Positions 1 through 38,518 of a stretch of 38,518 nt of DNA are shown here, piece after piece. A program made the position numbers and the translations under genes. The stretch is from a virus. Every line of letters begins with the position of its first letter. Within the stretch, counting starts at the first letter, position 1. Below the pieces are notes generated by a model, which did no database searches, was not told the origin of the DNA, and saw nothing but the letters and a program-made list of their open reading frames with translations. Where the stretch lies: positions 1 through 38,518 of IMG/VR virus record IMGVR_UViG_3300036857_000274. The stretch is one strand, 5' to 3'.

Positions 1-287
1 GTCTGCTCCTGCAACTGCTCGGGGGTGCGGTAGCGCACGTAGAGGCCGTAGCCTCCCTGGGGCAAGGGGCGAACGGCCGACTCCCAGCGCCCGTCACCGT
101 CGAAGCGCTTGCGCAGGCCGCCGCTGGCCGAGTAGGCGGCTCCGCTGTTGTCGAAGCTGCGAAGCCGCGCCCACTGGCCCGGCCGCTTCTTCACCTCGGC
201 CAGGGCCTTGTCGTACATCGAGGACACCCGCGCCGCACGCGGAGCCTCCCAGACGATCTCGACTTCCTGCTCGCGTTGCTTGCCCAT
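1..287 (-). CDS. Conserved small phage protein, copy A (3' end cut by window edge)
   Basis: Ninety-five codons are visible with no stop before the window edge. The ATG at 285-287 overlaps the stop of the ParB-like gene (TGATG). The protein is clearly a second version of the 99-aa protein at 38077-38376: both share the segments YDKALAEVKKRPGQWARLR and SASGGLRKRFDGDGRWE and a VRYRTPEQL ending. The sequence suggests a small alpha/beta protein of unknown function. Its position after a ParB-like gene matches the copy at the other end, so this is most likely the same locus seen as a variant allele, or less likely a true duplication. Confidence 0.85.
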   Translation of the reverse strand, partial: MGKQREQEVEIVWEAPRAARVSSMYDKALAEVKKRPGQWARLRSFDNSGAAYSASGGLRKRFDGDGRWESAVRPLPQGGYGLYVRYRTPEQLQEQ

Positions 288-1732
288 CAGGCCGCCGCCT
301 TCCGGCCCTTGCCCTTGCGCCCGTACTCGGCCCGCAGCACGTCGGCCATCCGCTGCTGGATCGAGCCGCCGCTGTTGCGGTGCAGGTCACGCGCTCGCCC
401 AACCGCCAACTCCGGCCCCAGCCAGAGCAGCACGTCGATCATCCGCTCCTGCTCTAGCTGGCCGTTCTCGGAGTAGAGGATCGAGAGGCCGTGGATCAGG
501 GCCGCGCTGTTGCCGAGCTGCCTGCCGTAGGTCCCCTCGCGCATCGTCGCCAGGGTCGGGGTGAGGGCATCAGAGCCGTCCTCCCGCTTGCGCCGATAGG
601 CCGATTCGAGCGCTGCGATCGCGGCGATGTTGTCGTGCAGTCCCTCACGCGGGGCACCGATCGCGACCTGGTAGCCGTGCTTGCGCACGATCGCGTCAAC
701 CGCCAGTGCCTCGGGGTCGCGAGCGGTCAGTCGCGCAACGTAGGTGTAGTAGGGGTGGACGCTCTTGCGGTCGCGGTTCTTGTGCAGGAAGAAGCGCGCC
801 TCGCTCGCCAGGTCGAGGCCGACGTAGACCGAGGCGAAGATCGAGGCCTTGCCCGCCATGCGGACGATCTCGCGCCGCTGCTGGCCGTCGAGAATCGCGA
901 ACTGCGCGGGGCCTCGCTGAGCGACGTCGATCGTCCCGACCAGCGACGGGTCGAAGCGCGCCGCCTCCTTGCGCACGAACGGCCAGTTGACCGGCCGCTG
1001 GTACTGGTCGTCTGCGAACAGCGCCTCTAGCGGCAGCAGCTTGACGTCGAACGGCCAGTCGTCCTGCGCGCCCTTGGGCAGCTTGACCTCGACGTGATCA
1101 GCGGGCAGACCCTTCGCCTCGCGGATCAGGTTGAACCACTCGCCGACCACATCCGGGGCGCGTTCGAGGCGATCGAGCACCGCGTCCCAGACCTCGCCGT
1201 AGCGGTCCTCGGTCCAGCCGCCGCTGAGCACGCGGCGGGCGTTCTGGGTCACGAGGTCGTGCGAGAGCTCGCGCTGGAAGGACTCGCGGGCAACGACCTG
1301 CCCGACCCAGCCGAGGTCGGGCGCGATCCCCGGCGTCTCGATCCCGATCGGCTTGAGGACTTCGCGCAGGCGGCGCAGACGCTCGCTCGCGATCTCCTGC
1401 CGCCGCCGGTCGCGGGCCTCGTTCAGCGCCCGGTAGGTGGCGTTGCGCTTGGCCTTGATCTGCTCGCTCATCGGGCGCGGGTCGGTGCCCTTGAGCACGC
1501 GGGCTTCGGTCAGCTGGTCCTTGAGTGCGCGGACGACGCCGGGGCTGGGCTTGTCGCCGACGGTGATCACCGTGCCGTCGTGCTCGACGTAGTCGCCGGA
1601 GCGATCGAGCAGCCGCCAGTGGCCGCCGCCCGTGGGCTGCCAGTGGTAGCCCTGCTTGAAGTCCCGGCTCAGCGCGCGGACCTCCTTCGATGCCGGAAGG
1701 GCGCGCCGTCCGGTGCCTGCGACTTCGGTCAT
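287..1732 (-). CDS. ParB-like nuclease-domain protein, 481 aa
   Basis: The central and C-terminal part (roughly residues 220-310) carries a ParB/sulfiredoxin-type signature: DDQYQRPVNW, then VGTIDVAQR, then FAILDGQQRREI. This resembles the ParB N-terminal domain with its GQ/GxHR-like box. The rest of the C-terminus is helical and arginine-rich and ends in a basic tail (GRKGKGRK). The first 80 residues look like a separate small domain (WQPTGGGHWRLLDRSG, HicA-like in flavour), followed by a charged helical linker. Phage proteins of this type are often found near recombination or replication genes; here the gene follows recT after about 70 bp. Its exact activity (DNA binding, nuclease or CTPase) cannot be read from the sequence. 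The ATG at 1732 is followed by a continuous frame. Confidence 0.75.
   Translation of the reverse strand: MTEVAGTGRRALPASKEVRALSRDFKQGYHWQPTGGGHWRLLDRSGDYVEHDGTVITVGDKPSPGVVRALKDQLTEARVLKGTDPRPMSEQIKAKRNATYRALNEARDRRRQEIASERLRRLREVLKPIGIETPGIAPDLGWVGQVVARESFQRELSHDLVTQNARRVLSGGWTEDRYGEVWDAVLDRLERAPDVVGEWFNLIREAKGLPADHVEVKLPKGAQDDWPFDVKLLPLEALFADDQYQRPVNWPFVRKEAARFDPSLVGTIDVAQRGPAQFAILDGQQRREIVRMAGKASIFASVYVGLDLASEARFFLHKNRDRKSVHPYYTYVARLTARDPEALAVDAIVRKHGYQVAIGAPREGLHDNIAAIAALESAYRRKREDGSDALTPTLATMREGTYGRQLGNSAALIHGLSILYSENGQLEQERMIDVLLWLGPELAVGRARDLHRNSGGSIQQRMADVLRAEYGRKGKGRKAAA
303..429 (+). repeat. 127-bp exact repeat, copy at left end
   Basis: Identical to 38392-38518 with a constant offset of 38,089. 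Position 302 is the first mismatch (C against G), and left of it the two copies diverge. The length, exactly 127, equals a common largest assembler k-mer. Confidence 0.9.
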
Positions 1733-1800
1733 GGCGAATGCTCCACGACTTGACCTCCTAGACGATTCGACGTGTCACGAGACGCCCCGGAATATAGCGC

Positions 1801-2769
1801 TCAGAACGGGATATCGTCGGACGCCTGACTGTCGCCCGCCGCCTCGCCCTGCGCGGCGAGTTCTTCTTCCCGCGCCAGTCGGGCGTTCATCCGCTCGATC
1901 ATCCACGAGGCCTCGCGCTTGCTCAGTTGCTTGACCTCTTTCGAGAAATAGTGCTCGACCGAATCGACCAGGATCGTCTTCCAATCGGCAGCCTGCGAGC
2001 CGTCCTGCCGCTTGGGCGGCGCGAAGCGCTTGTCGAGCTCGCGCACGACCGCGAACACCTTGCGCCGCTGCGCATCGCTCATCGGCTCGTCGTCTGCGCG
2101 CGTCGCCGGCGGGTCGTCGGTCGCGAGCGCGTCGTGCTCGTCCTCCTGCTGACGCTCAGGCTCGACCAGGTCGGGCGGATCGGGCGCGAAGCTCTGCGGC
2201 TCGCTCGCCGGGGGCGGTGGCTGCTCGTCCTCGACGCCGTACTCGTCGAGTTCTTCGATCACGCCGAGGCCGACTGCGACCTCGGGCGCGTAGTCGCGGA
2301 TCGCCTCGGTCGCCGCGCGCGCCCAGAGCATCCGGTCGGGGTTCTTGACCCAGCCGCCCCGGTCCTTGATCAGCCCGGCGCGCTGCGCTCGCTCGATCGT
2401 GTAGGTCGAGCGGCCGAGTTCTTCGCCGCCTGCGTCGAGCACCGCCGCCGTGCAGCTGCTGTCGTCGCCCTCGACGCGCACGACCCGGAAGCCCGCCCGC
2501 TCGGCGAGCGCGCGCAGCAGCAGCGCGCCGAGGAACAGCCGCCCCCGGATCACCGACAGTTCGGCGGCGGCGGTCAGCGGCAACCCGAGCTCGCGGGCGA
2601 AGGCGAGCCGCAGCGCCGCAGCAGCGCCGAGTGCGTCGGGGTGCTGCGACTCGCTCTCGGCTGCGGCCAGCCACTGCCCCATCCGGGCAATGTCCTGCAG
2701 GTCAGAAGGTCGCCGCACCGCCGGAAGGCGGCTCTCGACGTTCGTCTCGATCACTTCTGCTGCGTTCAC
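1801..2769 (-). CDS. recT: RecT-like single-strand annealing protein with SSB-like C-terminal tip
   Basis: This 322-aa protein has a RecT-family core at roughly residues 30-170. It includes FARELGLPLTAAAEL, then GRLFLGALLLRALAERAGFRV, then a WVKNPDRMLWARAATEAIRD block. Such proteins anneal complementary single strands during phage recombination and replication. After a Pro/Asp/Glu-rich linker (about 175-235) there is a helical domain (MSDAQRRKVFAVVREL to SWMIERMNARL). The last residues are acidic and end DDIPF, the same kind of tip that bacterial SSB uses to dock partner proteins. The start is the GTG at 2769, preceded by AAGGAGG. No RecE/exonuclease partner is adjacent, but a VRR-NUC protein lies in the same operon. 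Confidence 0.8.
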   Translation of the reverse strand: MNAAEVIETNVESRLPAVRRPSDLQDIARMGQWLAAAESESQHPDALGAAAALRLAFARELGLPLTAAAELSVIRGRLFLGALLLRALAERAGFRVVRVEGDDSSCTAAVLDAGGEELGRSTYTIERAQRAGLIKDRGGWVKNPDRMLWARAATEAIRDYAPEVAVGLGVIEELDEYGVEDEQPPPPASEPQSFAPDPPDLVEPERQQEDEHDALATDDPPATRADDEPMSDAQRRKVFAVVRELDKRFAPPKRQDGSQAADWKTILVDSVEHYFSKEVKQLSKREASWMIERMNARLAREEELAAQGEAAGDSQASDDIPF

Positions 2770-3007
2770 CTCGTGCCTCCTTGTCTCGTTCTACCTGAGC
2801 CGCCGCACGGAGCCGTCGCCCGCTGCAGAGACGACAGGTGCGAAAGCTCCCGATCTGCCAGAGCGAACGCGAGACGTGCCCGCAGTCGTCGCAGCGCTCG
2901 CCGCCACCAGCCGGCGGGCCGAGCGGGTCGCCCCCGTCGGCTGCGTGCAGTCGGTCGAGCACGTACAGCGACCAGGCCAGCCCGAAGCGCTGCTCGCTCT
3001 CGTCCAC
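2702..3007 (-). CDS. Small zinc-ribbon protein, 101 aa
   Basis: GTG start at 3007, directly after the stop of the preceding gene. The protein has a CDDC...CRLC pair (about residues 39-60), typical of a four-cysteine zinc ribbon, with a charged, poorly ordered C-terminus (RSDRDERRE). Its 3' end overlaps the start of the RecT-like gene by 68 bases, and the recT Shine-Dalgarno lies inside it. The N-terminal half through the cysteines is convincing. The tail could be out-of-use coding sequence read past the real functional part. Function unknown. Confidence 0.6.
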   Translation of the reverse strand: MDESEQRFGLAWSLYVLDRLHAADGGDPLGPPAGGGERCDDCGHVSRSLWQIGSFRTCRLCSGRRLRAAAQVERDKEARGERSRSDRDERREPPSGGAATF

Positions 3008-3688
3008 TCACTGCTCGGCCTTCTGCTCGTGCCCGAGGCGATGGTCGAGCGCGAGCTCGTGCGCTCGAAGTTCGCCCTCGGTCGCGAACGACTGCCCGCA
3101 GGGCACGCCGCCCGCGTACTCGTACAGGCAGGCGAAGCGCTCTCGACCCGGCGGCTCGTCCGCAGTCGGCGACGACGCAGCCTGCTGCGGAGTCGGCGGC
3201 GGCTGCGGGGGACCCTCACCAACGAACCCGACCCTTAGAGGGTCGGGTTCGGGTTCGGGGGCATCGGGGATTCGATGCCCCTCACCCATAGGTGCACCAC
3301 TAGGGTCGCCAGTGGCAGACCCATCGCCGGTGCTATGGGTCGAGCCATGCCACCGCTTGTTTGCGCCTTTCCTGCCCTCGTCGGCTCGACGCTTCCGCTC
3401 GGCCTCGATCACCTTCCGCGAGGGGTTCAGAGCGAGGTAATCGTGCACGCGGTAGCCGCTCCCGTTTTTTATCCACAGGCCCGCCTCGATCAGCCGCTCG
3501 GGGAGCGTCGCCTGGTCGCCAGCGAGCGGGTCGATCTGCGCAGCGACCCACGCGCTGGGGATGTAGCCGTCCGTCAGGTATGCCCCGCAGTAGGACAGCG
3601 CTCGCGCGTAGAGGCCGGTCCCGTCGAGGCCGACCTCCAACAGCTTCGGGTTCGCGTGGAACTTGTCGTCGAGCTTCACCCACGGCAT
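3008..3688 (-). CDS. Replication-initiator-like protein with C-terminal C2H2-type finger, 226 aa
   Basis: The N-terminus (MPWVKLDDKFHANPKLLEVG, then GLYARALSYCGAYLTDGYIP) is of the type found in phage replication-initiation or DnaD/DnaT-like winged-helix proteins, which recruit the host helicase. A basic linker around residues 95-112 (RKRRADEGRKGANKRW) and a long Pro/Gly-rich linker follow. The last 40 residues hold C...C...H...H spacing (FACLYEY, VPCGQSF, RAHELALDH), a C2H2-like finger. The chosen ATG at 3688 overlaps the previous stop (TGATG); the longer frame upstream is antisense-like. No polymerase, primase or helicase is visible nearby, so this is the best candidate for the phage-specific replication factor. 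Confidence 0.65.
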   Translation of the reverse strand: MPWVKLDDKFHANPKLLEVGLDGTGLYARALSYCGAYLTDGYIPSAWVAAQIDPLAGDQATLPERLIEAGLWIKNGSGYRVHDYLALNPSRKVIEAERKRRADEGRKGANKRWHGSTHSTGDGSATGDPSGAPMGEGHRIPDAPEPEPDPLRVGFVGEGPPQPPPTPQQAASSPTADEPPGRERFACLYEYAGGVPCGQSFATEGELRAHELALDHRLGHEQKAEQ

Positions 3689-3936
3689 CAGGGCATCCCT
3701 CCTTCCTGCGGGTGCGCGCGCGCGATCTCGCCCTCGTCGCACGTGACGAACCCGCCGTAGTCGAGTTCGATCCGGGCGAGCCAGTTGCCCGGACGCGCGA
3801 AGCCGCCCGGCACGTACCAGCAGTCGAGCACGACGCCGTAGTCGCCCTCGACGAGCACGCGCTCGCCCGCTTGCAGGTGACGCACGACCGGGTCGCGCTT
3901 CGGCCACGGCTGATGCCAGTCGCTCAGCGCCGCCAC
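3688..3936 (-). CDS. Hypothetical protein, 82 aa
   Basis: Not recognised. The protein has an SH3-like or beta-barrel feel: GERVLVEGDYGVVLDCWYVPGG, then NWLARIELDYGGFVTCDEGEI. It overlaps the preceding gene at its start and the replication-initiator-like gene at its stop (TGATG), so it is part of the leftward operon. Tyr, Trp and Gly are frequent, consistent with a folded small domain. Confidence 0.6.
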   Translation of the reverse strand: MAALSDWHQPWPKRDPVVRHLQAGERVLVEGDYGVVLDCWYVPGGFARPGNWLARIELDYGGFVTCDEGEIARAHPQEGGMP

Positions 3937-4172
3937 TCCCCCGCCTGCGGGCAGGTCGCGAAGTGCGAGGTGTGATGGAGGCCCGCGCCCGCCTCGGGCG
4001 CGTAGAGGGCGTGCAGCACGACCCTCTCGCCCTCGACGCGCGAGCGCACGACGAACGTGCCCGCCTCGCTCGGCTCGGCGTCGAGCGGCATCCGCTTGCC
4101 GCGCTCGGTGATCGCCCAGACGATCTCAGCGCCGCAGCTGCGGCAGCGGCTGACGCCCGTGTCAGGAGTCAC
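3924..4172 (-). CDS. Small zinc-ribbon protein, 82 aa
   Basis: GTG start at 4172, overlapping the previous stop by 4 nt. The N-terminus reads CRSCGAEIVWAITERGKRMPLD, the familiar single-ribbon phage protein in which CxxC is followed by a MPLD/MPVD turn. A His/Cys pair near the end (HHTSHFATCP) completes the metal site. Probably a zinc-binding protein of unknown partner; such proteins are common in actinobacterial phage early regions. Confidence 0.7.
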   Translation of the reverse strand: MTPDTGVSRCRSCGAEIVWAITERGKRMPLDAEPSEAGTFVVRSRVEGERVVLHALYAPEAGAGLHHTSHFATCPQAGEWRR

Positions 4173-4342
4173 GTCACCGCCTCGCGTGCGCGCGTGCGCG
4201 CGGGAAGCTCGTCGCGCAGGTAGGAAAGCTCGACTGCGATCGTGCCCCCGGCCTCAAGCTCGACCAGCAGCAGCCAGCGCGTCCGCCGGTGCTTGAGCGC
4301 GACGACGCGCCCGCGCCGACCGTCACGCAGGACGACTCTCAC
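4169..4342 (-). CDS. Hypothetical protein, 57 aa
   Basis: Short gene with GTG start at 4342 and TGA at 4169-4171, in GTGA overlap with both neighbours. The predicted peptide begins VRVVLRDGRRGRVVALKHRR, continues WLLLVELEAGGTIAVELSYL, and ends in an Arg-rich tail. It looks like a small beta-strand-rich basic protein. Function unknown; support comes from the operon spacing on both sides. Confidence 0.55.
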   Translation of the reverse strand: MRVVLRDGRRGRVVALKHRRTRWLLLVELEAGGTIAVELSYLRDELPARTRAREAVT

Positions 4343-4620
4343 CGCACCGGCACCCCCGCCCGACGGAAGCTCGCCAGCTGGTTGGCGCTCGCGCGCCGGT
4401 CCCCGGGGGTCATGTGCACCGTCAGCGGTCGCCCGTCTTGAGCGCGCACGACCTGCCCCTGCGGGTCGAACAGGAACGGGCAGCGCCAGAGGCGCGCGCG
4501 ACGCGGCGAGTCGTCGCGCCGCTCGCAGCCGAAGGCGATCCGGTAGCCCGCTGGCAGGCGGCGCAGAAGCTCGCGCGCGTACTTGCGGTTCGGCAGACGC
4601 TTGTCGAGCGGTTCGATCAC
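4339..4620 (-). CDS. Hypothetical protein, 93 aa
   Basis: Starts at the GTG at 4620, overlapping the methyltransferase stop. The first half (KYARELLRRLPAGYRIAFG) looks like a helix followed by a strand. The second half contains PFLFDPQGQVVRAQDGRPLTV and DRRASANQLASFRRAGVPV. A bipartite, basic, small protein of unknown function, possibly a companion of the methyltransferase judging only by adjacency. Confidence 0.6.
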   Translation of the reverse strand: MIEPLDKRLPNRKYARELLRRLPAGYRIAFGCERRDDSPRRARLWRCPFLFDPQGQVVRAQDGRPLTVHMTPGDRRASANQLASFRRAGVPVR

Positions 4621-5531
4621 GCCGCCGCCTCGGCTTCGAGGATGCGCCGCCCGATCCACTCGGCGACCGGGACCGTGACAGCGTCGCCCATCGCCGCGTA
4701 GCGGCGCCCGTCGGGCGGCTCGTTCGGCTCGCCGAGCCAGTCGTCGGGGAAGCCCTGCAGGCGGCAGCACTCGGTCGGGGTCAGACGTCGCACGCCCTCG
4801 CTGATCACGACGCGCCCGGCCTGTCCGTCGTTGTCGTCTGCGCCGCCCGTTCCAAGGCCGCTGAGAGACGCGACGGAATCGTCCGGCCGCGCTTGGTCGC
4901 CCGGCGCAGAATCCCCGCCGCCGCCTTCGAGGAAAGGAAGAAACGGCTCGGCACCGCGAGCTCCAAGACGTCCGACAAGGAACACTCGACGACGTCGCTG
5001 GGCGACTCCGAAGAATCGACTGTCCAGCACTCGCCAGGCCACGCCATACCCGAGGTCGGCCAGCGTCGCGAGTACGACGGCGAAATCTCGGCCACGGTGC
5101 GAGGTAAGAAGTCCGGGGACGTTCTCAACGACGAGCCAGCGGGGCCGAACAGCGTCGGCGATGCGTGCGAACTCGAAGAACAGCGACGAGCGCTCGCCGG
5201 CGAGGCCCGCTCGCCGCCCCGCGACCGAGACGTCCTGACAGGGGAAGCCTCCGCAGACGAGGTCAACACGAGCGTGGCCGTCCTCGGCCCATGACCAGCT
5301 GCGTCGAGCGTCAGCGACAGCTGCGCTTCCTCCCAGCGCTCGCAGTCGTCCGGGTCGTGGGCCTTCTGCGACTTGACGAACGTCCTCGAAGCAGGGGAGC
5401 TCGGGCCAGTGCGCGCGCAAGACCTCTCGCCGCCAGGGGTGCGACTCGCACTGCCAGACGACGCGCATCCCGGCTCGCTCGAAGCCGAGGTCGAGGCCTC
5501 CGACGCCTGAGAACAGCGATCCGACTCGCAC
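4617..5531 (-). CDS. C5-cytosine DNA methyltransferase, 304 aa
   Basis: Transfers a methyl group from SAM to carbon 5 of cytosine, probably masking phage DNA from host restriction. Motif I FSGVGGLDLGF is at residues 7-17. The catalytic PCQ loop is at 97-99 (Cys98), ENV at 136-138, and the QRRRRVFLVG box near 178-187. Motif IX/X includes RRLTPTECCRLQGFP and AMGDAVTVPVAEWIG. The target-recognition stretch between motifs VIII and IX is only about 60 residues and Gly/Asp-rich, as in many compact phage Dcm-type enzymes. A Gly/Arg-rich insertion sits at roughly 57-86 before the PCQ loop. No cognate restriction enzyme is evident beside it. GTG start at 5531, 1 nt after the VRR-NUC stop. Confidence 0.95.
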   Translation of the reverse strand: MRVGSLFSGVGGLDLGFERAGMRVVWQCESHPWRREVLRAHWPELPCFEDVRQVAEGPRPGRLRALGGSAAVADARRSWSWAEDGHARVDLVCGGFPCQDVSVAGRRAGLAGERSSLFFEFARIADAVRPRWLVVENVPGLLTSHRGRDFAVVLATLADLGYGVAWRVLDSRFFGVAQRRRRVFLVGRLGARGAEPFLPFLEGGGGDSAPGDQARPDDSVASLSGLGTGGADDNDGQAGRVVISEGVRRLTPTECCRLQGFPDDWLGEPNEPPDGRRYAAMGDAVTVPVAEWIGRRILEAEAAA

Positions 5532-5532
5532 G

Positions 5533-5889
5533 TCACGCCTCGCCCTTCAAGACGTTGTCGATCTCGCCGCTCCACCAGTGCTGCGGCGTCCAGACCGCGA
5601 CCCGCACCGGGACGTCCTTCGGCTCGCCGCGCAGCTGCTGCCCGAGCGCGAAGTGCACGAACAGCAGGTCATTGATCCACTCGACCTGCGCGCTGCTCAG
5701 CTTGCCCTTGTCGCTCTTGAGCTCGACGAACAGCAGCCGGGGCGGCTTGATCAGCACGAGGTCGGGGAAGCCCGCCGCCGAGTGGCGCGAGTCGAAGGTG
5801 TGGTAGGCGCGCCAGCCGAGCAGCCGGGCGAGATCGAGCACGTGCTGCTGCAGCTGCTTCTCGGTCATCCGCCGGACCTCGTCACTCAT
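5533..5889 (-). CDS. VRR-NUC domain nuclease, 118 aa
   Basis: A compact single-domain nuclease of the PD-(D/E)XK superfamily. It has TEKQLQQHVLDLARLLGW at the N-terminus, then GFPDLVLIKPPRLLFVELK with the Asp, Glu and Lys of the active site, then KLSSAQVEWI. Stand-alone VRR-NUC proteins in phages are thought to process DNA structures during recombination or replication. It lies in the same operon as the RecT-like protein and the C5-methyltransferase. The ATG at 5889 (MSDEVRR) overlaps the upstream gene by 8 nt; the longer in-frame extension is the shadow of that gene. Confidence 0.9.
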   Translation of the reverse strand: MSDEVRRMTEKQLQQHVLDLARLLGWRAYHTFDSRHSAAGFPDLVLIKPPRLLFVELKSDKGKLSSAQVEWINDLLFVHFALGQQLRGEPKDVPVRVAVWTPQHWWSGEIDNVLKGEA

Positions 5890-6163
5890 CGCGCAACCGC
5901 ACGAGCACGAGCTCGTTGACGCGGTCGAGTCGCCGCCCGTACAGGTGCTGCTCGCAGTAGTGCCACCAGGAATCGACCCGCCCGCGCCCGACGTGTCGCC
6001 GCCGGTTGAGCGCGGCGACCGAGGGACGCCCGCAGGCCTTCGAGCGGTAGCCCGCACCCCAGCGGCAGCGGTGCAGCAGCCCTTCCTCGCGGCTCGGGTT
6101 CACCCGCCAGCCCTCATCGGGCACCCAGACGTAGCGAAAGCCCTCGGGTACGACTTCGTTCAT
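5882..6163 (-). CDS. Hypothetical protein, 93 aa
   Basis: ATG start at 6163 in ATGA overlap. It reads GFRYVWVPDEGWRVNPSREE, then LLHRCRWGAGYRSKACGRPSVA, then WWHYCEQHLYGRRL. The spaced Cys/His residues (C, C, and C with H near CEQH) suggest a small zinc-binding fold. Function unknown. It precedes the VRR-NUC gene. Confidence 0.65.
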   Translation of the reverse strand: MNEVVPEGFRYVWVPDEGWRVNPSREEGLLHRCRWGAGYRSKACGRPSVAALNRRRHVGRGRVDSWWHYCEQHLYGRRLDRVNELVLVRLRDE

Positions 6164-6369
6164 CGCTTCGCCCTCGCCAGGCCGATGTAGAGCGCGTGCG
6201 CGCGCTCGACGCGGTGCTCGACCGTGTGCCAGGCCCGGCAGCAGTCCACGCGACAGAACGGGTCGTCGTGCAGCAGCGCGCCCCTCGGCAGCGGCTTGCC
6301 GCAGGTCGCGCAGGTCTGGCCCGCGCCCACCGGCGGGTCGGGCAGCGGCGGCAGGTCGTCGAGCTTCAC
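6160..6369 (-). CDS. Small zinc-ribbon protein, 69 aa
   Basis: GTG start at 6369 in GTGA overlap with the upstream 54-aa gene. Contains TCATCGKPLPRG then FCRVDCCRAWH, a CxxC...CxxxC(C) metal-binding pattern with a downstream helix. This type is common in phages as a small DNA- or protein-binding factor, with no assigned role. Confidence 0.7.
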   Translation of the reverse strand: MKLDDLPPLPDPPVGAGQTCATCGKPLPRGALLHDDPFCRVDCCRAWHTVEHRVERAHALYIGLARAKR

Positions 6370-6530
6370 CGCGCGCCCCCGTCCCAGCAGTCGAGGCAGA
6401 GCATCCGTCGCCGACGCCGCCCCCGGCAGTAGCGCCACTGCGCGCAGACGGCGCAGTGCGTCCAGAGCGCGAAGCGCACGCCCCAGACCTCCCAGCCGAA
6501 GCGCGCACGAGCTTCGAGCGCGCCGCTCAC
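6366..6530 (-). CDS. Small cysteine/arginine-rich protein, 54 aa
   Basis: GTG start at 6530 overlaps the SLOG gene stop; TGA at 6366-6368 overlaps the next start. The peptide has HCAVCAQWRYCRGRRRRRMLCLDCW, whose two Cys pairs flank an Arg run, plus Trp-rich N-terminal residues (RFGWEVWGVRFALW). Probably a small zinc protein that binds nucleic acid. The reading is supported by overlaps on both sides and by the Cys spacing. Confidence 0.6.
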   Translation of the reverse strand: MSGALEARARFGWEVWGVRFALWTHCAVCAQWRYCRGRRRRRMLCLDCWDGGAR

Positions 6531-6865
6531 CTGATCACCTCGACCGGGATGCCCTTGCGCTCGGCGAGCGCGAGCGTGTAGCCGGTGCCGCTGCTGTAGT
6601 CCTGCCAGAAGGCGAGCACGAGATCGGGCCGCTCGTCGAGCATCGCCGCGCTGCGTCGCACCCCGGCGCTGCGGCCGAGACGCTTCCAGTCGGCGGGGTA
6701 CTCGCGCACCTCGAAGCCGAGGCCCGCAGCGATCACGCCCGCGATCCGATCAGCGCCGCGTGCGCCGCCGTGCAGGACGACCGTCCCTCTCGGCAGCGCG
6801 CGCAGCCGTTCGCGGATCGGCTCGACCCGCCGCCACTCGCGCGAGCCGCAGACGAGCACCCTCAC
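6527..6865 (-). CDS. SLOG-family (DUF2493/YspA-like) protein, 112 aa
   Basis: A Rossmann-like SLOG domain occupies the whole protein. It starts RVLVCGSREW, has VVLHGGARGADRIA (glycine-rich nucleotide-binding loop), YPADWKRLGRSAGVRRSAAM, then LVLAFW and SSGTGYTLALAERKG. SLOG domains are predicted to bind or generate nucleotide ligands and occur in phages and defence loci. Here the gene is in the early operon after the possible PD-(D/E)XK protein. The substrate is unknown. GTG start at 6865. Confidence 0.9.
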   Translation of the reverse strand: MRVLVCGSREWRRVEPIRERLRALPRGTVVLHGGARGADRIAGVIAAGLGFEVREYPADWKRLGRSAGVRRSAAMLDERPDLVLAFWQDYSSGTGYTLALAERKGIPVEVIR

Positions 6866-7335
6866 GCGATCGCCTCGATCGCGACGAGCGAGCTCGCGGG
6901 CACGAGGTAGCAGGGGCGATCGAGATCGCCGCGCCAGTAGGCCTCCTGCTTGGCGTGGCCGACCCCGATCGCCCCGACGACCTCGAAGGTCGGATAGGTC
7001 CCGCGCACGAGCACGGCGACGTGGGCGTCGGGGTCGCTGCGGTGGATCGGCAGGCAGCCGTTCGGCAGGCGCGTGTGGCGGACTTCGAGCCGCGAGCCGC
7101 CAGCCGTGACGAGGTCGCCGTCGCTGCGGTTGAGCGAGAGCGTCGCGGGCCAGTAGATACCGAGGGCCTTCGCGACGACGCGCTCGGCGACCGCCCCATC
7201 GACGTGGGCGCCGAAGTGCGGGCGCACCTGCCCGTCGTCGTCGTGCAGTCCCTTCCAGATCACGTGCAGCCCGCGTCGGAAGCCGACGTGCGCGGCGACG
7301 TCGAACTCTGCCCAGCTGAGGCCGACGACGATCAC
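6862..7335 (-). CDS. Possible PD-(D/E)XK-like or hydrolase protein, 157 aa
   Basis: The start is taken at the GTG at 7335, overlapping the Rpf-like gene stop. The body has VGFRRGLHVIWKGL, then HVDGAVAERVVAKALGIYW, then SDGDLVTAGGSRLEVRHTRL, then HVAVLVRG, then FEVVGAIGVGHAKQEAYW and a final YLVPASSLV. The D...ExR spacing (GDLVTAGGSRLEVR) and the closing strand order resemble restriction-endonuclease-fold proteins seen in actinophages, with Arg in place of the usual Lys. This is a fold guess from motif order only. A longer reading from 7536 is antisense-like and was not used. Confidence 0.55.
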   Translation of the reverse strand: MIVVGLSWAEFDVAAHVGFRRGLHVIWKGLHDDDGQVRPHFGAHVDGAVAERVVAKALGIYWPATLSLNRSDGDLVTAGGSRLEVRHTRLPNGCLPIHRSDPDAHVAVLVRGTYPTFEVVGAIGVGHAKQEAYWRGDLDRPCYLVPASSLVAIEAIA

Positions 7336-7862
7336 AACCCGCACGGCTTTCGCGTGTTCGGCCACGGCCCGTAGCCGCGCCCGCTGTAGACGGCGACTTC
7401 CCCGACCGCCAGCTGCGCAGCTGCGGGCCAGTTCGAGGCCCAGCCGAAGCGCATGACGAGCGCGCGCCCGTAGGTCAGCTGGAACTGCCGATCCATCTGC
7501 AGCCCGCCCCAGTAGGGATCGCCCGAGTCGCGCCACGATCCCTCGCCCCCGTGGATGCAGAGCAGGTTCGCGCGCACGTTGCCGAGCGTCGAGATCGCGA
7601 CCCGTCGCCAGCGACGAGCGCGACGTGCGATCAGGAGCGCTCGACGCTCTGCGCGCCGCCAGCCGGCGAGCCGCCGCTGCGAGCGCTCGTGCTCGGCTTC
7701 GTAGCGCGCCTGCCAGTCCACCGGCGGCGGCGGCGGGTCGGTCGTCGTCGTGCCGCCCGTCGGCGGGTCCGGTTCAGCCTCGGTCGTCGCTGCAGCGATC
7801 GGGAGCGCGAGCACGACTGACGCGCCCGCTGCAGCGGCTGCACGCTGCGCCCGCGCTCTCAC
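7332..7862 (-). CDS. Rpf-like / transglycosylase-like secreted peptidoglycan hydrolase, 176 aa
   Basis: The N-terminus is a likely secretion signal: Arg/Ala-rich, then AGASVVLALPIAAA. A Thr/Pro-rich linker (TTTTDPPPPP) and a basic helical stretch follow. The C-terminal 75 residues carry the resuscitation-promoting-factor-like lysozyme fold: CIHGGEGSW with the catalytic Glu, then PYWGGLQMDRQFQ, and a final GPWPNTRKPCGL. It should cleave cell-wall glycan. Proteins of this exact style are frequent in actinomycetes including Thermoleophilia, which informs the host guess. Unusually, it opens the leftward early operon, far from the endolysin at 11796-12926. GTG start at 7862. Confidence 0.8.
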   Translation of the reverse strand: MRARAQRAAAAAGASVVLALPIAAATTEAEPDPPTGGTTTTDPPPPPVDWQARYEAEHERSQRRLAGWRRAERRALLIARRARRWRRVAISTLGNVRANLLCIHGGEGSWRDSGDPYWGGLQMDRQFQLTYGRALVMRFGWASNWPAAAQLAVGEVAVYSGRGYGPWPNTRKPCGL

Positions 7863-8035
7863 GCGGCCCCCGTAAACGCACTAACAAAGCGGGATTCCCG
7901 ATCGTCTACACTTTGGACGCGATCACGAGTGGACACGTCGGAACTGTAGGAGATAGATTCCCCCCACAGTCCCGACGTGAACGTCACGAGTGCTCGCGAC
8001 GGTTGGCAGATCGTTCCCGAGCAAGGAGGCTCTAG
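7863..8035 (+). promoter_or_regulatory. Divergent intergenic region between Rpf-like gene and recombinase
   Basis: The 173 bp separates the leftward early operon from the rightward recombinase gene, so promoters for both are expected here. It is less GC-rich than the surroundings. It holds the palindrome at 7934-7979 and the recombinase Shine-Dalgarno AAGGAGG about 6 nt before the GTG at 8036. No clean -35/-10 pair stands out by eye; TTGGAC at about 7913 is a weak candidate. Confidence 0.5.
7934..7979. other. 46-bp imperfect palindrome, candidate attP
   Basis: Arms CACGTCGGAACTGT (7934-7947) and ACAGTCCCGACGTG (7966-7979) are inverted repeats matching at 13 of 14 positions around an 18-bp spacer. 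It lies about 55 bp upstream of the serine recombinase. Large serine integrases use attP sites of about 50 bp with imperfect dyad symmetry, usually beside the int gene, so this is the best attP candidate. It could instead be an operator for the divergent promoters. Confidence 0.5.
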
Positions 8036-9475
8036 GTGTTCACGTTCGACGAGCTCATCCGCGTTTCGTCCATGAACGGGCGAGAGGAAAGCGCTGAGAG
8101 CACAAAGACGATCGACGACCAGCGACGCGGCAACCGCGACGCCGCGAAGGACGCAGGCGGTCAGATCGGCAAGACGTTCAAGCTGCTCGACCAGTCGGGT
8201 CGCACGATCCACGAGACGGGCGTGTACGAAACGCTCGTGCAGCGCGTGCGCGACGGCAAGAGTGACGGCGTCGTCGTCACCTACGGCGACCGCCTGACGC
8301 GCAACTGGCGCCGTGTCGGCGTCTTCTACGACGAACTCGAAGTAGCGGGCGGGCAGGTGATCATCGCCGGTCTGCCGGGCGTCGATTACCGGACCGCGAC
8401 CGGGCGCATGGTCACCGGGATGATGGCCGTCGTCTCGGACATGGTCGGCGCGACGGCCGCTGAGCGCGCGCGGCGGCTGATGGACGAGCAGATCGTGCTC
8501 GGCGTCCCGGCGAAGTGCCCCTACGGCTACCGCCGCAACGCGACCGAGTCGGGCCACAAGACGCTCGCCGACAAGCCCGCGAAGTCGCTCGTCCCCGACG
8601 AGCACACCGCGCCCGTCGTGCGCCGCATCTTCGACCTGCGCGATGCGGGGCAGTCGTGGGCGTCGATCCGTCGCACGCTCAACGACGCGGGCATCCCGTC
8701 GCCCTCGGGCGGCGCCTGGACGCACGGCACGCTGACCTCGATCATCCGGCGCGAGACGTACTGCGGCGTGCTGATCATCGGCAAGCGCCGCAACGAGCAC
8801 TCGCATGAAGCACTCGTCAGCCGGGCGCAGTGGCGGCGCGTGCAGCAGACCAAGCGCATCGCGGCGAGCAACCCCGGCAAGTACGTCGGTGGCCTCGGGA
8901 TGGGCCTCGTCAGCTGCTCGGGTTGCGGCAAGCCGCTCAGCGTTCGCGGCCTCGCGCCCGAGCACCGCAAGCCGGGCACGCGCGGGTCGCTCACCTACGG
9001 GTGCACCCGCACCTCGCGCGACGGCACCTGCCCGCGCCCCGTCTACGTCACGAAGCAGATCGTGGACGACTACATCGAGGACGAGCTTCGCGACGTGCTG
9101 CAGGACGCGCGACTCGACCTGATCGGGAACTCTCGCGACCTGCAGAAGCGCAGGGACGCTTGGCAGGCAGCGCGTGAGGACCGGGCGGCGTTCGTCGAAC
9201 TCGTGCCCGCGACCGACCCAGACTTCCTGCGGGGCAAGCAGGCGCGGGTAGAACGAGAGGCGCGAGCGCGTGCTGCCTACGAGGACCTTGCCGCCGAGGC
9301 CGACGCTGCCGAGCAGATTCCCGACCCGGCGGGCTACGACGCGCTCGATCTCGACGGCAAGCGTCAACTAGCCCGCCTGCTCATCGACGACGTCGTCGTC
9401 TCGCCGCCGTTCTCGCGCTCGCGTTACGCCGACGTCACCGAGCGGCTTGCGATTGACTGGAAGCGCGCCGCGTAG
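8036..9475 (+). CDS. int: Large serine recombinase / phage integrase, 479 aa
   Basis: Catalyses site-specific integration and, with a directionality factor, excision. The N-terminal resolvase domain has IRVSS with the nucleophilic Ser at about residue 11, TIDDQRRGN, and GDRLTRNW. Then comes the recombinase domain (PYGYRRN, then VVRRIFDLRDAGQSWASIRR with TLNDAGIPSPSGGAW). A zinc ribbon follows (VSCSGCGKPL, then YGCTRTSRDGTCPRP), then a helical C-terminal region. The length is typical of large serine integrases. GTG start with AAGGAGG about 6 nt upstream. This is one of only two convincing plus-strand genes and points to a temperate life style. Its last 108 bases overlap a leftward reading frame. 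Confidence 0.95.
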   Translation: MFTFDELIRVSSMNGREESAESTKTIDDQRRGNRDAAKDAGGQIGKTFKLLDQSGRTIHETGVYETLVQRVRDGKSDGVVVTYGDRLTRNWRRVGVFYDELEVAGGQVIIAGLPGVDYRTATGRMVTGMMAVVSDMVGATAAERARRLMDEQIVLGVPAKCPYGYRRNATESGHKTLADKPAKSLVPDEHTAPVVRRIFDLRDAGQSWASIRRTLNDAGIPSPSGGAWTHGTLTSIIRRETYCGVLIIGKRRNEHSHEALVSRAQWRRVQQTKRIAASNPGKYVGGLGMGLVSCSGCGKPLSVRGLAPEHRKPGTRGSLTYGCTRTSRDGTCPRPVYVTKQIVDDYIEDELRDVLQDARLDLIGNSRDLQKRRDAWQAAREDRAAFVELVPATDPDFLRGKQARVEREARARAAYEDLAAEADAAEQIPDPAGYDALDLDGKRQLARLLIDDVVVSPPFSRSRYADVTERLAIDWKRAA

Positions 9476-9601
9476 GCGGCGTGCCCCGCGTGGGCGTCGC
9501 TTGCCGGGTTCGGCGACAGCGACGTCCACATTCGGGAACTGGCGCGCAAGTACCTCTGCGAGCGCCCTCGCTGCTGTCTCGGGCGACGGGCGCTCGCTCA
9601 C
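9368..9601 (-). CDS. Small basic protein, 77 aa, convergent overlap with int
   Basis: GTG start at 9601 in GTGA overlap with the previous gene. The first 35 residues (PETAARALAEVLARQFPNVD then VAVAEPGK) look like a helix plus a strand. The rest is Arg-rich and lies antisense to the int 3' end, so it may be read-through rather than selected sequence. Candidates for the unknown recombination directionality factor lie among these tiny genes, but nothing identifies this one. Confidence 0.5.
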   Translation of the reverse strand: MSERPSPETAARALAEVLARQFPNVDVAVAEPGKRRPRGARRLRGALPVNRKPLGDVGVTRARERRRDDDVVDEQAG

Positions 9602-9822
9602 AGTGCGACCTCTACTTCCTCGGCTTCGACGGCGACTGCGACCTGCTGACGCTCGACCGGGACCGTGACGAGCGGCGCGTCGAAGGCGTCGTCGGGCAGG
9701 TCGAGCTTCAAGCGCACGACCGCCTCGTCGTAGTCGAGCGCGGGTCGCCGGCGGGTCACGCGACGCGCGCCGACGGTGCCGTTCTGCTTGCGCACGAGCA
9801 CGAGGTAGCAGCGCACGATCAC
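9598..9822 (-). CDS. Hypothetical protein, 74 aa
   Basis: GTG start at 9822, overlapping the stop of the 35-aa gene. Beta-rich sequence (IVRCYLVLVRKQNGT; AVVRLKLDLPDDAF) ending with an acidic valine-rich tail (VAVAVEAEEVEVAL). Not recognised. Part of the short leftward operon after the Cro-like gene. Confidence 0.55.
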   Translation of the reverse strand: MIVRCYLVLVRKQNGTVGARRVTRRRPALDYDEAVVRLKLDLPDDAFDAPLVTVPVERQQVAVAVEAEEVEVAL

Positions 9823-9926
9823 GCGAGCTCCTGCCAGTAGGGCGAGCCGAGGCAGTGCCGCAACCCGGCGCGCGTCTCGACGACGACGACTCGCTTCGTC
9901 GGCACGTGCTCGAAGCGGATGCTCAC
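9819..9926 (-). CDS. Tiny hypothetical protein, 35 aa
   Basis: GTG at 9926 overlaps the preceding stop, and TGA at 9819-9821 overlaps the next GTG. The peptide begins VSIRFEHVPTKRVVVVETRA and ends SPYWQELA. It is short, but both ends follow the 4-nt overlap rule used throughout the operon, which supports it as a real gene. Function unknown. Confidence 0.5.
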   Translation of the reverse strand: MSIRFEHVPTKRVVVVETRAGLRHCLGSPYWQELA

Positions 9927-10222
9927 GAGGCGCGCCGCCGGTAGTCGTCGAGGCAGATCACGTTGCCGACGCGCGCGTCGAGTTCACCCGGCGGCGAGAG
10001 GCAGTCGGCGCAGCGCCAGTGGACGCCGTCCCAGCGCGCGTCCTCGTCGAGCACGAAGCGGTGACAGCCGCCGCACTCGACGTAGAGGTCGATCATGCGC
10101 CCGTTGTCGAGGAACATGCCCGCAGGCGGCTCGCTCAGACGGCGGCGGCGCGGCGAGTCGTCGTGCGCGGTCACGATCAGCAGCAGCGCGAGCGCGGCGA
10201 TCAGCAGCAGCCAGGCGATCAC
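9923..10222 (-). CDS. Membrane-anchored zinc-ribbon protein, 99 aa
   Basis: Residues 2-18 (IAWLLLIAALALLLIVT) form one hydrophobic transmembrane helix. After a charged linker there is VECGGCHRFV then WRCADCLSPP, a two-knuckle zinc ribbon. The topology suggests a cytoplasmic ribbon held at the membrane. It lies in the small leftward operon after the Cro-like regulator. Role unknown; superinfection exclusion is one possibility for a membrane protein in a lysogeny region, but nothing in the sequence proves it. Confidence 0.65.
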   Translation of the reverse strand: MIAWLLLIAALALLLIVTAHDDSPRRRRLSEPPAGMFLDNGRMIDLYVECGGCHRFVLDEDARWDGVHWRCADCLSPPGELDARVGNVICLDDYRRRAS

Positions 10223-10365
10223 TTCGCTAGCCCTTCGCGCCTGCGCCGCTCGCGCAGCTGCAGCGCATCGACGACCATCTGCGTGATCCAGGCGGCGTGC
10301 TCGAAGCGGTCGATCGGCGACCAGGCGCAGCAGGCCTTGAGCACGCGCTCGCTCGTCGAGCTCAC
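10219..10365 (-). CDS. Hypothetical protein, 48 aa
   Basis: GTG at 10365 is in GTGA overlap with the Cro-like gene stop. The peptide contains VLKACCAWSPIDRFEHAAWI and a helical basic end (LQLRERRRREGLAK). Small helical protein; function unknown. The longer frame from 10509 is the shadow of the HTH gene. Confidence 0.5.
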   Translation of the reverse strand: MSSTSERVLKACCAWSPIDRFEHAAWITQMVVDALQLRERRRREGLAK

Positions 10366-10622
10366 GCTGCCCGCCCCCGTCTGCGCGCGCGCCGCCGCCG
10401 CCAGCGCTCGTCTTGGGCCAACTCGTGGAGCGCGTCGAAGGTCAGCGGCAGGTGCATGGCGATCCGTTCCAGCACCTCGTCGCTGGGCACGTTCTCGCCC
10501 GACTCCCACGCCTGCTCGGCCCGTTCACTGACTCCGGTCTTGTCAGCGAGCTTCTTCTGCGAGAGGTAGATCGACTCTCTCGACGCGCGGATCGTTTCAC
10601 TCAGGCGGCGCGCTCGTGCCAC
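10362..10622 (-). CDS. XRE/Cro-like HTH protein, 86 aa
   Basis: A single helix-turn-helix domain fills residues 10-70 (LSQKKLADKTGVSERAEQAW, then ENVPSDEVLERIAMHLPL). The C-terminus is strongly basic. It is transcribed away from the larger repressor at 10760, the classic divergent arrangement of a lysis/lysogeny switch, so it probably acts as Cro or as an activator of the leftward genes. GTG start at 10622. Confidence 0.85.
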   Translation of the reverse strand: MARARRLSETIRASRESIYLSQKKLADKTGVSERAEQAWESGENVPSDEVLERIAMHLPLTFDALHELAQDERWRRRRARRRGRAA

Positions 10623-10759
10623 GATCGAGCGAGTCTAGGACGTCACTCAGGCGACCGCAAGTCCCCCGAAGTGCGACACGAAGCAGAGCACGAAGTGGAC
10701 ATTAGGCGGCACGACTGCTTCAATCCCCAGAGCAGTCAGCGATTCCAGGGTGGCTGGTC
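10623..10759. promoter_or_regulatory. Divergent switch region
   Basis: The 137 bp lies between the Cro-like gene (leftward) and the repressor (rightward) and should hold both promoters and their operators. It contains an inverted repeat GACTGCT (10713-10719) / AGCAGTC (10731-10737) with an 11-bp spacer, about 25 bp before the repressor start, a plausible operator. No second copy of this repeat was found in the region. Confidence 0.55.
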
Positions 10760-11275
10760 TTGCCGAGAGGGACAGCGAAAAAAAATACTTCACGGGCGAC
10801 GCGAGCGCCGTATGCAGACTTCGGTGCTCGTCTTCGAGACGCACGTAAGTCCGCTGGACTCACTGTCGATGAACTCAGCGAGCAGACGGGTGCGTCGCGT
10901 CGATCTATTCAACGATGGGAACGAGGGCTGCGCTTACCGCGCTACGCAATGCCTCAGCTGTCGGTCGTTCTCAACGTCGATCCTCATTGGCTTCTGACCG
11001 GTGAATATCGCGAGGGTGATTTCGGGACAGCAGTTGCGAAGCTTGACGCGCTCGACGTCTCGCTAGCGCAGGCGGTCACAATTGCCACTGCGACGTGGGC
11101 CGAGGTACGCAAAGACCTCGCGGCGATCTCGAAGGACGTCGCCTCGGTCGCTAAATGGATCGCCGCAGTCGATCGCCGCCTGGAACTGATCGAAAGGCGC
11201 GGCGAGCAGCTGCTCGATCTGAACGGCGAAGGCGCGAAGCAGTCGCGACCACGGCGCACTTCGACGCGCGCTTAG
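10760..11275 (+). CDS. XRE-family repressor (CI-like), 171 aa
   Basis: The HTH domain lies at roughly residues 20-80 (FGARLRDARKSAGLTVDELS, SRRSIQRWERGLRLPRYAMP, PHWLLTG). A long helical C-terminal part (about 85-155) has coiled-coil-like heptads (VRKDLAAISKDVASVAKWI), likely for dimerisation. No peptidase Ser/Lys pair is visible, so it is not an obvious self-cleaving LexA-type repressor. The frame opens with TTG at 10760, and codons 7-9 lie in an eight-A tract. A GTG at 10750 is in another frame, so the true start is uncertain. Its 3' end overlaps a leftward frame by 125 bp. Confidence 0.85.
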   Translation: MPRGTAKKNTSRATRAPYADFGARLRDARKSAGLTVDELSEQTGASRRSIQRWERGLRLPRYAMPQLSVVLNVDPHWLLTGEYREGDFGTAVAKLDALDVSLAQAVTIATATWAEVRKDLAAISKDVASVAKWIAAVDRRLELIERRGEQLLDLNGEGAKQSRPRRTSTRA

Positions 11276-11459
11276 GCTGAGTGAGCTCGCGTGAGCGAAC
11301 GAGGAAGGCATCGACCTCGGCGGCGAGTGCGCGGGCCTGATCGCAGAGCGTCGCGCTCTCAGCGACCAGCGCGTCTCGTTCGACGACCGCCGCTTTCAGG
11401 GCAGCCGCAAGCGCGGGGCTAACAGCGAGGCGTTCGATTCGCGCACGCGGGTGGTTCAC
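11151..11459 (-). CDS. Possible helical protein, 102 aa, convergent with repressor
   Basis: GTG at 11459 follows a GGGGGGAG stretch. The first 60 residues (RIERLAVSPALAAALKAAVV, then ATLCDQARALAAEVDAFLV) look like a genuine helical, coiled-coil-prone protein. The last 40 residues are antisense to the repressor and have the Arg-rich character of a shadow frame. It may be a real leftward gene downstream of nothing else obvious, or chance. Confidence 0.35.
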   Translation of the reverse strand: MNHPRARIERLAVSPALAAALKAAVVERDALVAESATLCDQARALAAEVDAFLVRSRELTQPKRASKCAVVATASRLRRSDRAAARRAFRSVPGGDRLRRSI

Positions 11460-11795
11460 GGCGGCTCCCCCCGCACTTTGAGTGCTGCTTTTCCGGGTCC
11501 CCTCGCACCCCAGCCAGACGCCAGACTTGCGGCCGAATCTACCACTGCCGGTAGCCCGGCTCAAGGGCCGCAGCGGGGTCGAAAAGCCGCAAACAGCGGA
11601 CGCCGGATCACTCGGTCGAGGGATGCACGCGGCGCTGCTGAGGTCATAGCGTCCCGCGCAGAGGGGAGGGGGTCGCGCGCGAGCTCACGTAAGCGGCGGA
11701 ACCGAGAGCATCGCGCGCGCCCCCCGCGCAGCACTGTAGAGACGGCGACGGCCCGCCGAGGCGGGCCGTCAGGAGAAAGAAGTACAGCTGCGAGT
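11460..11795. other. Intergenic region holding the structural-operon terminator
   Basis: The 336 bp carries no convincing gene on either strand; the frames present are Arg/Ser/Ala-rich and lack typical protein composition. It contains the hairpin at 11747-11770 just past the endolysin stop, and presumably a promoter for the leftward frame starting at 11459. No repeat or tRNA was recognised. Confidence 0.5.
11747..11770 (-). terminator. Hairpin terminator after the endolysin gene
   Basis: GACGGCCCGC and GCGGGCCGTC form a perfect 10-bp stem with a CGAG tetraloop, 26 bp after the last structural gene stop. There is no clear U-tract on either side, as is common for terminators of high-GC actinobacteria. 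Confidence 0.8.
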
Positions 11796-12926
11796 CTACG
11801 GGAGCAGCGGCGGGCGCACGACCTTGAGCAAGTCGCTGCGGTAGTGCAGCGCGACCGAGTAGGGCGCGGCCTCTGACCCGTGCGAGCACCACTTCGACGA
11901 GTCGCCGTCGCCGCCCGCGTAGCAGGTGGCGACGTGCTCGGTGTTGCTCAGCGACGAGCCGTAGATCGCCAGGTCACCGACGAGGTAGTTCGGGTGACAT
12001 TCGGGGTTGTTGACGAGCGTGCCCGTGTAGCCCGCGCCGTTGTAGCCGTTGTCGTTCGGGTCCGGCACGGCGATTCCGGTCTGCTTGCGCGCCCAGTAGT
12101 AGGTGCAGGTCGCGTGCTCGGAACAGTCGGCGGTGAAGCCCGGCTCGGGCGCCTTGCCGAGCGACTGCATCGGGCGCACCTGCGCGTAGTGAATCTGCGG
12201 CTCGCTTCCGATCGACCGCTGACAGTAGTCGCTCATCGCGTTGCGCACGCGCTGCTTCTTCTGATCGGGCGTCTCGCCCGCCGGCGGGCCGCTCGACGAG
12301 TCGTCGTCGTCGTCCTTCGGCGGCGGGTGGTCCTCCGTCCACGCCTGGTAGTAGTCCTCAAGCAGCGACTGGCTCGTCGGGTCGCAAATCCACTCGCCCG
12401 CGTGCGGCGAGCCGTCGGGCACCTTGCCGTACAGCAGCGCGTGGAAGGTGCGCTCGTTGAGCGTGCCCGAGCCGTCGCCGGTGCCGAGCGCCGCGCGCAG
12501 GCCATCGACGCCGGGACCCGAACCGGTCGGGCCGGTCGCGCCATGGGCGAAGGCGTCGGTGTACTCGGTCGTGAACTCCTGCCAGCGCCAGAAGCCCGCG
12601 CGCGAGAGCATCCGCTTGTAGGCCTTGACGTCCTTGCCGTCGCTCTGCGTCTTCTGCTTCGGGTTGTCGGGCGCGTACAGCGTCCGCGTCATGCGCGAGG
12701 TGTTGCTCGGGCGCGGGCCGGGGCCGATCACCCACGGCAGCAGCGGCGCAGCTGCTGGATCGACGCTGCGCGTCGTGCGGTCTTCGAGCCAGTGCCAGAA
12801 CGCTTCGAGTGCGTCGTCGAGCCACGGCGGCGGCTCGCTGTAGGTCGCCGAGACGCGGTCGCCGACCTCGGGCGCAGGCAGGTCGCGCCAGTCGTCGATC
12901 GCGCCGTCGCGTCGTGCTCGTCTCAT
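11796..12926 (-). CDS. Endolysin candidate, NlpC/P60- or CHAP-like peptidase, 376 aa
   Basis: Residues about 60-190 resemble a peptidoglycan-binding-like region (LYAPDNPKQKTQSDGKDVKA, GVDGLRAALGTGDGSGTLNE). An Asp/Ser/Pro linker follows (KDDDDDSSSGPP). The C-terminal part has TADCSEHATCTYYWARKQTG with the candidate catalytic Cys, then VGDLAIYGSSLSNTEHVATC with the partner His, the order seen in NlpC/P60 and CHAP cysteine peptidases. It has no signal peptide. It is the last gene of the structural operon, the usual lysis position, and is followed by a terminator. ATG at 12926 has GAAGGAGG upstream. No holin is adjacent. Confidence 0.75.
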   Translation of the reverse strand: MRRARRDGAIDDWRDLPAPEVGDRVSATYSEPPPWLDDALEAFWHWLEDRTTRSVDPAAAPLLPWVIGPGPRPSNTSRMTRTLYAPDNPKQKTQSDGKDVKAYKRMLSRAGFWRWQEFTTEYTDAFAHGATGPTGSGPGVDGLRAALGTGDGSGTLNERTFHALLYGKVPDGSPHAGEWICDPTSQSLLEDYYQAWTEDHPPPKDDDDDSSSGPPAGETPDQKKQRVRNAMSDYCQRSIGSEPQIHYAQVRPMQSLGKAPEPGFTADCSEHATCTYYWARKQTGIAVPDPNDNGYNGAGYTGTLVNNPECHPNYLVGDLAIYGSSLSNTEHVATCYAGGDGDSSKWCSHGSEAAPYSVALHYRSDLLKVVRPPLLP

Positions 12927-12942
12927 CGGGCCTCCTTCGAGC

Positions 12943-13740
12943 TCAGGTCTTGATCAGGCAGTTGGCGACGAAGCAGGGGTGGACGGTGTTGTGTGGCTGG
13001 TCGCCTCCATCGAGGGCGATATCGAGCGCCGGGATCGGCTGAGCGGGGATCGCCAGGGAAGGGACCGCGTGCTGATGGGCGGCGCCCGCAGGCTGGTCAG
13101 CCCAGTTGGCCGCCATGTGAATCTGATTCGGGTAGCCCGCCGGGTCGGGTGCCGAGGCGTATGCCGCCCCGCCGCGCGCGTCCATCAGGAAGCCGACGTT
13201 GGCGACTGAGGTGTGCTGGTGGTTGACGTTGCCGCTGCCGGTCGTCCCGGCGTTGGTCGAGTGCGCGGCGAGGCTGCCCGCGCTCGTCTTGCCCCCGTGC
13301 TGATGCTTCGGCATCTCGCCCGCGCTGATCACGTGCGATTCCTCGCCGGGCTTCGCGCCAAGTGCGCGCGTGCTCAGACCGGTGCCAGCGCCCGCGCCCA
13401 TCGGCGAACGCCCGCGCGAGTCGGGCAGGTTGAACGTCGTCGAGCCGTCGCCTGCGCCGTGCGCGGTGCCGACCTTCGCGAACAGTGCCGCGTAGGTCGA
13501 GCGCGAGACAGCGCGTCCGTCGCAGAGCAGCCAGCCGGGGCACTGCGTGTCCTCGCTGCCAGCGGCGACCGGATAGCCGACCCATTTCAGATCGCCGGAG
13601 TCAGCCTTCGGCGGCGTCGCCGCCTGCAACTGCCCGAGCACGACTTCGAGCCGGTCGGCGAGCTCCTTCATATCGACGGGCACGTCTGCCGGGTCCGTTT
13701 CAGCGGGGTACGGCAGATTGAAGATGGCCGTCTGGCCCAT
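12943..13740 (-). CDS. Tail collar / microcystin-dependent-type tail tip protein, 265 aa
   Basis: The N-terminus (TAIFNLPYPAETDPADVPVD, then ADRLEVVLGQLQ) is the phage adaptor type. Next comes the collar domain: GYPVAAGSE, then CPGWLLCDGRAVSRSTYAAL, FAKVGTAHGAGDGSTTFNLP, DSRGRSPMGAG. The C-terminus has EMPKHQHGG and further His-x-His motifs (NHQHTS, AHQHAVPS) that typically bind metal in fibre tips, and closes with GGDQPHNTVHPCFVANCLI. It probably takes part in host adsorption. It follows gpI in the baseplate cluster. Confidence 0.85.
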   Translation of the reverse strand: MGQTAIFNLPYPAETDPADVPVDMKELADRLEVVLGQLQAATPPKADSGDLKWVGYPVAAGSEDTQCPGWLLCDGRAVSRSTYAALFAKVGTAHGAGDGSTTFNLPDSRGRSPMGAGAGTGLSTRALGAKPGEESHVISAGEMPKHQHGGKTSAGSLAAHSTNAGTTGSGNVNHQHTSVANVGFLMDARGGAAYASAPDPAGYPNQIHMAANWADQPAGAAHQHAVPSLAIPAQPIPALDIALDGGDQPHNTVHPCFVANCLIKT

Positions 13741-13769
13741 CGGTCCCCCTCTCGTGAGGTCGTGTCGGG

Positions 13770-14471
13770 CTACTGGCCGTGCTGGTCGGTCAGCGCGCCC
13801 GTGTAGGTCGCGTAGTCGCTCTCGACGGCGGCGTAGGAGGCGTGATCAGCTTCGAGCGAGGTGTACGACTGCCCCGGCATGACGTCGTAGACGAGCACCA
13901 GGCCAGCGGGCTTCTGCGCGATGATCGCCGCGTAGGTCGTCGCCGGGTTCGGCGTCTCGCTCCCGAGCGTCTGCACGCGCAGCGCGTAGGCATCGCCGCC
14001 GTCGCGCTCAAGCAGCGTCACCCGCTGAGTGCCCGTCAGCGTCGCCGCCGTCGAGCCGATCAGCGCCGCCGGGGTACCACGTCGCCAGCCGTCGGTCGCG
14101 AGAATGCGCGCGCGCTGATCGTCGGGCGTCGAGGCGGGCAGCAGCCGCACGCCGACGAACTGCGCCAGCCAGGGCAGCGCATCGTCTGGGCAGCGATTCA
14201 GATCGACGAGCAGCGACCAGCCCGGCCCCTCGGGCGTGTCGCGTTCGAGCTCGTCGAGCAGCTGGAACATCTGCCCGATCGCGTTGCACAGGATCAGCAG
14301 CGCCCAGCCGTAGGCGTCGTCCTCACGCGCGAGCGGCGCCAGCGAGACGTACAGGCCCTCGGCGAACGACTCCGGGTCGAGGTCCGGCGGCGGCGGCTCG
14401 GGCAGGTCGTGCGGGACGGGCGCGCCGACCGGCAGCTTGCGCGCGGTCGTGAGCTCGCCGCGCTGGGTCAC
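13770..14471 (-). CDS. Baseplate tail protein I (gpI-like), 233 aa
   Basis: GTG start at 14471 overlaps the gpJ stop. The sequence has NAIGQMFQLLDELERDTPEG, then LPWLAQFVGVRLLPA, then DQRARILATDGWRRGTPAAL, which is the DUF/P2 gpI style (short helical N-terminus with a conserved R...W.RGT block). The protein ends in an acidic, Tyr-rich region (ESDYATYTGALTDQHGQ). In contractile tails gpI sits with gpJ in the baseplate wedge, and gene order J-I-fibre supports the call. Confidence 0.85.
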   Translation of the reverse strand: MTQRGELTTARKLPVGAPVPHDLPEPPPPDLDPESFAEGLYVSLAPLAREDDAYGWALLILCNAIGQMFQLLDELERDTPEGPGWSLLVDLNRCPDDALPWLAQFVGVRLLPASTPDDQRARILATDGWRRGTPAALIGSTAATLTGTQRVTLLERDGGDAYALRVQTLGSETPNPATTYAAIIAQKPAGLVLVYDVMPGQSYTSLEADHASYAAVESDYATYTGALTDQHGQ

Positions 14472-15643
14472 GACTCGACCTCGACCGTGCCCGAGATCGC
14501 ACCCGGCTCGGGCAGCGGCGCTGCGCCGGGCATGACGACGTCGGTCGTCCCCATCGTCCCGCCGGAGGCACGGATCGTCAGCGCCGAGACGTAGTGCACG
14601 CCCTCGACCTCGTTCACCGCCGTCAGCACCTCGGCCCAGCGCACCGTCGGCTCATTGATCCACGAGCGACCGCTCGTGTCGCCGTAGGGCGGGATGCCCC
14701 AGTTCTGCGGCGAGAGGTACGCCGTCAGCGAGTCGATCACCCGCTGCTGCACGTCGTCGGCGCTGTAACTCGGGTAGGCGACGACGTCGAAGCTGACGTC
14801 GATCGTCGCGTAGGTCGGGTCGATCACGTAGACGAGGAAGTTGACCTCGCGCATCGACTGCAGCAGGTCATCGACCTCCTGCTTGATCTCGGCCGAGACG
14901 GGCTGACCGTTGGCGTCGATCACGGCGACGCTGACGCAGCGGGGCGTGTTCGGCGTGCCCGTGTCGCCCTTCCAGAGGTCGATCGCGGTCGCGCGCGCGA
15001 CGCCGGCGATCGAGCGCTGCGCCAAGATCGCGAAGTCCTGCGGCAAGATCGGTCGAGGCGTCAGCAGCGTGAGCAGGTCGCTCAGCCGGTCGAGGTAGGC
15101 GTCGGTGTCCTCGGCATCGACGCCGCCTGTCGTCGCCGCGTCGAGCGTCACCGAGGCGACGAAGTCGAGCGGGTCGAGCACTTCGACGTCACCGGTCAGG
15201 CCGCTCGCAGCTGCGCCAGCTTCGAGCGCGCGGATCGTCACGTCTGCCTGCACCGTCTGGCCGGGCGCGACCGTGAACGCCTCGACGACCTCGAAGGCGT
15301 AGGTGTCGATCGAGGCGGGCGGCGCGACACCGACCAGCGTCCCCGCATCGACCGTGTAGCCCGCGCCGTCGATCATCGTCCAGGTCGTGACTCCGGTCGC
15401 CTGCGTCGCCTCGAACGGCGGCAGGCCGAGGATCGACGAGCCGTAGAACTCGAAGATTGAGTCGGGCACGAGCGCGGCGAGCTCGCGAAGCTCGGACGCG
15501 GTCTGCGACAGCGACTCGATCAGCCAGGCCTCAAGGTTTCCGGGCGAGGGCAGCCAGCCCTCGACCTTGTCCTCCAAGTAGGCGAACGCTTCCTCGGCGA
15601 GGTCGGTCGGGTCCGTCTCGACCGGCACCGGGATGTAGGTCAT
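14468..15643 (-). CDS. Baseplate J-like protein, 391 aa
   Basis: A wedge component of contractile phage baseplates. It has EAFAYLEDKVEGWLPS and ASELRELAALVPDSIFE at the N-terminus, then LVGVAPPASIDTYAFEVVEA, the beta-rich core, and the typical TPRPILPQDFAILAQRSIAG block near residues 195-215. A C-terminal domain follows (TIDVSFDVVAYPSYSADDVQ; NEVEGVHYVSALTI). It is flanked by gp25 upstream and gpI downstream, the canonical P2/Mu-like order. Confidence 0.92.
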   Translation of the reverse strand: MTYIPVPVETDPTDLAEEAFAYLEDKVEGWLPSPGNLEAWLIESLSQTASELRELAALVPDSIFEFYGSSILGLPPFEATQATGVTTWTMIDGAGYTVDAGTLVGVAPPASIDTYAFEVVEAFTVAPGQTVQADVTIRALEAGAAASGLTGDVEVLDPLDFVASVTLDAATTGGVDAEDTDAYLDRLSDLLTLLTPRPILPQDFAILAQRSIAGVARATAIDLWKGDTGTPNTPRCVSVAVIDANGQPVSAEIKQEVDDLLQSMREVNFLVYVIDPTYATIDVSFDVVAYPSYSADDVQQRVIDSLTAYLSPQNWGIPPYGDTSGRSWINEPTVRWAEVLTAVNEVEGVHYVSALTIRASGGTMGTTDVVMPGAAPLPEPGAISGTVEVES

Positions 15644-15647
15644 GGCG

Positions 15648-15971
15648 CTAGTCCTCCGTTCTCACTCGCAGCAGCATCTGCACGTGCTGCACGAGCTCAT
15701 CGACGTCGTCGATCTCGCGGTCGAGCAGCGTCTGCGCTCGCGGCTCCCAGAGTTCGACGGCGTGCCTGATCGCGGCCACATCGACGACCGGCGTCGAGAA
15801 GGTCGGGTCGGCGATCCCGAACTCGGGAAGCTCGACGCGGTAGCCGAGCGGGCAGAGCAGGATCGCGAGCGCGCACTCGGCGATTTCCTCGATCGAGTCC
15901 TGCTCGACGACGGTCGCCTGCGGCGTCGAGTCGAAGCGGAAGGGCAGGTCGAAGTGCGGAACGTCGGTCAC
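15648..15971 (-). CDS. Baseplate wedge protein gp25/gpW-like, 107 aa
   Basis: Contains the gp25 pattern: QDSIEEIAECALAILLCPLG, YRVELPEFGIADPTF, then RHAVELWEPRAQTLL. The E-L-P-E-F-G-I-x-D-P stretch is the hallmark of this family, which links the baseplate hub to the wedges in contractile tails. GTG start at 15971 overlaps the preceding 67-aa gene stop; gpJ follows after 4 bp. Confidence 0.93.
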   Translation of the reverse strand: MTDVPHFDLPFRFDSTPQATVVEQDSIEEIAECALAILLCPLGYRVELPEFGIADPTFSTPVVDVAAIRHAVELWEPRAQTLLDREIDDVDELVQHVQMLLRVRTED

Positions 15972-16171
15972 GTCGCTTCCGGCTGCTCAGGCTCGGGCGA
16001 CTCGGGCGGCGTGCCCGCTTCGCCGGGGACGGTCGGCGCAGCGATGTAGCAGACGCAGTGATCGACCTCTGCGTCGCCGTCGAGTGCGGCGAGCACCTGC
16101 GCCGCTGCCTCGTCGGGCGTGTAGGCGAGCGTCTGGCCCTCGTCGAGCGTGACGCTGACGGTGATCTGCAT
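15968..16171 (-). CDS. Hypothetical protein, 67 aa
   Basis: ATG at 16171 with CTAGGAGG upstream. The peptide starts MQITVSVTLDEGQTLAYTPD and ends in a Pro/Glu tail (PPESPEPEQPEAT). It lies between the spike/fibre protein and gp25. Small proteins at this position in baseplate clusters are usually unassigned. The first half looks like one strand followed by a helix with Cys residues (DHCVCYI). Confidence 0.6.
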   Translation of the reverse strand: MQITVSVTLDEGQTLAYTPDEAAAQVLAALDGDAEVDHCVCYIAAPTVPGEAGTPPESPEPEQPEAT

Positions 16172-16179
16172 CGTTCCTC

Positions 16180-17586
16180 CTAGAGGCCGTAGAGGGTGAT
16201 CCGGCTTCCGGCCGCGTAGTTCGGGCTGTTGATCCCGATCGTGAGCGAGGTCAGCGCGACGTTCGCCCAGTGCCCGTAGCCGAAGCGCACATCTTGCGAG
16301 CCTGCGGCAGCCGAGGCATAGACGCCGCCGCCGTAGATGATGTTCTTGCTCAGCAGGGCATCGCGGAAGTTCGGCACGATCATGAAGAACACGCCCGCCC
16401 GAGCCGCGATCGCGCTCGCTCCGCAGACGTTTACGCAGTTAATCGCAGTCCCGGCGCTGCCGCCGCCAGCCGAGAACGACGAGCCAGCGAGCACCATCTG
16501 CCAATAGGTGTAGTTCGCGCCCGCGTCGCCATTCATGCGGACGAAGATCGCGGTTGTGACGACCGCCGCCGTCGAGCGAGCCGAGCCGATCACAAGCAGG
16601 TGATTGAGGTCGGTCGGCAGACTCGCGAACGTCTTGACCGCGCTCGTGCCGTCGGCGACATAGTCCTCGACGAGGCGCAGCGTCCCGAAGCCGAGGTCGC
16701 CCGGCTGGATCGAGCCGTCGAGAATCTTCGACGAATCGACCGCGCCCGCTGCCAGCCGGGGCAGGTCTGCGGTTCCGGTCAGATCGCCCGCGAGCTTGAG
16801 GATGCCTTTGACGCTCGCGCTCGCGTCGGGCGCCGGCGGGCCGGTCGCGCCGGTGTCGCCCTTGTCGCCCTTCGGCCCCTGCGGCCCGGTCGGGCCAACG
16901 GGACCAGTCGGGCCAGCGGGACCGGGCGGGCCGACAGCACCCTGGCGGATGATCCCGAGCAAGCAGCGCTGCTCGGGCAGCGCCGCGCCTCCGGCGAGCC
17001 AGCTGACCGGAAGCTCGACGTAGCTGCCCTTGTCGATCGCGTTGCCAGTGACCTGGTACTGCTGCCAGCGGCTCGCGTCGTCCTTGTCCTGCAGGTAGAC
17101 CTTCGCGCTCGCGTCGATCAGCAGCAGCGCGGTCGTCGCGTCGGTGCCGTCGGCGGTCGTGTACCTGACCCACATCTTCGTCGCCGCGCTCTGCGTGGCG
17201 TTGTTGAGCCGCACCTCGCTGCCCGACGGCGGCTCGGTCAGATGCGCGTCGAACATGAACTCCAAGACGCTCGTCGAGCCGCCCGGCGGTCCCGGCGGTC
17301 CCTCCGGGCCGGGCGGCCCCGGCTCGCCCGTGCCGGTGACCGGGGCGAGCACCATCACCCACGGCGTTTCCTGCTCGTCGAAGATCACGAGGCAGTCGTC
17401 GCCGACCTCGGGCAGAGCGGTCGAGGGCGCCCACGGGCACGGCCCCCATTGCTGGCGGTCGCCGTCGAAGGTCGTGACGGTGACGTGGAGCTCGTCCTCG
17501 CTCGTCGCGGGCGCGACTGCGACTCGGCCGCGCACGACGTTGCGCACCTCCGGGCCTGCGGTGATCAGGTCGGCGAGCGTCGGCAC
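16180..17586 (-). CDS. Tail spike / fibre with OB-like N-terminus and collagen repeats, 468 aa
   Basis: Residues 1-85 resemble the OB-fold of gpV/gp45-like spike proteins ([20 protein letters not shown], then [20 protein letters not shown]). Two collagen-like Gly-X-Y stretches follow, around 88-102 and 215-252 ([20 protein letters not shown]). Between them lies a beta-rich carbohydrate-recognition-like segment. After the second repeat come [20 protein letters not shown], typical of phage fibres, and a C-terminal Ala/Gly-rich beta domain. Likely a trimeric spike plus receptor-binding fibre in one chain. It follows the hub gene directly, as gpV follows gpD. Confidence 0.8.
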
Positions 17587-18966
17587 TCAGACCCCCGGCC
17601 AGTGTCGGGCGGAGAAGCCCGAGGTCGGGTGCATCTGCGGGTTGAAGCCCGCCCCGCCCCACGACTTGCCCCAGCGCCCGGTGCCGAAGTGCTGGTCGCC
17701 CTTCGGGGTGTGGAAGACGATGAACACGTGGACGTCGTTCGCGTAGACGGTCAGGTACTGCCCGCGCCCGGCCCGGCCCCAGCTGCGCGCGATCGTGCCC
17801 GAGGTCGCAGTCGGCCCGCCGGGGTGGAAGCCGAGGCCCGCAGCAGCGAGCACCGCGACGGTCGAGCCGCTGCAGTCGTAGCCGCCGCCCGAGGGCGAGC
17901 CTGCGCGCGCGTGCCCGCCGCCCCAGACGTAGGGGTAGTGCTTGGCGTCGATCGAGCGGGCGGCGAGGTAGGCCTTCGCTGCGGGCGAGCCGACCGAGGC
18001 ACCCGGCGCGTCGCGCGCGCTGCGGCGTGAGCTCACGCTCGTCGTCGCCTGCTCGGGCGCAGGCTCGGGCAGCTTCTTCGTCGCGCGCTTGAGCGTGATC
18101 TCGGCGTCGGCCTCGAACAGGCTGCGTCGCATGTCGCTGACGAGCCAGAAGCCGTCAGCCGGCCCGACGTCGGTCAGCTGCACGACCGAGCCGGGCGGCG
18201 CCGCCCAGCGTCGAGCGCGACAGTTGACGGTCACTTCGCTGCGCACCTTGCCGTTGTCGATCTCGAAGTCGATCGCGCTCACGCCGGGGGTCTGCTCGTT
18301 GAGCACGAGGCGCGGCTTCGCCTTGAGCAGCTGCGTCTCGCTGATGAACCACACCGCGCCCGCTGAGACGAAGCAGCGCCAGTTGACCTCCTGCGCGAGC
18401 CGCTGCAGGCAGGTCCAGCTGTCCTCGTGCGAGCCGTCGGTGCCGCCGCGCCGGAACTGGTAGGGCAGTGCCTTGCGCAGCGCGCGCTTGTCGGTCTGCC
18501 CGGCGACGGGCTGACGCGCGCGAAGCTCCGGGCAGACGAACGGGATCGCTGGCTTGACCTCGCGCACGAGCGAGAGCGCGAACTGCGCGCGGGTCAGCTT
18601 CCCGCGCTTCGCCTTGCGCGGCCGGTTGTGCTGACGCAGCAGCGCCACCTCGCGGTCCTCGAAGGTCAGGGTCAGGTCGTCGCCCTGCTTGCCGACCTTG
18701 ACCAGCCGGAAGCGCAGCGCGTCGAGCGTGACGTCGATCGCGTAGCTGAACATGCCGCTCTGCAGCAGCGCGCGCCTCGGGTCGTGCACGGTCAGCGTCA
18801 GCGTCGAGGCACCCTCGATCGTGCGCTCGAGCTCGCCGCCGACGATCGAGCCGTCGATGCGCGTGTCGAGCCGCAGCTTGCGGTTGACGACGTCGAGCAC
18901 GACCTTCGAGAGGTCGAGGTCGATCTCGTGCGAGGGCTGACTCGACACGAGCGCGAGCGAGCTCAC
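17587..18966 (-). CDS. Baseplate hub (gpD-like) fused to NlpC/P60-like peptidase domain, 459 aa
   Basis: Residues 1-300 resemble late-control gene D/gp27 hub proteins (RIDGSIVGGELERTIEGAST, LTVHDPRRALLQSG, SWTCLQRLAQEVNWRCFVS, NEQTPGVSAIDFEI). A Pro/Ser-rich linker follows (about 300-330). The last 120 residues read AKHYPYVWGGGHARAG, GGYDCSGSTVAVL (catalytic Cys), and DVHVFIVF (likely His), a cysteine peptidoglycan peptidase of NlpC/P60 type. This puts a wall-degrading enzyme at the tail tip for genome entry. A simple reading is that tail contraction brings it to the cell wall. Upstream are the LysM protein and tape measure, as expected. Confidence 0.85.
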   Translation of the reverse strand: MSSLALVSSQPSHEIDLDLSKVVLDVVNRKLRLDTRIDGSIVGGELERTIEGASTLTLTVHDPRRALLQSGMFSYAIDVTLDALRFRLVKVGKQGDDLTLTFEDREVALLRQHNRPRKAKRGKLTRAQFALSLVREVKPAIPFVCPELRARQPVAGQTDKRALRKALPYQFRRGGTDGSHEDSWTCLQRLAQEVNWRCFVSAGAVWFISETQLLKAKPRLVLNEQTPGVSAIDFEIDNGKVRSEVTVNCRARRWAAPPGSVVQLTDVGPADGFWLVSDMRRSLFEADAEITLKRATKKLPEPAPEQATTSVSSRRSARDAPGASVGSPAAKAYLAARSIDAKHYPYVWGGGHARAGSPSGGGYDCSGSTVAVLAAAGLGFHPGGPTATSGTIARSWGRAGRGQYLTVYANDVHVFIVFHTPKGDQHFGTGRWGKSWGGAGFNPQMHPTSGFSARHWPGV

Positions 18967-18967
18967 C

Positions 18968-19312
18968 TCACGGCACCTTCAAGCAGGTGAACACCGTCAC
19001 CTGCCCGCCCTTGTGCTTGATCACGAGGTCGCCGAACTCGAAGCCGCTCGGGCAGGACGCCTCGCCCGATGGGCCGGTCGCGCCGCGTGCGCCCGCCGGG
19101 CCGGTCGCCCCCTTCGGCCCCGCCGGGCCACGCTCGCCCTTCGGCCCCGCCGGGCCAGCGGGTCCCTGCGGCCCAGTCGGCCCCGTGGCGACGTCGATCG
19201 TCACCGTGCGCGTCGCGACGGGCGCGCTGCTGAGTGCCTGCGAGGCGAGAAAGCCGGACGCGCCAGCGAGCGCCAGCGAGGCGGTCAACCCGGACACGAT
19301 GGTCTTGCTCAC
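18968..19312 (-). CDS. Membrane-anchored or exported collagen-like protein, 114 aa
   Basis: GTG at 19312 with GGAAGGAGGG upstream and a GTGA overlap with the preceding stop. Residues 4-25 (TIVSGLTASLALAGASGFLA) form a hydrophobic helix that could be a signal anchor. Then comes a run of about 14 Gly-X-Y triplets ([20 protein letters not shown] and on), ending with a short Cys-containing domain (ASCPSGFEF, VFTCLKV). An exported collagen-like protein in the middle of a baseplate operon is unusual. It could be a virion decoration, a host-surface protein, or a lysis-related spacer. Confidence 0.75.
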   Translation of the reverse strand: MSKTIVSGLTASLALAGASGFLASQALSSAPVATRTVTIDVATGPTGPQGPAGPAGPKGERGPAGPKGATGPAGARGATGPSGEASCPSGFEFGDLVIKHKGGQVTVFTCLKVP

Positions 19313-19470
19313 TCGCCCTCCTTCCCGAGCTTGAGTCCTTCGCGGAACGCCGCGAAGCGGCGCTCGCATTCCTCGGCGTCGGCCTTGCGCACTCGCCGCA
19401 CGACCCAGACGGCGCTGAGCACCGCGCCCGCGCCCGAGAGGAACGAGCCGAGCGCGTTGAGGTCGATCAC
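19309..19470 (-). CDS. Small single-span membrane protein, 53 aa
   Basis: GTG at 19470 overlaps the LysM gene stop (GTGA), and its TGA overlaps the next GTG. The sequence has one hydrophobic segment (ALGSFLSGAGAVLSAVWVV) followed by a charged helix (RKADAEECERRFAAFREGLK). Size and topology could suit a pinholin or spanin-like helper, but its site inside the tail cluster is not the usual lysis position. Function not assigned. Confidence 0.65.
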   Translation of the reverse strand: MIDLNALGSFLSGAGAVLSAVWVVRRVRKADAEECERRFAAFREGLKLGKEGE

Positions 19471-20216
19471 GGCAGCCGGAGGACCTGCCCCGGCGTGATC
19501 GCGCGCGGGTCGCGTAGCCCGTTCAGCTGCGCGATCTCGACCCAGCGGTCGGCGTCGCCGAGCTCGCGCGCGGCGATCGTCAGCAGGTCCTCGCCCGCGC
19601 CGAAGTCGTCGGCGCTCGCGCTCGCGTCGCCGAGCAACGTCGCGCGCGTCGTCATGCCTCGCCGCGCGCTCGACTTGCGCTTCGCAACGATGCGCTTCGC
19701 CGGTGCGCCGTGCTTCTTCTTCCGCGCCTTGCGACGTCGCCGGTTCGCCGCCGAGCGCTCGACGACGTAGACGTCGTCGAGGTACTCGATCAGCGTCAGC
19801 GTCAGGTACTGGCGCACGCGGTCGCCGAGCGTGTTCATCAGCGCATCGCCGAAGGCGAGGTCGTTGAGCACCCAGACGCGACCGGTGAACGGGACCGCGC
19901 CGCCGGTCGCGTAGATACGCAGCTGCGGCGGCTCGCCGTCCGAGGCGGTCGGCTGACCGAGCTTTTCGATCTGCTCGATCTGGCGCTCGATCGAGGCGCC
20001 GCTCGTCCACTGATCGAGCAGCAGCGGCAGGGTCAGCTGCAGCACCGGCGACGACTTCCACGAGGTCAGCGGGCGACGGCGCGGACGCTCGACGACGTCC
20101 CAGCCGCCGAAGCCCGAGTCGAGGTTCGGGCGTTCGTCGGCCAGGCGCGCGGTGACCGAGAGCGGCGGGTCGGCCGACTCGATCCGCACCCAGCCGACTG
20201 CGGGCGGCGAGGGCAT
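19467..20216 (-). CDS. Baseplate/tail LysM protein (gp53-like), 249 aa
   Basis: The N-terminal 150 residues form a beta-rich tail domain (VGWVRIESADPPLSVTARLA, VLQLTLPLLLDQW). A very basic linker lies at about 160-190 (RRRRKARKKKHGAPAKRIVA). The last 50 residues are a LysM domain (DLLTIAARELGDADRWVEIA, QLNGLRDPRAITPGQVLRLP), which binds peptidoglycan or the baseplate hub. LysM proteins between tape measure and hub are standard in contractile tails and injectosomes. ATG/GTG at 20216 overlaps the tape measure stop. Confidence 0.88.
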   Translation of the reverse strand: MPSPPAVGWVRIESADPPLSVTARLADERPNLDSGFGGWDVVERPRRRPLTSWKSSPVLQLTLPLLLDQWTSGASIERQIEQIEKLGQPTASDGEPPQLRIYATGGAVPFTGRVWVLNDLAFGDALMNTLGDRVRQYLTLTLIEYLDDVYVVERSAANRRRRKARKKKHGAPAKRIVAKRKSSARRGMTTRATLLGDASASADDFGAGEDLLTIAARELGDADRWVEIAQLNGLRDPRAITPGQVLRLP

Positions 20217-21739
20217 CAGCGCCGCGCCAGCTTGTCAGCGGTGAACGACCCGACCGCGCGCGCGATCTCGCGCCGGTCGAGGTAGACGGGCACGACGACG
20301 GTCGCCTCGCCGCCGATGCCGCCGACGCCCGCGAGCGACCCGCCGGCGCCCGGCAGCGGCGTGACGTTCGCGCCCATCGGCAGACGCACGACCTCCGGCC
20401 CGCGCTCGCCAACGAGCACGTTGCCGCTGCGCGGCGCGACGCCGCCGGACTGGCCGAACCAGCCGCCGACCTTCCCGGCCAGACCGCCGACGCCGCCGAT
20501 CGCCTTCTTGAAGGGCGAGCCGATCTTGCCGGGGATCGACTTGATGAAATCGACCGCGCGCTGGAACTCTCGGATCACGAGCGTGATCGCTCGTCGCGCC
20601 GCCGCCTGAATACCGTCGAAATGCTGGATGATCTTCGCGATCGCGAAGCCGAACGGGCCGAGCAGGATGCCCACCAGCAGCGGCCAGTTCTTCTTGATCC
20701 AGCCGAACACGTCCATCGCCTTCTTCTTGATCGCGTCCCAGTGCTTGACGACGAAGTAGGCGGCGACGCCGATCGCGATCAGCGCGAGCACGACCGCGCC
20801 GATGATCCCGACCGTGACCAGCAGCGAGGCGTTCAGGCCGAGGTTGGCGATCGTCGCCGCGAGCGTCGCGACCTTCCAGGCGATGAAGGCGATCGTCAGC
20901 AGGCCGAGCGCGATCTTGAGCGCGAGCGCATTGTGCGTCAGCGGCTGCACGACCTGCGTCAGCTTCACGAGCAGTCGCGTCAGCTGCAGGATCACGGGCA
21001 GCAGCGCCGTGCCCAGCTGCACCTGCACGCCCTGGTAGGCGAGCTTGAGCTCGCGCTGATGCTGCATTTCCTCGACGACTGCCTTGGTCGTCTTGCCGCT
21101 CACGGTCGCCCCGTACTTGTCAGCCAGGCCCAGCTGCTCGCGGATCGCCTCCGACCCCTTGAACAGGATCGGCGCCAGCTGCAGCCCGCTACGCGAGAAC
21201 AGCTGCTGCGCAAGCGCGGCGCGCTTGGCCGGGTTCGTCATTTTCGCGAAGCGATCCGAGACTCGTTCGAGCACCGCCTGCGTGTCGCCGGTCCTGATCG
21301 CGACGTCGTTCGAGGTGAAGCCCAGCTGCTCAAGCGCGCTGTTGTGCTTCTTCGTCCCGACCCGCGTCTTCTCGATCTGCTTCGAGAGCGTCGTCAGCCC
21401 GCGCTGGAAGGTCATCGTCTGCACGCCTCGGACCTTGAGCACGCTCGCCCATTCGCTCGACGTCTTGACGTCCATGCCGGTCGTGCGCGAGAGCGCAAGC
21501 GTTGACTTGCCGAGGTCCTCGGTCGCATCGACCGCGCCCCGGATGAAGCGCTGCGCGCCGTAGACCGCCGCCGCCCCGCCAGCCCACTTCGCGACGCCCT
21601 TCCAGCCGAGGCCCGCCTGCTTGCCCGCCTTCTCGGTGGACTTGCCGATCCCCTCGACCGAGCCTGCAGCCTTGTCGGCGCCGCTGACGAACTGGCGGAC
21701 GTTGCGCAGAGCGAGGACGATCTCGACGAGATCAGCCAC
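20216..21739 (-). CDS. Tail tape measure protein, 507 aa
   Basis: Sets tail length and is ejected into the host envelope. The N-terminus is helical (ALRNVRQFVSGADKAAGSVE), the middle has long amphipathic helices, and roughly residues 270-375 hold three or four hydrophobic spans (ALGLLTIAFIAWKVATLAAT, VGIIGAVVLALIAIGVAAYF, NWPLLVGILLGPFGFAI). The C-terminus is Gly-rich with LVGERGPEVVRLPMGANVTP, the usual tape-measure terminal box. At about 0.15 nm per residue this predicts a tail near 75 nm. It starts 8 bases before the stop of the chaperone extension frame. Confidence 0.92.
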   Translation of the reverse strand: MADLVEIVLALRNVRQFVSGADKAAGSVEGIGKSTEKAGKQAGLGWKGVAKWAGGAAAVYGAQRFIRGAVDATEDLGKSTLALSRTTGMDVKTSSEWASVLKVRGVQTMTFQRGLTTLSKQIEKTRVGTKKHNSALEQLGFTSNDVAIRTGDTQAVLERVSDRFAKMTNPAKRAALAQQLFSRSGLQLAPILFKGSEAIREQLGLADKYGATVSGKTTKAVVEEMQHQRELKLAYQGVQVQLGTALLPVILQLTRLLVKLTQVVQPLTHNALALKIALGLLTIAFIAWKVATLAATIANLGLNASLLVTVGIIGAVVLALIAIGVAAYFVVKHWDAIKKKAMDVFGWIKKNWPLLVGILLGPFGFAIAKIIQHFDGIQAAARRAITLVIREFQRAVDFIKSIPGKIGSPFKKAIGGVGGLAGKVGGWFGQSGGVAPRSGNVLVGERGPEVVRLPMGANVTPLPGAGGSLAGVGGIGGEATVVVPVYLDRREIARAVGSFTADKLARR

Positions 21740-21986
21740 GGCGAGCCGCCTTCGCGAGGGCGTTCACGACCTGCACTGCGAGGTTGTGCTGCTCGACCAC
21801 GCGCAGCTGCGCCGCGCGGTGAGCGAGAGCGGTCAGCATCAGCCGTTCCTCGTCGTCGGTAGTTGTCAGGAAGCGCAGCGCCGGGAGGCCGTGCAGCGCG
21901 AGCACGGCGGCGGTCGTGATCTCGACGCCGCCTACGATTCCCCCAGCGCCACCTCGTCCAGGTCCTCGTTCGTCGAGGTCGCCCAC
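21732..21986 (-). CDS. Tail assembly chaperone extension frame, reached by -1 frameshift
   Basis: This frame overlaps the end of the 196-aa chaperone frame and lies just before the tape measure, the position of lambda T or P2 E'. Sequence after the slip site reads GIVGGVEITTAAVLALHGLP then LTALAHRAAQLRVVEQHNLA, a compact helical domain. A -1 slip at 21938-21944 would yield a fusion of about 263 residues (194 plus 69). The upstream part of this open frame (before residue 16) is a shadow of the chaperone. Independent translation is unlikely because no good start with a Shine-Dalgarno is present. Confidence 0.75.
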   Translation of the reverse strand: MGDLDERGPGRGGAGGIVGGVEITTAAVLALHGLPALRFLTTTDDEERLMLTALAHRAAQLRVVEQHNLAVQVVNALAKAARRG

Positions 21987-22522
21987 TCGACGTACTCGGT
22001 CGCCGAGCCGCCGACTGCGAGATCGGGAGCGTTCGCCTTCGAGTAGAGCTCGCGCACGACCTCGCGTGCTCGCGTCGCCTCAAGCCCGAGCACGAGCGAC
22101 AGCCGCTCGTCGAGCCGCACCGGCTCGCTCTCGTCGTCGAGCAGCGGCGTCCAGGGATCGTCACGTCGCGCACGCCCGAGCACCGCCCGGCAGGCGGCGA
22201 TCAGCATGTCGGCGTTGGCGTTGAAGGCCCGCTCGGGCGAGTGCGAGCTCGTCGCGCGCTCACCGATGCGTGCCATCTGCGCGCCGGGGATCGGCCCGAG
22301 CCGCAGCGCGAGCAGCCCGAGCCACCCCGGCACTTCCAGATCGAACTGGCGCTCAGCGGCGTGCCGCTCGCGCACCGCGCGCAGAGCACCGACGACGCTC
22401 GCCTGCGAGGGCGCGTTCCCGTTCGGCTCCCCCGGCCAGCCGTGCTCGTGCTCGGGGACGATCTCGGGCAGCTGCTGCGAGTGTGCCGCGCCGGGCAGCA
22501 CCTGCGTCTCGTCCTCGTGCAT
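21932..22522 (-). CDS. Tail assembly chaperone, 196 aa
   Basis: ATG at 22522 overlaps the tail tube stop (TGATG). The central region is helical (SVVGALRAVRERHAAERQFD, then GLLALRLGPIPGAQMARIGE, then ANADMLIAACRAVLGRAR), and the end is acidic (STNEDLDEVALGES). Position between tube and tape measure, plus the overlapping -1 frame, identify it as the upstream member of the frameshift chaperone pair. Such proteins coat the tape measure and assist tube polymerisation. Confidence 0.82.
   Translation of the reverse strand: MHEDETQVLPGAAHSQQLPEIVPEHEHGWPGEPNGNAPSQASVVGALRAVRERHAAERQFDLEVPGWLGLLALRLGPIPGAQMARIGERATSSHSPERAFNANADMLIAACRAVLGRARRDDPWTPLLDDESEPVRLDERLSLVLGLEATRAREVVRELYSKANAPDLAVGGSATEYVEWATSTNEDLDEVALGES
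21938..21944 (-). other. Candidate -1 ribosomal slippery site G-GGG-GAA
   Basis: On the minus strand the chaperone codons read CTG GGG GAA TCG TAG. The heptamer G GGG GAA lies three codons before the stop. A P-site shift from GGG to the -1 GGG leaves full pairing, and the -1 frame then continues for 69 codons to just inside the tape measure gene. Location and direction match the conserved tail chaperone frameshift of many tailed phages. Confidence 0.7.
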
Positions 22523-22929
22523 CAGGCCACCGTCCCGGTCGGCGTGACTTCGAGCTCGATCAGCGCCGCGTCGCTCGACTCGCTATCGACCTCGGGCGGG
22601 TTCACCTGCTTGAGCTTCCCGCTGTAGACGATCGGGCGGCCGAAGACGTTGCCGTCCACGTCGAGCGGCTGCTTGCTGATCACCGCGCTGCCCTTGCCCG
22701 CGCGACTGATCAGCCAGTGCACGATCGCGTGGTCGCGGGTCAGGTCGTAGAGGCGCGAGACGGTCACCGAGCCGACGTTCACCGAACCGCCGAGGCTGAT
22801 GCGCGCACCCATCGCACCCGGCTTGAACGTCGTTTCCTCGCTGTCGATCTCGCCGCCCGACAGCTTGTCGAACGTGCCGAGATCGACGCCATCGACGCTG
22901 ACCTTGACGTCGTACTGGTCTTGCCTCAC
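22522..22929 (-). CDS. Tail tube protein, 135 aa
   Basis: GTG at 22929 is preceded by GGAAGGAGGG. The protein has YDVKVSVDGVDLGTFDKLSG, GEIDSEETTFKPGAMGARIS, VSRLYDLTRDHAIVHWLISR, then RPIVYSGKLKQVNPPEVDSE and a terminal LIELEVTPTGTV. This is the gp19/pyocin-tube beta-sandwich pattern. Its place immediately after the sheath gene is the rule for contractile tails. The longer upstream frame (to 24171) is antisense-type sequence inside the sheath gene and was discarded. Confidence 0.9.
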   Translation of the reverse strand: MRQDQYDVKVSVDGVDLGTFDKLSGGEIDSEETTFKPGAMGARISLGGSVNVGSVTVSRLYDLTRDHAIVHWLISRAGKGSAVISKQPLDVDGNVFGRPIVYSGKLKQVNPPEVDSESSDAALIELEVTPTGTVA

Positions 22930-22952
22930 TGCTGCTCCCTCCTTCCGGGGGC

Positions 22953-24245
22953 TTAGGCCGCGAGTGCCTGCGTCGTCGCGACCTTCACGATCTCGATCAC
23001 GACGAGTTCGGCGAAGGGCGACATGCGGACTTCGATCACGGCGTGAAGCTCGCCGGCTGCGATCGACTCGGGCGTGTTGACCTGGTCGCCGACGTCCACG
23101 TAGAACGCCTCGTCGGCGGTCGCGCCGTAGAGAGCGTCGGCCTCGTAGAACGGGACGAGCATCGCCCGAAGCTCGGCCCCGAACTGCGCGACCGTGCGCC
23201 CGCGCCCGTCCATCACCGAGAACACGAAGCGCTCGGCGATCACGTCGGCCTGCGCCACGATCGCCATGTTCAGGCGGGCGTTGCCGAGGCTCAGCCACGG
23301 TGCGGCGTCCGGGTCGTCGGGATCGACGAGCGTCCGGTAGCCGTAGGCCTCGACGCCGCCGTAGATCAGGCGGAACATGTCGATCCCGCCCTCGTTCAGC
23401 TGCTCGTACTCGGCGTCGGTGTAGCGAGCGCTGAGGTCGGTCGCGTAGCGCGAGAGGCCGTTCGTGCCCGCAGCGGGCACGTTCGGGTTGAACAGCGCGT
23501 CGTTGCGGGCGATCAGGCCCGCCTCGATCGCGGCGCAGGGCACGTTGCGGGTCGTGCCAGCGGCGACGCCGGGGATCACCGCCTGCGGGGCGAACAGCGC
23601 TCCGTAGCGGGCCTCGGGCAGAGCACGCAGCGTCGCAGCGGCGTCGATCACCTCCTGCGCCGTCCCGGCCTCGGCCGCTTCCAGCAGCCCGATCCGGTTG
23701 TGCGCGGCGCAGTGTTCGAGGATCGCCTGCTGCGAGGCGGCGTCGCTCGCGCCGGGGATCGACACCTGCCCCGGCCCGAGGTCGCTCGTGAAGTCGTCGA
23801 GCGCGTCGGCGAGATCGGTCGGGGTCGAGGCCTGCGGCGCGGCGACCTCGCCGTCGGCGTCGATGATCGCGTCGATTACCGCGTCCTTGTTCGGCAGCGA
23901 GGCGGGGTCGTCGATGCCCGCCGCCTCGGCTCGGGTGTTGAGCTCGTCGCGCGTCAGCGGTTCGAGCTCGTCGCGGCTGACGAGCAGCATCGTGCCCGCC
24001 GGGAAGGCGCGCACGTAGACCTTCGCGCCGCCCTCGCGGAAGTAGGCGTCGATCGCGTCGTACAGATCGGCCCCGCCGGAGCGGTCGCCGAAGGTCGCCT
24101 CGTACTGCGTCAGCGACGTGACGAGCGTCGGGGTCGTCGGGCCGCTCGCGGTGTCGCCGGTGACGAACCACACGCCCGTGTCGGTCGGCGCCGAGCGCGG
24201 CAGCGGCTGCTCTCGGCTGATGATCTCGGTGCCTGGACGGCTCAC
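22953..24245 (-). CDS. Tail sheath protein, 430 aa
   Basis: Forms the contractile outer tube. GTG at 24245 has GAAGGAGGG 5 nt upstream and overlaps the preceding stop. The N-terminus (SRPGTEIISREQPLPRSAPT, TGVWFVTGDTASGP) and the block DLYDAIDAYFREGGAKVYVR are typical of gpFI-like sheaths. A Gly/Asp-rich insertion covers about 95-160. The C-terminal part has VEAYGYRTLV, ARLNMAIVAQADVIAERFVF, and ends VRMSPFAELVVIEIVKVATT, the conserved sheath handshake strand. The 629-residue frame includes 199 residues of spurious N-terminal extension. Confidence 0.93.
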   Translation of the reverse strand: MSRPGTEIISREQPLPRSAPTDTGVWFVTGDTASGPTTPTLVTSLTQYEATFGDRSGGADLYDAIDAYFREGGAKVYVRAFPAGTMLLVSRDELEPLTRDELNTRAEAAGIDDPASLPNKDAVIDAIIDADGEVAAPQASTPTDLADALDDFTSDLGPGQVSIPGASDAASQQAILEHCAAHNRIGLLEAAEAGTAQEVIDAAATLRALPEARYGALFAPQAVIPGVAAGTTRNVPCAAIEAGLIARNDALFNPNVPAAGTNGLSRYATDLSARYTDAEYEQLNEGGIDMFRLIYGGVEAYGYRTLVDPDDPDAAPWLSLGNARLNMAIVAQADVIAERFVFSVMDGRGRTVAQFGAELRAMLVPFYEADALYGATADEAFYVDVGDQVNTPESIAAGELHAVIEVRMSPFAELVVIEIVKVATTQALAA

Positions 24246-24907
24246 TCGTTCCCTCCTTCGTTCGGGAGCGTCTGCGGGGGCACGACCGACTCGACTGCGA
24301 CCTCGACGTCGTCGGCGATCGGGTCGTCGGGCCAGGGATCGGTGTCGGGACTCAGCGGCAGATCGCGCTCCAACGGCCCCGCGTTGGCGAGCGCGACCTC
24401 GTGCACCTCGACGGTGAAGGCGACGACGCCCGCGCCGAGCGTGCGCCCGTCGTCGAAGTCGAGCTCGTCGTAGCTCTCGCTCGTCCAGACGGTGCCGCTG
24501 GCGTGCCCGTCGAGCGAGGGTCGTTGGATCAGCAGCAGCCGCAGCGCAGCTGCGTAGAGCATCGCCGCCCGGCGCGTCTCGGCCTGCGTGCGCGACGAGC
24601 AGACGCAGCCCGCGCCGACGTCGAAGCGCGCTCGGTAGCTGCCGCCGCCCTCGCGCAGCGGCGGCTCGCTCGTGCCGACGCTGATCACGAGCACGGCGGG
24701 CAGCTGATCCTCGGGCCACTTGTCGAGGCTCGGCGCGACCGTGTAGGAGCGCGGTCGCTGCAGCGCGCCCGCCTCGAACCCCGCCTGCCGCTCGATCTCG
24801 CTCAGGTAGGTGCCGAACCAGTTGCGGAACAGGTCGATGCACCAGGCCTCGACGTCTGCGCCGCTGATGATCGGGCCGAAGATCGACGGCTCCGGTGCGA
24901 GCTTCAC
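24242..24907 (-). CDS. Tail terminator-like / neck protein, 221 aa
   Basis: Located between the gpG-like protein and the sheath, where tail terminators lie. Sequence includes CIDLFRNWFGTYLSEIERQA, VAPSLDKWPEDQLPAVLVIS, YRARFDVGAGCVCSSRTQAE, and LGAGVVAFTVEVHEVALANA, an alpha/beta layout with an aromatic strand resembling gpU-like folds. The last 40 residues are Pro/Asp-rich and probably disordered. Assignment rests on order and fold impression. Confidence 0.65.
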   Translation of the reverse strand: MKLAPEPSIFGPIISGADVEAWCIDLFRNWFGTYLSEIERQAGFEAGALQRPRSYTVAPSLDKWPEDQLPAVLVISVGTSEPPLREGGGSYRARFDVGAGCVCSSRTQAETRRAAMLYAAALRLLLIQRPSLDGHASGTVWTSESYDELDFDDGRTLGAGVVAFTVEVHEVALANAGPLERDLPLSPDTDPWPDDPIADDVEVAVESVVPPQTLPNEGGNE

Positions 24908-25389
24908 TGCTTCTTCGTCCCTTTCATCAGGTAGTCGCGCACGTCGGCGACCATTCGCCGGCGGGTGCGCAGATCGACGGGCACGAGCACGCGCCGCAGC
25001 GGCACGCCTCGCCCCTCCTGGTGGAAGACGGCGTAGGGCACGCGCGTGCCGAAGCGCATCTGCTTAGCAGTCACCGTCCGACGTGAGCTGGCGCCGCGCT
25101 GGGCGGTCAGCGAGCGCAAGAGCGCGCCGGTGCGCACGAGCGGCTGCGAGGGCATCCCCTCGCGCTGCTTGTAGGCGACTGTCGCCTCGGCCAAGTGCGG
25201 CCACTCGCCGCGCCCGTCGCTTGCGAACCACGCCGCCTCGCCGAGCCGGAGCTCGTCGGCGATCTGCTGGAAGGCCGGGCGCGGGTCGGCGGCGCTCTTG
25301 CCGAGGCCGCGCAGCAGCTTCGCCGCTGCCTCGTCGCCCTTCGACTCGATCCCGAAGCCGAGGCCACCGAAGGGGGCGCGCGGGGGCAC
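24904..25389 (-). CDS. Tail completion / virion morphogenesis protein (Mu gpG-like), 161 aa
   Basis: Helical N-terminus (DEAAAKLLRGLGKSAADPRP, AFQQIADELRLGEAAWFASD), then EWPHLAEATVAYKQREG and PLVRTGALLRSLT. The pair L-x-x-T(G)ALLxSL with FGTRVPYAVFHQEGRGVPLR near the end is diagnostic of the HK97 gp10 / Mu gpG group. These proteins close the head-tail interface. It overlaps the next gene by 4 nt and follows the connector directly. Confidence 0.88.
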   Translation of the reverse strand: MPPRAPFGGLGFGIESKGDEAAAKLLRGLGKSAADPRPAFQQIADELRLGEAAWFASDGRGEWPHLAEATVAYKQREGMPSQPLVRTGALLRSLTAQRGASSRRTVTAKQMRFGTRVPYAVFHQEGRGVPLRRVLVPVDLRTRRRMVADVRDYLMKGTKKQ

Positions 25390-26019
25390 CTAGTCGTAGT
25401 CCTCGCCGCTGGCGGGCAGGTCGCCGACCGGCAGGTCGCCAGGCTCGGGCGGCTCGCTCGGCGGCTTGAACGTCTGCCGCCAGTTGGCCGGGTTCTCGGC
25501 CTCGGGCCAGTCGTCAGACCCGACGTCGCCCCACGGCCCGTAGATCGAGCCGCTGCCGCCGTAGACCGCGAACGTCGTCTCGGGGATCACGGGCAGGTTG
25601 TGGTAGCCGAAGCCCTCGCCACCGCTTGCCGCGCCGCCGCCCGCCTCGACGCACTCGACGACCTTCGCGATCCCGTCGTCGTAGAGACGCTTGTACTCGG
25701 CGTAGGCCGAGCGGTCGTTGCGCACCTGCTCGGGGAAGTAGCTGAGCTCGACGAGCATCGCCGCCAGCAGCCCGGCGACCTGATGCGCGCCGCTCGCGCA
25801 CGGCTCGGCCAGCAGCCGCCCGGTGGTCGCGGCGACGATCTCGATCGCCTGCTCGATGATGCCCTCGACCTCGTCGAGCGTCGGGCGTGTCTCGTCAGTC
25901 CACTCGCCGAGTTCGGCCCCGTTCGCGTCCTTCGTGCGAGCACGCAGCAGGCGAGCGACCTCGTCGGGCGTCGGCGTCCACTCGTCGGGCGTCTGCACGA
26001 TCTCGTCGATCTCGCTCAT
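25390..26019 (-). CDS. Head-tail connector protein, 209 aa
   Basis: The first 80 residues are helical (TPTPDEVARLLRARTKDANG, VEGIIEQAIEIVAATTGRLL), continuing with HQVAGLLAAMLVELSYFPEQ and YAEYKRLYDDGIAKVVECVE. This is the layout of gp6/gp15-type adaptor proteins that ring the portal. The C-terminus is a long Gly/Pro-rich tail. It is preceded by a 145-bp gap with hairpins, unlike its tightly packed neighbours. Confidence 0.75.
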   Translation of the reverse strand: MSEIDEIVQTPDEWTPTPDEVARLLRARTKDANGAELGEWTDETRPTLDEVEGIIEQAIEIVAATTGRLLAEPCASGAHQVAGLLAAMLVELSYFPEQVRNDRSAYAEYKRLYDDGIAKVVECVEAGGGAASGGEGFGYHNLPVIPETTFAVYGGSGSIYGPWGDVGSDDWPEAENPANWRQTFKPPSEPPEPGDLPVGDLPASGEDYD

Positions 26020-26032
26020 GCGATCCTTTCGT

Positions 26033-26077
26033 GGCGGGGTAGCGCTCGGGCGGCAGCGCTAGCGGCGCTGCCCCGCC
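26033..26077 (-). terminator. Stem-loop attenuator or terminator downstream of capsid genes
   Basis: GGCGGGGTAGCGC (26033-26045) pairs with GCGCTGCCCCGCC (26065-26077) as a 13-bp stem with one G-U pair and a 19-nt loop that can itself fold. A second smaller hairpin CGCCTC-A-GAGGCG sits near 26129-26141. They fill the 145-bp gap 26020-26164. No U-tract follows. Probably a partial terminator that lowers expression of tail genes relative to capsid genes. Confidence 0.55.
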
Positions 26078-26164
26078 CTCATTCGCCCTCTGACGTGCCG
26101 CAAGCCTCAGCGCGACTGTCTCGCTCCGGTCGCCTCAGAGGCGCTTAGACGGCCTCTCAGGGCC

Positions 26165-26434
26165 TCAACTGCCGCTGCTCGACGACGACGACTTCGACGA
26201 GGCCTTCGCGCTCGTCGTCGTGCCCTCGTCGCCGGTGCCGCCGAAGCGAGCTTCGAGCTCGCCGCGCCGGTCGAGTGCGGCCTGCTTCGCAGCGTCGTCC
26301 GTCTCGGGCGTCGGCTCGCCTGCGGCGACGCCCTCGACCGTGTAGGCGTGGTTCGGCGTCGGGTCCTGCCTGACGCCGAAGAAGCCCGCGTCGAGCGCGT
26401 CCTCATTCGTCCACGCTTCGAGCGTGTCGGCCAT
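26165..26434 (-). CDS. Small protein after the major capsid gene, 89 aa
   Basis: Starts MADTLEAWTNEDALDAGFFG, has PNHAYTVEGVA, and ends in a run of Ser/Lys (KASSKSSSSSSGS). Position right after the capsid protein suggests a head decoration or head-completion protein. The Ser-rich low-complexity tail is unusual. No family recognised. Confidence 0.6.
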   Translation of the reverse strand: MADTLEAWTNEDALDAGFFGVRQDPTPNHAYTVEGVAAGEPTPETDDAAKQAALDRRGELEARFGGTGDEGTTTSAKASSKSSSSSSGS

Positions 26435-26454
26435 GTCGTGCCTCCCTCAGCCGC

Positions 26455-27396
26455 TTACGGCTGCGTCAGGACGGCGAACGGGTAGCGCGTGCCCGCCGTC
26501 GGGGCCTGGTAGCTGATCGGGTTCGCGACCTGGAAGCCGAAGCGCGCGACGACGCGCATCGCGACCATGTCCTGCTGGGCCAGGTTGTAGATGATCTTGC
26601 CCGTGTCGTCCGAGATCACGGCCTGGTCGAGCAGCTTGTAGGTCAGGTCCTGCCGGACGCCGAGCATCCCCTGCGTGAAGTCGCCCGCGACCGCCTCGGC
26701 TGCACCCGTTGCCGGGGTAGGCCAGAGGCCGTCCATCGCGTAGACGATCGGGACGCCGTAGATCGTGCCGCCCGACACCTCGCTGAGCAGGACGCCGTTC
26801 GCGTCGCGCGCGTTGCGCAGCAGACCGGCCAGCGCGCGCTTGGCGACCAACCCGTCCACCGCGTAGCCGTCGGCCTCGACGACGCCGAACAGGTCGGAAA
26901 TGTCGGCGGAAATCCCGCCCTCGGCGGCGGTGTTCGTGCCGCGAGCGAAGACGTTGCCCGCCGCCGTCGCGGCAGCGACGATGCCCTGCGGCCACGAGGC
27001 GGGCTTGTTCAGGCCGAAGAAGATCGCCGCGTCGAGCGTGCGCCCGACCGCCTCGGCCAGCCGGGGCTGGATCATGCCCCAGACGTCGAAGCTCGCGTCG
27101 TCTACGACCGCCTCGGGGATCGGGACGATCGCGGCGATTTCCTCCGCTTCGAGGAACAGCCCCGACCAGTTGACCTCGGTCGTCTGCTTCAAGCCGGTGT
27201 CGCCGTTGACGAAGTAGGCGACGGGCAGCGCCGAGACGACCGGGATGCGGCGCTGCTTCGAGCTCATCGGGACGTGCGGGAACAGCCGCAGCGCGGCGCT
27301 CTGCTCGATCGCAGTCTGCAGGACCTGCGTCGCCTGCTCGACCGGGATCAGCGCGTCGGCGTCCGAGCGGCTGATGATGGAGTCGTAGGTAGCCAC
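26455..27396 (-). CDS. Major capsid protein, HK97-type, 313 aa
   Basis: Forms the icosahedral head. N-terminal ISRSDADALIPVEQATQVLQ, then SAALRLFPHVPMSSKQRRIP, VVSALPVAYFVNGDTGLKQT, EAEEIAAIVPIPEAVVDDAS, RLAEAVGRTLDAAIFFGLNK. The C-terminal half has YAMDGLWPTPATGAAEAVAG, DFTQGMLGVRQDLTY and AMRVVARFGFQVANPISYQA. This motif order is that of phage_capsid (HK97 fold) proteins. No protease domain is fused, and a separate scaffold gene lies upstream. GTG start at 27396 with GAGGGAGG upstream. Confidence 0.95.
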   Translation of the reverse strand: MATYDSIISRSDADALIPVEQATQVLQTAIEQSAALRLFPHVPMSSKQRRIPVVSALPVAYFVNGDTGLKQTTEVNWSGLFLEAEEIAAIVPIPEAVVDDASFDVWGMIQPRLAEAVGRTLDAAIFFGLNKPASWPQGIVAAATAAGNVFARGTNTAAEGGISADISDLFGVVEADGYAVDGLVAKRALAGLLRNARDANGVLLSEVSGGTIYGVPIVYAMDGLWPTPATGAAEAVAGDFTQGMLGVRQDLTYKLLDQAVISDDTGKIIYNLAQQDMVAMRVVARFGFQVANPISYQAPTAGTRYPFAVLTQP

Positions 27397-27447
27397 AAGG
27401 CCTCCCTCTCGTTGCTCGCTTGATGGGGAAGCGGCCTCGCGCCGTGC

Positions 27448-27470
27448 TGCTCGGGCATCGCGCCCGAGCA
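27448..27470 (-). terminator. Hairpin between scaffold and capsid genes
   Basis: TGCTCGGGC and GCCCGAGCA form a perfect 9-bp stem with a 5-nt loop in the 84-bp gap between scaffold stop and capsid start. It may limit read-through from upstream, stabilise the capsid mRNA 5' end, or mark a separate capsid promoter. No U-tract is present. Confidence 0.55.
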
Positions 27471-27480
27471 GGTGTCGTGC

Positions 27481-28008
27481 TTAGTGCCCGGCTGCGCGCC
27501 GGATGCGCTCGTTCATCGCCGCGTTGCCCTTCGCGGGCGCCGACGATTCACGGGCACCTGCGCCCAGATCGCGCGCGGTCTGACGCTGACCGAATCGCTC
27601 GGCCATCGCCTTGGCGTCCTCGGCGAGCTCGTCTGCCGAGTCGCCGCGCAGCCGATCCCAGAGGTCGGGGATGCCCGCCTCTGCAGCTGCGCTGCGCGCT
27701 CGCCCCTCGTGCTCAAGGGTGGCGACGCGCTTCTGCAGGTCGTCGCGCTCGTGCGTCACTCGTTCGAGGTCGCTGCGCTCTGCGTCCTCTCGCTCTCGCT
27801 TCTCGCTTTCGAGCGCGTCGGCGCGGGCGTTCGCCCGCTTGAGCTCCAAGCGCATCGCTTCGAGCGCGCGCTTGCCGCCCTCGCCGAGGTCTTCCCCCGG
27901 CGTCGTGCTCTCGTCGTGCTGCTCGCTCGACGAGTCGTCGTCGTGCTCTGCCGCCGACGTCGCGTCGGCCTCGGACGTCGCGTCCGTGGCAGTCGTCTGC
28001 TCAGGCAT
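27481..28008 (-). CDS. Capsid scaffolding protein, 175 aa
   Basis: Acidic Thr/Ser/Asp-rich N-terminus, then a long heptad-rich coiled coil at roughly residues 45-105 (KRALEAMRLELKRANARADA, ERVTHERDDLQKRVATLE). A C-terminal domain follows (AEAGIPDLWDRLRGDSADEL, AKAMAERFGQRQTARD) with a basic end that would contact the capsid. The layout and the location between portal and capsid are those of phage scaffold proteins. Confidence 0.88.
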   Translation of the reverse strand: MPEQTTATDATSEADATSAAEHDDDSSSEQHDESTTPGEDLGEGGKRALEAMRLELKRANARADALESEKREREDAERSDLERVTHERDDLQKRVATLEHEGRARSAAAEAGIPDLWDRLRGDSADELAEDAKAMAERFGQRQTARDLGAGARESSAPAKGNAAMNERIRRAAGH

Positions 28009-28022
28009 CGCGCCCTCGCTTC

Positions 28023-29393
28023 CTAGTTCGTGCCGGTCGGCTGACCCGCCGGCGGGAGTTCAGGGGTCGGGGTCGGCCGCGCGCCGTCAGCTGCGCTCGG
28101 CGGTCGCTGCGGCAGGCCGAGCAGCGTCTTCCAGCGCTCGATCTGCTGCGGGCTTGCGCCCCAGCGCTCCCAGAGCGCTTCCAGCGGCACGCCCAGCGCG
28201 CGCATCTTCTGCAGCGCATCGACGAGCTCGCCCTCGCTGCGGCTCTCGGGGTCGGCCCAGATCGTCTCGGCGTTCGAGGCAGTCGCGCGGGCGTCGTCGC
28301 CCCGGTAGGCGAACGCGAGCCGCATCGCTTCCTCCCACGTCTCGCCGAAGGTGACCTGCTTGCGCTTGACCTTCGCGACCAGGCCCGTCTCGGTCGCCTT
28401 CAACGACTCGCCGCTCGGGAAGTTGCCCGACGAGCCGAGCAGGTAGTGCGGCGGCGTGCGCGTCTGCGCGGCGACGTGCTGGATCAGCATCTCGATCTCG
28501 CGCACGTAGGCCTCGCCGCCCGCCTCGGGCAGCTGCCCGAACTGGACGTCCTTGTCCTCGGCGACCCACATCCGCGACACGCTCGACAGGAAGTGCTCGC
28601 GGTCGAGCGCGCGACCCGTCTCGGGGTCGGTCGGGATTTCGAGGCCGGTCGCGTAGCGCTGCGGGAAGGCGACGTACTCGCTGTTGACGAGCAGGTCGCT
28701 CAGCAGCTTATTGATCGCGTCCTGCAGCGGGACGACGACGTTCAGGTCGCTGACGCCGGTGCCGAGGATCGTCGGGTTGTTGAGCATCGGCACGACCGGC
28801 ACGACGCCGATCGAGTTCTCGACCGGCTCGCCCGCGTTCTGCCAGTGCTCGTCCTCGCCCCGGCGCAGCAGCGGGTAGAACGCCTCGGGCGTGTAGAGGA
28901 TCGCGAGCGCGTCCTCGCCCTCGGCCCAGCGCTTGAGCGCGGCGACGCGCCGCCGCCGGTCGTCGGGCGCGTGCGCGGTGATCACCTGCGCCGGATGCTC
29001 GACGGTGATCCTCGGCGTCTCGGGGTCGTCGCCAGGCGTGACGAGCACGTAGGCGATGCCCGATTTGCAGGCTTCGGTGTGCGCGAGCGCCGAGTCGGCG
29101 TCGAGGTAGTTCGCCTGCCAGAGTGCCCACGCCTCCTTGTCGGCCTCGTCGCCCTCGGGGCCGAAGCGAAAGCCCTCGACCTTCAAGCGCTCGACGCTCG
29201 CATCGACGACCAGCTGCGACCAGTTGTCGGCGAGCTCGCGGAACAGCGCGCCGAACGTCTCGCGCCACTTCGAGGTCGCGAACGCGATCCGGTGCACGCC
29301 GAGGTAGTAGGCGTCGTACTGCTCGACCGCCGGAAGCCGGTTGTCGAGCGCCGCGTCGAGCGCAGCTGCTTGCTCTGCCGGTGTCGGAGGCAT
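28023..29393 (-). CDS. Portal protein (SPP1 gp6-like), 456 aa
   Basis: Forms the dodecameric DNA gate. N-terminus LPAVEQYDAYYLGVHRIAFA, then FRELADNWSQLVVDASVERL and FRFGPEGDEADKEAWALWQA. Middle part VPLQDAINKLLSDLLVNSEY, FPQRYATGLEIP, then ETGLVAKVKRKQVTFGETWE. It ends with a Pro-rich tail. This is the SPP1-type portal block order. The ATG at 29393 overlaps the terminase stop. Confidence 0.93.
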   Translation of the reverse strand: MPPTPAEQAAALDAALDNRLPAVEQYDAYYLGVHRIAFATSKWRETFGALFRELADNWSQLVVDASVERLKVEGFRFGPEGDEADKEAWALWQANYLDADSALAHTEACKSGIAYVLVTPGDDPETPRITVEHPAQVITAHAPDDRRRRVAALKRWAEGEDALAILYTPEAFYPLLRRGEDEHWQNAGEPVENSIGVVPVVPMLNNPTILGTGVSDLNVVVPLQDAINKLLSDLLVNSEYVAFPQRYATGLEIPTDPETGRALDREHFLSSVSRMWVAEDKDVQFGQLPEAGGEAYVREIEMLIQHVAAQTRTPPHYLLGSSGNFPSGESLKATETGLVAKVKRKQVTFGETWEEAMRLAFAYRGDDARATASNAETIWADPESRSEGELVDALQKMRALGVPLEALWERWGASPQQIERWKTLLGLPQRPPSAADGARPTPTPELPPAGQPTGTN

Positions 29394-30841
29394 CAGAAGC
29401 TCATCACCCGCTTTCGCTTGACGTCGAGCGCGCCCTCGGCGACCGCGTCGCAGCGCGCCTCGTAGGCGAGCACCGCCGCGACGGCGGCGTCGATCTTGTC
29501 CGGGGACCCGTCGTAGTTCTTCGTCAGCCAGTAGCCGCCGCGCGCCTCGCGTATCTGCGCGTTCAAGACGTGCCGGGTCAGCGTCGCATCGCCGCCCTGC
29601 GGGATGCGACCCGCGACGAGATCGGTACGGAAGCGCTCGACCGCGCCCATCATCCGCGCGCGGTTGGTCGGGTAGCGCATCACCGCGAGGTCGCCGAACT
29701 CGCGCGCCCAGCCGTCGATCTCGGACTGCCAGAGCGGCGGGTCGAAGTAGCCGCGCGCGACTCGGTAGACCTCCATCACCTCGGCGAGCACGCGATCGAC
29801 TGCGCCACCGGGCACCTCCCAGTCGTGCCCGCCGGCGGGCGACTCCCAGACGCCGAGCGGCTGCAGCAGCGCGTCGCGCAGACGACAGCCGACGAGCGCG
29901 GTCGCGTCACCGAAGCGCGAGCCGTCGAAGCCGAGCGCGATCTGATCGCCGCGCTCGAAGGCCTCGTCGATCTCGCAGGCCTGCCAGTCCTCGCCCTTGA
30001 CCCACCAGGCCTCGGCCCCGATCCACATCCCGCAGGCGAAGCGCGCCCACTGCCAGGGCAGCATCGAGGGCGAGTTGTGCCGCTGCGCGAGCAGTTCGAC
30101 CGTCTGCCAACTCGCCGGGTTCACCTGCTTGACGACCGCCATGTCGTCTACGTCGTCGCTCTCGTCGAGCGACCACTCGTGCAGCGCGTAGGACTGGTCG
30201 CCCGCGAGCGCGTGCAGGTAGCGACCCTTGCGCTCCTGCGGCAGCTTGCGCGCAGCGGCGCGCATCAGCCCGAGCGGCGACTGCTCGTGCGCGCCTGCGG
30301 TGCTGATCGTGATCATCTGGCCGTCGCGCGGACCGAGGCCGTCACGGAAGACGCCGTAGAGGTCAGCCGAGCGGTGGCGGTGGAGCTCATCGACGAGCGC
30401 GAGCGTCGGGATCACGCCGTCGGCGGTATCGACGTCGGCAGCGAGCACGCGGATGCGCCCGGCGTCGCGCTTCGAGCGAATCTCGCGGTAGCCGCGCTTC
30501 GGATCGACGCGCTCCTGCAGACCTGGCGACCGGCGGATGAAGCCGACGGCCTGGTCGTAGAGGATCGTCGCCTGATCTCGGCTGGCGGCGCCGAGCACGC
30601 ACTCGGCGTCGGGCGTCACGATCAGGTGGTAGAGCGCGAGCGCTGCGAGCAGCGTCGTCTTGCCGTTCTTCTTCGAGAGCAGCACGAGCGTTTCGCGCAC
30701 GCCGTCGAAGTAGTCGGCGAGCAGCTGCCGCTGGAACGGCTCGAGCTCCATCGCGCCGCCCGCTTCGAGCTCAAGGGCGGCGCAGAAGCGTGCGAAGGCG
30801 GCAAGCTCATGTGCGGCGTCGTGCTCTGCGCTTGTCGGCAA
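29393..30841 (-). CDS. terL: Terminase large subunit, 482 aa
   Basis: ATP-driven DNA packaging motor with nuclease. Walker A LSKKNGKT is at residues 55-62, Walker B LALVDE near 147-152 with the catalytic Glu152, and a coupling segment ITISTAGAH near 178-185. The RNase-H-like nuclease begins IALGFDGSRFGDATALVG (Asp306) and continues with RGYFDPPLW and a late SPDKIDAAVAAVLAY acidic site. Length is normal. The start is TTG at 30841, supported by GCGGAGGT about 8 nt upstream, and it overlaps the small subunit gene by 35 nt. Confidence 0.95.
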   Translation of the reverse strand: MPTSAEHDAAHELAAFARFCAALELEAGGAMELEPFQRQLLADYFDGVRETLVLLSKKNGKTTLLAALALYHLIVTPDAECVLGAASRDQATILYDQAVGFIRRSPGLQERVDPKRGYREIRSKRDAGRIRVLAADVDTADGVIPTLALVDELHRHRSADLYGVFRDGLGPRDGQMITISTAGAHEQSPLGLMRAAARKLPQERKGRYLHALAGDQSYALHEWSLDESDDVDDMAVVKQVNPASWQTVELLAQRHNSPSMLPWQWARFACGMWIGAEAWWVKGEDWQACEIDEAFERGDQIALGFDGSRFGDATALVGCRLRDALLQPLGVWESPAGGHDWEVPGGAVDRVLAEVMEVYRVARGYFDPPLWQSEIDGWAREFGDLAVMRYPTNRARMMGAVERFRTDLVAGRIPQGGDATLTRHVLNAQIREARGGYWLTKNYDGSPDKIDAAVAAVLAYEARCDAVAEGALDVKRKRVMSF

Positions 30842-31343
30842 GTTCGTCTACCTCCGCGAAGGGGTCGGGTGTGCTCGGGGTCGCGGTCGCGTCCTCGTCT
30901 GGCTCTCGCCGACGGGCCTCGGGTCGCCCCCAGCGCTCGGGCGCGCTGCGTTCGAGCAGCCAGGCGGCGGCGCGCCAGTCTTCGGCGGCGGCGCGGGCGA
31001 TCTGCGCGACGTTGCGCGCCTCGCCCTCGGCGCGTGCCTGCTCGATGCGAGCGCGCATCGCGCGGAAGGGCGCATCGGCAAGCGCGTCGCTCCCGCCGCG
31101 CCGCCACCATTCGTAGAACGTCCGGCGCGGGACCCCCGCAGCGGCGAGCGCGACGTTCATGAACGTGCCCGCGCTGACGAGCTTCGCGATGTTCGCGATC
31201 GTCTGCTCGTCGAGCGTCGCCTCGCGCCCGTGGGCACGGCCGAGGTGGGTCGCGCAGAGCGTGCCGCCGCGCATCGCCCACGAGCGGCAGGCCTCGCCGC
31301 TGGCGCTCGTCGCGGCGCAGGGTCGCTTCGGGTATTCAGGCAT
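30807..31343 (-). CDS. terS: Terminase small subunit, 178 aa
   Basis: Start taken at the ATG at 31343 (MPEYPKRPC). The N-terminus has a Cys/His motif (CAATSASGEACRSWAMRGG, TLCATHLGR). A helix-turn-helix follows (IANIAKLVSAGTFMNVALAA, AGVPRRTFYEWWRRG), then a helical oligomerisation region (IEQARAEGEARNVAQIARAA; AWLLERSAPERWGRPEARR). This recognises the packaging site on phage DNA. The ATG lies 3 nt after the tRNA-like element and inside the mom 3' end; an in-frame start at 31409 would run through that element. Confidence 0.85.
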   Translation of the reverse strand: MPEYPKRPCAATSASGEACRSWAMRGGTLCATHLGRAHGREATLDEQTIANIAKLVSAGTFMNVALAAAGVPRRTFYEWWRRGGSDALADAPFRAMRARIEQARAEGEARNVAQIARAAAEDWRAAAWLLERSAPERWGRPEARRREPDEDATATPSTPDPFAEVDELADKRRARRRT

Positions 31344-32034
31344 GAAGCGCCGGGGTCGGGATCGAACCGCCGCCTCGCGACAGGACGTCGCGCGTGCCAC
31401 CTGCAGCACTTCCGGCGCGGGGGTAGGGCTGGGCGAAGGGGAGCAGCTGCCGACTCATCGCCCGGTCGAGCGGCATCAGGTAGCGGTGCTTGCCCGCGAG
31501 CTCGACGACGCGACACTCGTCCGGGCGCAGCGCGTTGCGCTGAGTGCCGTACTGCACGACCCGACCGCTGACGCTGATCTGTCGTTCGTGCCAGCGCCGA
31601 CCGACGCCGTCGATGTACTCGCGGCCCGAGGGCGTGCGCCCGAAGTAGAGCCAGCCGCCCGCCTGGTAGAGCGTCCCGAGGTGGCCGACGTTCGGGTCAG
31701 CGAAGCTGACGACGAGCCGCAGGCCGGGGTTCGAGCGGCGCAGCATCTTGAGCGCGATCGCGACGATCCGGCTGGTCGGCGTCTCGTGCGAATCGAGCGC
31801 GACCCGCGTCAGTTCGCAGCACTGCTGCTGCGTCAGGCCGTAGGGCTTGCCGAGGTTGCGCGTCGAGCCTCGTGAGAAGACGACCACGCCGACGAAGCGC
31901 TCGTGCTCCCAGACGCCGACCCGCACCTGCGGCGGGGTCGGCACGCGCCGCGAGTAGTGCCAGCGCAGGCAGGCGGCGCGCATCGCCGCGTAGCTCGCCC
32001 AGTCGAGTCTCAGGGCGTCCACGTGTGGCCGCAC
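31336..32034 (-). CDS. mom: Mom-like DNA modification protein, 232 aa
   Basis: Resembles the phage Mu Mom family, a GNAT-like fold that adds a carbamoylmethyl-type group to adenine and protects DNA from restriction. Seen: MRAACLRWHYSRRVPTPPQV, VGVWEHERFVGVVVFSRGST, ELTRVALDSHETPTSRIVAI, then the hallmark VVSFADPNVGHLGTLYQAGG and WLYFGRTPSGREYIDG. After KHRYLMPLDRAM there is a 50-residue tail ending RGGGSIPTPALHA. The tail codons coincide with a tRNA-like fold (31347-31418). GTG at 32034 or GTG at 32022 are both possible starts, overlapping the ParB-like gene. Terminase genes follow directly. Confidence 0.88.
   Translation of the reverse strand: MRPHVDALRLDWASYAAMRAACLRWHYSRRVPTPPQVRVGVWEHERFVGVVVFSRGSTRNLGKPYGLTQQQCCELTRVALDSHETPTSRIVAIALKMLRRSNPGLRLVVSFADPNVGHLGTLYQAGGWLYFGRTPSGREYIDGVGRRWHERQISVSGRVVQYGTQRNALRPDECRVVELAGKHRYLMPLDRAMSRQLLPFAQPYPRAGSAAGGTRDVLSRGGGSIPTPALHA
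31347..31418 (-). tRNA. tRNA-like element, 72 nt, inside the 3' end of mom
   Basis: On the minus strand GCGCCGG pairs perfectly with CCGGCGC (7-bp acceptor stem). GTGC/GCAC forms a D stem around a GG-containing loop, and CGCGA/TCGCG forms a 5-bp anticodon stem. GGCGG-TTCGATC-CCGAC is a T arm with a canonical TTCGATC loop. Faults: no T at position 8, a G where T33 is expected (loop CGTCCTG, anticodon would be TCC), one T-stem mismatch, one extra C before the acceptor stem, and no encoded CCA. It is either a degenerate phage tRNA, an RNA regulatory or packaging element, or a tRNA-mimic. Confidence 0.4.
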
Positions 32035-32501
32035 TCGGGGCAGGTCAGGTGCCCGTCGAGCGCTCCCTGCTCGTCGCCGGCGACCGGCTCGAAGTCGGTC
32101 GAGAGCGACTGCACGAGCGAGTCGAGCGCGAGTCGGTCGAAGCCGGTCCCGTCGAGGTCGGGCAGCGAGTCGAGCAGATCGACGAGTGCCTGCGGGTCGT
32201 ACTCGGCGACGTCGCTCGCGCGGTTGTCGATCAGGGCGATCCGCGCGGCGGTGTCTTCGTCTACATCGACGAAGGTCGCGGCGATCTCGTCCCAGCCGAG
32301 CTCGCGTGCGGCCTGCAGGGTGTGGTTCCCGGCGAGCACTTCGTTCGTGCGCCGGTTGACGACGATCGGGCGGTACTGGCCGTGACGGCGCAGCGAGTTC
32401 TTGAGCAGTTCGAGCGAGCCTCGGCGCGGGTTGCGCGGGTAGAGAACGAGCGCGTCGGTCGGCACGCGCAGCTGCTCAAGGGTGGCGGCGATCTCGCTCA
32501 A
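32010..32501 (-). CDS. ParB-domain protein with C-terminal zinc ribbon end, 163 aa
   Basis: Stand-alone ParB-like N-terminal domain: ALVLYPRNPRRGSLELLKNS, YRPIVVNRRTNEVLAGNHTL, QAARELGWDEIAATFVDVDE, ARIALIDNRASDVAEY. The G-N-H-T box replaces the classic G-E-R-R and is typical of phage versions that sit with DNA modification genes. The end CPECGHTW is half of a ribbon. The only start near the domain is TTG at 32501, with AAAGGA upstream, in TTGA overlap with the -1 frame of the HNH gene. It probably guides or supports the adjacent Mom protein, but this is from position only. Confidence 0.85.
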   Translation of the reverse strand: MSEIAATLEQLRVPTDALVLYPRNPRRGSLELLKNSLRRHGQYRPIVVNRRTNEVLAGNHTLQAARELGWDEIAATFVDVDEDTAARIALIDNRASDVAEYDPQALVDLLDSLPDLDGTGFDRLALDSLVQSLSTDFEPVAGDEQGALDGHLTCPECGHTWTP

Positions 32502-32889
32502 GTCCGGGCGGTCCTTTCCACGTGGAGTTTTTTTCGCGAAAAGAGCGCGTGCCTGCGCGCACACCCTCCGCGCGCCGGTGCCCCCCCTCCCGGCGCCCGG
32601 TCGCCTCGGCGGAGGTCTTGCGCCGATGGCAGTCCGGGCAGAGCAGCCAGAGGTTCGAGCGCTCGTCGCTGCCGCCCTCGACCAGCGGCAGGCGATGATC
32701 GACCGCGCCCTCGCCGCGCGCGACAGCTGCGCCGCACTGCTCGCAGCGATCACGCGCCTCGGCCCGCACCCGTGCAGCGAGACGACGAAAGGCGTGCGAG
32801 CTCTGACGCCAGGGGTGCTCACGACAGCGGCCACGTCGCACCGCTGCTCGACGGCAGCCGGGGGCACTGCAGAGCGTCAGCGCTCGCAT
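32476..32889 (-). CDS. HNH endonuclease, 137 aa (zero frame)
   Basis: N-terminal Cys/His cluster (LCSAPGCRRAAVRRGRCREH). The HNH core is CEQCGA, then VDHRLPLVEGGSDERSNLWL with the catalytic His-His/Asn, then CPDCHRRKTSAE. HNH proteins next to terminases often take part in packaging cleavage. The ATG at 32889 is solid. After Lys120 the gene runs through seven A residues (REKN); zero frame ends at 32476, 26 nt inside the ParB-domain gene, while the -1 frame ends in TTGA exactly at its start. Confidence 0.9.
   Translation of the reverse strand: MRALTLCSAPGCRRAAVRRGRCREHPWRQSSHAFRRLAARVRAEARDRCEQCGAAVARGEGAVDHRLPLVEGGSDERSNLWLLCPDCHRRKTSAEATGRREGGHRRAEGVRAGTRSFREKNSTWKGPPGLERDRRHP
32528..32534 (-). 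other. Candidate -1 slippery tract A-AAA-AAC in the HNH gene
   Basis: Minus-strand codons are GAA AAA AAC, so the heptamer A AAA AAC is in phase for a -1 slip. The -1 product would add about nine residues (LHVERTART) and stop at 32498-32500, overlapping the TTG start at 32501. This reproduces the 4-nt NTGA coupling used elsewhere in the operon. Confidence 0.5.
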
Positions 32890-32897
32890 CGTCGAGC

Positions 32898-33038
32898 TCA
32901 GCGATGCGCGCGGTTACGGATCGACGCGCTGATCCTCGCCTTGCGCTTCGAGCGCGAGCGAGCGACCGTGCGACCCGTGCTCGCGTTGACGATCGCCCAC
33001 GGCTTGCGCCCCTTGCGCTTGCGCACCGTGTACGGCAT
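32898..33038 (-). CDS. Small basic protein, 46 aa
   Basis: ATG at 33038 overlaps the previous stop (TGATG). It reads MPYTVRKRKGRKPWAIVNAS then GRTVARSRSKRKARISASIR. Tiny basic proteins with an MPYTVRK start and a W-x-IV-N block are widespread in actinophages upstream of HNH and terminase genes. Probably nucleic acid binding; role unknown. Confidence 0.7.
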   Translation of the reverse strand: MPYTVRKRKGRKPWAIVNASTGRTVARSRSKRKARISASIRNRAHR

Positions 33039-33355
33039 CAGCGACGACTCCTGCGACGACGACTGCGCCCGCGCTTGCGCCTGCCGGGAGCACTGATCGT
33101 CCCCTTTGCTCTGCTCGTCGTCGCGACCTTCGAGCCGGCGCGCGTGCGCACCTTCTTCGCAACGCCCCGATAGCTGCCGCTCGTGCCCTTCTGCCCGGCC
33201 CGGCTGAGCGCGTTGCGGTGCGTGCGCAGTCGCTGCTTCTCACTGATGCCCGCTCGCCGCGCCTGCGCCTTGGTCGGCACGGGGTACTTGCGCTTCGAGG
33301 GGTAGACGAACGCGCTGTCGGGTAGACGCCGCCGCTGCGCTGCAGTCAGGGCCAC
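33038..33355 (-). CDS. Basic phage protein, 105 aa
   Basis: Begins VALTAAQRRRLPDSAFVYPS, then KRKYPVPTKAQARRAGISEK, ALSRAGQKGTSGSYRGVAKK. The S-A-F-x-Y-P...Y-P-V-P-T-K-A-Q-A-R pattern is a recurrent phage protein of unknown function, sometimes found with DNA-binding or head proteins. The C-terminus is very Arg-rich. Start GTG at 33355 follows GAAGGAG; GTG at 33361 is an alternative. Confidence 0.75.
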   Translation of the reverse strand: MALTAAQRRRLPDSAFVYPSKRKYPVPTKAQARRAGISEKQRLRTHRNALSRAGQKGTSGSYRGVAKKVRTRAGSKVATTSRAKGTISAPGRRKRGRSRRRRSRR

Positions 33356-33375
33356 GATCACTCCTTCGAGACGTC

Positions 33376-33573
33376 TCAGCAGGTGCGCGGGCGCCCGAGC
33401 TTGCCGCCGCGCTTGCGCCCGGCGCCCTTCGCTCGACGCGCCGCCTTCTTCTTGGCGAGCACCGCCGAGCGGTTCTTGCGGTAGTGGCGACGCACGCGCT
33501 CGCGCTGCTTGGCCGGGTCCTTCTTGACGTAGCGCGCCTGCGCCTCGCGGTGCCGCTGACAGGGCGTACTTAT
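33376..33573 (-). CDS. Basic protein, 65 aa, apparent AUA start
   Basis: The frame reads (I)STPCQRHREAQARYVKKDPAK, then RVRRHYRKNRSAVLAKKKAA, and ends LGRPRTC. Composition is that of a real small nucleic-acid-binding protein, but no ATG, GTG or TTG precedes it in frame. A GGAGG lies 6 nt before an ATA at 33571-33573, which would give an MSTPCQ-like start if ATA initiates. A frame starting with GTG at 33616 (KYALGPTLSTED) would need a +1 shift to join it. Confidence 0.5.
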   Translation of the reverse strand: MSTPCQRHREAQARYVKKDPAKQRERVRRHYRKNRSAVLAKKKAARRAKGAGRKRGGKLGRPRTC

Positions 33574-33706
33574 GATCGTCCTCCGTCGAGAGAGTCGGCC
33601 CGAGGGCGTACTTCACCTACAGCGCTTCGCGGTCGCCGACGACTATGCGGTCGGGTCGTGCCAGCACGGGCTGCAGGCCGAATGTAGCGGCAGGCGCGGT
33701 CGGCGT

Positions 33707-33967
33707 CTAGGGATCGTCGTCCTCGTCGCCCGGCCCGATCGAGAAGCGGCGCGCCCATTCGAGCAGCCCGAGCGCGCGCCAGGTCGTGAGCTCGCGCGGG
33801 CCGTAGAAGTGCCCGCAATGCGCGCGGTGCTCGTCGTTGAGCGCGGCCGTCTCGAACACGACGACCCAGCCGGTCAGCAGCAGGCCGTCGAGATCGCCGT
33901 GCTCGACGAGCACCTGCTCGATCGCCTCGTGCAGCTGCTGCTGCTGCTGCGACTCCTGCTCGTCCAT
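33707..33967 (-). CDS. Conserved phage protein, 86 aa
   Basis: ATG at 33967 in TGATG overlap. Polyglutamine N-terminus (ESQQQQQLHEAIEQVLVEHG), then LTGWVVVFETAALNDEHRA, YGPRELTTWRALGLLEWARR. The T-G-W-V-V-V-x-E...T-T-W-R-A-L-G-L-L-E-W block is a recurrent small phage protein of unknown function. A gap of about 130 bp follows on its downstream side, with no convincing gene. Confidence 0.75.
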   Translation of the reverse strand: MDEQESQQQQQLHEAIEQVLVEHGDLDGLLLTGWVVVFETAALNDEHRAHCGHFYGPRELTTWRALGLLEWARRFSIGPGDEDDDP

Positions 33968-34110
33968 CAGCCCGCGATGCGCTCGGCCAGGCTGAGCCAG
34001 TGCGTGAGACGACGTCGCAGGATCGGCGCGCAGCGCACGACCCGACCTCGCTCGACGACGAAGCCCGCGACGAACGAGCTCGTCGCGACGCGGTAGAGGC
34101 CGTCGCGCAT
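33967..34110 (-). CDS. Small conserved protein, 47 aa
   Basis: ATG at 34110 and TGA at 33967-33969, with TGATG overlaps on both sides. MRDGLYRVATSSFVAGFVVE, then GRVVRCAPILRRRLTHWLSL. This type (Y-R-V-T...F-V-A-G-F-V-V-E-x-G-R-V-V-x-x-A-P-I-L-R-R) is frequent in actinophage genomes, function unknown. Confidence 0.75.
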   Translation of the reverse strand: MRDGLYRVATSSFVAGFVVERGRVVRCAPILRRRLTHWLSLAERIAG

Positions 34111-34418
34111 CAGGCGAGCTTGCGGTCGAGGCGCGCGACGTCGCGTGCGAGCGCTCGAACCTCATGCGTCAGATCGGGCAGCAGCGCGCGCTCAAGCTCG
34201 GCGACGACCGCCCAAAGCGTTGCGCTCTGACGCTGCCACTCGGCCCGCCGGCGAGACGCAGCACGCGCCGCCGCCTGCCGTGTGAGTTCGCGTTGCGCGT
34301 CCTCGGGCACGGCCTCGGGTTCATCGACGAGCGCGAGCGCGACCGACGGCGTGTAGCCGTACTCACTGCGGGCATGAAGCAGGCGGGCTGGCTCGGTCAC
34401 CTGCAGCGCGCTCTGCAC
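34110..34418 (-). CDS. Hypothetical helical protein, 102 aa
   Basis: Start at 34418, just past the hairpin at 34449-34480. It has EYGYTPSVALALVDEPE, then a helical basic region (LTRQAAARAASRRRAEWQRQ) and a C-terminal coiled-coil-prone helix (EVRALARDVARLDRKLA). Not recognised. It heads the group leading to HNH and mom. Confidence 0.55.
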   Translation of the reverse strand: MQSALQVTEPARLLHARSEYGYTPSVALALVDEPEAVPEDAQRELTRQAAARAASRRRAEWQRQSATLWAVVAELERALLPDLTHEVRALARDVARLDRKLA

Positions 34419-34448
34419 GTGACCGAGTGTAGCCCGTTCTGCGAACCA

Positions 34449-34480
34449 CGAGAAACGCCGCCCGTAGGCGGCGCTTCTCG
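34449..34480 (-). terminator. Hairpin terminator
   Basis: CGAGAA-A-CGCCGCC and GGCGGCG-C-TTCTCG form a 13-bp stem with one A/C mismatch and a CGTA loop, in the gap after the HTH-like gene at 34508. It separates two small-gene groups on the minus strand. No U-run, as in the other hairpins here. Confidence 0.7.
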
Positions 34481-34507
34481 GCTCGTCGCACTCAGGCTAG
34501 CGCGTAC

Positions 34508-34765
34508 TTATGACGTGCCCCCGTCGAGCAGGGCACGCACGCTCTGCTTCGCAACGCCGAGTGCTTCCCCGATCGCGCGATGCGACGCGCCCTCAGCGAC
34601 CGCAGCGCTCGCTGCTTCGACGATCTGCGCACGCAGCTGCCGCGCTTCGCTCTCGACGCTCGCGAGACGTTCGGCGAGCTCGATCAGCTGCACGCGGCGC
34701 TCGTCGCTGAGTTCGGCGGGCGGGCGACCCGCGCTCGTGCGCTTCACCTCGACAGTGTCGCTCAC
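34508..34765 (-). CDS. Coiled-coil plus HTH protein, 85 aa
   Basis: N-terminal basic stretch, then a helical segment (DERRVQLIELAERLASVESE), and a C-terminal HTH (AAVAEGASHRAIGEALGVAK then QSVRALLD), like the recognition helix of resolvase or Sigma-70 region 4-type proteins. Probably a small DNA-binding regulator. GTG at 34765 in GTGA overlap; followed by a terminator, so it is the last gene of its operon. Confidence 0.75.
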   Translation of the reverse strand: MSDTVEVKRTSAGRPPAELSDERRVQLIELAERLASVESEARQLRAQIVEAASAAVAEGASHRAIGEALGVAKQSVRALLDGGTS

Positions 34766-34989
34766 GACTCGACCCGCCGGTAACGATCAGGCCGGAAGCC
34801 CGGCTGCGGGGCGATGAGCGGACGCTGCACGAGGCCGATCGTCGAACCGTCGTCCCAGCGCACGTGGATCGTGCCCGCGTCGTCGATCAGCGAGACGGTC
34901 CCGCGCGTGCCGGGCCGCAGGCGCGAGTACGGGTCGTCGATCCCGAAGCCGATGAACTCGACCCGGTCGCCTGACTCGACGGCGCTCAC
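34762..34989 (-). CDS. DUF4314-like protein, 75 aa
   Basis: GDRVEFIGFGIDDPYSRLRP, then GTRGTVSLIDDAGTIHVRWD and DGSTIGLVQ. The G-D-R-V...D-P...P-G-T-x-G-T-V...I-x-V-x-W-D-x-G-S pattern matches the DUF4314 small beta-barrel. Widespread in phages and plasmids; molecular role unknown. The GTG or ATG at 34989 overlaps the upstream stop. Confidence 0.85.
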   Translation of the reverse strand: MSAVESGDRVEFIGFGIDDPYSRLRPGTRGTVSLIDDAGTIHVRWDDGSTIGLVQRPLIAPQPGFRPDRYRRVES

Positions 34990-35162
34990 TGCTGCGCCCC
35001 TTCGAGGCGATCAGCCTCGCGCTGGTGGTAGAGGGCAAGCGTCGCCTTGACGCCCGCCTGCGTGAGCGGGACGCCGCCCGCGCGGATCGCGCTCTTGCTC
35101 GCCGTGTCGCGTGCTTCGTCCGCGAGCTTCGCGGCGAGTGCGCGATGTTCGTCTGCGTTCAT
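34986..35162 (-). CDS. Hypothetical helical protein, 58 aa
   Basis: ATG at 35162 in ATGA overlap, with GGAGGAACG upstream. MNADEHRALAAKLADEARDT, then LTQAGVKATLALYHQREADR. All-helical, similar in style to small phage proteins of unknown role. Confidence 0.65.
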   Translation of the reverse strand: MNADEHRALAAKLADEARDTASKSAIRAGGVPLTQAGVKATLALYHQREADRLEGAQQ

Positions 35163-35377
35163 CGTTCCTCCTGTTGTTGTCGTTCGAGTTCGGCTGCGAG
35201 GCTGAGCGCGTGCTCGCGTTCTTCGGCGGCGCGACGCCACCACTCGCGTGCCTTGACGTAGTAGCGCTCGCGCCAGAGATCGACGCCCAGCTGCTGGTAC
35301 TCGACAGCTGAGGCCTCGGCGAGCGCGAGTTCTTCGAGCAGGCCACTCGGCGCGTTGACGTTCCAGAGGCCGCTCAT
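35159..35377 (-). CDS. Hypothetical helical protein, 72 aa
   Basis: ATG at 35377 overlaps the preceding 52-aa gene. LLEELALAEASAVEYQQLGV, then YYVKAREWWRRAAEEREHAL and a Gln/Glu-rich end. Coiled-coil character; not recognised. Confidence 0.6.
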   Translation of the reverse strand: MSGLWNVNAPSGLLEELALAEASAVEYQQLGVDLWRERYYVKAREWWRRAAEEREHALSLAAELERQQQEER

Positions 35378-35532
35378 GCGCCCTCCGGGTCGAAGCGCTG
35401 CGTCTCGACGACCTCGGCATCGGGGTGCCCGTCCGAGGCCTCGGCCTGCACGACGACTTCGAGTTCGAGCGAGTCGATCTCGTCCTCGGTCAGAGCGCTG
35501 ACGTCGAACACGACCCGCAGGTAGCGGCTCAC
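35374..35532 (-). CDS. Acidic small protein, 52 aa
   Basis: GTG at 35532 and TGA at 35374-35376, with GTGA/ATGA overlaps on both sides. VSRYLRVVFDVSALTEDEID then LELEVVVQAEASDGHPDAEV. Strongly acidic; may be a protein- or DNA-mimic or simply an uncharacterised phage protein. The overlaps support it as real. Confidence 0.6.
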   Translation of the reverse strand: MSRYLRVVFDVSALTEDEIDSLELEVVVQAEASDGHPDAEVVETQRFDPEGA

Positions 35533-35717
35533 GAGGTCACCCGCTTGCGACGCTGCGTCGTCTCGCGGATCGCGACCAGCAGCTGACGGTTCGCGTTGGC
35601 GAGCACGCGCGAGTAGCCGCGATCACGACCGTCGTCGTCGTCCATCGCGCCGTGCAGCAGCAGAGCGAGCACGCTCGCCTGCTGCTGCGTGAACACGGGC
35701 CGGACCGCAGCGCTCAC
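35529..35717 (-). CDS. Small helical protein, 62 aa
   Basis: GTG at 35717 in GTGA overlap. It has VFTQQQASVLALLLHGAMDD then YSRVLANANRQLLVAIRETT and a basic tail. The longer frame upstream is a shadow. Unknown function. Confidence 0.6.
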   Translation of the reverse strand: MSAAVRPVFTQQQASVLALLLHGAMDDDDGRDRGYSRVLANANRQLLVAIRETTQRRKRVTS

Positions 35718-35971
35718 GAGAGCACCACGGGCACGTCGAGCACGCGCCCGAGTTCTTCGGCGACACCGAACTCGAACCACTCGGCCTCGCCTCGATTCAA
35801 CGGCACGAGGTCGCCGCGTGGCATTGGGTTGTCGCCCGAGGGCTGCTCGCCGCTCACCTGCAGGTAGATAGGCCCGGCGTCGCCCTCGTCTTTCCACCAC
35901 ACCGCGACGGTCGCTTCCAGCTGATCGTTCGTCGCGCGACCGATGGTCAGGTTCAGTACGTCCTTGCTCAT
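35714..35971 (-). CDS. Hypothetical protein, 85 aa
   Basis: ATG at 35971 with GGAGG upstream, in ATGA overlap. MSKDVLNLTIGRATNDQLEA then TVAVWWKDEGDAGPIYLQVS and EAEWFEFGVAEELGRVLDVP. Beta-strand-rich, acidic. Not recognised. Confidence 0.65.
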   Translation of the reverse strand: MSKDVLNLTIGRATNDQLEATVAVWWKDEGDAGPIYLQVSGEQPSGDNPMPRGDLVPLNRGEAEWFEFGVAEELGRVLDVPVVLS

Positions 35972-36321
35972 GTCGTGCCTCCGTCGTGGATGACTTGCCG
36001 AGCGCCGCAGCTGACGCAGCGGACGGTCGGCTTGCGTGGTTGCCAAGCGCGCGAACGCCCATCGGGGGCGTCGCGCAGGTGCATCGAGATACGGATCGAG
36101 CGACCCTCGGGGCAGGGACCCTCGTCGGTTCCTGCGCACTCGCAGAGCGGGTCTGCAGTCAGGTGCCAGAACAGGTCGGGCCGGAAGTCGGCGCGCCCGT
36201 CGAGCGCGTCAGTCAGCGCGTCTGCGATCTGCTCGCGCACCTCCTGATCGAGGTCGAGTCGAGCGACCGCGTCGGCAATCGGCTCGAACTCCCGTTTGAA
36301 GCGCTTTAGCGACGGGTTCAC
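35968..36321 (-). CDS. Small protein with Cys pairs, 117 aa
   Basis: GTG at 36321 in GTGA overlap. It has NPSLKRFKREFEPIADAVAR, VREQIADALTDALDG, then a Cys-containing centre (TADPLCECAGTDEGPCPEGR) and a C-terminal CVSCGARQVIHDG. Two metal-binding clusters are likely. Ribbon proteins of this size recur in this phage. Confidence 0.65.
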   Translation of the reverse strand: MNPSLKRFKREFEPIADAVARLDLDQEVREQIADALTDALDGRADFRPDLFWHLTADPLCECAGTDEGPCPEGRSIRISMHLRDAPDGRSRAWQPRKPTVRCVSCGARQVIHDGGTT

Positions 36322-36930
36322 GAGGTCACCCGCAGCTGATCGCTCGCCGCGAACGCGCGCACGCGCTCGACGAGTTCGTCGTCGTCGTAGCCGCCGTCGC
36401 CGTAGTCGAGCTTCGCCTCGTCCCACTCGTGCCAGGCATCGACGCTCGCGGCGAAGACGACGCCCCAGCAGTCGCCGTCGTTCTCGGGCAGTCCGGCCTC
36501 GGGCCACCACTTGCCCGTCGCCGGGTCCTGGTAGGCGACGCTCGGCGTCGCGAGCCGCCCGTCGTCGAGCAGCACGGCGAGGTTGAAGCAGCCGCCGCCG
36601 GTGTGCCAGACCTCGACGCTACGCACGCCGTCGAGCGCACGAAGCTTGTCGATGATCGGGGCGAACTCCTGCTCATAGAAGCGGCCCGTGTAGAAGCAGT
36701 CGCGGCAGAAGTCGGTGTCGGGGTTCGTGCTCGTGACCTCCTGGCCGCAGAAGCGACAGGGTCGCTCGACCTCGGGCTGCCAGTGCGACCAAGTCCCGTT
36801 CGTCTCGTGCGCGATGCGAGCGGCCTCAGCCTGAGTCTTGACGACTCGACGTCGCTCGCCGTTTCCCGGCGTGACGATGTAACTCGGTGCGCGCCCGGTC
36901 GCGACGCGCTGCGTCCTTCGGTGTGCTCAT
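36318..36930 (-). pseudogene. Zinc-ribbon early protein split by an apparent +1 frameshift
   Basis: ATG at 36930 (GAAGGAG upstream) opens MSTPKDAARRDRARTEL but stops after 34 codons. In the +1 frame, a convincing protein reads APSYIVTPGNGERRRVVKTQ, then PCRFCGQEVTSTNPDTDFCR, RDCFYTGRFYEQEF, and on through HTGGGCFNLAVLLDDGRLAT, KWWPEAGLPENDGDCWGVVF to the stop at 36318. That frame has a stop at 36927-36929 and no ATG, GTG or TTG before the Cys motif; its first is the GTG at 36626. So one base is missing or recoded between 36926 and 36826. It is an assembly error, a natural mutation, or programmed +1 shifting. Confidence 0.65.
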
Positions 36931-36940
36931 GCTCACTCCT

Positions 36941-36970
36941 TCATTTCGACAGGTTGTCATGTCGAAATGA
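36941..36970. promoter_or_regulatory. Palindromic operator, site 1
   Basis: TCATTTCGACA and TGTCGAAATGA are perfect 11-bp inverted repeats with an 8-bp spacer. On the minus strand a TATCAT (36967-36972) that could be a -10 element overlaps the right arm. It lies just upstream of the ATG at 36930, so a bound regulator would control that gene set. Confidence 0.75.
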
Positions 36971-36975
36971 TAGCG

Positions 36976-37005
36976 AGGATTCGACAGCCCCGCCTGCCGA
37001 AATGA
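36976..37005. promoter_or_regulatory. Palindromic operator, site 2 (diverged copy)
   Basis: TTCGACA (36980-36986), 8-bp spacer, then TGCCGAAATGA (36995-37005), which matches site 1 at 10 of 11 in the right half and 7 of 11 in the left. The same spacer length, and a centre-to-centre distance of exactly 35 bp from site 1, suggest cooperative binding by one regulator. Confidence 0.65.
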
Positions 37006-37158
37006 CCGGGCAGCGAGCACGGACCCCGGCCTGGTCAGTCGTGCTCGTGACACAAGACGTCCGCAGCACGGGACCTGCTCGCCGCCCTCAGTCAGTCGGC
37101 AGTGTAGAGCGACGCGCAGCCGAACGGGGACGCCCGGCTGCGCGTGAGCTCGTGCGAC

Positions 37159-37425
37159 TCAGGCGTCGTCGCCCTGCTGCTCGCCCTCGTCGCCGTCGTC
37201 GGTCTGCGGCTGCTCGCCCTCGTCGCCGCCCTCGTCGGGCTGCGGCTCGCCCTCGGGCGGCTCGCTCTGCGTCTCGTCGAACACGACTGACCTCCTTCGC
37301 ATGGACAGCGCGCGTGACAGTAGCGCTCCTTGGCGACGGCGGCGACGCAGCTGCAGCACGCGCACGAGCGCGGCGATCCCGAGCGGCAGCGGCAGGTAGC
37401 AGACGAGTTCGAGCAGGCCGAGCAC
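37159..37425 (-). CDS. Small protein with hydrophobic N-terminus and acidic tail, 88 aa
   Basis: GTG at 37425: LGLLELVCYLPLPLGIAALV forms one membrane span, followed by LQLRRRRRQG and, after MRRR, an acidic, Glu/Asp/Pro/Gln repeat-like tail (EGEPQPDEGGDEGEQPQTDD). Alternatively the tail alone is a separate 41-aa gene starting at GTG 37284, which has AAGGAGGT upstream. The strong Shine-Dalgarno favours at least an internal start. Function unknown. Terminator 37441-37477 precedes it. Confidence 0.5.
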   Translation of the reverse strand: MLGLLELVCYLPLPLGIAALVRVLQLRRRRRQGALLSRALSMRRRSVVFDETQSEPPEGEPQPDEGGDEGEQPQTDDGDEGEQQGDDA

Positions 37426-37440
37426 GCCTGCACGTCTAGC

Positions 37441-37477
37441 GCGCGAGCGACCCCGCCGCAGAGGGGGTCGCTCGCGC
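37441..37477 (-). terminator. Strong hairpin terminator
   Basis: GCGCGAGCGACCCC and GGGGTCGCTCGCGC are perfect 14-bp arms with a 9-nt loop. It follows the early operon gene ending at 37501 and separates it from the next gene. No U-tract; the stem alone is very stable. Confidence 0.8.
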
Positions 37478-37500
37478 TTCCTAGTTGCGAGCGGGTTCGC

Positions 37501-37662
37501 TCATGCGCGGCACTCGCAGCGCTTGCCGTTGGCGAGCGGGATCGCGCAGCGCTCGCCCGGTGCGTGCCCGTGGTGGCAGAGCAGGCACGGCCAGTCGCGC
37601 GTATCGAGCGGCAGCTTCGGCGGCTCGCGGCCCGCCGGCGGGTGGTCGCTGGTCGCCTTCAC
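37501..37662 (-). CDS. Small zinc-ribbon protein, 53 aa
   Basis: GTG at 37662 in GTGA overlap. Contains DWPCLLCHHGHAPGERCAIP and GKRCECRA, with at least five Cys and nearby His residues. Last gene of the leftward early operon before the terminator. Function unknown. Confidence 0.65.
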   Translation of the reverse strand: MKATSDHPPAGREPPKLPLDTRDWPCLLCHHGHAPGERCAIPLANGKRCECRA

Positions 37663-37871
37663 ACCGACGCATCCGGCAACTGCGCGACGAAGCGCGCGGT
37701 GTCCTCGGGTCCGAGCACGTACAGCGTCCAGCCTTCGAGGCCCGGCACGCCCTCGACGCCGAGGTCTTTCTCGATCGGCATGTCGTTGAGCAGCCGCTCG
37801 ACGTTCTCGCGCTGCAGCCCGACGATCAGCACGCGACGACCGCCCTCGCGGGTGCTCGCGGCGAGCAGCAT
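37659..37871 (-). CDS. Hypothetical protein, 70 aa
   Basis: ATG at 37871, 14 bp after the preceding gene. GGRRVLIVGLQRENVERLLN, then DMPIEKDLGVEGVPGLEGWT and YVLGPEDTARFVAQL. Alternating strand/helix pattern. Not recognised. Confidence 0.65.
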   Translation of the reverse strand: MLLAASTREGGRRVLIVGLQRENVERLLNDMPIEKDLGVEGVPGLEGWTLYVLGPEDTARFVAQLPDASV

Positions 37872-37885
37872 CTAGCGCGGCGTCC

Positions 37886-38080
37886 TCAGACGCCCGCCTT
37901 TTCCAGCGCGACGATGGCCTCGCGCAGCAGTTCGGCCCAGCCGCGACCGCGAGCGAAGCCCTCGACCTTGGCCTCGTAGATGCCGTAGCCGCCCTCCGGG
38001 TGCGGCAGGGAGACGCTGACGTTGTAGCTGGCGACGGCAACATCCCCGCTGCCGTCGTTCTCGACTTCCAGCCGGATCAC
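37886..38080 (-). CDS. Hypothetical protein, 64 aa
   Basis: GTG at 38080 in GTGA overlap. VENDGSGDVAVASYNVSVSL, then GIYEAKVEGFARGRGWAELL and a helix. Beta-rich front and a C-terminal helix; not recognised. It follows the conserved 99-aa gene. Confidence 0.65.
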   Translation of the reverse strand: MIRLEVENDGSGDVAVASYNVSVSLPHPEGGYGIYEAKVEGFARGRGWAELLREAIVALEKAGV

Positions 38081-38376
38081 TGGGTCGTCGTCTCCCGTAG
38101 CTGCTCCGGGGTGCGGTAGCGGACGTAGAGGCCGAAGCCCTCGGCCCCGTTCGCCAGCGGGCGGACCGCGACCTCCCAGCGCCCGTCACCGTCGAAGCGC
38201 TTGCGCAGGCCACCGCTCGCGGAGTAGGCGCCCCCAGTGTTGTCGAACACCCGCAGTCGCGCCCACTGGCCCGGCCGCTTCTTGACCTCGGCCAGGGCCT
38301 TGTCGTACATCGAGGGCATCCGCGCCGCGCGCGGCGCCTCCCAGACGAGCTCGACCTCGTCCTCGCGCTTGCTCAT
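38077..38376 (-). CDS. Conserved small phage protein, copy B, 99 aa
   Basis: ATG at 38376 overlaps the ParB-like fragment stop (TGATG). Full version of the protein truncated at the other window edge: VELVWEAPRAARMPSMYDKA, EVKKRPGQWARLRVFDN, FGLYVRYRTPEQLRETTTQ. Function unknown. It differs from copy A by scattered substitutions and a short insertion (ANGAEGFG). Confidence 0.8.
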   Translation of the reverse strand: MSKREDEVELVWEAPRAARMPSMYDKALAEVKKRPGQWARLRVFDNTGGAYSASGGLRKRFDGDGRWEVAVRPLANGAEGFGLYVRYRTPEQLRETTTQ

Positions 38377-38518
38377 CAGGCCACCGCCTTGCGGCCCTTG
38401 CCCTTGCGCCCGTACTCGGCCCGCAGCACGTCGGCCATCCGCTGCTGGATCGAGCCGCCGCTGTTGCGGTGCAGGTCACGCGCTCGCCCAACCGCCAACT
38501 CCGGCCCCAGCCAGAGCA
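38376..38518 (-). CDS. C-terminal fragment of the ParB-like gene (repeat of 287-429)
   Basis: Encodes the final 46 residues of the ParB-like protein (to RMADVLRAEYGRKGKG and a slightly different last residue pair). The upstream end runs off the window. The 127 bases at 38392-38518 are identical to 303-429, so this is best read as the same gene seen again at a circular junction. Confidence 0.85.
   Translation of the reverse strand, partial: LWLGPELAVGRARDLHRNSGGSIQQRMADVLRAEYGRKGKGRKAVA
38392..38518 (+). repeat. 127-bp exact repeat, copy at right end
   Basis: The window ends exactly at the end of the repeat, which is typical for a contig that ended at a branching node of the assembly graph. 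Supports circular or terminally redundant DNA. Confidence 0.9.

Follow-up and report, generated by a model that had tools for sequence, protein, structure and literature searches.

A putative glycine-donor tRNA superimposed on the 3′ end of phage mom genes

What is a tRNA-shaped fold doing in the last codons of a phage DNA modification gene? The window analyzed here, a virus record of 38.5 kb, carries a mom gene, and an earlier note on its sequence had pointed to a near-cloverleaf at the 3′ end of that gene, with perfect acceptor, D and anticodon stems and a TTCGATC T-loop, from which T8 and T33 are missing. All of this is found in the sequence (Table 1): position 8 is A, position 33 is G, and the TTC of the T-loop is present. 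The element begins within codon 206 (Arg) of mom, directly after the PYP motif; its base 76 doubles as the A that opens the terS start codon ATG (31343), and the mom stop codon (31336-31338) lies beyond its 3′ end. ARAGORN made a single call in the 38.5 kb, a tRNA-Gly(TCC) at 31346-31418 on the minus strand. The identity set of bacterial GlyRS, which consists of G1-C72, C2-G71, U73, C35, and C36, is complete in this copy. In the T-stem an A bulges out of the 3′ strand (GGCGG / CCG-A-CC), and positions 74-76 read TCA, not CCA, so that a CCA-adding enzyme would be needed. The bulged A, the glycine identity and the match of glycine to the chemistry of Mom were all absent from the earlier note.

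Table 1. Positions of the tRNA-Gly-like element, its parts and the neighboring genes in the window.
Feature	Position	Strand	Details
Portal gene	28023-29393	minus	
terL	29393-30841	minus	
terS	30807..31343	minus	PHROG 4102 terminase small subunit, 6.5e-28; shares one base with the element
mom-terS tRNA-Gly-like element	31343..31418	minus	72-nt body plus positions 73-76; ARAGORN and held-out covariance model
Acceptor stem, 5′ strand GCGCCGG	31412..31418	minus	Pairs with 31347-31353; perfect 7 bp; from sequence
D-arm, perfect 4-bp stem GTGC/GCAC	31394..31409	minus	D-stem covaries in relatives
Anticodon arm, perfect 5-bp stem CGCGA/TCGCG, loop CGTCCTG	31376..31392	minus	5/5 stem pairs covary
Anticodon TCC	31383-31385	minus	Within loop CGTCCTG
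T-arm GGCGG-TTCGATC-CCGACC	31354..31371	minus	Bulged A at 31356
Acceptor 3′ strand CCGGCGC, U73 (31346), then TCA	31343..31353	minus	TCA replaces CCA
mom, Mom-family DNA modification GNAT	31336..32034	minus	Pfam Mom, 1.7e-40
ParB_N-domain protein, directly upstream of mom	32010..32867	minus	Pfam PF02195, 2.1e-9

Taken singly, the sequence is weak evidence, because its folding energy is unremarkable (z -0.72) and the Rfam tRNA model did not report the element in the window even at E 10. Once relatives are compared, the fold at 31343-31418 is far beyond chance. Covariance model R3, built from other phages without the window, places the element at the same coordinates with 76.7 bits (E 2.3e-17), and its next-best match in the window scores 13.5 bits.

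Mom homologues were collected from viral contigs, isolated phages and bacterial genomes. ARAGORN found a tRNA-Gly(TCC) at the equivalent place in loci L025 and L037-L039, which share only 42-44% Mom protein identity with the window, and the same T-arm and T-CCA end recurred in the Mom tails or the DNA of other homologues, in differing reading frames. A structure-only scan was then applied to ~390 nt around the mom stop, using pairing criteria alone (a 7-bp acceptor, an anticodon arm with a 7-nt loop, and a T-arm with or without one bulge) and no sequence rule. It located an element in 119 of 174 mom loci; 109 of these elements combine U73 with an NCC anticodon, and 93 have CCA as well. In a control set of 1998 windows elsewhere in these loci, there were 108 matches, seven of which had U73 and NCC, and at least two of these seven are themselves mom-associated (L171, after a second mom copy, and L239, just upstream of mom). 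Covariance models recovered the element in many loci that the scan script had missed. The 174 loci are partly non-independent, and they reduce to 61 non-redundant elements at 85% identity, or 57 once four chance matches are removed.

In 21 D-armed elements, 98.9% of cells were paired and both-side changes occurred in 16 of 21 pairs, giving a covariation score of 0.623, where shuffles reached 0.162 and sliding no more than 0.146. The figures for 22 D-armless elements were 97.8% of cells paired, both-side changes in 12 of 17 pairs, and a score of 0.586 as against 0.157. Acceptor pairs 4-7 covary in relatives, as do all pairs of the anticodon stem, although covariation in the acceptor, anticodon and T-stems is there partly by construction because the scan selects for pairing in them. 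The D-stem, the anticodon letters, U73, CCA, and the bulge base were free of that selection, and in the D-stem 94% of cells were paired, with three of four pairs changing on both sides. Covariation and a conserved cloverleaf at homologous mom junctions, which the earlier note had made the test of the fold, are thus strongly in evidence, the fold in the 109 loci and the covariation in D-armed and D-armless forms alike.

The bases that have been kept, and those that have not, point to what the RNA is for. Among the 57 non-redundant elements, the GCG/CGC start of the acceptor (G1-C72, C2-G71, G3-C70) and U73 are each found in 56, while C35C36 (NCC) was scored in 52 by the script and in all 57 after inspection of five wrongly chosen anticodon arms. 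CCA is encoded in 43. Decoding and the geometry of the tRNA core require U33, U8, the TTC loop, and a regular T-stem. These are poorly kept, with U33 in 24/57, U8 in 7/57, the TTC loop in 15/57, and a T-stem bulged by some base in 55/57, by an A in 54. Position 34 is variable (U 31, A 17, C 8, and G 1 among the 57, with arms as chosen by the script), and the whole D-arm is absent from many elements. Because the GlyRS identity bases are kept while decoding features are lost, selection appears to act on glycine charging rather than on decoding. The earlier suspicion that this would be a poor tRNA for translation was well founded.

An ordinary phage elongator tRNA-Gly, supplementing host translation and lying by mom through coincidence, would agree with the anticodons, all of which are Gly, and with the canonical or near-canonical tRNA-Gly found beside mom in Microbacterium and Arthrobacter phages. 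It is nevertheless highly improbable in view of the losses just listed, the many D-armless elements, the frequent A34, and the strong linkage to mom. All tRNAs called and named by ARAGORN within ~100 nt of mom ends are tRNA-Gly, and an annotated tRNA-Gly adjoins mom in isolated phages, for example in Salinibacter phage B2_17, where it stands among unnamed genes. In most of the host genomes checked, covariance model R1 matched the host's own tRNA-Gly (UCC or CCC) genes best. The element shares with these bacterial tRNAs the cloverleaf, the GCG...CGC acceptor, U73, the NCC anticodon, and CCA; in contrast to them it has not kept U33, U8, or the TTC loop, has a bulged A in the T-stem, allows A34, has often lost the D-arm, and is embedded in a coding gene.

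That embedding raises the matter of whether RNA or protein is conserved. In 47 elements inside the mom ORF, the 3′ half falls in one frame 34 times and in the other two frames 8 and 5 times; six more elements span the mom stop and three lie wholly downstream. Because all three frames of mom are represented among the elements, it is the RNA that is conserved and not the peptide tail. The earlier note had considered a Mom-tail motif (GGGSIPTPALH) kept through RNA structure, which did not survive the finding of three frames and of copies outside the ORF. The stronger version, in which this C-terminal peptide is what is conserved and the fold is its by-product, accords with the majority frame, but the minority frames and the elements at or beyond the stop, the stems that change on both sides, and the ending of Mu Mom just before the tail make it next to impossible, and the frame evidence refutes it.

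The protein itself has the Mom GNAT fold and the conserved motifs HYS, ELxR, SFAD, and PYP. Its predicted core (pLDDT 95.2) matches the crystal structure of Mu Mom, 8bv8, over residues 5-206 (Z 20.3, rmsd 2.9, 175 aligned). This fold extends to about codon 206, beyond which the remaining 26 codons overlie the tRNA. Since Mu Mom terminates at QPYPK, the point where the window element begins, and since the match to 8bv8 spans residues 5-206, the final 26 codons of the window mom are best seen as a read-through tRNA. Beyond Mom, the structure matches were generic GNATs, with no aminoacyl-tRNA-dependent transferases among the matches listed, which tells neither for nor against a relation to them.

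The usual order in the loci tested is mom-element-terminase. No terminase appears among the listed neighbors of mom and its tRNA in Microbacterium phage Dropshot, where the element is on the other strand, or in Arthrobacter phages Timinator and Wyborn. Conversely, 62 loci selected for terS gave a single strong match, in L081, which itself bears mom, and the others reached at most 25 bits. The element is linked to mom, not to terminase. This bears on two functions that had been proposed earlier. One is a packaging (cos/pac) signal or an attachment-site remnant of a tRNA gene, a reading prompted by the proximity of terS and by the frequent use of tRNA 3′ ends as attB sites; it is hardly credible, as conservation extends over the entire tRNA, 5′ half included, and takes the form of covariation, not of identity. 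It was rejected because the element follows mom away from the terminase and is absent from the mom-less loci among the 62 selected for terS. The other is a tRNA mimic that acts as a processing signal only, cut by RNase P or RNase Z so that the mom and terminase messages are separated. A position between these genes, in the window as in most loci tested, would suit such a role, as would a good acceptor/T stack, which is what RNase P reads. Cutting may well happen, but mere punctuation is improbable: the conservation of C35C36, U73, and CCA would go unexplained, the element stays with mom where the terminase does not follow, and it can sit on the opposite strand (Dropshot) or upstream of mom (L239). 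Because punctuation would need neither GlyRS identity bases nor CCA, cutting would rather be the maturation of a tRNA-Gly.

A tRNA-shaped RNA is under selection here, with the nucleotides that GlyRS reads, and is linked to mom. It recurs across distantly related phages, at or next to the 3′ end of most mom genes in a large Mom clade. What it is for can be stated with good though not full confidence: the element is probably a phage-encoded, non-ribosomal tRNA-Gly that overlies the 3′ end of mom, is reserved for DNA modification and serves as glycine donor to Mom. RNase P would excise it from the mom-terS transcript by a cut at G1, 3′ trimming and CCA addition would follow in the window copy, in which CCA is not encoded, and the host GlyRS would charge the excised RNA with glycine. 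The charged RNA would be kept from the ribosome by the loss of U33, of U8, and of the regular T-stem, the part of a tRNA that EF-Tu binds. To judge from the bulge, avoidance of EF-Tu would spare the glycyl-tRNA for Mom. Mom would transfer glycine from the charged tRNA to adenine N6, and a rearrangement would then produce the same glycinamide adduct as in phage Mu. Such an acyl transfer with intramolecular rearrangement would be chemically economical, because N6-glycyl-adenine and the glycinamide adduct are isomers. Excision would also remove the mom stop codon, and a given transcript would therefore be the source of either the tRNA or full-length Mom, but not of the two together.

The idea of a charged-tRNA donor for Mom is not new; a 2023 preprint by Silva et al., going by its title, reportedly has Mom of the phage Mu system use a charged tRNA. 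The Mu Mom product has been named as alpha-N-(9-beta-D-2'-deoxyribofuranosylpurin-6-yl)glycinamide (Swinton, 1983, cited in PMC3874153). Published proposals for the donor include glycyl-CoA, a 2021 paper having assumed an acyl-CoA of this kind (PMC7824862), and the elements add independent, evolutionary evidence on the donor's identity. In the literature searched there was no paper linking phage tRNA-Gly to mom, although the Silva et al. preprint may mention phage tRNA-Gly.

Against a dedicated donor stand the TCA of the window copy in place of CCA, the loss of the stop codon from the mom message upon excision, and the Mom phages that have no adjacent element. In the Mom tree, elements are spread across one well-supported clade (50 of 61 rows) and occur in addition in L239 and with the Mu-like Mom of Psychrobacter phage Y8A. 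At least eight changes each are needed on starred branches for the D-armed and D-less labels, which differ even between the close sisters L002 and L003. Cases without an element cluster in Pseudonocardiaceae and in the Mom subfamilies of Mu, ICP1, and Enterococcus phages, and are also seen in Yersinia. Mu and the other Mom subfamilies have no element at mom, with the exception of Y8A, and models R1 and R3 found no match in the Mu genome. Because Mu, these subfamilies and certain members of the clade itself (Yersinia, Pseudonocardiaceae) do without one, an adjacent element is not required by Mom as such, and element-less Mom phages presumably use host tRNA-Gly.

The dedicated-donor reading places the window close to the Mu system, with a homologous Mom of the same fold and the invariant Ser of the SFAD motif; the difference is that Mu presumably draws on the host tRNA-Gly, whereas here the phage supplies its own. 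In staphylococcal peptidoglycan synthesis, non-ribosomal tRNA-Gly is diverted from translation as glycine donor. The likeness is a functional analogy, with no homology claimed, and those tRNAs are cellular genes whose acceptor is a cell-wall peptide; they are not known to have lost the D-arm or to have a T-stem bulge. Mitochondria also have cloverleaves without a D-arm, but these decode, whereas the elements described here are viral or bacterial. Some phage tRNA-Gly genes beside mom have already been annotated, without comment. What appears to be new is a family of degenerate, often D-armless, T-bulged tRNA-Gly embedded in mom in three frames. On the dedicated-donor reading, many phages bring their own donor tRNA, in a cryptic family missed by the Rfam tRNA model in the window and mostly by ARAGORN at mom loci. 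With charging identity kept and decoding features shed, the family is a natural experiment in how the parts of a tRNA are divided among its partners. More tentatively, and at a little short of an even chance, the elements may constitute a widespread viral class of EF-Tu-evading, non-ribosomal glycine tRNAs, with bulged T-stems and repeatedly D-armless, that reside inside the gene of the enzyme using them, each transcript giving Mom or its substrate tRNA and so a built-in balance of enzyme and donor.

Several loci depart from the usual arrangement. Tandem mom genes occur in L171 (716-2092) and L024 (4636-5893), and each L171 copy is followed by an element with equal model score. In a Dehalococcoidales genome (L239, 2894-2969), a tRNA-Gly-like element lies upstream of mom. 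Two tandem D-armless elements stand between mom and terS in Psychrobacter phage Y8A (L116, 3117-3257), whose publication reported no tRNA genes (PMC10434257). As in the window, a ParB-like gene lies immediately upstream of mom in Microbacterium, Arthrobacter, and Psychrobacter phages (L108, L110, L116); ParB-mom-tRNA may be a recurrent cassette, with the ParB_N protein a possible partner. In the whole genomes of 15 phages, a model match was found in five, four of them at mom. The fifth, a weaker match of 34.6 bits far from mom in Corynebacterium phage Darwin (W13; NC_042086.1, 42335-42409), is possibly an ordinary tRNA-Gly gene.
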